From positions 1,228,001 through 1,292,000 of the forward strand of contig NC_046360.1 in the NCBI RefSeq assembly GCF_004027225.2: DNA of 64,000 nucleotides, written 5' to 3'. Below the pieces are notes generated by a model. It saw only the letters and a list, made by a program, of their open reading frames with translations. It was not told the DNA's origin and did no database searches. The position numbers and the translations under genes were made by a program. Below, piece by piece: positions 1 to 64,000 of the stretch (the stretch's first letter is position 1; every line of letters begins with the position of its first letter). The stretch comes from Strigops habroptila. Lineage: Eukaryota; Chordata; Aves; Psittaciformes; Psittacidae.

Positions 1-220
1 CTGACTGGATAAAAGAGGAAAATTTTTCACCATGAGAACAATCAGCCATTGGAATAATCTCCCCAGGGAAGTGGTGGATCCCTCAACACTGGACACTGTT
101 AAGGTTCAGCTGGATAGTGTGCTGGGACATCTAGTCTAGGTCATGCTTTGCCTAGAAAGGTTGGACCAGATGATCCTTGAGGTCTCTTCCAACCTGGGAT
201 TCTGGGATTCTATGTCTGCA
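1..220 (+). mobile_element. Older CR1 LINE 3' end, sense on plus strand
   Basis: The stretch reads like the CR1 3' untranslated region (aggttggaccagatgatcc, followed by a CR1-type gaggtctcttccaacc) and ends in the CR1 tail (ATTCTGGG/ATTCTATG) near 212. It is well diverged from the young copies elsewhere in the window, so it is an older subfamily. It lies in an SGSM1 intron. Its left end is cut by the window or lies close to base 1. Confidence 0.8.
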
Positions 221-539
221 CAGTGCCAGCCAGAGCCTGACCCACAAAACCTTGCACAATTAGGATGGAAAAATGACCACTCAGCTCCTTCCTGCCTGGT
301 TTTATTGGAACACAACCAAGCAGCAGCTGCACAGGGGAGCCCAAACTTGGTCCTATCAATTCCTGCTTATCCAAGCCCTTCTCCCACCTCCTACCAGCAC
401 ATTGCAAAGGGGACACAACACCCAGTGGGTTCACAAGGTGGTCTCCAGCATAGAGACACTTCAAGCCGTGCAATACCCAGAGCACACCAATGCAATGCAC
501 CAGGCTGCTGAGCATCTCCATCCCCTCCTGTTCCCACAC

Positions 540-3500
540 CAACCTCCTTCCTTTCTGCCTCCGTCATCCCGAACTGGTAATGGCCCAGCAGGAAGGGCCA
601 GACAGCCTTCCTGATCTCGTGCTGGATCCCACCATAGTAGATCAGCCGCAGCAGCTCCTGGTCCTCATAGCTCTGTGGGAAGAGCTCCGAGTCAGTGCAC
701 ACAGCCAGGAGCACAGCCCATCAGCTGCCACACACAGGGACAGCCCCAGCCCAGCCGTGCTGCCTTCCAGCACCCACAGCACTGCCCGGACTCTGAGCAC
801 CCACTGCCCATTCACCGCAGATGATCTCTCAGATCTCTGCTTGGGCTTAAGCAGAGCCAGAGGCTCCTGTGGGTGGATATTTTGGGAAAGACTGGCCACC
901 ACAGCCGGGAAGTGGCCCACCAAAGCCACCATGCTACAACCACTGAAGTGATGCTGCCCTAGACACCCCAAGGCCACCACAGCAGGTATGTCCCAGGAGT
1001 TCCGGCCCTACCGTGCTGTCCTGCAGGTATCTCTGCCAGATGTCCACGGTGAGCCCCGAGCTGGCGTTGCAGGGCACATCTGGAGACACGATGTTGTGGT
1101 TAACCAGCGCCGAGAGGTGGGTTCGCACCGTGGAGAGGTGCCTGCAATAGGCCAGCCCTGCATCGGGCAGAAGCAAACATTCAGCCACAGAACTCGGGGA
1201 GCCGGGAGGAGGAAGTGCAGGAGAAAGCTCTGACCTGGTTGGTCCCTGAAAGAGACCCTCAGCACCATTCCCAGCCCAGATCCCAGGACCTTGTCCCATG
1301 CCCATCACACATCTCAAGGCATCATGGATGTGACAAGTACTCACAGCCATAGAAGGCCCGGGAGAGGATTTGGTACTTCATGTTGTCACACAGGAGCTTC
1401 AGCGGAGCTCTGCCAACACAAACACATCAGTGTGAGGAGAGGAAATGCTCCATGTGCTCCCTTGGCCCCTGCTTTGATCTGACTGCTCCAGCTTTGCCTT
1501 CAGAGGTGACCACAGGCGCTCTGCTCAGCCTGAGAGCAGCAATTCTTGCTGTCAGGACATGGCCGCAGCACAGCTGAGACATCCCAGATGAGGGAACAAG
1601 CCCCACTTCAGCCTGGACACGTCCCACTGGCCCCTCAAATGGTCCCAGGACAACCAAGCCAAGCGTGAAGCTGAAGGCAGCATTTGCACCACAGTAGCTC
1701 TAGTCTGGCCACGAGCTGAGCTGTCTCCTGTAACCCTGCTCTGTGTCCCGTGTTCCCCAAAGCAAGCAGCAGCAGAGCTGCGGTACCTTTCGTGGCTGCA
1801 GCCGTTGGGAGGCCCACCATCGGAGGAGCCGCTCTGGGAGCAGGAGGAGCAGGAGGACTTGCGGGTGCTGGGTTGCCACATGGGAGGCAGAGCAGCGCCC
1901 GGCGTGTCCATCAGGTCCTGGGGCACTGGGAGAGGGCAGAGAGAGGAGCATCAGCTGCTGCCCGGCACGAGCCAGGCGAGCCACAGGAGGCCAGAGAGGA
2001 GAGCTTTGACCAGCACACGCAGCATCCCACACTTCCCAAGGAGGCTCCAGCCACCAGGTAGGACCCACACCAGCTAATCACAGCACCAGCACTGGTGAGC
2101 TCAGGAGAAAGGGAAGGAAACAAAGAGGATTGATGAAAGAGTGAGAGAATCATCTGCTAATTAACACAGTGCCTTCAGCAAGTTCATCTTGAACTGCTGG
2201 GTGCTGGTCCAGGCAGAGAACAACCACCCAACCCACAGAGACTCAAGAGAAGGGGCTGCAACAGACTGTCACAGAGATGAGGAAAAGCAGGACTGAAATC
2301 AACCACTATCCCAGGAAGAGTGGATCACTGGAGGGGAAGAGCCCCATCTCTCAAGGATTCGGATCCCATCCAAGATGCAGGGAAAGAAGGGAGCATCCAA
2401 ATCACACAACAAGAGAGAAAGATTTGATGAAGAGGTTGAGAGGAAAGGCAGGAGCAAGTAGCTCTTCATGTTGTCACTTGCTAAATCCCTGCTTAAACTC
2501 AGCAGTGCTATTGCAATGGCCTTGGGCCCGGCTCAGGTACCGCCTCACACACTGGCCCTGCTGAGCAGCTTGGCTGCTGGCCCGTTGGAACAGCCCCTGC
2601 CCTTCAGTCTTGGGCCTCCCTAGGAGGAGGTGAACTGTGGGATGCAGAAAGATGAATGAAGAATAATCCTATTAACTCCTCCTCGGAAATTAAATCATGG
2701 CAGAAATTCCATCTTCCAGGTGGGAGAAGGGTTCCTCCCGCACCCTGGCTCTCACCAGCTCCCTGTTTGTGATACTGAATAACTGATCCTGGCACGAAAG
2801 ATGTTGAGATATCCCTACGAAAGCCTCTTCCCTTTCCCTGTGAGCCGGTGCTGAGGGGTTGGTGACAGCCAGGACACCTCTGCAGGAATTGTCAAGTGAC
2901 AACACAGGCGAGCAGCAGCACCAGACACGAACAGCAGCCGCATTACACTGATGCCGAGTGGTCCCCAGAGGGGCAAAGGGAGGTTGGGACGTGATGGGGA
3001 GCCTCAGAAACCACTTAGGGATCACCACCATCCTGCTCGCAGCTGCAGTCCTTGTGATCCTCCCTCTCATTGCACTGATGGAGATCACAGACACGAGGAA
3101 TGGATGAAAATTACCATTAATGGGAACTAGAGACACAGAGAGAGGACAAAGGCACAAATCAAAGGGGATAAAGGCAGAATCCATTGAGAAGAAAGAACTG
3201 ATGCAGTTCCACCCCCCTCTAGGAAGGTCCACAGGAACCTCACAGACTCGGATGATGCAGAGGAGATTGCAGCAGTTCATTTCACAGAAGACTTGGCCCC
3301 CAGCATGGAATTAAGGGGTAGATCAAAAGGCAGCTGCAGAAAGGAGCATCTCCATCTGGTATTTTAGCCTCAATCAGATTTTGATCTGACTCACTGAATA
3401 GTGTTAGTCAGCTAAAGGCAGGGAGAACTAAGTATAATCTTAACTGACGTTATGGAGGAGTCACAGGAGATGTGATTGCTCCCTTCTAGCCTCAAAATTA

Positions 3501-6500
3501 TAGGAACAAGTTTCTGATCCAATTTGGTAGCTTTTAAAAAACCCTCCACAAGTTCTATCACACTCTTGGTTTCCCCCCTTATAAAGTCACCCACGATGTT
3601 CCCAGAAGTCAAAAATTGCTTCTTGGTATCCCACGGAAGAATGAGGACAAATGTACAGTCATTTCAGCAGGCACATTGCTCAGATCATTCCCAACCAGAC
3701 AGCAGCATCCTCTCCTTTGCCCTGTGAGCCAGGGAGTGAAAAGACATGGCTCAAGCCTGGCAGCACACTGAGAAGGTGCTGTCACCTCTCCTTTGCACTG
3801 CAGAAGGAACACAGAGGGATCTAATGCAGCACTTGCCGAGCTGGTCTGGTGATAGCAAGAGAAGGATCAGCCCTGGAGGCTTGTGATGGTGAACAGTGAC
3901 CCCCAAGGAACATGACCAGAGTGCACCTTCCTACTGAAATGATGTGCAAGGATTTCTTCTGGCCATTGGGGCAGTCGTGGCCTGTTGGGCAGCTGCAGGT
4001 GAAGGACTCACCAGCAAGTGAAAGGTTAAAACAAACCAACCCCCAACCCACACATGATTAAAGGCAGCAGTGTTACAAGCAAAGCCCCCTGCCCTAGAAC
4101 CACCTCCTGGCATGATCTGCAATGTGCCTGTCAGTGCTGCCCATGCATCCCATGATAACCCACCCAGAACGCTGCCAACACACTCACCAAATTCAGCCTG
4201 TGTCCCTGGGTAGATGATCCTGAAAACATAATCTGTGGCTTCATCATCTTCCTTGTCGGAGGCAGACTCCGAGGAGCCCTGTGGGCTTCGCTTCCTCAGC
4301 TTGGGAAACACCTTTCCCTAGGAGAACAAAACCTGCTCTTCACAGGCTGCCCCAAGCTCAACCGCATGGGCCAGGGTGGTCACTTGCCAAACTCCTATCC
4401 TGAATGATGTCTGCACCTTCCCTGTGCTGCAGCAGCCTTTGGGTTGTGCACAGGGTGTGTATAACCCACACAGCACGGCCAGCTCCATGAGAACCAAAGC
4501 TATGAGGCCTCATGGCCAGCACCATCTCCTTCTGATTTGCCCAGGAGGGTCTGTTTAGCTGGTCAAGGCCATGAACTAAACCAAATGGACATTTCAAGCC
4601 CATCTTCCTTAGTTTCGGAAGGAGGATTGTTTAAGATGCTGCAGCCACTGATGTTGGGCCGAGGGTCCTCCCCATCATCCCTGCCCCAAGACACCCCACA
4701 AGGGAACACCAGCAGGAGCCGGCAGCGTCCTGGGCTCAGAACAAGCCTGTTTCGGGTGCCTACCTTTCCCCGCTGTGACCAGAGGGGTGGATCCAGCTGC
4801 CCATGGGGCAGGAGCCCGTTCTCCAGGCAGGACAAGAACTGCAGCAAGTGTCCTCCTCTGGGAAACCGCAGCGGAGGCCTCTGAATCCCGTCCTGGCTCA
4901 CCAAGACAACCGTTCCACCGCTGTCTACTATTAACAGTGACAGCAGAGAGAAGAGAGACATCAGTGAGGGACACACGACCAGTCAGAGATGCAGAGGGCA
5001 GCCAAGGAAGTTCAGGGAATTGTCTTTTTGGTACAGAGAAGAAAGACTCTTCCTTGCCTGGATTCCTCTCTGAGTCCATTACAAGTCTGGGGGCCTGGAG
5101 AAGGTTTTCCTGGGACATCCCACCCTTGAAAACCACAGAGCATTGCTCTGCGTGAAGCACTCCCCAGCCAAGGAGCTGGCTTAAAGGTTCTTCTAGAAGC
5201 ACTTACATAGCAGTGACCACCCAGAGCTCTGGACATCTGCCCTGGAGCTGAACTGAAACATCCCCATAAGGCACTCCCCAGAGATAACAAAGCCAGTGCT
5301 GGGGTACTAACACCCTCCAGCACCCTCACTCCAGCCTTACCTTGCTGGTGACAGTGCAAATACACAATCTCCTCCAGGCGAATAGTCATGGCATAGTCCC
5401 AGTACACACTGGAACAGAAAGAGAGGAAGTTGTGAGCTTCAGGGATGCAAGAGGCAGCTCCAGATCCTGCCTCCAGCTATCCTGGTGCCAGGGGAAGCCA
5501 CAGAAAGGATGAGGTCCCAGCAGCAGCGCGACTGCCACAAAGCCAACCTGAGTGACAACATCCCTCCAGAAGAGCATCTCACACCCCCTCCTGCAGCTCA
5601 CCTCTCCCACCACCTCAGGCCTCCTTCCCCATCCCCTGTTACAGACTCAAGGATGATTGTTTTCTCTGCAGTCAGTGGGAAAACTCACTGACGGGCTTGA
5701 ACACCAGATCCAACCCCTGAACCTGGGGAACATTTCCCTCCCCTCTGCCCCACACACCAGGAACCAGTCACCTCTTCTCGTAGTCCAGATCCCCCACTGT
5801 GCCGTTCATCAGCTGGTTGGGTGTCCACTTCAGTGCCATGATGTCTGCAGTCTGGTGAAGGGACAGATACCCTGGGATTGCCTCCATGTCATCTCGCTTG
5901 AGGAGGGAAACACAGGGAGAGAAGGAGCTGGTGAGAGCAGGCTGGAAGATGCCAGAAGCACGAAGCACCAACCACCTCAGGCTGCCAGAGGCTGAGCCTC
6001 TGAGCTCTTCAGGTTTCCGAGTAAGAAACCCCCAGGGGCCCTGCAGAACCTCCCAGCAGAGCCAACAGGACACATCTGAGAAGGGTGAGGAGCAGCAGCC
6101 CAGCTGAGGCACAGTTAGCAGCCCCACCGAAGCCATTTGCGCCTCATTTGACTGCAATAGGCAGGCAGGGACAGGAGGAGGCATTTTGTGGCCTCTAGTC
6201 ATGAGTGGGCAGGAGAGGAGCCTGTTTCTACTCAGACAGAACCAGAGCTCTTCCATTCCACTTGAGAGGATCCGTATCACCAGGACCTCAACAAACCCAG
6301 CCCAGTCACTGCCCTCCCAGATGAGCCTGTGCTTTAATCCATCAAAGAGTTACTTGGCATAGATGGGGAGCAGAGCATTTTAAAGCCCAGGTGCCCCAGC
6401 AGGTACTCACCGGCTGCACCAGGACGTTGTTCTTGCCATAGAGGAGCGTGGCTCGGGAATTCTGGTGCAGTGACTCCACGTAGTCCCTGGCAGACAGCGA

Positions 6501-9500
6501 CGGCCGATCATCCATGCTGCCACTCGAATGCCTCTTCTGGATCTGGAAGAGATCCACCTACAAACATGAGCTGAGCACAGACACCTCTTGCTTTCATAAA
6601 GCTTCTCTTGAAGCTCATTCACTCCTCACTTATAAAGTCACCACTAGAAATCACAGAACTATAGAGCTGGAAAAGACCTTCAAGATCATCAAGTCCAACC
6701 TTTACCCCTTTACTTTTCCCCTGTGTCCTCTAAGAGGATTCCTGGCTCTGGCCAAGCTCAGTTCTATACTGCGAGAAACCCCAGGAGGGTGCTTTGTTTG
6801 CAATGAACAGAGCAGACTTCAGCTGCCTTTGGTTTTTGTTCACACATGGTGCTCTCAAAGGGCAGAGCCCCCAGGATGCAGTGCTGCGGTGCTCCCATAA
6901 CCTCCCCAGGCCACGTTCCCAGCATTCCTGGCTGGAACACTTGCAGGGCTGCCCTGCCACACTCACGCAGAGCGCCGGGCGCTTGGTGGGCGAGTCCTGG
7001 CGGCAGTGGGAGCTGTGGATCCGGTGCCTCTGAACCAGCTCGTCAGCAGAGGGGTCTGTCCAGAAGTGGTCAGCGGTCTTCATCTTCGTGTACTCCAGCG
7101 CGCAGGGCCCCACTGAGCAGAGAAACCACAAACATGAGGAAGTCATTGGTGTTGTCCCATGACTGTGGTCACCTCTTGGAGCTGCAGAGCCCAGGGTGAC
7201 CATGTAACAGCAGCAGAGAACTCAGAGGGGTCAGGCAGCCCTGGCAGTGAGCGGATAACCCACTGCGTGACAGGTCCTGTGCCTGCAGAGCCCTGCACTG
7301 CAGCACCACAGAGCTCCCTGGACCCCAGCCCCAGCCCTGCCTCAGGCCCATGAGTGTTACTGAAGCTTGTGCAAGCTCAGCCTTGCCACTCTCCATCTCT
7401 ATGCACGGCTCAGCAGCAGCACACCAGGAGGTCTTGAGAAGTGCTCCCTGCCCAGGGCTGTGAAGTTTTCTGAAGTTCTTACCAGAAAACAACTGGATTT
7501 CACATCCCAGATCACAGAACTGGGAACACGGGTTTGGAAAGCAAGCTATCAAAGTAGGGCAAGACAAAAGTGTTACCCAATAAAGATGCAAGAATTGGCC
7601 CATCCACAGGATCCATCAGGAGAGCTTCTTTCTCGTAGAATTTACTAGAAGAAATAAAAGCAGGATCTGTAGCATTTCAATCCCCAAGGACTATGCAATG
7701 GTTTTAAATCACTGTGATGCCCTTCTCTTTCTGTATCATTCCTCGATGGTGAGAGGGCAAGAAGCCCTTAAGGGGCTGTTTCTGCTGGCTGTGAAACTCC
7801 TGGGGAACAGATGCCCACAGCAGCACACTGCAAGCACCACCATCTCCTAACAAAACACCCCCAGGACTGGAGATGACGCCTCCCCAGGACAGGACACCCC
7901 AGCATGCAGCTTCCAGAAGACAAGGACAACGCAGTCCCTGACGACCCAGTCACCAGAGAACAAGTGTGGCCTGTGTTTAACTGAGGGAGCGTATGGTGGC
8001 CACCAGCAGCAGGTATCAGAGCCCCCGTGATGGGCACAGAGTGACACAACTGGCCTGTCCCATTCTCTGGCCCACTCGGACACAGCTCAGCCAGCAGCAC
8101 CTCCAGCCCCATCAGAAGGGGCAGATGCTGCTGTTGAGTTGGGACGGGCAAACAGTGGGTCTTTGCCAGCACTCACCTGCTGTTTTCTACCAAGTAAAGG
8201 ACGATCTTATCCAGGACCTTTTCAAAGAGGGCTGTGCGGATCCAGAGGTGCTTGATGGCTTGAGGAGACAGGTTGGGCAGCTTCGGCATCTTGCGCACAT
8301 TCTCCGGGATGCTCTGGACTTGATTTCGTCTTTAGAGGTACAAGGGAAAAGCCAACAACATCACTGAGCACTGCAGGAGCCCAGGGCACCCACAGCACCC
8401 TGAGGGACATGAGGCCAGGGTCTCAGTGCTGCTGACTGTGGTGCTCAGGGAACCGCAGGGGAACAGGGCTCTGGACACCACCCCTTCTATTCCACCCCCT
8501 ACTCCAGAAGACCCACATCTGCCTTTGAAAACTGACTTCACTAAATCAGTTTCCTACTGTACAGGCACCTTCGAACAAGCCTCTGCCTCAGCAGAGTCCT
8601 CCAGCCCACACTCCTTTTCCACTGGTGCCTCAGGACAGTAGTTCACAAGCAAAACAGCTTATCTTAGGACAGCATTAAAGATTTCTGTCCCCGGGTAGCT
8701 GCTCCATCCATCTCCCTGGTTCCTGTCCAAGGATGAGTAAGGAATTCCCAAACAGAAGTTGAATTACCACAGGTTCAAGCCCTGCACACCAAGGCAGACC
8801 AAATTTGGTTCCAGCTGGCTTAATGCTCTGGTCCATCAACTGTGACAGTTCAGGAGCAAACAGGCTGAGCCGTCCCTGAGCATGAGGAAGTAAGAACTTG
8901 CCCATCCCAGCTTAAACCACAACCACAACTCACAGCCTCCTAGGAAAGCAACTACTTCAGTCAAGTTATCAAAAGCCCAGGACAGGGCCCTGCTCCACTG
9001 AAGGAGCAATTCCTCCTGCAGAGGCTGAAGTTGGACACTGCGATCCACAGCCATCCCCAAACCACAGCGACCTGAGGGACAGCAGCAGTGCTGGTGCCTT
9101 ACGCGTTCTCGATGAGCTGCTCCAGGTCCTGCACTTTCCTGCAGAGCTCCTCTGCCAGGGGAAAGCTCTTTCCCACCTTCATGAAGAGAGCTGCTATCTT
9201 GTTGCTGCGCAGGAACCCCGCCGCGCGCCGCTTCAAGCCGAACAAGACACAGGCCTCCACCGCCGCTGCAACAGAGCAAAGGCATCACTGGAGCAGCAGG
9301 AGAAGCTGGAGCTCACACCACAACACTCGGTCTGTGCTGCAGCCGTGCCCTTACTCCACAGCAGACACGCTTCCCAAGAGGACACCAGTGCCATGTTCCA
9401 CTCCCGCCTAAGCAGACAGGAGATTAGGGAACCCAGATGTCTTCTGGCCCAAGCAGCAGGCAGCAGCACGGCTTTTCTGCCTGCAGAGGCATCCGTTCTG

Positions 9501-12500
9501 CTGAACAGAGGCACCATTTTAGTTTTGCAAAACAGAAGAAGAAAACCTGAGGTTGGTGAAGCCTATTAGAAGTTCTGCTAATCTGAACAAAATAACTAGC
9601 TTGATGGAAGTAAGTGTGAACAGTGGATGTGCCAAGATCTAAGTACTTCAAAGGAGAGTTAACTTGTGCCTGCTAATGTAGATCCAGGGTCTCCATGAAA
9701 TCACCTAAGGGACTAGTCAGGCAGCCTAAATTGTCTTGTATTCACTTATCTGACCAACCAACAGCTTAAAGAGCCCTTTCTGGGCCGGTGATGAAACGGG
9801 AACGTGCAGCTTTCAGACCACCTCCGTGCCACCAGCAGTGAGCAGCCTGGGTCAGGGCTTCTTGGGGCACTTTGCTCCTTCATAAAATCAGAGCTGGAGA
9901 AAGGACTCGGATCGCTGTGCTCCCAGCCTTTGTTCCAAAACACCAGGATCCGGCTCTGCTACACGACACCCTCAATGCAAACAGATCAATGCTGATGCTG
10001 GAGAACCTCAGCACACACGGAGGTGACATCCTGCTGCCAGGTCTGTGCCAGCACGATCGCTGTGGTGTCCCCAGCAGAGCAGGGACCAGCTCATGGTGTG
10101 GCCATAAGTGATCGCACAACCAGGAGCTGCTCACGCAGAGTCACTCAGGTTAAGCCTATGGGAATAAACAGTTTGTCGTTTAACAGCTTGAAGCTGAGTG
10201 GGGCCAGAGCCACTGGGCAGAGGGTGGCTTTCGCAGGGTCATTGTGGGGGACACCAGACTTGAGGTCCCTCTGCTCGCTCAGCACACGAGTCCCTCTGTT
10301 TCTCTCCAGCATGCACATCAGTCCAGCCACCATCCTCAATCAACATGCTAGATGGAAGGATGGGATGTGAAACTTCTCAGACATTTTAAGGCAGAGAACA
10401 TCCCCACCTGGCCTTCAGGAAAGCATCCTCATCAGACATGCAACAACTAACGAGCAAGGGCACTGCCGATGCAGGGAGTTAGGCGAGGCCTTGCACTGGC
10501 ACTTACCTGCGCTGTGGTTTGGGGAGTGCAGCAGGCACAGACCACAGCGAGTGCCCAGGAAGCACCAGCTCCCTGCCCGGCCCCACAGCGAGCAGCAGCC
10601 CAGGACCTGGCTCTGCTGGTGATGAGTGACGGCGATGACTCCACAGAAAGATAGGCACACGTCCAGGCTCCTCCAGCAGCCTGTTTGCTGGAGTCCCCTG
10701 GGATGCTAGGATGGATGTCTGGTGTCAAACACAGACTTATTAAACAGGCTGATCAAAGCCCTGGAAAATTACACAGACCCACAGCTCCGCAGGGTATTGA
10801 TCTGGGTCTGACAAGCTCTCTGGTGCACCAGCACCCCTCCTTCCCCAGGACCAGGGCCAGACATGCTGAGCCTCCCCTGCAGCAGCCCAGCAGATGCTGA
10901 TCACCTCTCGCCTGGACAGGCATTCTTCCTACAGCTGAACGACTCTGGAGACGTTAAAAAGAACCACTTCATGCAGACCCATCAACATCAGCTCCCAGGG
11001 CTGTGAGATGCTCTCATTATCCCTGCCCTGCTTAGTGCCATGCCCGAGTTCACCGCGGAGCAGGCAGCATCCGAGGTGCTGTGAGACACATCCTGATGGC
11101 CAAAAGGCCTCCCAGCTCGCTCCAGCAAGACACAGCAGCCATCAGCACCTCTGCTCAACACCATGGCCTCATCCTCTCCCACACTCTATTCCTGCTGGCA
11201 AAACAACACGCAAATGTGCAGTGTCCTTAGGAAAAACTCTCCCTGTGCTTTCCCAAGGCTTCAGCACATAAACAGAGCACCCTGTTCATGCTCAATGCAG
11301 CAGTAATGGTAGTTTCTTTCTTAACCCTGTGATTTTTTGAGCCTAGTTCATAACTCACTGTCATCACTGCAAACAGACACTGAAGAGATTCTCCCCATCC
11401 CGTAGGATACAAGTATAGCAGAGACACACGGTGCAGGGGCTCTGTGCAGCTACACATAGGTTGAGGTGGGAGTTTTGATTCCTGGCAAAAGACTAAAGCT
11501 ATTTCTGAGAGCTCCCTGGCCCGGCACGATTCAAACCACTCGGATTGAGCAATAAGGCAGACCCAGCACGGATATGGACAACAGACCCCTCGGCTCACAC
11601 AGGCTCCCAGCCCTGCCGCCAGCTCCTCGTCAGCATCCCAGAGCAGCGTGAACGTGACAGATGCCAACTCCTGTTTGTCTGCTTCAAACCCTTCCCTTGA
11701 GGCAGAGCGGGGCTGCTGGGGGCAGCTGCCCTTTCCTGCCACACCACTGGTCTCATCAAAGGGCTTTGCAGTTCACTGGCTGCGCAGAGGAGGAGGAGGA
11801 GGGCTCTGAGAGGAAGGCGGCTCTCCCCAGAGGAAAGGGCAGCTCTGCGCAGCCAGAGCCAGGCTCGCAGCACGCTCTGCTTGGCAGGGAGAGACGTTAT
11901 TGATCTCTCATGGAGAGCCACAACACCGAGGAAAGTGCACAGACCATTCAAATGAGAGAGCAACAGCAGAAGCTGCAGACATCAGAAGCCACTGAAAACA
12001 CAGCAGCATCATTAACAAGCCAGAAGGAACCATGGAGCCCCTCGTGCCTGGATGCCTCAGCTCCGTGTTGCAGGAGCCTATAAATAATTCCAGGCTGCGA
12101 AGCCTCGTGCTGCACAGAAAAGCAGAAAATGAGTCACACCTTGAAGCCTGTTCTGCTCTTTCGATGCCATTCTGCACACAAAGGCACATGGGCCTGAAAC
12201 AAGCATCTGCATGTCATTTGTGTGAGGGCCCAGGAGAAAAGGAAGGTGGCAGCATCTCTGCTCTCCAAAGCAGGGAATGAGACCTCACAGCTCTCCTTCT
12301 GTTTTGTGCCTGTGTCTGTGGATGCTACAGCCTTACTCAGTGGTGACAGTGCTGCACGAGCCTTCTCGGAGCAACGCCTTCAAAAGGCAGTTATCATCGC
12401 TCCTGTCATTTTCCTCCCAGCCTCCACATCAGAAGCTGCCCTTCAGCTCTCTGTGAATTGAGGAGCTCTGGGCCCCTCCACACGCTGCTGGCAGTGTTTG

Positions 12501-15500
12501 CTCAGCAGCAGCCCCACGGCCCCAGTCTGGGTGTGCTGATGTGCAGGTGCCTGTGCCCCAGCAAACAGCTCTGCTGAGAGCGATGGGCACAGCAAGAGCA
12601 TCAGGCTCCGGAGGGGCACATGCTGCCATCCCCTCGCCTGGAACCCAGGGCTCCTGGTGTTGGAGCAGAGGTTCCCCGGCAGCTTCGGCCTCAGGACAAC
12701 AGGGAAGTTTCTTGCTTTGCCCTTTAAAGAAACTTGCTCAACCTGGAGCGGTCCCTCCCAAGGCCCTCTCAGGTTTGCAGGGACAGCCAGTATCCCTTCC
12801 TTAACACTGCTTCTCTTCAGAAAGCGGGGAGGGTTTCCCAGCAGCTCTGTGCCCTGCAGGAAGGAACACAGTTTGGTTCTGCCATCTAAGAGCTCTGCAG
12901 AGGCAACTGCTGGCCTGGGAAGGACCCTGGCCTCAGGGGTCCATATTGCACAGCACAAGGGACAAGGAAGTGCCTGGGATCTGCTCCAGGAGCACTCAGG
13001 CACATTGCAGTGCCCAGGAATTCCCTACAGACCTCCAGGACCAGGACAGCAGGAAGGCCGTGGCTGTTTGGAAGGCTCAGGCCATGGGAGAACACACCAT
13101 CACCTGCACTCCATGGCAGAGCTCTGCAGCACCAGCACTGCAGCCTGCGTGCTCAGCCGTCGCCTGTGTTGCCATAGACACTACCAGGAGCCGGGAGCGC
13201 CGGCACCAGGCGGATAACACGGGAGCCACGGCTGGAAAACTGGTGAGCAGGCAGAGGGAACACAGCTTCCTCCAGCAGAGCTACAGGGAGGCCTCCTCTG
13301 GCTGAGCTCTCCGGGTCTCTAACTACTTCCATGAGCAGTCCAGTGTAGGATATTTGTCTTGCAAAATTCAGGGAACATCCCAAAGAGGGCAATTCCGACG
13401 GTTTTGGTGGCTAGAGCTTCATCTCACACATGCAAGCAGGGAAGCAGAAGAGGGTACAACATTTGGCCCTTCAGCAAACTGCCTCCAGCATTTGCCCAGT
13501 GCTGCCAGTGACCAGCAGTGACAGCTCCCACATCCACACCACCCCAGAGCAGCGCCTGGAGGGACAACCACCGTGTCTGGCAGGACAGTGCCCTGCAACC
13601 TGAGTGCTGCTCTACACAACATTGCCAAGGGAAGGGACTACAAACAGATCCAAAACCAAAGGCATCATTGAGCAAGGCTATGAGCAAGCCAGAGGACACC
13701 AAGGGACTTGCTCTTCTTCCATAGTGGTCATTTGTGTCTCCCAAAACCAGTATCCATCTCTCAGACAGCTTCAAGAGAGGAGGTAGAGGCAGATGGAGGG
13801 CACCATATGCCTTGTCAAAGCACAGTCTCAAGCTCTGGCTGAGCAGGTAAACACTTGACACTGCCAGAGCACAGAAATCACAGCTCACGTGTATGTTTTA
13901 ATGTCCCCATGGCTCCAGCTCCATCCCACCTGCATCCATCCCCAAAGGGCTAAGGAATTTCCTTATCCATGCAGCACCTTACACAAAGGGCCTGTCCCAT
14001 GCCCAGAGCTCCTGGGCTACAACCACCTCACTCACCCAAGGGACAGCAGGGTAAGCACTTCAAGCAGCAGACCCACTGGTTTGAATGCCATCACCCCCCC
14101 CAGTCTGACCCAGGCAGACTGGACGGCTGAACCTGCTGAAGAAGCTGCTTTACCTGGGCATTAACTATGTCTGAGGCAGACACTCACTCTGCCCTGTGAA
14201 CGGTGACCAAAGCGCGCACAAGACACGTATCACAGGCAAAAGCCAGCAGCTCCTCGGGGAGGTTTTGAGAAAACATTCTGCCAAGATTTTGATGGATCCA
14301 TTCTGAAACACTTCCACATTCACAAAACTGTCACATCAGTAGAAGAAACAGAGATGAAGAAAGCAGCTTAAGTGTGAAGCACAGCTGCCAGGGAACAAGC
14401 CTGAAACCGGCACAGTATCGGAGCACATCTCCCACCAACTCCACTTAAAATTCCTTAGCAGCCTCCAGCCCCTCTGCTCCTGCACTGAGGCAGACTGGAG
14501 GCTCCTTTCCATAAATTCCTGTTCTGTCACAGCAAAGAAATATTTAGACTTTCTGTTGAATTAGTTCTCAAGGGAATTAAAAATAAAACGTTATTTCTAG
14601 TATTTCCTAAGTGAGTGCGTACACTGCCAACACCCCACTCTCTTGTGACACATCTCCATGTATTTTAAGCACAAACCAAAGGCCTCAGGGACTCAGACCA
14701 CTGCCAGGACAACAAACATCCTCCTCCAGCACCAACCACCTCCCCAGTGCTGGAGCGTGCCCCCAGGAATCACATGTACCACAGCCCTGGATCCCAGTGT
14801 GGAGAGGGTGCTCCAGCCCCTGCCAACATCCTGCCACCAGACACTCACCACAGAAGGAGATGATGTGGCTGCTGTCCTCATGCACAAACTTCCTCGTCAC
14901 CGCCTCCTCCATGATCTGTTTTACCTGTTGAACAGAGGTCCCGTTAGAGAAAACATTGAAATTTCAGCCATAGACCAGAGTGAGGAGACGGGGTGGAGAT
15001 GCTCTGCTTGCTTCGTGTCTGAAGGAAGCCTCCTCTGCTCTCTGACTTTCCTAATCGCCTCTAACAGCATGTGAGGTCTCATGTAAAACCAAAGCATCTT
15101 TACCTGAGGAGCGTCATTGGCTATTTCAAAAAGCCGAGTATAACAAAAAAGGGTTGTTTTGGGTTTGAGAAACTTCAGAGTAGGAAAACAATGAGCAGAG
15201 AACTAACTGTGGGAATCAAGCATCATTTAGGTAAGAGACGTCTTACCAAGGGTAACCAAATCTCATACTTAATGCTTTTACAGTAATGTTATATTCTTTC
15301 CTTTTACGGGGATTTGACAAATTCCACATGACAGCTCTCCCAAACGACTGCAACTACCCATCAATGCCAAATCCAGTGATCATCTGGCACCCAACACGAC
15401 CAGGAATGCCATGTGCACAGCAGTGCCATCAGCACTGCCCTCCAACCGACCGGGCCTCCACTGCTCACACCACGTTACTGGCACTCATTTCAGTGCCATT

Positions 15501-18500
15501 AGTCAAACAGAAACTGTCACACCAGGGGCACAATGAGGGGAAGAAAATAAATAGGAACCCACAAAAATTGGGAGCTTAATTTTTGCACGGACAAGATGGG
15601 AGTTCGGATCAGCTGCAGAGGACAGACTGTAGCCTCAGAGGAGCTCCCAGGACTGCCTGGCTGCTCCACAGAGGAGCCTGAGGAGCCCAGAACCACTGCT
15701 CTCGACAGAAATGGCTTCTCCCAGTGCCCACAGGTTGGCGGAATTCTGGTCAGGGTGCTCTGACTTTCAGGGTGGGATTCCACATGAAACACCCTTAAAG
15801 CTGCATGATGGGGGGGAATATGGTCCTGTGATCAGGGCAGAGGTGAGCAGGGAACGCAGAGCAGCTCCGAGAGGTTACCCTCACACCTCTGTAGGATGTA
15901 GAGCTGCACATGAGAGATGCGGAGTTTAGTGTTCAGGGAGGTTTGAGCCTTGCTCAGAAAGTGCTGGAGAGGTAGGTGTTGCTAATGCAGGAGGCAGCTC
16001 TAAACTGATGGCCCCATGAACTGCCCTCGCTCTGCCCACCATGTTCAGTTCTCCACTGCTTCTCCTTTTAAATACTGAGCTGCTGGTGCGCCCGGACCTC
16101 ATCTTCTGTCGCCTCTGTAACATCTTGCTTTTCACTCTTTGGTTTCAGAAATTACAGGGGAAAGGGTTCATGGTGCAGAGACGTGGGTGTAAAAGCAGTT
16201 CTGCTTATCAGGATGTTCTTTCTGAAGGCACAGGGAGGAGGGAAAAAAACAGCAGGTCCAGCCTTGGCCAAGCAAACCTTACATTTAATAGCATCATTTG
16301 GGGAATTCAACTCCTCTGCAAGATACAATCAAGGTCAGTTATGCACAGCTGACAGCTCAATAAAGGAAATCCTTTTACGAATATGGATTAAGGAAAAAAG
16401 TCCTGTCTAAAGCCAAAAGCATCTCCCCGCACGCCAAAGCCATCAGGGCAGCTCCCAGGGCGGCTCGGCTCCGGCGTGCTGGGTGAGGGACAGAGCCTGC
16501 CTGGGGGAGCAGGACTGGCACCATGACTTCCCCTGCATCCCGCAGCTCGGATGGGCTGACAGCGAGTCAGGAACTTGCAGCACTCCACGGGGATGCGGAC
16601 CTCAGGACTGGAGGTAGCTCAGAGCACTGGAAAATTCCCCTTGGCACAGCACGATGCAGCTCCTGCATCCCGGCTCTGCGCTCGGAGCAGTGACTGCGGC
16701 TGCAGGAATGCTCCTGGCTCCGCTTCCATAAAGGTCCCTCTTCTACCTCAGTGCTTTAGTGTGGCAAGTGGCCAACAACTGAAGCTGTCCCTTACCAGAA
16801 CACCCTCAGGCAAGGCGAGGTGAGAGCAGCAAGCTCTTGGTTTCGTTATGCCCAATGTACAGTTTTGCCCCTTGTACCGCTGCCATATGCTGAACACCAT
16901 GGAAAGGAGTAACTGCAATCCTCATTCAGGCTTCACAGCTTTTAATTATGATTTGAATATTCTCATTTGAATATATTCCAATTTAAGCAGTGCAATATTT
17001 GCCAGCCACTTTTGGCACAAGCATCATCTCACTGTTGCAATGCAACACCCGTGCTCACAGCTACTGCAGGTCGAGGGACCAGCTGGTGAGTGAGTGCCCG
17101 CAGAGCACTTGGTGCCAACACAGCACAACCAACCTGTGCTCCCAGGGCAGTGAGAAAAACCTTCCAAGAGACACAGCATAGTGGAAAATTACCCACTGAA
17201 ATTAAGAAATAGACCAAACCGCACTGTATTGACTGAGGTTATCACGCTAAACACAATAAATCAAACAGAGCTAAAGAAATAGAAGTGGAAGGAGCACTGC
17301 AACAAGGGCACTCACCAGACATGAAATCGTAGAATCATTTAGGTTGGAAAAGACCTTCAAGATCATCAAGTCCAACCATTCCCAGCACTGCCAAGGCCAC
17401 CACTAACCCATGGCAGCGAGGCCTCGGCTACATGGGGTGTGAACACTTGCAGGGATGGTGACTCCAGCACTGCCCTGGAGTCAATGTTGGAGTCAAGTAC
17501 CTGTTCCAATGCCTGAGCACCCTTTCAGCTGGCATCTGTAGGACAGCTCCAACCAGAGAACCCCAAAACTCCTGGCAGGTCTCCTACGCTGCTGTCTGCA
17601 GATAAACCCCAAAGGACTCTCCCACCCGGAAGCAGGTTTGTGGCAGTGTGGGGATGGAGAACTCCAGTGAACCCATGTTTGGCTCACTCCATAGAGAAGA
17701 TCTGAACAGCCTCTAAATATGCTGCATTCCAGCATTTTAATGCTAATTCTCATATTCTAGCCAGAACAATCTCAACAAATGAGGCTGCCCGCTCTTTATC
17801 TAAAGCCAGCCTAAGGAAAATGAGATGTTTGCTCTTCTTTTATTAAGAAGGAAATTAAACCAGCAACTAATAATTTAGCTGTAGGTAAACTCCAGAGGAA
17901 TATCATCAAGTATTCCACAACAACCAAAGCACTCCTCCTGGCTCCAGCTGTGAGCCCAGGACAAGCCACCCCTGCTCTGGAGAGGGGAACAAGGTGTCCA
18001 CACAAACTCAGCAGTGTTAATTGCAGTTCCAAAACCACCACAGAAGATAAGCTGGTCTCATCATCACCCTCTGAGTCACTGGCTCGTGAACAAGTGAGCT
18101 CGTCCTTCTTCGCCTCATGTGCATGCCTGAATTACAAGGAAAACCATTTTCTCCTCCTTTCTCCGTCTCCAAACCTGGATCTAAGAGTGACAGGCATTGG
18201 GAAGAGTCCTTGAGTTATGGTGTTCGTCAGGGGCATCCGGAATCCTGATGCACCCACTTCAGAGCAGAGATTTGAGCTTGCAGCCCCACACCTCCAGCGA
18301 GGCTCCTGATCCTGGAGGTCTCAGCCTTTCCTTTGGATCCCCTTGGCCTCACCAGCTCCATCACAGCCAAAACATCGCTATTGAAGTTTTGTTTGACTAA
18401 CTGCCTTTTTTTCCCTTCAAAGCCGAACCCAAACCCCTACCCACCCAACAGCCCCCAGGCCCCATGCAGGGTGCAGGCTTAGATGTCTGCTACAGAATTC

Positions 18501-21500
18501 CCAGGGTTACACTTCATCTGAAAGTCCGATTTTCCTGCAACAGAGCTTCACAACCGTACCCAGTCCCTGCTGTCATTTACATTGGTGAAGCAAGCCAAAT
18601 ATTGCATCAGTTACAATAACAGAGATAAGGAGCAAAGCAATAACTCTGCGTTTAATTAGTCTAAGGCAATATTGACTCCCAGCGCTGTTTCACCTGGCTG
18701 GATTTTGCCAGGCAAGTCACCATACACCCTGAATTCCAGATTATAGAGTGATGTTTGCAGACACAGCTTTCCTGCCACGCTTCTTGCAAAGCCTTTCTGT
18801 GGTTATTAAGGCATTTGTACTGAAGCACAGCATCTGCCACCAAAGGGGGCTGACAAGAAAGCTGGAGAGGGGCTTTGGACAAGGGCCTGTAGGGACAGGA
18901 CAAGGGGAATGGCTTTAACCTGCCAGAGGGGAGATCGAGATGACCAGACCAGTCTGGGATTCTGTGATTTCCAGCTACACCCACCTCCAACCTTTTAGCT
19001 TTGTCACTGGAAGAGTTCTTTAAGCCTGACTTCCTTAAACCAGCCTTCTTTAAGCCGGCATTCCTCCTTCCTAAGCAGAGGAGCTCCCTTCCAACCCTGA
19101 TGCCCTTGTCCAAAGCCCCTCTCCAGGTTTCCTGTAGCCCCTTTAGGCCCTGGAGCTGCTCTAAGGTCTCCCCTTAAGGAGCCTTCTCTTCTCCAGGCTG
19201 CCCCAGCCCAGCTCTCAGCCTGCCGCTTGAGACCACACAGCCTGTGCTGCAGCTAAAAGCCACTTTTTCAGCTCAAGCAGAACTTCTCAGTCTAATACCC
19301 CTCACAAACCAGATTTATCTTCTCATTTGAAAATGAAATGTCTGCCTGTTGCCTGTCGTGTTGCTATAACATCCTTCTTTAGCAGACTTGTTTATAAAAT
19401 TCACATTATCAAGCTCAATGTGGCAAGATACAGTTTCTTCCCAGTGACAAACCCCCTGATTATTCCAAAAACGGGCGCCAGACAGACTTTTCCAGCACCA
19501 TCACAAGTTGCAGCCAAGCTCTGCCATTTACCATAGAATCCCAGACTGGTCTGGGTTGGAAAGGACCTCAAAGCTCATCCAGTTCCAGCCCCCTGCCACG
19601 GGCAGGGACACCTTCCACTAGAGCAGGTTGCTCCAAGCCCCTGTGTCCAGCCTGGCCTTGCACTGTTTATACACAGACTTCCAGGACTCTCTTGATCCAT
19701 CAGAATGGCTGGTCAGAGAACACAGTCCCTTGCACCCCAGGGGGACAGCACAGCACAGGGACAGCTCCAATGCCACCATCCATTTCACATGCACTTGGCT
19801 TTAAAGCCATTTATCAGCTCCAGACTCTTGCTGCCACAGAAACATCAATCACAACCCTACAAGTGGACCTCTGGCTTTTCTAGAAGTCTTATTTAATTAT
19901 TTATCATCACTCACTAAATAAACCATAGCACCTCCTGCACCTCCATGTGGCACACGTGGGACTGCCAGGCCAGCCAGCAGACCTTCCCCAGGAACCACGT
20001 GTGCTCACACTGGGAACCAGAACTGAGTCTCCCTGGGGAAGAACAGCTCTGGATATTTGGGCAGTTTGCTGGAAAAGAAATCACTAAGATATTCAATGGA
20101 ACGGTCCATAATGCAACATGGAAACCCTGGGGAAACCCTTGGGAATGATCCCAGCGATGTCTATTTGCTGGCAGTATTTTGCAACCAGATTTTTCTCCAT
20201 AGGGCATCAACTTTTGGCCAAAAACTCCATCCATACAACACTAATTTAAGACCATGGTATAGCTGCTTCTATTCCTGTTGTGCTTGTCAAGTGCAGATTT
20301 CCATACCATCTGTTGGCACCACGAGCTGTAAGATGCTCAATAAACACACTGCAGCATTTCAGGACAAACTTTAGTCACTTCTCTGCTTCCAAGAGCAGAG
20401 CTTGAAGCTTTACCCTGTTTTGTTCCGCACCCATCACACCACCAAGCTGCTGTTTCCCAAGATGCTAAATGTTACACTGACAATCATTTGGGGTTTGATT
20501 AGCAAAGATTGACACTATTCGCACTGAAACCAAGTGCAACTTCCAGTCCCAAATTCCTTTGAAGTCTGGAATTTAAGCAAAACCAGGTATTTCCATGGCA
20601 GTGGCCAAGATGCCACAAGAGGATGACATTGTGGCATCAGAGAGGAGATGCTGGTGGGTATGAAGGAGCTCCTCTGGCACACAGATCTCATCTCCCTGAA
20701 CACCAAGAAGGAAGATGAAGGCAGGAGGAAAGCAGCACGAAACCTGCTCTGGGTACAAAGGATCAAGCCAGGGGCTTCCGGAGCACGAGAGCACTTTTGC
20801 ACATTGCTGCTTTTATCTCCAAAAGGAGAGAAAATGGTCCCCAGCGATTAGTAATACTCTTTTCAGAAGAGATCGATGCAGGCAATCAAGAAATGCTGCA
20901 TTAAAGCCATCTGTTTACTTTTGATATAGGAACATTTGGAAAAGGCTGTCCTGGGTGCTTGAGAGGCATCAGAAGGTCCCTCTGCAAATAGCAGCTTTCA
21001 TTACAAACCTGCAGCTTATCATCCTCATCTTCATTTCGCCTGAAGAGTTTTGACAGCTCCACAAAGGCCTTTTCTTTCAATTGGCCTCCAGAACATTTAA
21101 AGCTATCAGCATTAATTTTTCAAATCCTACCAACATTAAATTAATTTCCAATTTTCTACCAAAGCAGGGTGAAACCCTGGCACTGGCACCCACAACCTGA
21201 GAGCTGGGAAGCAGGGGCATACGGAAAACAAACCCAGGCTGCAGAAACACTGCTCTTCCCAATCACTCCGTGTCACTTAGCCACAACCAACCAATACGGC
21301 TGCGTAGCGGGGGCACAGCATTTGAAGGGTGGGAGGAAGAGAGGCTCCCTGTTGTCCCTATGATATATGATGATGGGATTAGTCAACAGCCAGAGAGTGA
21401 CAACCATTTAAGCTATTAGAAAATAAACAATATATCAAGTGGAAGACAGTGGGACATCAGTGAGTGAGCTGGCTTTGGTCAACAACAGCTTTTAGCAATA

Positions 21501-24500
21501 TTCTAAAAACAGGCAGAATACAGGCACAGCTGTTATTGATTTGGATTTGACAAGCAAATGTGGCAAGGACCAGCACTATCTGCCCTAAAACCAGGTGAAA
21601 CTTCCAGCCCCAAACTCCTCCGAAGTCCTGAATTTATGCAAACCCAGGTATTTCCATGGCAATGCCAGGATGCCACAAGAGGAGGATGACATTTTGGCAG
21701 CAGAGAGGAGAGGCTGGTGGGGAGGAAGGAGCTCCTCTGGCACACAGGTCTTTGTCTCCCTGAATGCCTTGTCTCCTATTTAAGACTTAAAGCTACTTGC
21801 AGAATGGCAAGCTAAATATAAACTAAGGCTTTTGCAGGAGAACAAGCAAGACAACTGTTTACTTTCCTAGCCCATTCAGCTTTTCACACTACTCATTCTC
21901 CAGGCAGGGCGCAGAACAGTCTGTATTTCATGGGTAATCCCTGCTCCCCCACCTATTCTTGTATGCAATCACCTGGAGGAGGTGAAAAATGTACCACAGG
22001 ATTCTCCTCTATTAAGAATGAAGCTTAAAAAAGAAGGGGAGGAACTTGGGTTGAGTATTTTTAGTTGAAAATCCAACACCCTTTCAAAGCAGATAGTTTG
22101 GTCTTTGGGTTTTTAAAGAAGCCTCGTTCCATCTGATAAAAGCTCTGAGGAAAACAGGGAAGATTTGGTTGTGCTTCTTATCCTGCATAACAGGAAATGG
22201 GATTCCTCAGAAAGTCATACTTCCACTCCTTCCCCTGCAGCCTGCTGACAAATAGTCAATCTGGCAGCTTTCAGGATTAGTTTGATTTATTATGACCATA
22301 TGGGGGAGCGAGAAGGAAGACGACAGTGACAGCACAACTCATCTCAACCTGCAGCTCTACTGCAGAGCAGGACTTCTTAAAAATAAAAATGCATTAACCA
22401 TGGCAACAACCAAATATCAAAACCCATTTGCTCACTGCAGCGCTTGGGGTGAGTTTCATTTATTGTTTATCTACCTTCTCTAATCAGCCCTTGTCTTCAC
22501 TGACTCACTCAGCTGCCTACCACATGAGGATGATAGACGTGGTGTGGCTTCCCAAGCCTGATCCATGCTGTCCCCAGCCCCAGAGGAGCTCTCCTGCCCC
22601 TGAAGACCCAGGAGATCACCCAGAGCCAGGGCTGAAGCAACCCAGGCACGAGCTAATGAATGAGAATATGCAGGTTTATGAAAGAGATATATTCCAGTGG
22701 GAAAGGGGGAGAGAGATGTCGGCAGTTGGCTCTTTCTACTATTCCTTGGAGCTGGCACAAGCTCCTCATTTAACCTGAAGTCAGTCCAGGAGAGGAAGGA
22801 AAACCAGAGCACAAGCAAAATGGGCCTAATGAGCAGGGAGCACCAGGCAAAAGAATGCCCCATCCGCTCCAAATTTCAGTTAATTACTGCTAAATAATTA
22901 ACTGTTAACTAATTAAATAATACAGAACCTGTTGTTCCATGTCATAGAATCCCAGCCTGGTTTGTGTTGGAAGGAACCTTAAAGCTCCTCCAGCTCCAAC
23001 CCCTGCCACGGGCAGGGACACCTTCCACTAGAGCAGGTTGCTCCAAGCCCCTGTGTCCAACCTGGCCTTGAACACTGCCAGGGATGGGGCAGCCACAGCT
23101 TCTCTGGGCACCCTGTGCCAGCACCTCAGCACCCTCACAGGGAAGAGCTTCTGCCTCAGAGCTCATCTCAATCTCCCCTCTGGCAGGTTAAAGCCATTCC
23201 CCTTGGCCTGTCCCTCCAGGCCCTTGTCCAAAGCCCCTCTCCAGGTTTCCTGCAGCCCCTTTAGGCACTGGAGCTGCTCTAACGTCTCCCCTTAAGGAGC
23301 CTTCTCTTCTCCAGGTTTATTCTACCAGAAGCCAGCAGAAAGGCACATCACAACGCTCAGCTCTCCTCCCATCAACACAAGCTGCACTTTCTTCTATGAT
23401 TCTATGATTCTATGATTCTTCAAGCACACAGCCCCTGGAGGAAGAGCAGAGGGAGCAAAGCTGAACACCAGCACAGAAGATGTGCAGTTGCAGCTTGCAG
23501 AGGCCACAGTGGTCCCTGCGAGGAAGCTGCCATCCATGGTTTAAGCAGCACACGGCCGGGCAGCCCTCGCCTCCCGCCCCGCAGCGCAGCCGACGTGCAG
23601 CCAGCCTGCTGTTTTGTCTCTCTCCGCTCAGGGGGAGTCGCAGACAGACACTAATAATGAGATGTCAGCTCCATCCACCACGCTAAATAAATGTCATACC
23701 CTTTCTCTGGTTTAATTGCTGTTGCCAAGGCAACATGTAGTATTCCTTACCACCGCACCAGGCACAGGATTAAAGGTGGGAAGTGGACTGGATGAACAGC
23801 CAAGCACAGCGTGCTGTCACCCTCCCCAGACCTACCACCCGTGGGGCTTGTGCACCCAGTGTCTCCAAGCAGGGACGTTCTGCTCTGCAGAGCCCATAAG
23901 CTGGATACCAAGATGCTCATAAGACCAGAAGCAGAACGTCACACATCACACCCTCCAAAATCCCAGAGGAGGTGACCTGCAGGGACAGGCCACAGGCAGG
24001 AGATGACAATAGCTCCCAGCACTCCACTGCACAGCAGAGCAAGCCCAGGTCCCCCTGCAGCGGGTCCCAGGGTGTTCAGTGTTCCAGACCCCGCAGCCAT
24101 GGACAATGGGAGGCTTGCATGGGTCGCTGAGCAGCTCTCCCAGCCCAGCTCCATGCGTGGACTGCGTAGCAGAGCAGCAGCCATCCGCTCACTGTGCTAA
24201 CACACTTAACACTACACACACAACAAACACAGAGGAGCTTGAGGCAGCTCAGTATAAACCAACGGAGAGTTAAAGATGCCGAGAAGAGGGACCAGAGCAG
24301 GCCGATGTGAAGCGCCATCGCAGCCCGGACACACAGACACCCATGTGTGTGCTCCCCGTTTTCTTGGCTCCCCAACACCCGTCTCCCTCCCACCCTGGAA
24401 GGGGCACTTTCTGCAATGACGGATTTGTCCCATCCCGGCTCCCAAGGGAAGCAGCGCCGGGAATCATCCTTTTTTCCCTGCGGAAATCACAACTTGCGAG

Positions 24501-24967
24501 AGCAGCTCTGCCACCACCGAAAGGCGATTGCCGTAAGACACGGAGCACCGGGGAGCCGTGCTGCGGCAGAGATGCTCCTGCACCCCGGGACCGGGCAGCC
24601 CAGCCGGAGCGCGGCCCCAGGTCTGGGGTGGGATTTTAGGAGAGGGAATTCAATCCACTGCAGCAGGAGCCAGCGGGCAGCCGAGCCCAGGGACGGGGCT
24701 CCCCTCGGGGACGGTCCCACCGCGGACGCCCATCACCGCGTGCTCGGGTCACCGCGCCGCCATAGGGAACCGGGGGGACGGGGCTGCTCCCGCGGGGGCC
24801 GCCGCGGTCCCGCATCCACCTACCTCCTTCTTGACGGTGCGCAGCAGCCGCTGCCGGGTCTCCGCCTCTGTGGGGACAAGGGGAGAGCCCGTTAGCGCGG
24901 CCCGGCCCGGTCCCGCCGCGCCCGGCCCCGCTGCCCGCCCAGCCCTACCCGCCGGGGCCGCCGCCAT
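540..24967 (-). CDS. SGSM1: SGSM1, small G protein signaling modulator 1 (RUN-TBC Rab regulator), 5' part; 3' end outside window
   Basis: Coding exons in transcript order: 24949-24967, 24824-24867, 14849-14924, 9103-9265, 8177-8329, 7577-7644, 6967-7112, 6411-6542, 5772-5896, 5341-5408, 4764-4927, 4188-4317, 1787-1925, 1345-1409, 1012-1157, 540-672. All have GT-AG borders and compatible phases (1771 nt, about 590 residues). The start gives MAAAPAEAETRQ, with G at -3 and +4, inside a CpG island, and matches the known SGSM1 start. Residues about 22-190 form the RUN domain ([31 protein letters not shown]). Residues about 265-390 are the PH-like Rab-binding region ([40 protein letters not shown]). 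The TBC domain begins near residue 552 ([20 protein letters not shown]); its catalytic Arg and Gln motifs lie beyond the left edge. The family binds Rab/Rap GTPases and modulates their cycling on endomembranes. Residue choices such as [10 protein letters not shown] and [14 protein letters not shown] separate SGSM1 from SGSM2. The final donor could be after 544 or 540; 540 keeps a phase-1 join. Confidence 0.96.
1926..4187 (-). other. SGSM1 intron; expected alternative exon not seen
   Basis: 2.3 kb between the exons at 4188-4317 and 1787-1925. Human SGSM1 has an extra segment of about 55 residues at this place. I see no matching exon here, and direct joining (GAA TTT G|TG CCC CAG) stays in frame. 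No other gene, RNA or clear repeat was recognised. Confidence 0.6.
6643..6705 (-). mobile_element. Old CR1 LINE 3' fragment, minus orientation
   Basis: Read on the minus strand it gives the CR1 3' signature (gttggacttgatgatcttga, then ggtcttttccagc) and a degraded tail at the low-coordinate end. It is short and diverged and sits in the SGSM1 intron between the exons at 6411-6542 and 6967-7112. The upstream limit is uncertain. Confidence 0.7.
9266..14848 (-). other. SGSM1 intron, no gene recognised
   Basis: 5.6 kb of intron between the third and fourth coding exons. Open reading frames here have no recognisable similarity and no splice context, and no CR1 tail or RNA gene was seen. GC-rich, purine-biased patches around 11.7-12.7 kb are unremarkable. 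Confidence 0.6.
17326..17560 (-). mobile_element. Older CR1 LINE 3' end, minus orientation
   Basis: The minus strand reads the CR1 3' end, with ttggacttgatgatcttgaa and gtcttttccaacctaaatg followed by a decayed ATTCTACG tail at about 17330. The body extends to about 17.5 kb with the CR1 words for 'balanced' 3' UTR sequence (gtgctcaggcattggaacag). It belongs to a different and older subfamily than the near-identical copies listed elsewhere. Confidence 0.8.
18850..18972 (+). mobile_element. CR1 LINE 3' fragment with internal deletion, plus orientation
   Basis: Starts with the CR1 words ctggagaggggctttggac and continues to ggaatggctttaacctgcc, then jumps from the region before the usual GAGCTCTGAGGCAGAAG block directly to the tail words (agtctgggattctgtgatt). 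About 150-200 bases present in other copies are missing. It forms one arm of an inverted pair with the fragment at 19.1 kb. Confidence 0.85.
19100..19228 (-). mobile_element. CR1 LINE fragment, minus orientation, lacking the 3' tail
   Basis: Reverse complement of the part of CR1 that precedes the usual 3' block (cttaaggggagaccttagag, then ggaaacctggagaggggc). It stops where the element at 18850-18972 begins, so bases 19102-19126 are an exact 25-base inverted repeat of 18862-18886. Confidence 0.85.
19532..19670 (-). mobile_element. CR1 LINE 3' end, minus orientation
   Basis: The minus strand reads caaggccaggctggacacag, then the gagcaacctgctctagtgga block, tgccacgggcagggacacc on plus, and ends in GGGATTCTATGG at 19532. 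It is 5'-truncated after about 140 bases, the usual outcome of target-primed reverse transcription. Confidence 0.9.
20521..20703. repeat. Direct repeat copy A, about 185 bp
   Basis: Closely similar to 21572-21768 in the same orientation. Shared words include ccaggtatttccatggca, gatgccacaagagga and ggagctcctctggcacacag. Small insertions and substitutions are spread through both copies. It does not match the CR1 words, so it is either a local duplication or two copies of an unrecognised dispersed element. Confidence 0.8.
21572..21768. repeat. Direct repeat copy B, about 190 bp
   Basis: Second copy of the segment at 20521-20703, starting 1.05 kb further on. The right-hand similarity ends at ctccctgaa(t/c)(g/a)cc. 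To the left, weaker similarity (tttgattagcaaa against atttgacaagcaaa) may extend the repeat by about 40 bases. Confidence 0.8.
22942..23316 (-). mobile_element. Young CR1 LINE 3' end, minus orientation, longest copy here
   Basis: About 375 bases. Minus strand order: ggagaagagaaggctcctta, gagcagctccagtgcctaaa, ggctttggacaagggcctgg, the GAGCTCTGAGGCAGAAGCTC block, then the gagcaacctgctctagtgga block, ending in GGGATTCTATGAC at 22942. Very close to the copies at 25.4, 35.9, 54.3, 56.1 and 58.3 kb. Confidence 0.93.
23391..23419 (+). repeat. Isolated (ATTCTATG)n microsatellite of CR1-tail type
   Basis: Three to four units of TATGATTC without a recognisable CR1 body directly to its left. It may be the tail of an extremely truncated CR1 insertion or of a decayed element. 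Confidence 0.7.
23721..23734. promoter_or_regulatory. Palindromic RFX-type X-box
   Basis: GTTGCCAAGGCAAC fits the RFX consensus GTNRCC-(0-3)-RGYAAC on both strands. It is preceded by AT-rich sequence (ctaataatgag, ctaaataaatg, tttaattgct). A one-mismatch relative (TTAACCATGGCAAC) lies at 22395-22408. RFX factors drive ciliary and neuronal genes; a role for SGSM1 here is only a suggestion. Confidence 0.4.
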
Positions 24968-25340
24968 GGCCGCGCTCCTCCGCTGGGCTCCGCTCCGCAG
25001 CGCCCGCACGCTCCGCTCCGCGCCGGGCCGAGCCGGGCCGGGCCCACCCGCGGCCACCGGGGCGGAGCCGCCGCCGCCGCCGCCAATCCGCGCCGGGCGG
25101 GGGGAGCGCACCGGGCCCGGCCCTCAGCGGCACCGCGGCCGCGCCCCGCGGCCCCCGGCGGTCACCGGCACCGGGCACCCCCCCGGGCCCTGGGCGGGCC
25201 CCGGGCAGGGTGAGCCGCGGCTGGGGAGCGCCCCTTCGGGCCGCACCGCCGGGGCCTGCGGGGGTCTGGGAGCTCCGGGGGCCTCTGAGGGGCGAAGGCA
25301 GTGTCCTGGCAGTCCCCCATCACCCCGGGGTGTCACCCCG
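24520..25340 (-). promoter_or_regulatory. CpG-island promoter of SGSM1
   Basis: A dense CpG, very GC-rich stretch surrounds the first coding exon of SGSM1. It includes a CCAAT box at 25083-25087 and GC boxes just beside it (for example around 25060), which lie upstream of the minus-strand start codon at 24967. No TATA box is visible. The transcription start site probably lies between 24970 and 25150; this is inferred from base composition only. Confidence 0.75.
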
Positions 25341-25395
25341 GGGTGCCCCCGTGGGCCCTTGCGCACCGGGAGGAGATGATGGAAGAGAACAGGGG

Positions 25396-25640
25396 TGGCA
25401 GAGGGGAGATTGAGATGAGCTCTGAGGCAGAAGCTCTTCCCTGTGAGGGTGCTGAGGCGCTGGCACAGGGTGCCCAGAGAAGCTGTGGCTGCCCCATCCC
25501 TGGCAGTGTTCAAGGCCAGGTTGGACACAGGGGCTTGGAGCAACCTGCTCTAGTGGAAGGTGTCCCTGCCCGTGGCAGGGGGTTGGAGCTGGATGAGCTT
25601 TAAGGTCCCTTCCAACTCAAACCAGGCTGGGATTCTATGA
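25396..25640 (+). mobile_element. Young CR1 LINE 3' end, plus orientation
   Basis: Begins within ggggagattgagatgagctc and runs without gaps through the gcaacctgctctagtggaag block to ctgggattctatga. It lies next to the SGSM1 CpG island, in the promoter-proximal intergenic DNA. Confidence 0.93.
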
Positions 25641-25856
25641 ACACCCATTCGCAGGAGATCCAAGTGTGCCCTGTCAAAATCACAGCCCCTCCAGAGAACT
25701 CCCTGCCCGGCAGCTGCCGATAACGTATCTCCTGTTTTTCTGCTCCCTCATCTGCTATTCCAGGACATTTCCATAGAAACAGCATCCCGGCTCCTCCGCA
25801 GTCCGGTTTCCAATAACTACAAACCGCATTAGCGCCGGGGCAGCGGCTGAGCCTGG

Positions 25857-25901
25857 CTTGGTCCCTTCCAACCCAAACCAGGCTGCAGCTCTGTGATTCC
25901 T
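25857..25901 (+). mobile_element. Very short CR1 3' remnant
   Basis: ggtcccttccaacccaaacc followed by aggctgcagctctgtgattcc matches only the last 45 bases of the CR1 3' end. It is either an extreme 5' truncation or a broken part of the neighbouring element. Confidence 0.6.
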
Positions 25902-26449
25902 GAGGAGCCAGGGCACAGCACAGATGGGTCACACAGCACCTTGCACGCTCTGGTCTCTGTAAAGCTTCTCCAGCTCAGGATGAGACTGATCTGACTTAAA
26001 CCAACAGCATCTGCCAGCCAGGAGAGCCTGGCAAAGCTTTGAGCTTGGTCTCGGACAGGCAGCTGAGTTTCTCCTGCCCTGAGCTGAGTTTCTCACTTTT
26101 GCTGTTGTGAAAATGATGCTGGAGATGCCAACTTGCCTCTTGAATGGCAGGAATTGGTGACTGGTCTCACACTGAGTGAACCCAGGGAGGCTGAGGTGGT
26201 TGGTGGTACCAAGAACAGCATTGGAGAGGGACCAGTGATTTGCCTGGCTGCTTCTTCCCAGGAACAACAGTGCTATATAGGGGGTGGGAGCTACTGCTAA
26301 TTTATAACCTTCCTTTGGGGAGAAATGAGCTCAAACAAGCACAGGGACAAGCTCTCCATAAGCCTCGCCAGATCCTTCTCCTTGGAAAAGTCTGCTTCTC
26401 CCTGGATTAAAGATGGGTGGGAGATGATCGGCTCCTGTTTTCTGGAGTC

Positions 26450-26780
26450 CGGAGAGCTTAAATGAGAGTACGTTGATCTATCCTTAATGTGATTAAGTTA
26501 CATCTCTGAGTATCATGCTAATTAAATTAAACTCCCCACTGCTGCCTCTGCGGCTTAGACAGGATAGCTGCTTTCAAACCACAATTCACTCCTCTGCATT
26601 TCGCTGCATGGATGAGCAGGTAGGATAAAAGCAATGTGCTAATCAAATAATCGCCCTGTTTAGAAACAGCCTCTAACTCGATGGGAATTCACATTTAAAT
26701 CTGATTTGAGCTTGATTTAAACTCTACATTTGAAATCTAAAGTGATTTGTGCTTTGAGTGAAAAAGTAACAGGGAAAAGC
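26450..26780. promoter_or_regulatory. Candidate enhancer: TAAT-rich block
   Basis: An AT-rich island in otherwise GC-rich DNA. It holds several homeodomain-type cores (gctaattaaattaaac near 26516, gctaatcaaataatcg near 26638), a RUNX-like AACCACAA near 26578 and repeated TTTAAAT/TTTAAAC words. It is not a simple repeat and has no coding signal. Its placement between SGSM1 and the transporter would suit a distal element of either gene. This is inference from motif content. Confidence 0.35.
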
Positions 26781-28566
26781 AAAATAAAGTGATGAAGGGA
26801 GTGCACAGAGTACATCTGACTGTGATGTGGCTGATGTTTAGACAGCACGAGGGATGACGTGCTGGGGACCAGCCAGCTTTCAGAATAAGGAAAGGCAGAG
26901 ACCCTGTTGTAGATGCCTGCTGCTGCCCCTTCCTTTTCACAGGCCAAGGTGAACACTTGGATCCAGCACCCCTGATATCAGCTGTGTATGATTTCAGATG
27001 CTACGTGGCCTCTGGAATGCTTCTAACCGAATGCCAGATGATGGGCAAAAATATTTGCCAATAAAGTTGGCAAAATAACAACATTTTACCCAGAAATCCC
27101 TCCCTGTCTGGTGTGTTGCACTGAGCACATGAGCCCTGATGATACCAGTGATGGGGCAGGCTGGACCAGCACACACAGCCCCTTACACAGGGGCTGGGAC
27201 ATTGTGCTCGGGGGGAAACTCCCCTCGCTGGTGGGTTGCAGAGCTGGGATCCCACCTGGAGCTTGGCACTTGCAGGGTCCCAAAACACCGGAGCTGAGTG
27301 TTGGCAGCACAACTCCTCGCAGTGAAAACCATCTCTGGAGACCCCTCTTCCTCTGCCCTCCTCCACCTCCATCAGCCCTGAGAACCTGCGATGGCTTCTC
27401 CAGCTTCCAGCTTCTAAAATAAAGAAATAGGGATTTCAAAGCTCTCTCCTCATTGATTTGACAGCAGCAGCCTTGCCCTGATGCTGGAGGACAGGCAGCA
27501 GCACGGGCGGGCGATCGGGCGCCCCAGGAGAAGGTGGGAGCAGGATGGGAGCGGGATGGGAGCACTGGGTGCATTCATGGCTCATTCACCAGCGAGAAGC
27601 CCGGGGGTCCAGCTTGGATGGAGCTGCTGGAACAGCATCAAACCAATGGCACATGGGATCAGCTGGAGCGGAGCACATCGGTATGCTGGGAAATGATACC
27701 GGTCAGTGCCTCAGCACAGGGAGACAGCAAGGTGCATGTTCCTGCATTGGAAAACCACTGTGCAGCTCTGGCTTGGAGCTTCTGTGAGAATTCCTATAGC
27801 CATTCCTGGCTAGTGCCAATCCCAGATGCTCAGCTCTGCCCAAGGTGCAAGTACAAACCTCTCAACCTATAAATTAACAGATCAATGTGGAGAAAACAGG
27901 AGCTCTTCAGGAGAGCAAGTAGCTTAGTTTATAAAGGTGATAGTGTTTGAAGAGCTGCTGCTCCAGACCTGGGAAGTGGTCTTAGGCTGGTGCTACACTC
28001 TGAGGGATGCTGCAGGGGGTCCTGCTCCCCACGGACCACCACAGAGCACCACAGAGCATCCTGTTTCTGCTGTTGGGAGCAGCTCTGAGCCCATCTGCTG
28101 AGGCTCCTGAGCAGGAAGCAGGACCGGGATGCGGGAGGGTCTCCACACTCAGCACACTGAGCCATTACATTTCAACTACCTGGAGGAAAGAAGGGTCAGC
28201 TAAGAGAAAGAGCTATTGCTATTTTACAGTTGCTATGTCACCAGCTCTCTCTGCTCTGCCTCTTATGCCCTTAGGATGGGCTTTGGTCGGGGGAATTAAA
28301 CCTTGCTCCCCCCAGCACGCTCCTCAGGCAGATCACACCAGCAGCAGGGATTTCCCACCTCCATCCCTGAGGATGCCTGAACCAGCCCCAGCACTCCGGT
28401 ACAGCCGTGCCTTTAATTCCCTGTGGCTGTGCCCACCCAGTGCTGCACGGATTGTAGCTGGAATTCTCGGCTTTGCAGAGTCCCAGGAGTGACACAAATC
28501 CTGTATAAACCTCCAGGAGATTAATTGTCCCGCTCCTGTGTGCTGGGCTCGGCTCAGGGGAGCACA

Positions 28567-28624
28567 TAAGAGGAGTTAAAAGGGTCAGTGATTTCATGTT
28601 TCATAAGCAGAGGGGAGAAGCCAT
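28567..28624 (+). repeat. Duplicated 55-base element, copy 1
   Basis: Shares gaggagttaaaagg-tca-tga-ttc-tgt-tca and gcagagggg-agaagcc with 29871-29927. It lies about 1.5 kb upstream of the transporter start codon. Confidence 0.65.
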
Positions 28625-29870
28625 GCACGGGGACCCACAGCACCCATCACTGCCTGCTGGGATTGAGCATCCAGGGCTGGGCACCCCAGTTCACCCCATT
28701 CAGCATCCCCTGTTGTGGTCCCTGCCTGGGGTGGTTGTGCCACTGTGGATGGACTGAACCCACCAGGGCACAGCCTGTCCTGTCACCTCACCGCAGCCAC
28801 CCAGAGCACTGGGATGTCTGACCATGGACCAGCACCAGCCCCTGAGCTGCTCCGGGCCAACAGCCTGGGCAAACACACCAAAAAAACCCTAAATGCGTTT
28901 TTAATGCTGTTTCTAACAGGTCTCTGCGTGTGTCTGGAGGATTAACAGTGTCCAGAGGCTCCGGGTGCCAGGCAGAGGCTGGGCGCTGCGTCACGTCGTC
29001 ACAGCAACCTGCCAGCCATGGCCTTGAGAAGCACAGATCCTGGTTTGATCTCTTCTGTAGCTTCTGTTAATTACAGATGAGGTGTCTGCAAACCCAGTGC
29101 TGGAGCACCCCGCAGCACCCACAGCACCCAAGAGCCCTGTGCAAGGGCTCACTCAGCGCCAGCCCTCATTCAGGGACCTTGCCATGCTGTAACCCTGCGC
29201 AGGCACCTTTCAATTGCAATGACATCTGCTGTTAAACTGTTAAACTGAATAGTGATGGTTTTCCACACACTGCCACCCTGAACACACCTGAACTGCAGAA
29301 GCTGATTCACTCTCAAGTGGCTTATTCACAACAGAACAACCCAGCGAGGCCGTGCGATGATGGGGTGATGCGGGGTGGCTTCAACCACCTCTGTGCGAGT
29401 GGTGCCGGCTCTGGGCAGCGCATAGAGGTGAACCCAGCACACAAGTGGGCTCACGGTGAGTGCGGGTCAAGTTTGTGCCCTGCTTTTGCCTCCCGGCATT
29501 CCCATTTCCCATTTGCTCCACAGAGCTTCCCCTGCAAGAATGAGCTGTTATCCCCTTGGTGGGCCCAGTGCCATCACTCACAGAGCACTCACTGCAAAAT
29601 ACACCAAAGGAGAAAGAAATAACTGTTAGTCAGGAGGAAGGAGCATCTCCTCTGTGTGCAAACACAGTTCCGTTTCACCAACCCCAAAATCCACGGATGC
29701 CAGGAGCAGAGGGGCTGGAATCCCACCGGAGCACCGCGCTCCCCCTCCTGCCTGTGACCAGGGCTGGGTCCCTGGGCTCACCCTGGCACCCTTCACCCGG
29801 CGGGCAGCCCGTGCAGGGAGCTGTCACAGTCACTCCTGAACCCCGAGCAGGGAACTGTCGCGTTTCCCAA

Positions 29871-29927
29871 TGAGAGGAGTTAAAAGGATCAATAACTTCG
29901 TGTGTCAGAGCAGAGGGGGAAGCCGTG
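29871..29927 (+). repeat. Duplicated 55-base element, copy 2
   Basis: Same orientation as copy 1, 1.3 kb further right, and about 155 bases upstream of the transporter start codon, so it would fall in the promoter or 5' UTR. Both copies contain AGGAGTTAAAAGG and a purine-rich GCAGAGGGG box. Confidence 0.65.
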
Positions 29928-30081
29928 TGAGCAGGGAGCTGCGCGGGAGCCCTGGCTTCGGCAGGAGGTGGGGAAGCGCAGTCAGCCTGACCCTCCCCTC
30001 CTCGGATCTGTCATCAGCCACAGAGAAAACCCTTCCCAAGTTACTGAGCCTGAATCCTGCAGGATCCGCCGGGGCACCAGC

Positions 30082-33000
30082 ATGGCAGAGCCCTGCCCGG
30101 TGCCCACCGCCAGCCCTCCGTGGCAGGACACAGCCCTGCACCCGGCCCCGGGGCCACAAACCCGCCCCAGGGACAAGTGGAGCAAAAAGATGGATTTCCT
30201 GCTCTCGGCCATCGGATTCGCTGTGGATCTGGGCAACGTGTGGCGGTTCCCTTACATCTGCTACCAGAACGGAGGGGGTAAGGACACTGCAAAGGCTTCT
30301 TGTCTCCAGAGAAACCTGGTTTTCATCTTCCCAATGCTGAAAAACTCGTTGTTGCTTTCCTTTCTTTGTCTGCTCTCTGGACAGGGTGGTTTAGAGACCG
30401 ACCCAACTCCTCCTGACCTCTGCCTCTTTTCTGTTTTGTGTCTTTCTTCATCCAAAATCCTCCTCCATTCACTCCTTCCCAGAGCTATCCACTCCTTCCC
30501 AGCGCCATTCACTCCTTCCTGGGGTCATTCACTCCTTCCCAGTGCCATTCACTCCTTCCCGGTGTTATCCACTCCTCAGAGGTGCGTTAGCAGCTCTAGG
30601 ATCACAAAGAGCAAACTACCATGGTCCAAACTGCATAAAAGGATTAAGAATCCATAAATCTGGGCTGGGAGGTTCATCCACTTTACGATCTTGAGGCTTT
30701 GTGAATGCAACCTTTATTCTAACCTCACCCTTGTCAGCATCCCACCCGCCTGCCGCTGATCCCAGCTGATCCCATGGAGCAGGGACACGCAGCCCGTGCT
30801 CAGGGGGTTCAACCTGTGAGTGATCAACACAGAGCTGAGACACAAAAGCTTTGTGAAGGGAAAAACACCCCGAGTAAATGACAACTAAATAAGTTGCTGT
30901 AACTGGAGCAGAGCAGAACCCCCTGTGTGGAAATTAAAGAGGAGGAATTCCGGTTTTGTGCTGTTTGCAGAAGCACAGTGGAGTTAAATTGCCCAAGCCG
31001 GCACTCGGGAAGCATCCTCTGCTGCTTGGGGAATGAGGAAGAGATCATTAGTACCACACTCAAGGCTATGATGGGGATCCCGGGTGCCCACGCTGAAACA
31101 CAGTTATTTGGGATTTACTCCTGTGGGACCGGGAGCGAACTTGAGCTGCTCCGTGTTGGTGTGGTTCAGGGATGTGATTTCCTCACTGACCCCATGCATG
31201 GAGGAGAGTTCCCAGAGCAGCTCTTGGTCCACATGGAGTGGGAATCCTCGAGGGATATCAACAGGAATGTGGCACCGCTGGGCCAGCAGCCCCACCGGGC
31301 AAAGGGGGTGTGGGAGGATGCTGGGGGTGCCCCACCAGCACACAGGGGGCTCTCAGGTAGAAGAGCCACTGGGGTTCAATTAACTAACCCCATCAGGGCT
31401 CTCCTGAGCGTGGAGAGCAGCTCCAGATCCGAAACATCCGCGGGGTGCAAGTGTAGCCTGGTAAAGATGCTGGAGGACAGAAAAAGGGTGAGGACAAAAA
31501 GAGGAAGAGGTCAAAATTCAAACTGAGAGGCTTTAAACTGAGAAAGTGTAGATTGAGATGAGCTCTGAGGCAGAAGTTCTTCCCTGTGAGGGTGCTGAGG
31601 CGCTGGCACAGGTTGGTCACTGTCACTTTGCTCCTCGCCCCGCAGGAGCCTTCCTCATCCCATACACGCTGATGGCTGTTTTCGGAGGGGTTCCCCTCTT
31701 CTACATGGAGCTGGCGCTGGGGCAGTTCCACAGGATGGGCGCCATCCCCATCTGGAAGCGCATCTGCCCCATCTTTAAAGGTAAGAGACCCCCAGGCCAT
31801 GGCCACACACTCGGGTTGGACACCGAGAGGGCTGAACCAGCACCGGCTCCTGAGCCTGCTGCTCTCTATTCCCAGGCATCGGCTTTGCCATTTTCATCGT
31901 TAGCCTCTACGTCTCCTTCTACTACAACACCATCATCGCCTGGGCTCTCTACTACTTGTACTCGTCCTTCTCGGGCTCCCTGCCCTGGGCGAGCTGCGAC
32001 AACCCCTGGAACACACCCCAGTGCACCAACTACTTCGGGAGGAGCAACGTGACCTGGACCAACTCCTCCAGGTCCCCCGCAGAAGAGTTTTATACGTAAG
32101 TAAAACACATTGTGTGCGGATGATGTGTTTAAGCTGGGACACATCCCCATGGAAGCACTTGGGTCCTGGGGAGCAGGACTGGGGTGCAGGGAGCAGAGTG
32201 TCATGTGGAGACGCTCTTGGGGAGCTCATGGTCCCCATTATCAGCGTGCCAGGGGAGAGATGAGGTGGGACTTGCCTGTTCCTGGCTGTGCTGATCCCCA
32301 GCTACGGGGATCCCATCCCGCAGGAGGAAGGTCCTGGAGATCCAGAAGTCTGGGGGTCTGTATGACGTGGGGGGGATCCGCTGGCAGCTGCTCCTCTGCC
32401 TCTTCCTCATCTTCACCATCGTCTACTTCAGCCTGTGGAAAGGGGTGAAAACCTCTGGGAAGGTAAGAAAGAGAACCCAGCTCTAGCCCTGGGCTCACAG
32501 CCTGGCATGGAGCATCCCCACCCCGGCCAGGGCAGGAGGCACCGAGCCCTGGTGGGGTCCTGCAGCTCCCGTGGCTGCTCAAACACGGGCTATTGCCTCC
32601 TCCCCACGCTCCCACCCCTTGGCCGTGCCCAACATGGGCAGTTTGGGTGCTCGATGGAGCAACTGCTTGTGCCACGGGCCTCCTCTCTGCAGGTGGTGTG
32701 GGTGACGGCCACGCTGCCCTACGCTGTCCTGCTCATCCTGCTGGTCCGAGGGGCCACCCTGCCCGGGGCATGGAGAGGGGTCGTCTTCTACCTGCGCCCG
32801 GACTGGGGCAAGCTCCTGAGCACCGCGGTGAGTGCACGGCGGGACCCAGCACCCAAACCCTGGCACAGACACCCCCTGCCCATGGGTCTGGCCTCACCAC
32901 GAGGCGCTGGGGCCCTGGTTCCTACAGAAACAAGAGGCCCTGGACAGGCTCTTGGAAATGTAAATCTATAATTGAATCACCCATCTCATCACCGCTGGGT

Positions 33001-36000
33001 TTTGTTCGTGCCCTGGGCTCACAATGGGCTTCCTGTGGGTAATTACCAGGCAGCACTTGAGAATTCTCATTAAAGGGAATAAGAGCCCCACTGCCAGCAC
33101 TGAAACTGCCCGGGCAGGAGCGGGCATGGGGGGCTCGGGGCTCCCCTTGGCTTCATCCCACCTCCAGACATGGGCACACACAGATTCCGGTGCTTAACCC
33201 TGCTGCTCAGGAGCCCAGGGTGGAAATGAGCCCCCTCCATCCCACAGCAGCTTCCCTGCTCCAAGGACAGCTCCTGGGGGAATGGGGCAGGCAGGAGAGG
33301 AGGTTTGGCAGCATGTGCCAATGCAGGCCCCATCCCTGCGCCATGGGGTGGGCACACCGTGGGGTACCCCCAGCCCTGCCTGTTGCTTCTCCTGCCAGGT
33401 TTGGGTCGATGCTGCCACGCAGATCTTCTTCTCCTTGGGCCCTGGATTCGGCGTCCTTCTCGCTCTGGCCAGTTACAACCCTTTCCACAACAACTGCTAC
33501 CGGTGAGCTCCTGGTGGGATGCTTGGCTGCATCCCGCAGCTCCTGTGTGCCAGGCGGAGCATCCTGCCCCATTTACTGGTGGTTTTGGTGCGTGGGGCTG
33601 GAAAGGGAACCCCTGGGGGTGCTGATCCAGGGTGGGATGCTCCCATGGGGCTCATCTCCCTGTTCTCTGCCCTGCAGGGACGCGCTGGTGACCAGCGCAG
33701 TGAACTGCCTCACCAGCTTCCTCTCGGGCTTCGTCATCTTCACCGTGCTGGGCTACATGGCTGAGATGAGGGACGTGGAGGTGGAAGATGTCGCCAGAGA
33801 TAAAGGTTCAGCTCCCTCCATCACAGCTGCCCCATCCTGCCCCTGTGTGCGCCAGAGCAGCCGGGGAACAGCAAACCAAACCCGTGCCCCCTCCTAGGGC
33901 CGAGCCTCCTTTTCATCACCTACCCTGAAGCGATCGCCAGCATGGTGGGATCCACCTTCTTCGCCATCATATTCTTCCTGATGATGATAACGCTGGGGCT
34001 GGACAGCACGGTAGGTGCCTCCATGCAGCCTGGTGCCCCATGGCTAGCAGTGGGGTGGCAAAGGGAGCTGTGTCCTCAGGGAGGAGGGCAGCCTGCCTGA
34101 GCCCCCTGAGCATGGCAGGGATAGAGGGGACAGGATGGGACACAAGCAGAGGGGCCATGGTGGGACCAGATTGTCTCAGGCAGCGGGACAGTCCCTACAG
34201 CCCATCTCTCCACCCCACTCCCGTGTTCCCTTTGCAGTTTGGGGGCTTGGAGGCCATGATCACAGCCGTGATGGATGAGTACCCACAGGTCCTGGCCGGG
34301 CGACGGGAGCTCTTTGTCCTCAGCCTCATCACCATGTGTTTCCTGGGCTCCCTGAGCACCCTCACCTACGTGAGTAGCACCGGGCTCCACTCCCATCCCA
34401 CCACATCCCTGCTTCTATCTCCAACATCCCACAGTGCAGCACTTTCCCAACAACCTGCAACCGCCCCCCCCGTGCTGTTGCAGGGGGGAGCCTACGTGGT
34501 GAAGCTGCTGGAGGAGTTCGGAGCTGGCTGCTCCATGCTGGCAGTGGTGCTACTGGAAACCATAGCTGTGTCCTGGTTTTATGGTAAGAAACCTCCTCTG
34601 TCCATGACCCCCCCACCCCGCAGGCACCTACACGATGTTCTGCCTCATGCACGTGAGTAAATGCCAGGGGACCCAGGGGCAGAAGCACGTGTGGGATGAG
34701 GCACAGAGCGTGAATGTCCCTGTGCCCACGTCCCCCATGGGCGTCCATGCTGTCACAGCTCTCTTCTCCGCAGGGATACAGAGGTTCTCCCATGATGTGA
34801 AAGCCATGCTGGGCTTCACCCCAGGCATGTTCTGGAAGGTGTGCTGGGTGGCCATCAGCCCTGCCTTGTTAGCGGTGAGTACCTGTGGCCTGGGTTACAG
34901 ACAGGGCTGTCCCGTGCCAGCTCCCTGTGCTGCTGCTGCTCCAGCCCCTGGGACAGCGGTTTCACAATGGAACAAGCTGGAATTACATTTTCCAGCCCCT
35001 TCTGCAGCTCCGGGGCAAAGCTGGGAGCTGGCAGCTCACACGGCACAAGTGCAGCATCGCTTCACCCCCCTGGTCCCACACTTGCGCTGGCACCGCCAGC
35101 CACGGGTACAGCACCGGGCTGGATCCATCCCCTTTGAAATGCAGCTCCCCCAGCACTTCAAAGGCTGCTGAGGGGCAGAGGGGTCTAATCTCACCACATC
35201 TGCGGGAGAAGAGGCCTTGTGAGGATTAATTAGGGCTCTGAGCGCTTGGCCGTGGTTATTAAGAGGGAGGAATTATCATCAAAGCAGACAGCAAGTGATG
35301 CTGTTCAGCACAGGGGACGTGCCGCTTGCGCACGCCACGGTCCCGGGGGGGTTTGTTAAATGAAGACCTCCCAGCCCCACACCTAGCGAGGGCTGGCAGC
35401 TGGGGAGTGTCACTGCAACGTCCCCAGGAGGTTTTGTGCCACCCATGTCATGTGCATGTGGGTTTTGGGGGCTATACAGCCCTGCTGCTCCCTGTGCCTG
35501 CTTCCCACCGGCAGTGGGGTGTCTCCGGCCCCTTGAGCATCCCTCTTTGCTCCATTCATTACAGCTCCTAGTGATCAGCTCCCTCCTGGACCAGCCGCTG
35601 CTGACCCTCTTTGACTACCAGTACCCTGAGTGGAGCATCTCGGTGGGGTATCTCATAGGAGCATCGTCCTTCATCTGCATCCCCTTCTACATGGTGTACA
35701 AGCTCATCTGGACGCCAGGGTCCCTCAAGCAGGTCAGGGTGATGCCACGGCCCCTGCGTGGGCTGGGGGTGTGCAGGGACCCCCTGGGGTGAGCTGGGAC
35801 CAGGAGATGGGCAGATGGTTGACACGTCCTCAGCATCTTTGTTCACATGGCAGTTAAATCACACCCGAGGAGCAGGGCTGGGTGGATAGAACAAGGGGGA
35901 ATGGCTTTAACCTGCCAAAGGGGAGATTGAGATGAGCTCTGAGGCAGAAGCTCTTCCCTGTGAGGGTGCTGAGGCGCTGGCACAGGGTGCCCAGAGAAGC

Positions 36001-36329
36001 TGTGGCTGCCCCATCCCTGGCAGTGTTCAAGGCCAGGTTGGACACAGGGGCTTGGAGCAACCTGCTCTAGTGGAAGGTGTCCCTGCCCGTGGCAGGGGTT
36101 GGAGCTGGAGGAGCTTTAAGGTCCTTTCCAACACAAACCATTCCACGATTCCATATGATTCTGTGGCTTGGGCACGCCGGGGCAGGCAGCCCTGCACATG
36201 GCACCAGGCCCCAGTGCGGGAAGGAAACCCATTGCCTCTTCTCTCCAGCGCCTCGCCGTCTGCCTGCGGCCGGAGAAAGCCGCACGAGCCCCGCAGGCAG
36301 AGGCCGTGCCCATGACTCCTGTGCTGTAG
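30082..36329 (+). CDS. SLC6A4-like: Serotonin-transporter-like SLC6 monoamine transporter (second SERT paralogue)
   Basis: Thirteen coding exons: 30082-30277, 31646-31780, 31876-32095, 32324-32462, 32693-32827, 33399-33502, 33678-33805, 33898-34010, 34238-34369, 34484-34583, 34774-34874, 35565-35732, 36249-36329. Phases all agree, giving 583 residues (human SERT has 630). ATG has A at -3 and G at +4; no in-frame ATG lies upstream. Twelve membrane helices of the LeuT fold are expected. TM1 reads [20 protein letters not shown], with the amine-binding Asp. TM3 has [14 protein letters not shown]6 [15 protein letters not shown]8 LGLDST. Na+/Cl- site residues (Asn of DLGN, Tyr of PYT, Gln of TQIFF, Asn/Ser of VNCLTS, Asp-Ser of LDST) are kept. 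Both ECL2 cysteines are present. SERT-type words ([31 protein letters not shown]) place it nearest SLC6A4, but Tyr95, Ile172 and Ala441 are replaced by Phe, Val and Gly. The tails are short and unlike SERT. It likely imports a monoamine across the plasma membrane with Na+ and Cl-. Confidence 0.93.
30465..30575. repeat. 20-bp minisatellite, about 5.5 units
   Basis: Units of the form CCATTCACTCCTTCCCAGNG, with each unit differing at a few sites. It lies in intron 1 of the SERT-like gene. Pyrimidine-rich on the plus strand. Likely length-polymorphic. Confidence 0.9.
31548..31611 (+). mobile_element. CR1 internal fragment abutting exon 2 of the transporter
   Basis: Matches only the block from gattgagatgagctctgagg to gaggcgctggcacagg of the young CR1 family, and lacks the 3' tail. 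It ends about 35 bases before the exon 2 acceptor at 31645, so a deletion that removed the CR1 tail stopped just short of the branch-point region. Confidence 0.85.
35885..36165 (+). mobile_element. Young CR1 LINE 3' end in last intron of the transporter
   Basis: From acaagggggaatggctttaa through the GAGCTCTGAGGCAGAAGCTC block to cgattccatatgattctgtgg. It ends about 85 bases before the final coding exon at 36249. Confidence 0.92.
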
Positions 36330-36693
36330 CCCGGCGGCACGTCCAGGGGATGCAGAGACTGCTCCGGCTTCCTGCCCCTGCACCATGTGAGCCGTGGGGC
36401 AGGTATGAGAGGAGCTGCCGTCACCCTGCTCACAGCAAACCACCCCCCGCGTCTCCCCCAGCACCGCACGTGCTGCTCTTGGGTCCGCAGCAGGGACCAC
36501 AGGACCCGCTGCTGATTCCCAAGGGCTGTAAGTGAAGAGGCCAAACCAGCTCCTTTGGTTTGAGGGATCCCTGACCCCGGTGAAGACAGAAGCTCTGCCC
36601 AGCAGTGCACATGCCATGCACAGGGAACTCGTGCCCATGCTGTGCTGTGGCCGGAGCAGTGCATGCCTTTAGCCGTGCGTGAGCGACCTGGGA

Positions 36694-36699
36694 AATAAA
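36694..36699 (+). terminator. Poly(A) signal of the SERT-like gene
   Basis: AATAAA about 365 bases after the stop codon at 36327-36329, followed within 35 bases by a GT-rich stretch (gctgctgtcacttgttggg) suited to a downstream element. It is the first canonical signal after the stop. Confidence 0.65.
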
Positions 36700-36949
36700 G
36701 CTGCTGTCACTTGTTGGGTCACTTGTTGGATCAGGCGAGGTGTGAACCAGCTGCACGCTTCCCATTAACGCCACATCCCTTCCAGCGCATCCCTCAGCGC
36801 TTATTATGCCCGTTAAACACTTCCCAGCAGCCACGTTCACCTCCGTGCGGGCAAAGCAGCAGCTCCCAGCGTGTGCTGCTCTGCGGCCATGACCATCGCC
36901 GTCCCCTCCCGCAGGCTTCCCCTCCTTCAGGGTGACCCAGAACAGCGCA

Positions 36950-37560
36950 GGGGAGCGCAGCGAGAGCTGGGGTGGGCATGGGGCTGGAGGGGCACAGGGA
37001 GCTTGGGGTCACAGGGGACTAGGGGAGCACACACGGCTTGGGGGGCACATGGAGCTGGAGGGGGCATATGGAGCTGCAGGGACCACCCGGTCTCATTGGA
37101 TGCTCCCGCTCCGCGGCCCCGGCTGGCCCGGAAGGTGCGGCCGGTCGGGGCGGGGCGGCAGGAAGAGGCGGTCCCGGTGCGGGCGCACAAAGGCGGGCGC
37201 TGTGCGGGTGCGCGGGCCGGTGCCGCGGGATGCCGGCGGTGCGGCGCGGGGCGCTGGCGGCGCTGTCGCTGCTGGGCCCGGCGGAGCGCGGCCGCCCCTA
37301 CGCCGTGCTGCAGAAGCAGAACCTGGGTAAGGGCCGCGGCCTCCCGCGTTGTGCGTTCATTGCTGCGTTATCTGCGCGCTGATGGGGGGGTGCCGGGGCG
37401 GGGGCAGCGCTCGGGCCCTTTAACGTGTCGCCCTCCCGCAGTGCTGCTGGGCAGCATCCTCAGCGCGCTGCTGCTCACCATCATCCTCATGGCCATCTGC
37501 GTCTACAAGCCCGTGCGGCGGCGGTAGCGGGGCCGGAGCCAGGCCCGGGGCTGGGGCCAT
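36950..37560 (+). promoter_or_regulatory. CpG-island promoter of the small membrane-protein gene
   Basis: CpG density rises from about 37100 and covers both exons. GC boxes of the form GGGGCGGGGC occur at 37147-37156, about 75 bases upstream of the ATG at 37230. No TATA box was seen. Confidence 0.65.
37230..37527 (+). CDS. 60-residue single-pass membrane protein; positional candidate for C12orf76
   Basis: Two coding exons, 37230-37326 and 37442-37527, joined in phase 1 by a GT-AG intron. The 60-residue product starts MPAVRRGALAALSLLG, has a soluble word RPYAVLQKQN at residues 22-31, one hydrophobic helix at about 32-53 (LVLLGSILSALLLTIILMA) and ends CVYKPVRRR. The basic tail suggests a cytosolic C terminus. 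An in-frame ATG at 37038 would add 64 low-complexity residues; the shorter start sits right after the GC boxes and has G at -3. I do not recognise the family with certainty. In human, C12orf76 lies beside ANKRD13A and converges with it, as this gene does here, so orthology to C12orf76 is a positional inference. No function is claimed. Confidence 0.72.
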
Positions 37561-37931
37561 CCTTGGAAGAGCTGCTCATCCCGCCTGTTATCCCGCCCGG
37601 CACCCAGCCGTGCTGCTCGCTGCAGTTCCTGCCAGCCATGGATGCCCTGATGGATCAGGCGTGTGGCTCCAGCAGCAGCAGTATGGCCGGGTGCGGGAAA
37701 TCACAGCGCTGACTCCTGGACCTCCCGCACTGAACCTGGTTGGGTTTGAGCAGCGTTGCGGCGAGGCTGATCCATCAGATGTGCTGGAAGGATCCCTGGG
37801 GGTGTGATCGGTGCCTGGAACCATCCTGGGTCGGCAGGAGAGCACAGCCAGCTGCTCACAGCACGCTCGATTCCACCACGGCTAGTTCTGCTTCCAGTTA
37901 ATTCAGTTCCTTGCTTGAATGATGAGTCTTG

Positions 37932-38047
37932 AGGGTTGGATGGGGCTTGGAACAACCTGTTCTAGTGGAAGGTGTCCCTGCCCGTGGCAGGGGGTTGGAA
38001 CTGGATGAGCTTTAAGGTCCCTTCAACCCAAACCATTCCATGACTGT
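37932..38047 (+). mobile_element. CR1 LINE 3' end, plus orientation
   Basis: gcttggaacaacctgttcta through to aacccaaaccattccatgac. It falls in the presumed 3' UTR of the small membrane-protein gene, so it may be part of the mature transcript. Confidence 0.88.
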
Positions 38048-38539
38048 AGCGTGGCAACTCCGGGGTCTGGTCCATGTTTCCCTCCGAGCAGAAACACCAA
38101 AGCAGGAGCAGCTCCTGGTGTAGCTGCTCGGGGGCAGGCTTGTCATTCCCCATGTTATTTGCTTTAACTCTTGGCTAAATAGCCACAACCAGCCTTGCAC
38201 CAAATGTCCATGTCCCACGAGTCAGGAGCTGGGATGCAGGTGAGGGTTTCCACCACTGGGACCTGGCTCCAGCCAGCCCTGTCCCCTCAGTAACAGATTC
38301 AGGTGTTAACACTGGAATCCCACTTGGTATGAATGCTGCTATTTTGTTTTGCACTGCTACGAGTAGTAACTGGATTTTGCTTCTTAAGTATAACTCTTAT
38401 TTAACATAGGGATGTCTGGCTAGTAATTTATTTAGTGTGTTAAAACTTACCTTCCAGAACGATTGTGTTGACTGTTCCCTAACGCCTTGTGCTGCATCTG
38501 ACGTGTTCTCTGTTCAGCTTCTAAAGGATGCTGCCCGCT

Positions 38540-38670
38540 GGCATTGCAGGCCAGGCTGGATGTGGTTCTGAGCAGCCTGGTCTAGTTGAAGATGTCCCTG
38601 CTCACTGCAGGGGGTCGGACTAGACGAGCTTTGAAGGGCCCTTCCAACCCAAACCATTCTATGATTGCGA
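38540..38670 (+). mobile_element. Diverged CR1 LINE 3' end, plus orientation
   Basis: ggccaggctggatgtggttc, then gagcagcctggtctagttga, ggtcggactagacgagcttt and aaccattctatgattgcgat. It belongs to another CR1 subfamily than the copy 500 bases to its left. Also in the presumed 3' UTR. Confidence 0.85.
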
Positions 38671-38975
38671 TGGGGAATTTGCTTTGCTCATGCTCTATCA
38701 GTAAAATAACAGTAGGAGGCTGGCCTAGAACAGGTCCAGGTATTAAGTGAAACATGGGTGAGGAAGCAAGGTAATGCTGTCTATTGCTTTCTGATCCTTT
38801 CCTTTCTGATCTCTGAGACCTCATCCCTGGTTTCTCTCAGCCCTCACCCGCTGCAGGCCCTGCCCTGTGCTGTTCCTGGCGGGGTGGATGCAGCTCCCGG
38901 CTCCAGCTCTGCATTCCCTGGAGCTCCGTGCTCGTCTGCATTCATCCCTCACTCCCTGCCATGTCTCTTTGTACA

Positions 38976-38981
38976 AATAAA
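38976..38981 (+). terminator. Poly(A) signal, plus strand
   Basis: AATAAA in gtacaaataaaaagctgag. It is the best candidate for the 3' end of the small membrane-protein gene, which would give a 3' UTR of about 1.45 kb. Confidence 0.5.
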
Positions 38982-39009
38982 AAGCTGAGTAAACAACCCG
39001 AGGCTCTTG

Positions 39010-39015
39010 TTTATT
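39010..39015 (-). terminator. Poly(A) signal, minus strand, probable end of ANKRD13A
   Basis: TTTATT on the plus strand is AATAAA on the minus strand (ccatgaataaacaagagcc). It gives ANKRD13A a 3' UTR of about 2.8 kb. The plus-strand signal lies only 29 bases away. A weaker ATTAAA occurs on the minus strand near 40353. Confidence 0.45.
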
Positions 39016-41781
39016 CATGGATGTTCCGTTTGTTATTAACTGTGGAGCTGGATGAAGGAGGAGGCTGTCCCCTTGTCATCTCCCAGCTCTGACCAGGATC
39101 AGGACCGGGTGAAGCCCCTGTTTTCATGGGGGTTTGGCAGTAAGGAACTGGTAACAGGGACCTGGGAGCTCACCCTAGGAGCGTGGTAGAATTACCAGTG
39201 ACATTAACAGGTAAAGTTCAGTTAGGAAGAGTCTAATTTGAATTAAAAGGCAGCATAAGAAGGACTTCCACATTAAGCCCATCACAAATTGTTGCTGTAC
39301 ACAGCCCATACGCTTAAAATAGCCCAAAAGCACAAAAAAAAAGCATGTGCTTATATCTGAGAACCAAGTACAAACAGCACCCATCTCGGGAACTTCAAAA
39401 GATAGTTGTAGTTATAGAATGAACCTCGAGTTTCCTGCGAAAGAGGTTGGACCCAGCTTTTACACAGTGTTAACATCACACGCGCTGTGCACCCTCTGCT
39501 GCTCCTCTCCTGTTGCACAAAGGCAGGCACAGAAATGAGGGAAGAGCTCTGGAGCCCCACTGCTGCTGCCTTTCATTGCCATAGATCCATCTGCTTCCAA
39601 ACAAGGGAGACTCAAAGGCTGCCTGAAAAGGGCAGAAACACAGTTGCAGGGATTATGTCTCTGTTTCAGACTAAACCAGAGCTACCTTTCATAATTCCAT
39701 AGGCATAATGTCACCTTTGATGTACAAAAAGGCAACCAAAAGACAGGTAATTATTTCAAAGGACTCCAGTTAGGGTGTAAGCAATGAAATACTTGTGTGT
39801 GCAGCATAACTTGTGCAGAACCTTTGCTCTTCCAACACACACAGAGGAGCAGAGGCCACTCTCTGCACATGCAGCGGCAGAGGGAAGCTGGGGGTTAAGA
39901 AAAGCAGCTCCTGTTCCAGGGAATGACCTTCCTGGTCAGGTGGAAGGACGCAAATGTCGCAGAAAGATAAAGCAAAGCCAACAAAAAACCTCAAACCCCC
40001 AATTTTCAATTACAGGCCCAGACTAAGAAGCAAGAGTGCAACAAAACAAACTGAAACTGCTCTATTGAGCATCTCAGTCTCAGACAGATGGTTTTACGGA
40101 GGCAACAGCACTCTGTTTCTGCTGGAGGGAAACCCCAGAGTTCCACCTCCTCCCTCACACCTTTGCCAGGAGCTCAGCAAGAGGCTTATTCCCTTTCTTC
40201 CAGCTGTGAAACTCACAGCAATCCCCTTTTCAGGCCCCCACCACCCTCAAAAGCAACGTTCCCCCAACCACCCCCCAAGCCATTCGGATGGGAGCTGGAT
40301 CATTGAACACAAACAGTGCAGGTAAAGCAGATGTAGTGTACACTGAAGGAATTTTAATCATTTGCTATGTAAAACAATGGATTATTGGTTTAAAATAAGG
40401 TTCCAAGTCACCAACCATCGCCCTGGTTACAATCGAGTCCTTTTTATAGTGATTTTATACTGGTTAATAGTTGGTCACACAGAACCGCCCTGTTCTGCCC
40501 AAGGAACAAGTGCAGGATTAGGTAGCAAGATCAGACCATAGGTACCATAGGTTCTTCCCACTCTGCCAGCCAGAACAGAGGAATATTGCTCACATTTAAC
40601 TACTGTAAGGCTTTCCTGTGGATGTACATCGTGTACTTGTGGAGTGCACTTGAGAGTCACAGTGTGAGTACTGTAAACACCGACAGAAGTGCAGATAAAA
40701 CAGCTACAAATAGATCGTATGAGGAAAAGACCTGAGGAAAGCTGGTGAAAACAGACCTGCGAACCCTTACACTGCCACTTGGGGGAGTGGAGGCCTATTG
40801 GCTTGCTTTAAAATCAATAAAAATACTCAGATAAAAAAATAGATGTCTTCACATGAAGGATGAGCCTTTGAGTTCTAAAAAGCAACACGCGCTTCCCTTT
40901 CCCATGGCAGGTTAAAACTTACCTTCCACTAAGGATACATTAAAATTCCACCTGATTTGTTTTCCTGCTTGACTTTAGCACCCACGCCCAGGCACACGCT
41001 CGTGCACACACCGAGGGACTGCAGAGAAGCACCTGTATCTAGCACTTATTTTCTTGCTATGGGAAGGAGCTGGTTTGGAATCACTGCAGAAACTGCTGCT
41101 TTACTTGGCAAATGGTCCCAGTTTAGGATCTAGTTTTACTGGCTACTTGTTTTGTCCTTTTTCCAGAAAGCACTAGTTTAATCTTGAGCTTGGATTAGCT
41201 GTTCAAGTATAAAATTATCCCTCTGAAGCAGGAGCACATGCTAAAATCTCAGTAACTAGAGGAGAGAGAATCACATATAAACAAAGCTAACAGAAAACAT
41301 CTGTCAGCACAAAGAACTACCCTATGTGTGTGTATGCATATAGAGACTCTTCCATGTCACAGCTGGAAGAAACAGGCAATGGCTTTGAATTACTCAGAAA
41401 TGACTAAGCAGGTGAATATTTCTTTGGTAAGTAATGAAGTTTCCCTCCTAAACTCCCTGGAAATCAGGTTTTCAAGCTTTGCTGCGATTCTATATCCTGA
41501 TGCTAAGCAAAGTTTCCATCTGCTCTTCAATAAATAAGTTTAGATAAAAACCTTTCCTTCAGAGCCAGGACTGCAGCGCTGGGGAGCCACGTGCAGAGTC
41601 CCACGGCTTGAAAGTCCCTCAGACAAATATAAATCAGCTTTTGGTAGCTGCTGGTGCCAACCTCGAGGGCAGGTGAAACATGTACTTAAGCAATCCAGGA
41701 GTGGTCTTCAGCCTGACAGCCCCGAAAGCCTTCAGCTTTGTGCAGATTTGGTCACCCTCATTGCAGGAGGTCACTGAGGGG
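39016..41781 (-). other. Probable ANKRD13A 3' UTR
   Basis: 2.8 kb after the ANKRD13A stop codon. AT-richer than the neighbouring introns, without CR1 elements or a convincing reading frame. A shorter mRNA ending near 40.35 kb is possible. Confidence 0.5.
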
Positions 41782-44700
41782 TTATTTCTCCAGCAGAGAA
41801 AGCTGTAGGACTTGCTGCAGCTCTGCATCCTCCTCCTCACGACGCTGCTTCTCCCGCTCCTCCTGCTCTCGGACAGACAACTCCATGGCGAGCTGCAAGT
41901 CCTTCTCAAAGCTGGAGGGCTCACTAGGGCTGCTGCACTGGGAGTTACCTGAGCTGGTTAGAAAGCTCTCCTGCAGCGCCCTGGTGGAGACAAAGAACTT
42001 CAAGAAGAGAGACAGAGCCTATTTCACAGTTCCTGCCATGATCCTTCCTAGCCACTGTTCTCTAACTGCAGAGCTGACAATCACTCGCAGGAGAGCAGGA
42101 TAAGAGAGCGGTTGTTCCAACATCCATAAAATTCCCAGCATAAAACCTGTTCTCTGAAGGTTCCTTTGAATCTTTCACACATGCCAACAAATTTTCAACT
42201 TCTAAAAGCATTCTCACCTGGTTCAAAGGCAACATGATCTCCCACCTCCAAAAGAATCAAGAGGATGCGGTTGTTGGCATGCACATGCAGGAAGACCCCC
42301 CAGATACCAGAGCATATTCTCAAGGGTCCATTAAATACATGTTGTTAAGGTTTTAAGGATTACACACTGATTTAAAGAAGAGCTTCCCTGAAGTGTGCAG
42401 CACCTACTAAACATTCACCCCAGCGGGACCACATGCACAGCTTAAAGAGCAGAACAGAAGGACAGTGTTTATTTGTTGGGTCAGGACTCTTACACATGCA
42501 GCCCAGCCCCACAGCTGACCTACAGAGCTGTACTAGATAAGCCAGGGAGGCCTAGTTCAAAGTCTTTGCTTCTTGGAAAAGTACAAGTTAGAAGAAGCAC
42601 AAGAAAAGAGACTTTGAGTTCTGTGCATCTGCTACCTACACACACACACGAGTAGCAAAATTGCTTTATGCTACTGTTGGGAGTATTTCTGCTCTGTCAC
42701 TGCATGGCTCCATGTGAAAAAGATTAGTTACCTCTGATACTGTATGTTAAAGTCCTGTGAGTATGCGATGGCTCCATTGGTGTGCACCCCCACTTCCTAA
42801 AATGGGGAAAGACAGACAATTCCACAGCAATAATGGATCTGCAACTCACTGAAAGGTAACTCTTAAATCACTCTTATTTCTTCTTTAAAATACATTTCTG
42901 TATTTTTCTCTTCTGAGGTTCTTACAAAAATAGGTCCTACATTGGTCTAAATCAAAGTTTTGCACAATCCTTACCAAAACTCAGCTCTGCACTGCACAGA
43001 TTACAACACACTTACTTTATTTCCACCAGATTCCAACAAGCTCTGCTGAATGGCAAACTGCATGATCTCATTGTCTTCATCCTGCACATGTATGTTCCTG
43101 CTGTCATCTTGGACGTGGTAAGATTTGGGGATCTCAAACACCGACTGGTCAACCTCAAAATTAGCACCTGCAGAAGCCAAAGAGAGTTACAAACATGGCA
43201 CTGTCTATTTTTACAAGTTGTGACTTGTTCTGATGAATGTTCATGCATGAATAAGTTTAACTCTAAAAATTCAGATAAACCACTTGGTTAAATATACCAA
43301 CAGCCTTTGAAAGGCTTCTGTGGCAAACAAGCACACAGCAAGACAGAATGTAGGGCCTTTCTTTAGGGTGCTGGCAAGCGATAGAAACACAACCAGTGGG
43401 CAGCAGAGCTCTGAGGTGGCTGAACTCTGACAAAACCAGATGGAGGATGAAAAAGGTTGCAAAAGATAAATACAACAGTGGCTCTTCCGAGGTTACTCCT
43501 CGTGAACGGGTCTGCAGCAGCTCATAGGACAGAGTATCACTGGATATACACAGTCAGGGGCATCCTACTCAAACATAACCCACTCCTTCCCGAAGGAGCA
43601 TGCAGACCTAGCTAGCAATAGCTTGCACCAGAATTTAGACCTCACAATACTTGGGAAAGCTTGCGCGAGCTCAGTTTAGGCAGGCAGGCATGGAAGGGGC
43701 AGAACTGGTCAGTATGATCAGCATCACACACTCCAGCTTCCTCTCGCCTGTGAATGCTTCAGCTCTGCAGTTAACCCATCTCTTTCCTGTGCATCCCACC
43801 GACAGGAACGTAAAAAGATGCAACCACTGCATCTCCCCACCCCTCACCTGACTCATACAGTGCACCTCCAGCCATTTGGGATGAGGGTCTGTCAGCTGTC
43901 CTGCAGCCATTGACATTCTCAAACGTAATCCGGGCATTCAGCACGTGGAACAGGGGAATTTCTGTAAGAAAGAGCACGAGATTTCTGTCAAACAGGGAAT
44001 TCCCTCATTCACTCCACACCTACAGCCACATTTACTGAATGCATTCCACAATATATATATATAAAACATATAGTAGCATCCTGTTACAAAAAGTATACAG
44101 CAACTCACTTCAAGAAGTTGCCCTTAGTCATTCTCCCTCAATCTCTTATTTTACAACAAGATTTGCCAAATCTAAGGCACTGAACTAAGAGGAAAGGGCT
44201 AGAAACAGCTCATTCCTCCTGAAATGATGCTGTCTTTACAGTGATACTTCTGATCATTCAGAATTTGGATGCAATGACCCCAGATGTACAAGACAATGTA
44301 TGTCTGGGTTCTCAGTTCTAGATATCAGTGAGATGACTAGTAAAAAACTAACATGAGTTCTGCAAATATGTACTGCAAAACCAATAGGAAGACTGGAAAT
44401 GAAGAAGATGCTACAACAAAAATGGCTAAATTTTACCAATTTTAACAGGAAATCCCGGTGGAAACTCCAGAGTGATGAAATCCCTAAGTCTGGCAAAATG
44501 AGCACTAGTTCTGGCCATCAGATCGATGATTGGAGTGACTTGTTCCATAAGCGACAGGGGAAACTCTTCACTCATCCACAAGGTTGCTTTAAATCTTAAA
44601 GAGAAAGTTGCACAAAACCACCCTAAGTTTACAGTTTAGGAACAGACGTAAAGGAAAATGCAGAGCTCTGTCACCTGCTTCACACACTTCAAAGTGAGAA

Positions 44701-47700
44701 CAGTGACTGCTGAGAAACCAAACCACATTCCTGCTCAGACCAAAAGCAAAGGAGGTTACTAACAAGTTACAACACTAGTCCAACTGTTTTCTTTAACTTA
44801 ATGGAAGAAGAATTAGACTATAGCTGAATACTCCAAGATCCCTCTTTTGATTAATTTGGAAAGCTGGGGAAAACCACAGTGGTTTCCAGAGATGAGGTGA
44901 CTGAGACGAGAAACCAGAAATAGTTAAAAGTTTATGTCTCACTTCTGTGTTCGGATGGTGACTTCTTTTGGTCTTCCTATGTCTCGACCTCTCAGATCAA
45001 ATTCTGGGTCAAAGTATTCCTCCAGAGTAATAGCAGTGGGATTGTTGGCTGCAGCATACTCTGTTGTCTTGGTTGTACTCTACAAGAGAGGAAACAAAAC
45101 CCAAACTAAAAGTATGGAACAAATAGTGGCTACTGCAACAAATATTTAAGTTACCTCTTGTGAAGTAACTCATTCTCTATTTTAAGACACCAGTAACAGC
45201 CATAAATCCCAGCACACACATTCAGACTGCTTTCTGCTGAGTGTAAAGATCTCCACACATTTTAGAGACAGGAAAAATCCACTTAAATACTTTAAAGCTA
45301 AAACCCAACCAGAATTGCACACACAAGCTACAGCATTTCTAGGCTCCAAATCCCTTACTAAAGGCAAAACTTTGATGGGGTATTTAAAACAAATGGACTC
45401 TTCTTCCCAGATTACTACTGGTGGGTTGTCACTAAGATCTGTGCTTGCTCCGATTTACTGCCATTGCTCATACCTCAGCTCTCGCTGCACTACTGGATTC
45501 TATGTGATTTCCATTAGAGTGTTCAGAAGAGGGTACCTGCTGCTCATACAGAACACTTGAGGGCTTAAAACAAACAAAAACATCCTCAGGGAAAGTTTAA
45601 ACCTCATAAGCAAAATTCCTGCCAAGCTAAGGAAACAAGAGATGATTCCACACACTTAGAATTCCTACTGGCACAGATCTCTGTTCTGCAGTGCCCTGTT
45701 TCAACACTCACCTGAACACCATATTCATGCTCCACTGTACCCAGAAATGATTCCAGGGGGTTCCTGTCAGCTTCAAATAACAGCAGGGAAACAAAAATAA
45801 TCTATTACTATTAATTAACAACAAAACAGACTCGCAACATGTGAAAGTAAAGCAGGACAAAGCCAGCAAGATCAGTATTTCCCTTGTCTACCTGCCCAGT
45901 CCTGCAGTCACACAGAGACAGAATCAGAGCTAAAAGGTTCTACTTATTCCCAGTTATGCTATAGGAAAACTACCTTTGTATCTTTTCTTCTCCTCCTCTG
46001 TTAAGTGTTCTGTGCGGATTTTGGTGACCACATTCACGTTGTTTGCCATGTAGACCTTAAGAAAAAGTACAAGGACAAAAATCAAAAAGTCACAGGTTAA
46101 AAAGAGAGTTCTCCAGTGAAACACCACACACAGAGATCTAAAGAGGGAATAAAGCAGCAGGGATCTGCCTCTCACTGACAAAGCTCCTGATCTTTTAACA
46201 TACTGGTAATCAACAGGAAATGCTGCACTTGATCTTTCTGTTTGCTTTGCTATAGTGGAAATCCCACACAGCATGTTCTTGACAGACCTATGCTAAGGCT
46301 GACAGCACATGCCACCTGCTGGGCAAGCTGATGAAACAAGAAACCCTGCAAATGATGCAGCACAGAGTGTTCAGCTCACAAACATCTGTGCCAAAAGAAC
46401 CGTGCAGGAGTTTGGTCATCAGCTTTGACAGCAACAGAAGTCACCCCTTCAGTTTACACAAGATTCACACACTTCTTTGGTAACTAACTAAACCAACCTC
46501 AAAACTAGACTGGCATCTCCAAGCTTGCTGGGGAGAATCCCCACCTGGGCAAAGATGTTAAAGAACAGGGAAGGGAAGTCAGAGAAAGCTATTTCTGAAC
46601 AGAAGGCACTTGTAAGGCCTTTCAAGTGAAATTCAGTGAGAGTTTAATTCTGCAGGAACACTAGTGAACCCCGTGTCCAACTCACTCCTGCCCAGTTCTT
46701 CTGGCAAGACAGTAAAGCTCTTGATGGGAAGTTTAAGACCTGAAATATTCAGGAAATAAAGGCAAAACACGATCACACTTAAGTTGTCTGTAAGATCTCT
46801 TAAGAGGACAGAATGGGATTTACCTTTGCTTCATAACCATTCACACCTTCTGCTTTTTCTGTCCTCCATACCCAGAATCCAGATGTGGTTCTGACAAAAA
46901 GGGAACACCACAAGTGTCTGTACAGTTGCATCTTTACACAACCCCCAGCCTGCTCTTCTAAAGCTGATTTTAAACAACATTTGATAGATTATTTGATTAT
47001 TAACCCCAGACAAAAGCACAGGTTGACCTGCCCTCACACACATGTACCAGGGCTGAGGAAGTCACACCGCTTCTGCTCTTACTCAGCCCATGGCCAAAGC
47101 ACAAAGGCTCTGACAGAGGTTTTAGATTGAGATGTGGATACCTGAGCCACAGAGAAGGGCAGCCTAAAAACTTACCCAGTTATAATTAAACACATAGTTT
47201 AATTTCAAAAGTAACTTGTCACTGCAATTTGGGGAACTGGATAGTGGGAATGCTTCTGTCTAAGAAATCCAAGTTTCTGGATGCATAGATGCTACAGTTA
47301 CTAAGGCTCAGTGAACATCACAGGGACTAGCTCTGGGCAGCTTTGGAAGGGTACTAAATATTCAGGAGAAACGCTGGAATTAGACACCTCACTTTGCAGA
47401 CACATGTTTTATATGATGATGGCAGTGGTTTAGTGCACCACAGAGCACTGCAAAAGGAACCTCATAAAAAGGGTTGTTTGAACTACGCTGACAGGTACTG
47501 GGATAAAAGCACAAACAAGGAAGACAAATGTGTGTCTGTGGCAAGAACACACTATATACGTCTTTCTGCAGTATTAATGTGAGATTTGACTGACTTAGCT
47601 ACAAGATGCAGGTTCCTCCCTGTTAGTTCCAGCGCTACATACACAGATTTGGGTGAAGTGCAGACTTGTAATGAGACATTAACATTGATCCCACTAATAC

Positions 47701-50700
47701 AATAAACTGGAAGTTTTCTGTACATCAGTTCTTTCAGCCGGAAACTCTTTGCCAAGTGACAGTGGCAAGCTGACCAAGCCAAATTCCATTATCTAATGTT
47801 ATATGAAGTTTAAAGTCATTTCAGCTCTAGCCCTAAGAGTTTTTATTATCAGGGTTTTTAAGAGTTTGCCTTTAAAGCTTTATTCCAACTATGACCATCC
47901 AGAACCTTGAAGTGTTTATCGAAGAGAAATGTTGTATCTTACCTCTCAAAAGCAATGTTTTTGGTATCAAGGCACGTGTTAATAATGGGAGATGTAAGGC
48001 GTCTTTCCACGTCTCTTCTTTTGGGTGTCATAGATCCCAGCGTCAAATGCTTCATCTGCTGGGAGATCTCAAAACGCTCCGTGGTAACAAACTTCTCATC
48101 ATGATTGATCTCAATCAGTTCTGCCCAGCCTCCAGTGTCTGTTGGAAATGGTACAACTTAATCTAAAAACTTAGCAACAGCATTCTAGAGTGAAAAACTG
48201 AGAATACGCTGTATATCAAATCAGGTGGATGCTAATTCATTGTATTTTGCACTCAGTTGAGATGAAACTTGGAGCTATATCCAAGATTATTTTTATTTGG
48301 GGAGTAGGAGAACAAAAGGGAAAACTAAGCAAAAGATTGAAGTAAAATTTTAGCCCTGTGACTAAATTTTGACCTCAAATTTACTCACAGGAAAGAAATG
48401 AAGCCATTATGTTAAACCACAAAACAGTATCTATGAGACACTCACGGAATATGTGTATAAAACTCTTCTAGCACTCAGCGCTCAGCCTCAACTGGCCAAA
48501 ACTCAGGAGTTCTCATTGTGGCTCACAATGGTGCAGACCTGCAGAAGCATTTACCTTCTCCCTTGAAGATTAAGCTGCGCCTCCCTCTCTCCCAGCTCAT
48601 GTTCTCAAAGCCCAGTAACGTGATGTCCACACGCAGCTTGGCTCCGCTCTTCCAGATGCGGCAGACGTCGCTCGGGCAGACCCTGGAAACCAGCGGGACT
48701 AGGAAAGAGGAAGATTCTCTTGAGTGAGAGAAATGTAGCTAGGAACTAAGTGCACAGGGAGCCTGAGCTCAAGCAGCAGCTCTACCCCTGGTACACGACT
48801 GTCAATACTGCGATTGTTATTCCAGAGGTGAGATACTGATCTTTAGCTTTCAGAACAATCAGCTTAGGGATAAACCCCACCAACGTTAAATATGACCATG
48901 AAAAGGAAGATGACATCAATTCAGACTAAAAGGTGTGGAACAGCACAAAGCCCATCCCCTCGCAGTCTAACAGCTGTTTGGAAAATGAAGTCAGCTGTAA
49001 GGCCCAGTCTTCATTCCTTTAAAAGAAAAGCAGGTTCTTCCCAAGTAGCCTGTGCCTCTCTATAGCAGATGTATCACTGTCTAAGTCAGCAGCAGCCAGA
49101 CAGGAAAACAAAGCCCCAAGAAAAGGCTTCAGCAACTCTAGCGATAGCTAAACGCTGTTAAAAACCAAACCAAACCCCCAAGAAACAACCCAAAGAAACA
49201 GGAAACAAAGAATATTTGTGCAACAAAAATACAAGAGGCTATTTTAAGATGTGAAGAAAGATGTATTCTGGGGAGCAGACATTTCTCTGTGCATCTTTTG
49301 TGACATCTGTACATAAGCAAGTCCCTTCGTTGACAGTTAGAGGTGGTGACAAGGACCAGGATGCTCACCCCAGCTCGTGAACTCCCACTTCATTTCCACG
49401 TAAAAGTCAGGAGTCTGGAGAAGGAAAATACTTGATGAATACTTCAGGAAATAGTTTCAGTCCAACATTCAGTACAGCATTTCTTGTGAACATTTTAGAT
49501 AAAGGAAAACAAATTAAGACAGAACTCGAGACACGATAAATGAACGTTAAAAACTGAAACTACAATGAGCTGTTCATCCTTATTTTACTACAGGAGCAGT
49601 AACACCTTCAAGATTCAGCCTCCAACGTTGGAGTTCATGACTAAGGAATTCTAAGTGAAGGCAAGGAAAAGGTCTCCCTCTCCCACAGCACTATGGATTA
49701 TGCAAGTTGAGACAAGGAACACAACTGCCCATCTGATTTCAGTTGACTCAACTGAACTACTTGAATGAGAACTGCAGCCTGGAGTAAGAGGTTTAAACTA
49801 AATCATTACCTCATTAATCTTCTGGAGTAACTCAGGAACTCCTCCAAGTGTCATGGAGGTCTGCTGGTAGTCCCGGTGCTGCAGAATCATTTGTACCATC
49901 TCTGGATCCCCCGTACTGACAGCCTCGTTTAGAACTGAAAGAAATCCAGGCACAAGCTGGTTTCAGCTTCATTTCTGAGCAAAACACATCATGGAAAAGC
50001 AGTCCAAATATAACACCTACAACTGGAAAGCATCAGCATGTGACTTCTGTTTCCCAGGTTATCCTCACCTGTCCATCCCTGCGCATTCTCTTTGGTTACA
50101 TCTGCCTTGTGATGAAGAAGGACCTTGGCAGATTCTATATAACCCAAGGAAACAGCGAGGTGCAACAAGGTCCGGCCTCGTGGATCACATTGATCAACAT
50201 CCTGTGGGGTATCCGAGAGAGAAATAATGCTGAAGCTGCCCTGCCAAACGCATCAGAGCACACTGAGAAGAGTTTATGTGAGCAGAGCTTGGCAGCAGTA
50301 ACCCAGGAGTCAATATTCCCACATATGAGCCCGTGGTGCACAGCTTCAAACACCATCACCCTGCACTCTGCAGGGCAGCCTCACTTCCCCACTGACATAC
50401 AGAGAGGAGCAGAATGGGGCCTATAAAACAGACGCAGTAAGAGCTGGTATCACTGTAAGACACGACTGAGTTGGTGCTTCTCATTTCTTTTTGTGTAATT
50501 ATTTCCCCCTCTGTCTCCCTTTACAAGAAGGTTGGAGTTCTACTCTGTGCACGCTGCACCATGGACAGCCTGAGACACCAAGAGAGGGGTTAACACACAC
50601 AACATAAGGGGGGAAAGGAAAAACCAAACCAACGGGACACACAACACCAATTTCGTGTATCACTTTTGAAAGCAGAGAAGCAAATGGTATTGTACAAAGC

Positions 50701-52510
50701 ATCCATCTGACTGACACACACAGCACAATGAGGAGTGAGTGCATTTTGTACAAGTCACTAAAAAAATGAAGAAAGAAAGAAACAAACTACACAGGCATAA
50801 ATATCCAAAACATGCAAGCACAGCATACTCATACCTTACTTATTTTTCACTATTAGCTTAGAGATTTGAAACAGAAGAGCATCTATAACTAAAGGAAAAG
50901 GGGAAAGTCAATAGCAGAATAAGAAAGGAAAGTTATTATGCAAGTTAACACGGTTATCTGACAGTGTTAAAGTTGGAAACATCACCCACAGAGTAGGGAA
51001 AGCTCTGGACTAAAGCATCCTCTTTCCACTTCTATGGTTGGATACTGATGGATTTGCTTCCCCATCCCTACGGACAGGTGAAGGACTCTGAGGTGTTCCC
51101 CCCATCATCTTTGCTGCTGTTAAGTGGTAACCCCACATTGCACCCATCATCTGCCACACCGAGTGCAGCTGGCAAGCGTCTGATTCCCTCACGCACCCCT
51201 CCAGCAAGGAGCTTATCCCAAGGAAGCAGGAGGAAACAGATCTTTGGAATACTTTAAAACACCAGAAGTAATTTAACAGGAGATAAAGGAAGGGACAGAC
51301 ACATCCCATCCTAACAGGCTGCTCGTTTGAGGTGGGGAGCAGCACTCCACAATCATGAACTGCAGCCTCATACTAACGAGAGCAGATCCTGAATCAGTGA
51401 CAAACTTCCACACGCAGGAGCGTTATTGGAACAGAAATAAATGCACAGAAGCGACGTGCCAGTGAGTTAAAGCTTTGGTTAAGGAAGATCACTTGAATGA
51501 GATAAAAAGTAACGGCATTCCAAAGATGCTCCCGAAAGTAGGAGAGGAGCATGCTCTGAGCAAGCATTAGTAAGTCGTGGCGTATCGTTAGAGTTGCAGA
51601 TGACAGTGAGTACTCAGGAGGTGGCACAGCTCATTGTTGGCTCATACACGTGTGGTGTCAGGTACAATGTAATTAACATCCTCTGCTTCTGCAGCCTGAA
51701 CCCCACTGCGAGCAGCAGAGCACCACAGCACCCCGGCGAGGAGGACGTATGCTGCTCGAGCCCTGCTGCAGCTCCTCAGCCCCTCTCCTCACACCACGGC
51801 CATGTCTCACTGAGCAGTCCCCGGGAGGGAACAGTTTGTTATTTTTCTACTCCACAGCATCAAACAATGATCCATTTTTTTAACCAAAGATGCTGAAAAC
51901 ATCCCAGCCCGTATTAAAACGCTGCCCCCACAGCCTGGGACAGCAACGAAGAAGAACTGCTGGTGCTCAGCAGGCTGGAGGCTGGTTTCATCTCCAGCAG
52001 CCACCGTCTCTGCATGCTGATTTCCCATTAAGGTAAGCAGAATTTATTGCTTATTTATTGCAGAATAAAAAACCTGATGTCCATCATATCTGCTGCTCTT
52101 GACCTAATGTCTCCTAATCCTTTGAAAGAGCTATTCTGCACCCACACTCGAATGCTCTGAGCACAGCTCTACATGTAAAAGGTCGATGTTTAGTATCATA
52201 CATAACAAAAAGCATATTCCTACCCCTCCTTACATCACTCCCACAACCACAAATCAACAGGTAAAGCAGCACAGCAACCCCACAAGCCCTGCAAACAGAC
52301 CTGGTGGCACCATCAAGGTTATTTCTCCCTAGAATCGACAGGCACCAAGCCCCGGACCGGGCACAAGCTCTTTTGGGGCCACCAGCCCCTCTGCCAGCCT
52401 GGTATGGCAGTTACCTTGTCCTGCAGCTCCTCGTTCAGCCGCCTGTAGTCATTATTCCAGACCAGGACGTGCAGGGGGAACGCGCTGCTGGCCCTGCCAG
52501 GGGAACTCAT
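41782..52510 (-). CDS. ANKRD13A: ANKRD13A, ankyrin-repeat and ubiquitin-interacting-motif protein, complete
   Basis: Fifteen coding exons in transcript order: 52415-52510, 50069-50201, 49810-49934, 49369-49414, 48555-48698, 47943-48138, 46824-46890, 45974-46055, 45712-45770, 44943-45079, 44437-44594, 43848-43961, 43016-43167, 42732-42796, 41782-41980. Phases agree and give 590 residues, the human length. Ankyrin repeats occupy about residues 10-110 ([40 protein letters not shown]). The conserved GPCR-chaperone-type middle contains [39 protein letters not shown] and [18 protein letters not shown]. Four ubiquitin-interacting motifs end the protein, among them [33 protein letters not shown] and [13 protein letters not shown]. 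The family binds Lys63-linked ubiquitin on internalised receptors such as EGFR at the plasma membrane and endosomes. The start is the second of two adjacent ATGs, chosen because MSS matches the known N terminus; the first (52511-52513) would add one Met. Confidence 0.97.
44051..44063. repeat. Short (AT)n microsatellite
   Basis: Six and a half AT units in an ANKRD13A intron. Confidence 0.8.
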
Positions 52511-52559
52511 CATGCCACACACCTGCAGGAGCGGGGAAGCAGGGTGCCTACCCTCACTG

Positions 52560-53110
52560 CCCCCCCTCTTGACCTGGGAGGCCCCAGGTTAACCAGGCCC
52601 TGACCCCTTGAGCTTCTCCTCTCCCCCAGCACCCCCCTGCCCCAGGCGCTGGGGGAACACAGGGGCACAACCCCCCCGAACCCTTCGCACTGCTCCAAGG
52701 GGTGCCCCATGCAAAATCCGGCTCTTGGGGGTCCCTGCTCCCTGGATCTTCCCACAGCCCCCCCGCTCCTGGGGGTCTCCCCTGCTCCTGGGCACCCCAG
52801 ACCCCAATCCTTGGGGTCCCCTGTTAGGGCTTCCCCTGCAGCCCCCTACCCTTGAGGCTCTCCCCTTCCCCTGGTGCTCCCTACAGCGCCCCACTCCCCT
52901 GCTCCTGCTGCTCCCCAGACCCCCACATCCCTGGCGACCCCACGCTCCGGGGCTCCCCAAGCCCCCCCCCCCCCCAGCCCCACACTTCTGGGGGTCTCCC
53001 ACACTCCCAGCGCTCCCCACAAGCCTGCACTGCTGGGGTGCCCTGCCCCTGGGCCCCCTGCTCCCGAGTACCCCCCTAGGGATCCCCACGTTCGGGTGTC
53101 CCCCCGCTGC
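52560..53110. repeat. C-rich degenerate minisatellite with a C14 run
   Basis: Repeating words of the type GCTCCTGGGGGTCTCCCC and CCCCAGACCCC, with irregular spacing of about 30-40 bases, plus a run of 14 C at 52962-52975. On the minus strand, the sense strand of ANKRD13A, these are G-runs able to form G-quadruplexes. It lies between the first coding exon of ANKRD13A and the shared CpG island. Confidence 0.6.
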
Positions 53111-53311
53111 TGGTTCCGCCCGGCCCCGCGGGTCCCTCAGCGGCCGCCGCCGCCTCACCCCGGCCGCCGCGTCCCTCCTTCCCGTCCCTCCAGGGCAGCG
53201 CCCGGGACGGCCCACAGCACGCCCGGTGCAGGGGGGGCACTCCCCCTCAGCCCACCAGCCGCCACCGGCGAACCCACGGAAAGAGGAAGTCGTTGTTCCC
53301 CTCCCACTTTA

Positions 53312-53330
53312 CCCCCCCCCCCCCCCCCCC
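53312..53330. repeat. C19 homopolymer
   Basis: A run of 19 C bases in the ANKRD13A/GIT2 promoter region. Such runs are prone to sequencing and assembly length errors. Confidence 0.85.
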
Positions 53331-53723
53331 ACCGCGGGCGGGCAGATGGAGCGTCCCGCCCGCGAGCTGCCCCATCGCCCTCCGCGCGGGGGGGGACACA
53401 CATACGGCAGCGCGGCTTTGGGGTGGGTGAGGCGCTCAGCGCTACCTGGTCCCCCCCATCCATCCAGCGTTGGTTTCGCCTGCCCGCTCTGCCGCCGCCA
53501 TGACGGGTGAGGGCAGGACTCGATGGGGAGAAGCGTGCTCCGCCAGCCCTGCGCGGGCGGGCTTCCAGCGCCTTCGCCCCGGCTGGAGGGACAGCACCGG
53601 GCCCGGCCAGCCGCACCCCGCGGAACCGCCGCGCTCCTGCGGAGCGCAGTGCCGCCTGAGGCGGGCGGCTGCCCGGAACAAACATGTCCGCCCGCGCTGA
53701 CTGCCGCCCCTTTGCCCGGAGCA

Positions 53724-53734
53724 AACATGGCGGC
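53724..53734 (+). promoter_or_regulatory. YY1-type site
   Basis: AACATGGCGGC resembles the YY1 consensus AANATGGCGGC. The preceding CCCGGAGCAAACATG is an imperfect copy of CCCGGAACAAACATG at 53671-53685. Confidence 0.5.
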
Positions 53735-53788
53735 GCGGAGCCTCCCGCTGTGGTACGGCGGCGGCGGCGGGGCGGGCGGGGCTGCCCG

Positions 53789-53798
53789 GCGCATGCGC
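53789..53798. promoter_or_regulatory. NRF1 binding site
   Basis: GCGCATGCGC, a perfect match to the NRF1 palindrome core, 69 bases upstream of the GIT2 start codon. NRF1 sites are typical of TATA-less, divergent housekeeping promoters. Confidence 0.7.
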
Positions 53799-53866
53799 GC
53801 TGCTGGCTGGCGGGGCCGGCGCGGGGCCCGTTGCGGCGGCGGGAAGCGGGCGGCGCCGCGCGCGCC

Positions 53867-56800
53867 ATGGCGAAGCGGCTGAGGAGCAGCGAGGTGTGCG
53901 CGGACTGCAGCGCCCCGGGTAGGCACCGGCACCGGCACCGGACCCGCGCACGGCGGATCCCCGCGCAGGGGGCGCGGGCAGGTGGCGGCCGGGAGGTACC
54001 GGGGCGCGGCGGGGGGCTCCTGTCAGCGGAGGGGTTCTAGTGGCGCCGCCGCAGCTGCCTTGGAGCGGCCCCTCGGCAGCGGAGAGCCGGATTCGGAGCG
54101 CTTTCGGTGGGCCTCTTCCTGAGGGAGCTTCGGCTTCCCCCCGGTCCGGAGCGCACGGTCCTGCTACTGGCGGGGCCCCCGGGCCCTCGGGGGGCGCCCT
54201 GCGGAGGGCAGGCGGTTGGGAGCAAACCTGGAGCTCCTGCGCTTAGGAAGGAGAGGGCTGTGCAAAGCAGGCGGGCTTGAGGAACTCGGGTGTAAAGAAC
54301 TCTTAGAGTCACGGAGGTAAAAGGTGGGAGGTGGGTGTAGCTGGAAATCCCAGCCTGGTCTGAGTTGGAAGGGACCTTAAAGCTCCTCCAGTCCCAACCC
54401 CTGCCACGGGCAGGGACACCTTCCACTAGAGCAGGTTGGTCCAAGCCCCTGTGTCCAACCTGGCCTTGAACACTGCCAGGGATGGGGCAGCCACAGCTTC
54501 TCTGGGCACCCTGTGCCAGCGCCTCAGCACCCTCACAGGGAAGAGCTTCTGCCTCAGAGCTCATCTCAATTTCTCCTCTGGCAGGTTAAAGCCATTCCCC
54601 TTGTCCTGTCCCTACAGGCCCTTGTCCAAAGAGCATGTAAAAACAATGTTTTTTGGTAAAACACATATTCTTTGTTGATGTGCACCTTGTCAGTCTCGCA
54701 CTGTGGGTCAGTTTGGGAGCTTATTGAAATAAACCTAGTTTTTAGGAAGTCAGTTGCATCTCTTCTGACCATCTCTGGTTCTGCTGTTCTTATATTTAAA
54801 ACTGCCCTTTTTATTTTTCAGCAGCTATGTCTGTCTGTTGTCTTCCCTTCTCAGAGTTACATAGTTCTCGTTTGTGTTCTGTGCCTGTTCTCCCAATACA
54901 ATTACTAACGTACATACTGAAATGAGTTAAAACGCTGTAATCTAGATAACGTGAATGGGCAGAAGATAGGACGTGGGAGAGGAGATAACGACGTTTGTAA
55001 AACAGGACTTTTGTTTAAAAGTAATGAAAATCCGGAATTAACTCCCAGGGAGTTACTTTTATCTTCACGGAATGTTGGTTTTGTGATAAATGGAGCTGTG
55101 TATCTCCTGTGGGCAGTTGTCCCTATCTCACACGGGGCAGTGTGTCTGTGCTTGTAAACATCAGTGATGTTCTGATGCTGAAATAAAGCTGTTTCTGTGC
55201 TTGTATTTGTTGAGCTCGCCAGGACAATGCAGTGTGTTGGAATCATTACTGGGGTAATCTCATAAGATGGCCTTTGATTTTGTTGTGTTGTGACATTATA
55301 GCACTGTCAGGTATTTACTTGATCTTGGTGGAGGAATCTGCTGCCTTACCCATGTATGTAAAGAACTGTTGCTCTGGGGTGAAGCGTGCGTGGTTTTCTC
55401 TCACAGGAGGTGATGTTTCGTGTCCTTCTTTCGTACTTCCTATTCTCAGGCAGGAGTTCATGTTCAGGCTCATGGCTTGGCCTTGCCTTCATCACACGCT
55501 TCCTGTTTTGAATCACCCTGCGTGTTCCTGAAAGCAGAGCTGACCCATCCTCTGGCATCTCCCCTCCTGCATTTTGGTATCGGCTTAAGCATACCTCAGT
55601 CGTGTCCATCATTGGATCTCTTTAAAATGACTCAAATTCCAGCGCAGACGCTTCATTAAATTCAAACTTGAAATAATGATTTTCTCATAACCTGACAGCT
55701 TGCTCTCTGTTCCTGCAGACTAACACTGTGTTCCTTCTTCCTTCCCATGCCCATCTGTTACTTGGGAACCAGTGAATGGTACTAAGCCAGGTATGGATTG
55801 AAGTAAGGAGCTACAAATCATTTTGCAGTTTCACTAACAAAACCCTCTTTCAGTTAAACCAGTGTGACTCAAAACAGGTTGCAGTGCTGAACTTGCCAGT
55901 TCCATCGTGCCTGCTGTCAGGTCTGCTCTGCTGTGTATCGTTTAGGCACCTAAACTGGGCCCTGAGCTGCTCTTGGTCCTTTCTTCAGCTTCCCCAGTGT
56001 TTAGTAGGAGCAAAGAGCGTTCTCTCGGCTCACTGTGGTGAAGTTCTCAGTTCCCTTGTCAAATTCCAGCCTGGTTTGTGTTGAAGGGACCTTAAAGCTC
56101 ATCCAGTTCCAACCCCTGCCACGGGCAGGGACACCTTCCACTAGAGCAGGTTGCTCCAAGCCCCTGTGTCCAATCTGGCCTTGAACACTGCCAGGGATGG
56201 GGCAGCCACAGCTTCTCTGGGCACCCTGTGCCAGCACCTCAGCACCCTCACACAGAAGAGCTTCTGCCTCAGAGCTCATCTCAATCTCCCCTCTGGCAGG
56301 TTAAAGCCATTCCCCTTGGCCTGTCCCTACAGGCCCTTGTCCAAAGTCCCTCTCCAGGTTTCTTGTGAGCTCCTTCTATTGTCTTCCTTTTGTTTTTCTT
56401 TTTTTGTCATCTTTATTTTGCATCACACCATCCCCTGTTCTAATGGTACGAGGTTTTGTCACAGACTGGCCAGATTCCACATAAACGTGGACTGTCATCG
56501 ATGTGATTTCTTTAAGGCAGAATGCACAAGCCGAAATGACAAGCAGTGAGGTATCGAGGTGGATGTAAAGAAACAAACCTGACGGTGACTGTTAGTTAAG
56601 GCAGAGTGAGTACTGGCTTCCAGAAGAGTCCCATTAGTTTATGAATGAGCGTGTGATAAGGTTGCATGTAATGAAAAGGGACGAGGCTCATTAGTGTGGA
56701 AGGCTGCCTCCAGCCTCCGTGGGTTAGGTTAGCACCAATGCATCTCATTTCAGTGCTATTTTTTACCTTCTTAGAAGGGAAAGTTAAAGTAATGCGGTGA

Positions 56801-59800
56801 TTTAGAAGGAGGTTTCTGGTTGTTATTAATTTGGTTTTTAAATGAGGTTATTTTTTCCCCCTCAAACCTGTGCTTTAGTTTGGCTCTGGGCTGTGATGGT
56901 TATCAGCTCTGAGTGGATGCTCCCATCCCTCATGGTTTGAATAGGTTTGCCCACATTGCCTTCAGCACACACACAACATCAACTCTGCTTAAAACCCCCA
57001 GCAGTGATCGGATCTCCTGTTCAGGGAGTCAGTACGTTCATTGCATGGGTCAGAGAAGACTCTTGTGATGCACACTTGCTCAGATATATTCTGACAGGAT
57101 GCAGGAGTTCTCTCATCACATACCAGGCTTGGGTTGTACTCACTTTTTAGCCTCAAACTCATCTCTGCATTTGAAATCAAGAAGAATTTTCCAAAATAGA
57201 AAAGATATTGGATTCCCTTGGCTTTTTTCCTGCGATGGGCCGGATCTGAAGCTCTGTCTCACTACTCCACTGCCTGTTCCTGCAGGGTTCTTGGCACGTC
57301 CAGTTTCATGAGTCACTGACAGAAAACTGGAGTTTCTTCTGGAGATGGAGCTGAGAGCACTGGAGGGACATCACTGCAGTGTCCTCAGTGTCAATCTGAT
57401 GTAACATTCCTACTCAGTTTTACGCTTTCTGATGTTTGAAGCTACATAACAGCTAATATTATTATTTACTACTTCATCTCCCTCAGTTGTCTTTCTGGTT
57501 TGCTTATGAGATGGCTCCAGTTTGGATCTATCCAGAGTTGAAGTGAATTAGCTTGACAAGTTTTGATTTTACTGACCCTTTACTTGGCACATGCATCTTT
57601 CTCTTTTTTTTTTTTTTTTTTTTATACTGTGATACTCTTGGGTGTTTTTATTATTTAATGTGGAAATTAAAAATCATTGAATAATACAGAACTGAAGACT
57701 GAGTAGTATGGGAAAAAGCATGACTACTTTACCTCTTTTTACTTACGGTCTTCGGAGTTTTTCCAAACTCAGTAGGTAGGTGCTTTGTTAGACTGTACTT
57801 CTGCAGGACTGCACAAAATTACAAGTAAGCACTTGAAGGAGGTAGTAAGTTGAGCATCCTGTTACTCTCACAAAGTATTGTCACAGGAAGAACTACTCAG
57901 GCTGTTCTCAGAGTCCCACATCCCCACTAAGCACAAGAACTGGTATTTCCCCAGCACTCACAGCCCATGTACAATGCTCATAGCCTGGCTAAGGAGTAAA
58001 GCTGAGGTTAGAAGGCAGGGCTCCTGGTTTTAGACTCTGGGTTTGACATGCGTGTTGCCTTCTGTGTTGTAATTTGTGTGTTCTTTTTCAGATCCCTGCT
58101 GGGCATCGATAAACAGGGGGATTCTGATCTGTGACGAGTGCTGCAGTGTTCATCGAAGTCTGGGGCGTCACATCTCTCAAGTGAGGCATCTCAAGCACAC
58201 CCCATGGCCTCCAACACTGCTGCAGGTAAAGAGTAAAACTGTGTCTTCCTTCAGTAAAACTACATATATGAATGTTTTGTGGAATTCATGGGACTTTGGA
58301 CAAGGGCCTGTGGCGACAGGACAAGGGGAATGGCTTTAACCTGCCAGAGGGGAGATTGAGATGAGCTCTGAGGCAGAAGCTCTTCCCTGTGAGGGTGCTG
58401 AGGCGCTGGCACAGGGTGCCCAGAGAAGCTGTGGCTGCCCCATCCCTGGCAGTGTTCAAGGCCAGGTTGGACACAGGGGCTTGGAGCAACCTGCTCTAGT
58501 GGAAGGTGTCCCTGCCCGGGGCAGAGGGTTGGAGCTGGAGGCGCTTTAAGGTCCCTTCAACCCAAACCAGTCTGGGATGCTGTGAATTTACATGGAAGGT
58601 CACCTTCGACTTTTCTTCCAGACTTTTGCAATGCATCTGCTTCAACCTAAATTTTGAATATATAGCAAGCCTCTCTTCAGTAGAGCTGCTGTTGGGAAGA
58701 GGAGAGAGTTTTAAGGGGGTTCTTTTTACGTTCCATGTAACAAGCTCCTAAGCCTGTGCCTGGTTCTGATACCCCAGTCAGATATGGATGCTGGCACATG
58801 GCGTGTGCATCTCTTGGCTTGCTGTCTGTGTGAAAGTAATTACAGGCAGTTGAGCAGTCAGTCTGTGCAGTTAGCAGCAAAATGCCTTTCCTGCCTGTTT
58901 GTGTTCCCTTTGGATTTCAGATGGTGGAAACGCTGTATAATAACGGTGCAAACTCCATATGGGAACATTCCTTGCTGGACCCTGCCTCTGTTATGAGCGG
59001 GAGGCGCAAAGCAAGCCCACAGGATAAAGTGCAGTAAGTGCAAAATGACAAAGGTTGTATCCTTGTAGAAGTGGGATTATTTTATTCAGCAGTGACAGAG
59101 GCAGCAAGTTATCCATGGGGACCTGGTGATAGTTGTATTGCAGGAAGAGAACAGGAGTAAACCAGTCATTTGTTCACCTATTGACTTATTTTCTACCTTT
59201 TTTTTTTTAATTTACAATGATTAATTTTTAAAAATTTATTGCAAAAATGGAACTAAATTGCTTGAATTCTCTGAGCTATTGACTCCTGACCTCTGGCTTT
59301 GGATAGCGAGCACCTGTACTTGTACTTGAATCAAAAGATGTTTTAATTCTCACACCATGTGCTTCAGTTAAGTGAGCTCTGCTGATGGGATTGAGATTAG
59401 TTGATGAATTACACAGAAGTTAAGGTTTCTGTCACTGAATATGCTGCTCCATTTGAAAATGTAATGGCTGCATGTAGTAATTATATATCTTAAGTTGGCA
59501 TGATGTTAAGTTCAGTGTTTACTTGTAAGAAATACGCTCTGCGTCCTAGACTCTGCAGATGTTTTGATGTTTGTAACAGAAATGTGTTCTGTATAGTTAA
59601 CCAAACTGCACTGATTGTGCTTTTCGTGGCTCTAACGTTCCTACAATAGCAAGCAAAGATTTAATAGTCTTCACTTGTGAATCTTCCTTTTCCTAGACCA
59701 TCTGTATCAATGGGAAAGCATTAATATATATTTTCTCTCCCTTCTGTTGCTTGGGTTTCTCTTTACAGTCCCAATAAAGCAGAATTCATTAGAGCTAAGT

Positions 59801-62800
59801 ATCAAATGTTGGCGTTCGTTCATCGCTTGCCGTGCCGTGAGGATGACAGCGTCACTGCCAAAGACCTCAGTAAGGTCAGTGCGGGTGTTCTGGCACGCTG
59901 CAGGGGCTACAACTTGGGTGTAACAGAGCAGTGAAATCTGACTGAATTCAAGCAGTTTCTTTTGACTTAACTGTTGCTGTTCTCCAGCACTATACTGGAG
60001 ATGTTGGTGGTTGAGAGGCACCAGTTTAGATTAACCTGGAGAAAAACACTTACACGAAGGAGCTATAGCAAGAATTCTTGCATACCCGTTTCTGTAAGCA
60101 TGGCTGAAAAAGCAAATGCTGAATTACAGTAATTGCTGCTGAATTAAGTACAATTCTGCTTCTCTTTCAGCAACTCCATTCCAGTGTGAGGACAGGGAAC
60201 CTGGAGACGTGTCTGCGACTGCTCTCCTTGGGAGCTCAAGCCAACTTCTTTCACCCTGTATGAACACTTTCTTTGTTATTTTGATATACAGTCAGTTCCT
60301 GCAGTTTGTGATAGTTACATTGATTTCAGCTGATGCACATTGTAATTCAGACCTGTTAAGTGAGTATTTTCCTTACTAACTTGTAGGAGAAAGGCAACAC
60401 CCCGCTCCACGTGGCTGCCAAGGCAGGGCAGACTCTACAGGCAGAGTTATTAGCGGTTTATGGCGCTGATCCTGGCACGCAAGATTCCAATGGGAAAACT
60501 CCGGTTGACTATGCAAGGTAGAAGGCTCGGAAATACACGATGCTCTCATATATTCACTGATGTCTGTAAATCACATGATAAAAAAAATCTATATCTCTGA
60601 TCATTTTTTGATGTTTTGTATGTCTCAAAATGAGTAACTGATGTAACTTGTGTTTGTATGTGTGTGAACCAGGCAAGGGGGGCATCACGAGCTGGCAGAG
60701 CGCCTGGTGGAGATCCAGTATGAGCTCACAGACAGGTTGGCTTTCTACCTCTGTGGCAGGAAACCAGGTGAGAGTTAAAAACTGCGCTCTCAGAGCTTTC
60801 AGTGTTAATTATAGGATGGTTCAAAGTATGGTGTGCAGTCCTTGGGTCAGTGTCACTACACGTTTTATAGACATTTCAAATATTCTAAGTTTGTATAAGC
60901 TGTACTGGAAGAACTCAAGAAAGTACAAGATGTAAAATTAGCAATAACACGTTTAAAATTCATTTACGTAACACATTTTTCACAACTATGTGTTCTGTAA
61001 ATGGAATACCCCTGGAAATGTGGAGGAACCTACGTGTGAGGTCAGCTGAGTGCTGTTGAACTTCAAGGAGTGAATTGCAGGGAAATGACAGGTTTTGTGC
61101 ATGGTGAATAGTCTGCAAGAGATGATACAGGAACTCTTTCAAGTCGTTTCTTCTCACTGAAATTCAGTTAAGTGGGTGCCTATTGAACACAAGCACACTA
61201 ACTGATTTTTAGCCATTAGGTGCCATAAAGACTCATGTGATAGAACTTTTTAATGGAATTTTAATATAGTTGATAAGCCTTAATTGGAAGCTTTGATAAC
61301 ACCAGGAAATTGTGATAGAAGCTTTCTTTTAAGACTTGCTAGCTTCCTGTAATTGGAAATTGATGAGTCATTACATGCAAGATAAATTGCTCTGTTTGCC
61401 TGTTGCATGTATTCTTGGGTTTCTCCTTGCTGTGTCTTTTAGTAACGCTGAGTACCGGCTGTATGTCCACACAACATTAAAACTATAATCCAGTAACAAC
61501 CTGTTAAAATGCAATTTGTTTTACCCTCTAGAGCATAAAAACGGACAGCACTTTGTGATACCTCAGATGGCAGACAGGTAAGTCCTTGATTCCATGGCAT
61601 GGCTGAAACCAGCAAAATAAAACCCCCTAATAATTAAGCTTCCTTTCCTTTCTGAAGCAACTTTCAGGCTTCTTGTTATTCTCCCTCTATAGTGTGTCTT
61701 TTGTGCCACTATCACTCTTGGAAGCTTTTTTTCCCCTACAAAGAATATTGTCATTTAAAAAAAATCAGAAAACTGAAGAAGTTGAGTGTATTTGTTAAAA
61801 TGCAGGGGAAGGTGGGACAATTATGTTAAGGAAACACACATGGGGATTCCTGGGAAACAGATTTGTAGATAATTCAAGGACCAATTGAGTTAGTTTCCTG
61901 ATACTTATAGTTTCCTGATAGCATTTTGAAACTAATACTTGCAAGAAAGCTGCATTTTTCTTTGAAAGTATTTGTAATTTAGGTCATCTGAGTGCTTTTA
62001 ACTTTTGGTTACAATCAATGAAATCATGTTTGTACAAAACATATCAAGTATTAATCCTAAGTCCCTGTTTCTCTTTCATTGCTGTGCAATTGGGAATAAG
62101 GCGGCTGTGAGTAAACTACTGTTCCATTTATTGCTTGCAAAATTGCCATGAAAAACTAATAAAATGATGGAAACTGTGTAATGGTTGGTAAATACTTAGT
62201 GTTAACATCTGTAGTTCTTTTAGATAAGCTGTGTTTAGCTGTTGGATGAATTACTGTGTATTTTCAGCGCAGTGTTTTGCAGAGCAGAGTAAGTATCATT
62301 TGCCTTGTAGCACAGAGAGGAAGTTGACGTGCAGAGAAGAGGGCTTGTTCAGAGATGCTGCTGAGAGCGCAGAGCCTGCAGTACAACCTGCCTTACCTCT
62401 GCATCGTGTCCTCTGCTCTGGTCTCTCTCTTTTCCATCCCCTTGTCTAGGTGACTGCCTACACAAACTCTCTGTGATACCAGTTAATTATACAGAGGTTT
62501 TATTTGAGCCTTTCCAGCCTTGTAGGTCAGGGGAGTCTTCCCCTGGGTGGTATAAATGTAGACTCACAATGTATCAGCTTCCTGATCTGTGGCTCTGATG
62601 ATAAATTCTCTTGAACTGCACAATTTTCATCTTGTGCCTCATTTTTAAGGCTGGAAACCAGTAGAAGAGATTATTTCCTGAAGAGTACAGAATAATTTTG
62701 AGTGTAGCCCTATGGCTGTGGCCATTTGCCAGCCTGATGCTCCCCCACCTCCCGCACAGCCCAGTGGAACAAGTCCCATGTGTTTTGTGTGGGCTGGAGT

Positions 62801-63187
62801 TGTGGTCAGAATGATCATATTGTTCAGATGCCTCACAGAAAGCATTTTGTTGCAGCACAGCTTGACTGTGGCTTGAGCTACACAGATGGGGATATTTGCA
62901 TGCCAAAGGGTCTTTGGGATTCTTTTAAGTTGTTTAGAAAAAGCTTAAGAACATGCTAATTATGATGTTAGCAATATTAGTGAGATCAATGTGTTAAAAA
63001 CTTTATTAAAATACTAAAAGATTTAAGGAGTTTCAAGTAAAAGTGACATTTAATCATTGAATTACCAAAATGTAGAATCTGTTTAAGCAAGCTAGTAGAT
63101 GCTGTAGATGTAATGATCACTTCTTGTTTTCATAGCAGTCTAGATTTATCAGAACTCGCAAAAGCAGCCAAGAAGAAGCTTCAGTCT
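53867..63187 (+). CDS. GIT2: GIT2, ArfGAP / GRK-interacting scaffold, 5' part; 3' end outside window
   Basis: Nine coding exons: 53867-53918, 58092-58225, 58921-59033, 59769-59874, 60171-60257, 60387-60517, 60673-60767, 61532-61577, 63136-63187. Phases agree (816 nt, 272 residues). The start MAKRLRSSEVCADCS matches the GIT2 N terminus. Residues about 1-124 are the ArfGAP domain: a CxxC...CxxC zinc finger (CADC, CDECC) and the catalytic arginine in SVHRSLGRHISQVRHLKHT. Ankyrin repeats follow at about 135-230 (TGNLETCLRLLSLGAQANFF, EKGNTPLHVAAKAGQTLQAE). The Spa2-homology region that binds PIX begins near residue 263 (SSLDLSELAKAAKKKLQS); the later PIX, coiled-coil and paxillin-binding parts lie beyond the right edge. 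GIT2 inactivates Arf6 and scaffolds PIX/PAK at focal adhesions and endosomes. Residues RLPCREDDSVTAKD and the KRLRSSEVC start fit GIT2 better than GIT1. Confidence 0.96.
54346..54631 (-). mobile_element. Young CR1 LINE 3' end, minus orientation
   Basis: Minus strand reads ctttggacaagggcctgtag, the GAGCTCTGAGGCAGAAGCTC block and the ctgctctagtggaaggtgtc block, ending at ctgggatttcc. The usual ATTCTATG tail is lost or altered. Confidence 0.92.
56066..56364 (-). mobile_element. Young CR1 LINE 3' end, minus orientation
   Basis: Near-identical to the 54.3 and 22.9 kb copies from agaaacctggagagggactt on the minus strand to the caaaccaggctgg words. Tail absent. In GIT2 intron 1. Confidence 0.92.
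57604..57623. repeat. T20 homopolymer
   Basis: Twenty T bases in GIT2 intron 1. No adjacent SINE body was recognised. Confidence 0.85.
58292..58583 (+). mobile_element. Young CR1 LINE 3' end in GIT2 intron 2
   Basis: From ctttggacaagggcctgtgg to accagtctgggatgctgtga, same orientation as GIT2, in the 695-base intron between exons 2 and 3. It makes up over 40% of that intron. Confidence 0.93.
61578..63135 (+). other. GIT2 intron 8
   Basis: 1.56 kb of AT-rich intron without recognised repeats or genes. The other GIT2 introns, including the start of the next one at 63188-64000, likewise show nothing beyond the CR1 copies listed. Confidence 0.7.
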
Positions 63188-64000
63188 GTAAGTAAAACTT
63201 TGTCTAAATGTAGCAAACTCTGCTCTTCATCTTTCAGGCTAGTTTCAGCTTCTGTTAATTCCTGCATCAATAAATGTCAACTCCAGCAAGTTAAAAGTCT
63301 GGAGAAGACCATGAAAATAGGCAGAGATGGAGGAGCAGAGAGGATGACAAATCCATGACAGAGATAGTCTTGTGTGAGGCAGTATCTCAAGGTCTGTCTC
63401 CCCGGTTCAGAACCTTGAACTTTGTTATTTGTCTTGCTGTCATGTGTTTTATATCAATCTCTATGTTAAATGTTACTGTTTGCCTTTAGCTTTCTGGAAA
63501 GCCAGACTAGTGCATTAGTCTCTGCTAATTAGTTGCTAGCAATGCCAGCTCACTATTTTGACTGAAGTGTGGGTGACCACATCCTTGTACACGTTAGACT
63601 GAGGATATGTTTTCCCTCTACTTAAAGGTTTTTGCTGTCACACAAGTAGCTCTCTTGACCCATCCACTGTAGGAGCAGAGTTTGAAACACACAGGCATGT
63701 TGTGAGTCCTCACTGGTCAGTTAAAGCCACATCGGCAGTGGCGTTTGGATACCTGGTTCCCACAGTAGGTCTGCGTCACCCCGAATACACGAGGTCTTTT
63801 GGGGATCAGATAGGAGAGAAAAAAATCCTTTCACCAGTACAGGAAAAGTGTGAACAGTGCTGTTGTCTGTATCTAGCGATTGTGTGGTTGTGTATGTCTG
63901 TGTCATGGATTACTTTGCTACGCAAGCTAAGAAACAAGCAGTGACACAGGCTGAAAAGCAAGAGCAGGGTTCTGCCTTTATATTTTCTGTTTAAAGATTT

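Follow-up and report, generated by a model that had tools for sequence, protein, structure and literature searches.

An additional paralogue of the serotonin transporter (SERT) gene SLC6A4, termed SLC6A4B, is described in fish, lizards and birds by Lovell et al. 2015 (PMC4894405). The range given there extends from fish and amphibians to reptiles, birds and metatherian mammals, with the gene reported absent in eutherians. Of 28 papers listed for SLC6A4B, 24 concern fish, judging from their titles. In chicken, a "SERT paralog (slc6a4b) VNTR" is listed with impulsive behaviour in a 2023 review citing Abe et al. 2013 (PMC10394247). As for the ordinary transporter, a pharmacological study (PMC4817154) gives A169D and I172V as the sole differences between the chicken and human proteins in the vicinity of the paroxetine site. 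It states that A169D makes paroxetine about 7-fold less potent, that human SERT carrying Y95F is inhibited more potently by mazindol and less potently by citalopram, with paroxetine little affected, and that Phe occupies position 95 of Drosophila SERT. A modelling study (PMC8015229) names Ile172 and Tyr95 of SERT as differing from the norepinephrine (NET) and dopamine (DAT) transporters. Our literature search for whole genome duplication in connection with monoamine transporters and SLC6A4 yielded no publication. Birds serve in serotonin, SSRI and behaviour-genetics research, and where there is another intact SERT gene whose drug site is altered, knockdown of one SERT, pharmacological and candidate-gene studies may miss the other.

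The gene considered here lies in a window of 64,000 nucleotides (C11:1228001-1292000), the whole stretch of DNA that was analysed. Very probably it is SLC6A4B of birds, a SERT paralogue that is old in vertebrates and under purifying selection. Like SLC6A4B as characterized by Lovell et al. 2015 (PMC4894405), it accompanies an ordinary SERT gene in the genome of a bird, and it seems to fit that gene as a product of an old duplication; the equation is based on this description and not on an alignment. The second avian SERT gene is real but not new, being already published as SLC6A4B.

The window gene occupies positions 30082-36329 of the plus strand. Spliced translation yields 13 exons joined in phase, 12 GT-AG introns and a product of 583 residues, with a single terminal stop and no internal stops. 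Coding begins in exon 1 (30082..30277) at an ATG which is the first one in frame downstream of a stop and which has, as judged by eye, A at −3 and G at +4; this N-terminus is predicted, and a further upstream exon is possible. Exon 2 (31646..31780, 135 bp) has the length of exon 2 of the ordinary SLC6A4 of this genome. It is followed by exon 3 (31876..32095, 220 bp), encoding TM3 with S169, V172 and S173 (human SERT numbering), and by exons 4 (32324..32462, 139 bp), 5 (32693..32827, 135 bp), 6 (33399..33502, 104 bp), 7 (33678..33805, 128 bp), 8 (33898..34010, 113 bp), 9 (34238..34369, 132 bp), 10 (34484..34583, 100 bp), 11 (34774..34874, 101 bp) and 12 (35565..35732, 168 bp). Exon 13 (36249..36329, 81 bp) includes the stop codon. 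The candidate polyadenylation signal AATAAA at 36694..36699, also on the plus strand, is the sole AATAAA/ATTAAA within 36330-37200. The GC content is 0.531, 0.442 and 0.83 at the first, second and third codon positions and 0.585 in the introns. Intron 1 contains a VNTR-like tandem repeat (30465..30576, plus strand; 5.6 copies of a 20-bp unit), which may be comparable with the intronic VNTR published for chicken.

The Pfam domain PF00209 (SNF) matches residues 30-549 of the protein (E = 6.2e-223, profile positions 1-522 of 524). Given this nearly full-length domain and the retained Na1, Na2 and Cl− ligands, the protein can be assigned with good reason to the SLC6 / neurotransmitter:sodium symporter family. 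In the PDB the protein is matched best by human SERT chains, aligned without gaps over residues 29-572 with E about 1e-270; among the best 60 of 104 matches, the top 13 include 12 labelled as serotonin transporter and one labelled just "Transporter" (8de3). In one alignment the identity equals 69.9% to human SERT (380/544, gap-free), 56.4% to human NET (304/539) and 53.0% to human DAT (287/541); each of the NET and DAT sequences used agrees with a PDB chain along its full length. At 24 of the 251 positions common to human SERT, NET and DAT the window protein departs from human SERT. There are 99 positions at which the two SLC6A4 proteins (from this genome and human) share a letter that none of the three NET/DAT sequences has. 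Of these, the window protein is SERT-like at 61, NET/DAT-like at 24 and neither at 14; the 24 NET/DAT-like letters may be retained or convergent, Phe 95 being present in Drosophila SERT as well. SLC6A2 (NET) and SLC6A3 (DAT) are members of the same transporter family and share F95, V172 and A497 with the window protein, but at 53-56% identity they form a group of their own, supported at 100 and set apart by a long branch (0.627). By identity and by this branch of the unrooted tree, the window protein belongs to the SERT subfamily. Its termini differ from those of the ordinary SLC6A4 of the same genome, with 28 versus 117 residues before the aligned core and TPVL instead of MNAV at the C-terminus. 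The initial annotation, made from the letters of the window, thus proved accurate in start, stop, exon count, GT-AG borders, phase and protein length, as well as in calling the product SERT-like over its whole length (544 residues free of gaps) with substitutions at conserved positions and with different termini.

The ordinary gene was found by searching the genome (1.149 Gb in 89 contigs) with human SERT, which gave 85 exon-sized matches among the best candidates scored. Identity to human SERT was 51-82% in the exons of the window gene and 63-96% in those of a second gene on contig C14; the remaining matches are other SLC6-like loci, where the top identities (up to 79%) occur in single short stretches. 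The second gene was assembled at C14:8767046-8778132 with 13 exons, 0 internal stops and 670 residues. All 11 of its exons 2-12 equal those of the window gene in length, the exon search having permitted lengths 12 shorter to 18 longer. BLMH was not found within about 10 kb of this gene and was placed by a genome-wide search, with the human protein as the query, at C14:8734759-8751640, on the same strand and about 15 kb before the gene. Because of this neighbour and of the higher identity to human SERT, we identify the C14 gene as the ordinary SLC6A4; hence the genome holds both an intact ordinary SLC6A4 and, on C11, the window gene. The ordinary gene has a long N-terminus with a threonine run (L036:546-1008, C14:8767046-8767508), which could vary in length.

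Over 536 gap-free columns, the ordinary SLC6A4 of this genome is 85.6% identical to human SERT, whereas the window protein is only 72.0% and 70.3% identical to these two, respectively, in addition to having a separate locus. This depth is similar to that between human NET and DAT (71.6% over 536 columns). In the maximum likelihood tree of six sequences (LG+G4, unrooted and built with no outside group, the NET of this genome being joined from exon translations whose splice sites were not each checked), the ordinary SLC6A4 and human SERT form a pair with UFBoot 100 and the window gene stays outside. The AU test rejected both alternatives, namely a recent bird duplicate (p 0.0005) and the other placement (p 0.0008). 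Since the pair excludes the window gene and the alternatives are rejected, the duplication predates the split of birds and mammals. The window gene is not the ordinary SLC6A4: it falls outside the bird-human pair, and the copy beside BLMH is the one on C14. Comparison with the ordinary SLC6A4 (NG86, 530 codons) gave dN 0.195 and dS 2.60; as dS is saturated, these values give only an approximate indication that purifying selection has acted from the duplication onward. Measured from the common node, the branch of the window gene is 0.217 long and the path to the ordinary SLC6A4 is 0.260 (0.185 + 0.074).

At what we take to be the Na1, Na2 and Cl− positions, 12 of 12 residues examined are identical to human SERT, in keeping with the earlier claim that all of them are kept. 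Within the S1 site for substrates and drugs, six of the 21 positions examined are changed relative to human SERT (Y95F, A169S, I172V, A173S, T497A and V501M); Y95F, I172V and T497A agree with both NET and DAT, and A169S with DAT only. Residues D98, Y176, F335, F341, S438, T439, G442 and L443 are as in human SERT. In the outer site and gate, two of the ten examined positions differ (F556S and P560Q). Cysteines 200 and 209 of the disulphide and the N217 sequon are kept; position 208 is Q instead of N, and this sequon is lost. In the C-terminal stretch 607-610, R607 is kept, and I608L, I609A and K610V are changed. At the six S1 positions the ordinary SLC6A4 of this genome differs from human SERT twice, by A169D and I172V, the same two substitutions by which chicken SERT departs from the human protein around the paroxetine site according to PMC4817154. 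The ordinary and the window gene are thus alike in the lengths of exons 2-12 (within this genome), in the 12 ion-site residues (human) and in D98, T439 and L443 (both ordinary proteins), and they differ in that the window protein has a shorter N-terminus, no MNAV C-terminus and six S1 changes relative to human.

The product is most likely a plasma-membrane symporter of 12 helices in which, again most likely, the Na+ and Cl− gradients drive serotonin uptake by alternating access, as in SERT; the gene is presumably expressed. Since D98, T439 and L443 are kept, serotonin would be the substrate, and F95, S169, V172, S173, A497 and M501 suggest that SSRIs bind differently. From these residues we predict a symporter for serotonin whose sensitivity to drugs is changed. 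Citalopram binding is expected to be weaker; paroxetine would possibly bind more strongly than to the ordinary bird SERT, there being no aspartate at position 169. The six S1 changes, three of them NET/DAT-like, together with the outer-site changes F556S and P560Q and the missing N208 sequon, leave room for another substrate or drug profile.

An alternative is that the gene is SLC6A4B but has come to transport a different substrate or a wider range of monoamines, as might happen in a lineage that lost DAT. Y95F, I172V and T497A, as in NET and DAT, and the NET/DAT letter at 24 of the 99 separating positions speak for it; nevertheless, we consider it unlikely, given that T439 and L443, both of which are different in NET and DAT, are kept and that the SLC6A4 letter is present at 61 of the 99 positions. 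Phe 95 of Drosophila SERT is compatible with serotonin transport (PMC4817154), and according to PMC4894405 it is NAT, not the serotonin transporter genes, that compensates in sauropsid dopaminergic cells. It is less probable still that the gene merely looks intact, is unexpressed and is heading for loss. The reported absence from eutherians (PMC4894405) implies that the gene can be dispensable, but 583 codons with no stop, intact splice sites throughout and a dN far below dS rule out a pseudogene, and the branch of the window gene is not longer than the path to its ordinary counterpart.

The nearest PDB sequences, among the best 60 of 104 matches, are those of SERT, as they would be if the gene were the ordinary avian SLC6A4, its recent duplicate or a misassembly. 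This explanation has next to no probability. The intact ordinary gene near BLMH on C14, the tree and the AU test (p = 0.0005 for a recent duplicate) refute it, and the two copies of this genome are less similar to each other (72.0%) than the ordinary copy is to human SLC6A4 (85.6%). The ordinary copy also carries D169 and V172, like chicken SERT (PMC4817154), whereas the window gene has S169. With ordinary SLC6A4 represented by one bird and one human sequence, the window protein did not group inside it. The initial annotation had called the gene an additional SERT paralogue distinct from the ordinary SLC6A4 and had proposed dN/dS as a check; the tree support of 100, the AU result and the intact C14 copy sustain the first point, and a dN of 0.195, far below a dS of 2.60 (albeit saturated), speaks against decay. 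Its further suggestion that mammals lost this paralogue holds as regards an old extra copy, but "mammals" is too broad and should read "eutherians", because SLC6A4B is reported to be present in metatherians and absent in eutherians (PMC4894405).

To the left of the window gene, on the minus strand, lies SGSM1, the neighbour named in the initial annotation; it was recovered as a RUN-domain exon and nine tblastn pieces at 61-100% identity, with part of human SGSM1 as the bait. To the right are ANKRD13A on the minus strand (14 bait pieces) and GIT2 on the plus strand (8 bait pieces). Among five exon pieces of the ANKRD13A stretch, Pfam recognized ANKRD13_C in three, ankyrin repeats in one and nothing above the cut-off in one; two pieces of the GIT2 region run against Pfam had no match above the cut-off. 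Human SGSM1 is presumably on 22q and human ANKRD13A/GIT2 on 12q24, in which case the neighbourhood is split in humans. A tentative reading, to which we give rather low probability, is that SLC6A4B kept an older, partly NET/DAT-like pocket (F95, V172 and A497) while the ordinary SLC6A4 changed. Birds would then have a second path of serotonin reuptake with markedly different SSRI sensitivity, and the eutherian loss may accompany the separation of SGSM1 from ANKRD13A/GIT2. Between the window gene and ANKRD13A, a small GC-rich ORF of two exons was noticed by eye (about 37229-37527, plus strand), with 60 residues and one likely membrane helix; it has no Pfam match above the cut-off and, by gene order, is perhaps C12orf76-like.

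SLC6A2 is represented in the genome by one full-looking exon series on contig C26 (101.9 Mb), at G000:C26:18794192-18855502 and onward (L038-L042, L048). A second copy, partial and rearranged, is located on contig C25 (37.4 Mb) at G000:C25:24882286-24910441 (L043-L047) and comprises exon 1 plus three late exons, which are wrongly ordered. If C26 is the Z chromosome and C25 the W chromosome, this copy may be a decayed W-linked partner. The avian NET gene, which we take to be on chromosome 11, would fit this idea. So would the parrot neo-sex chromosomes that are the subject of a 2022 paper (PMC8854603).
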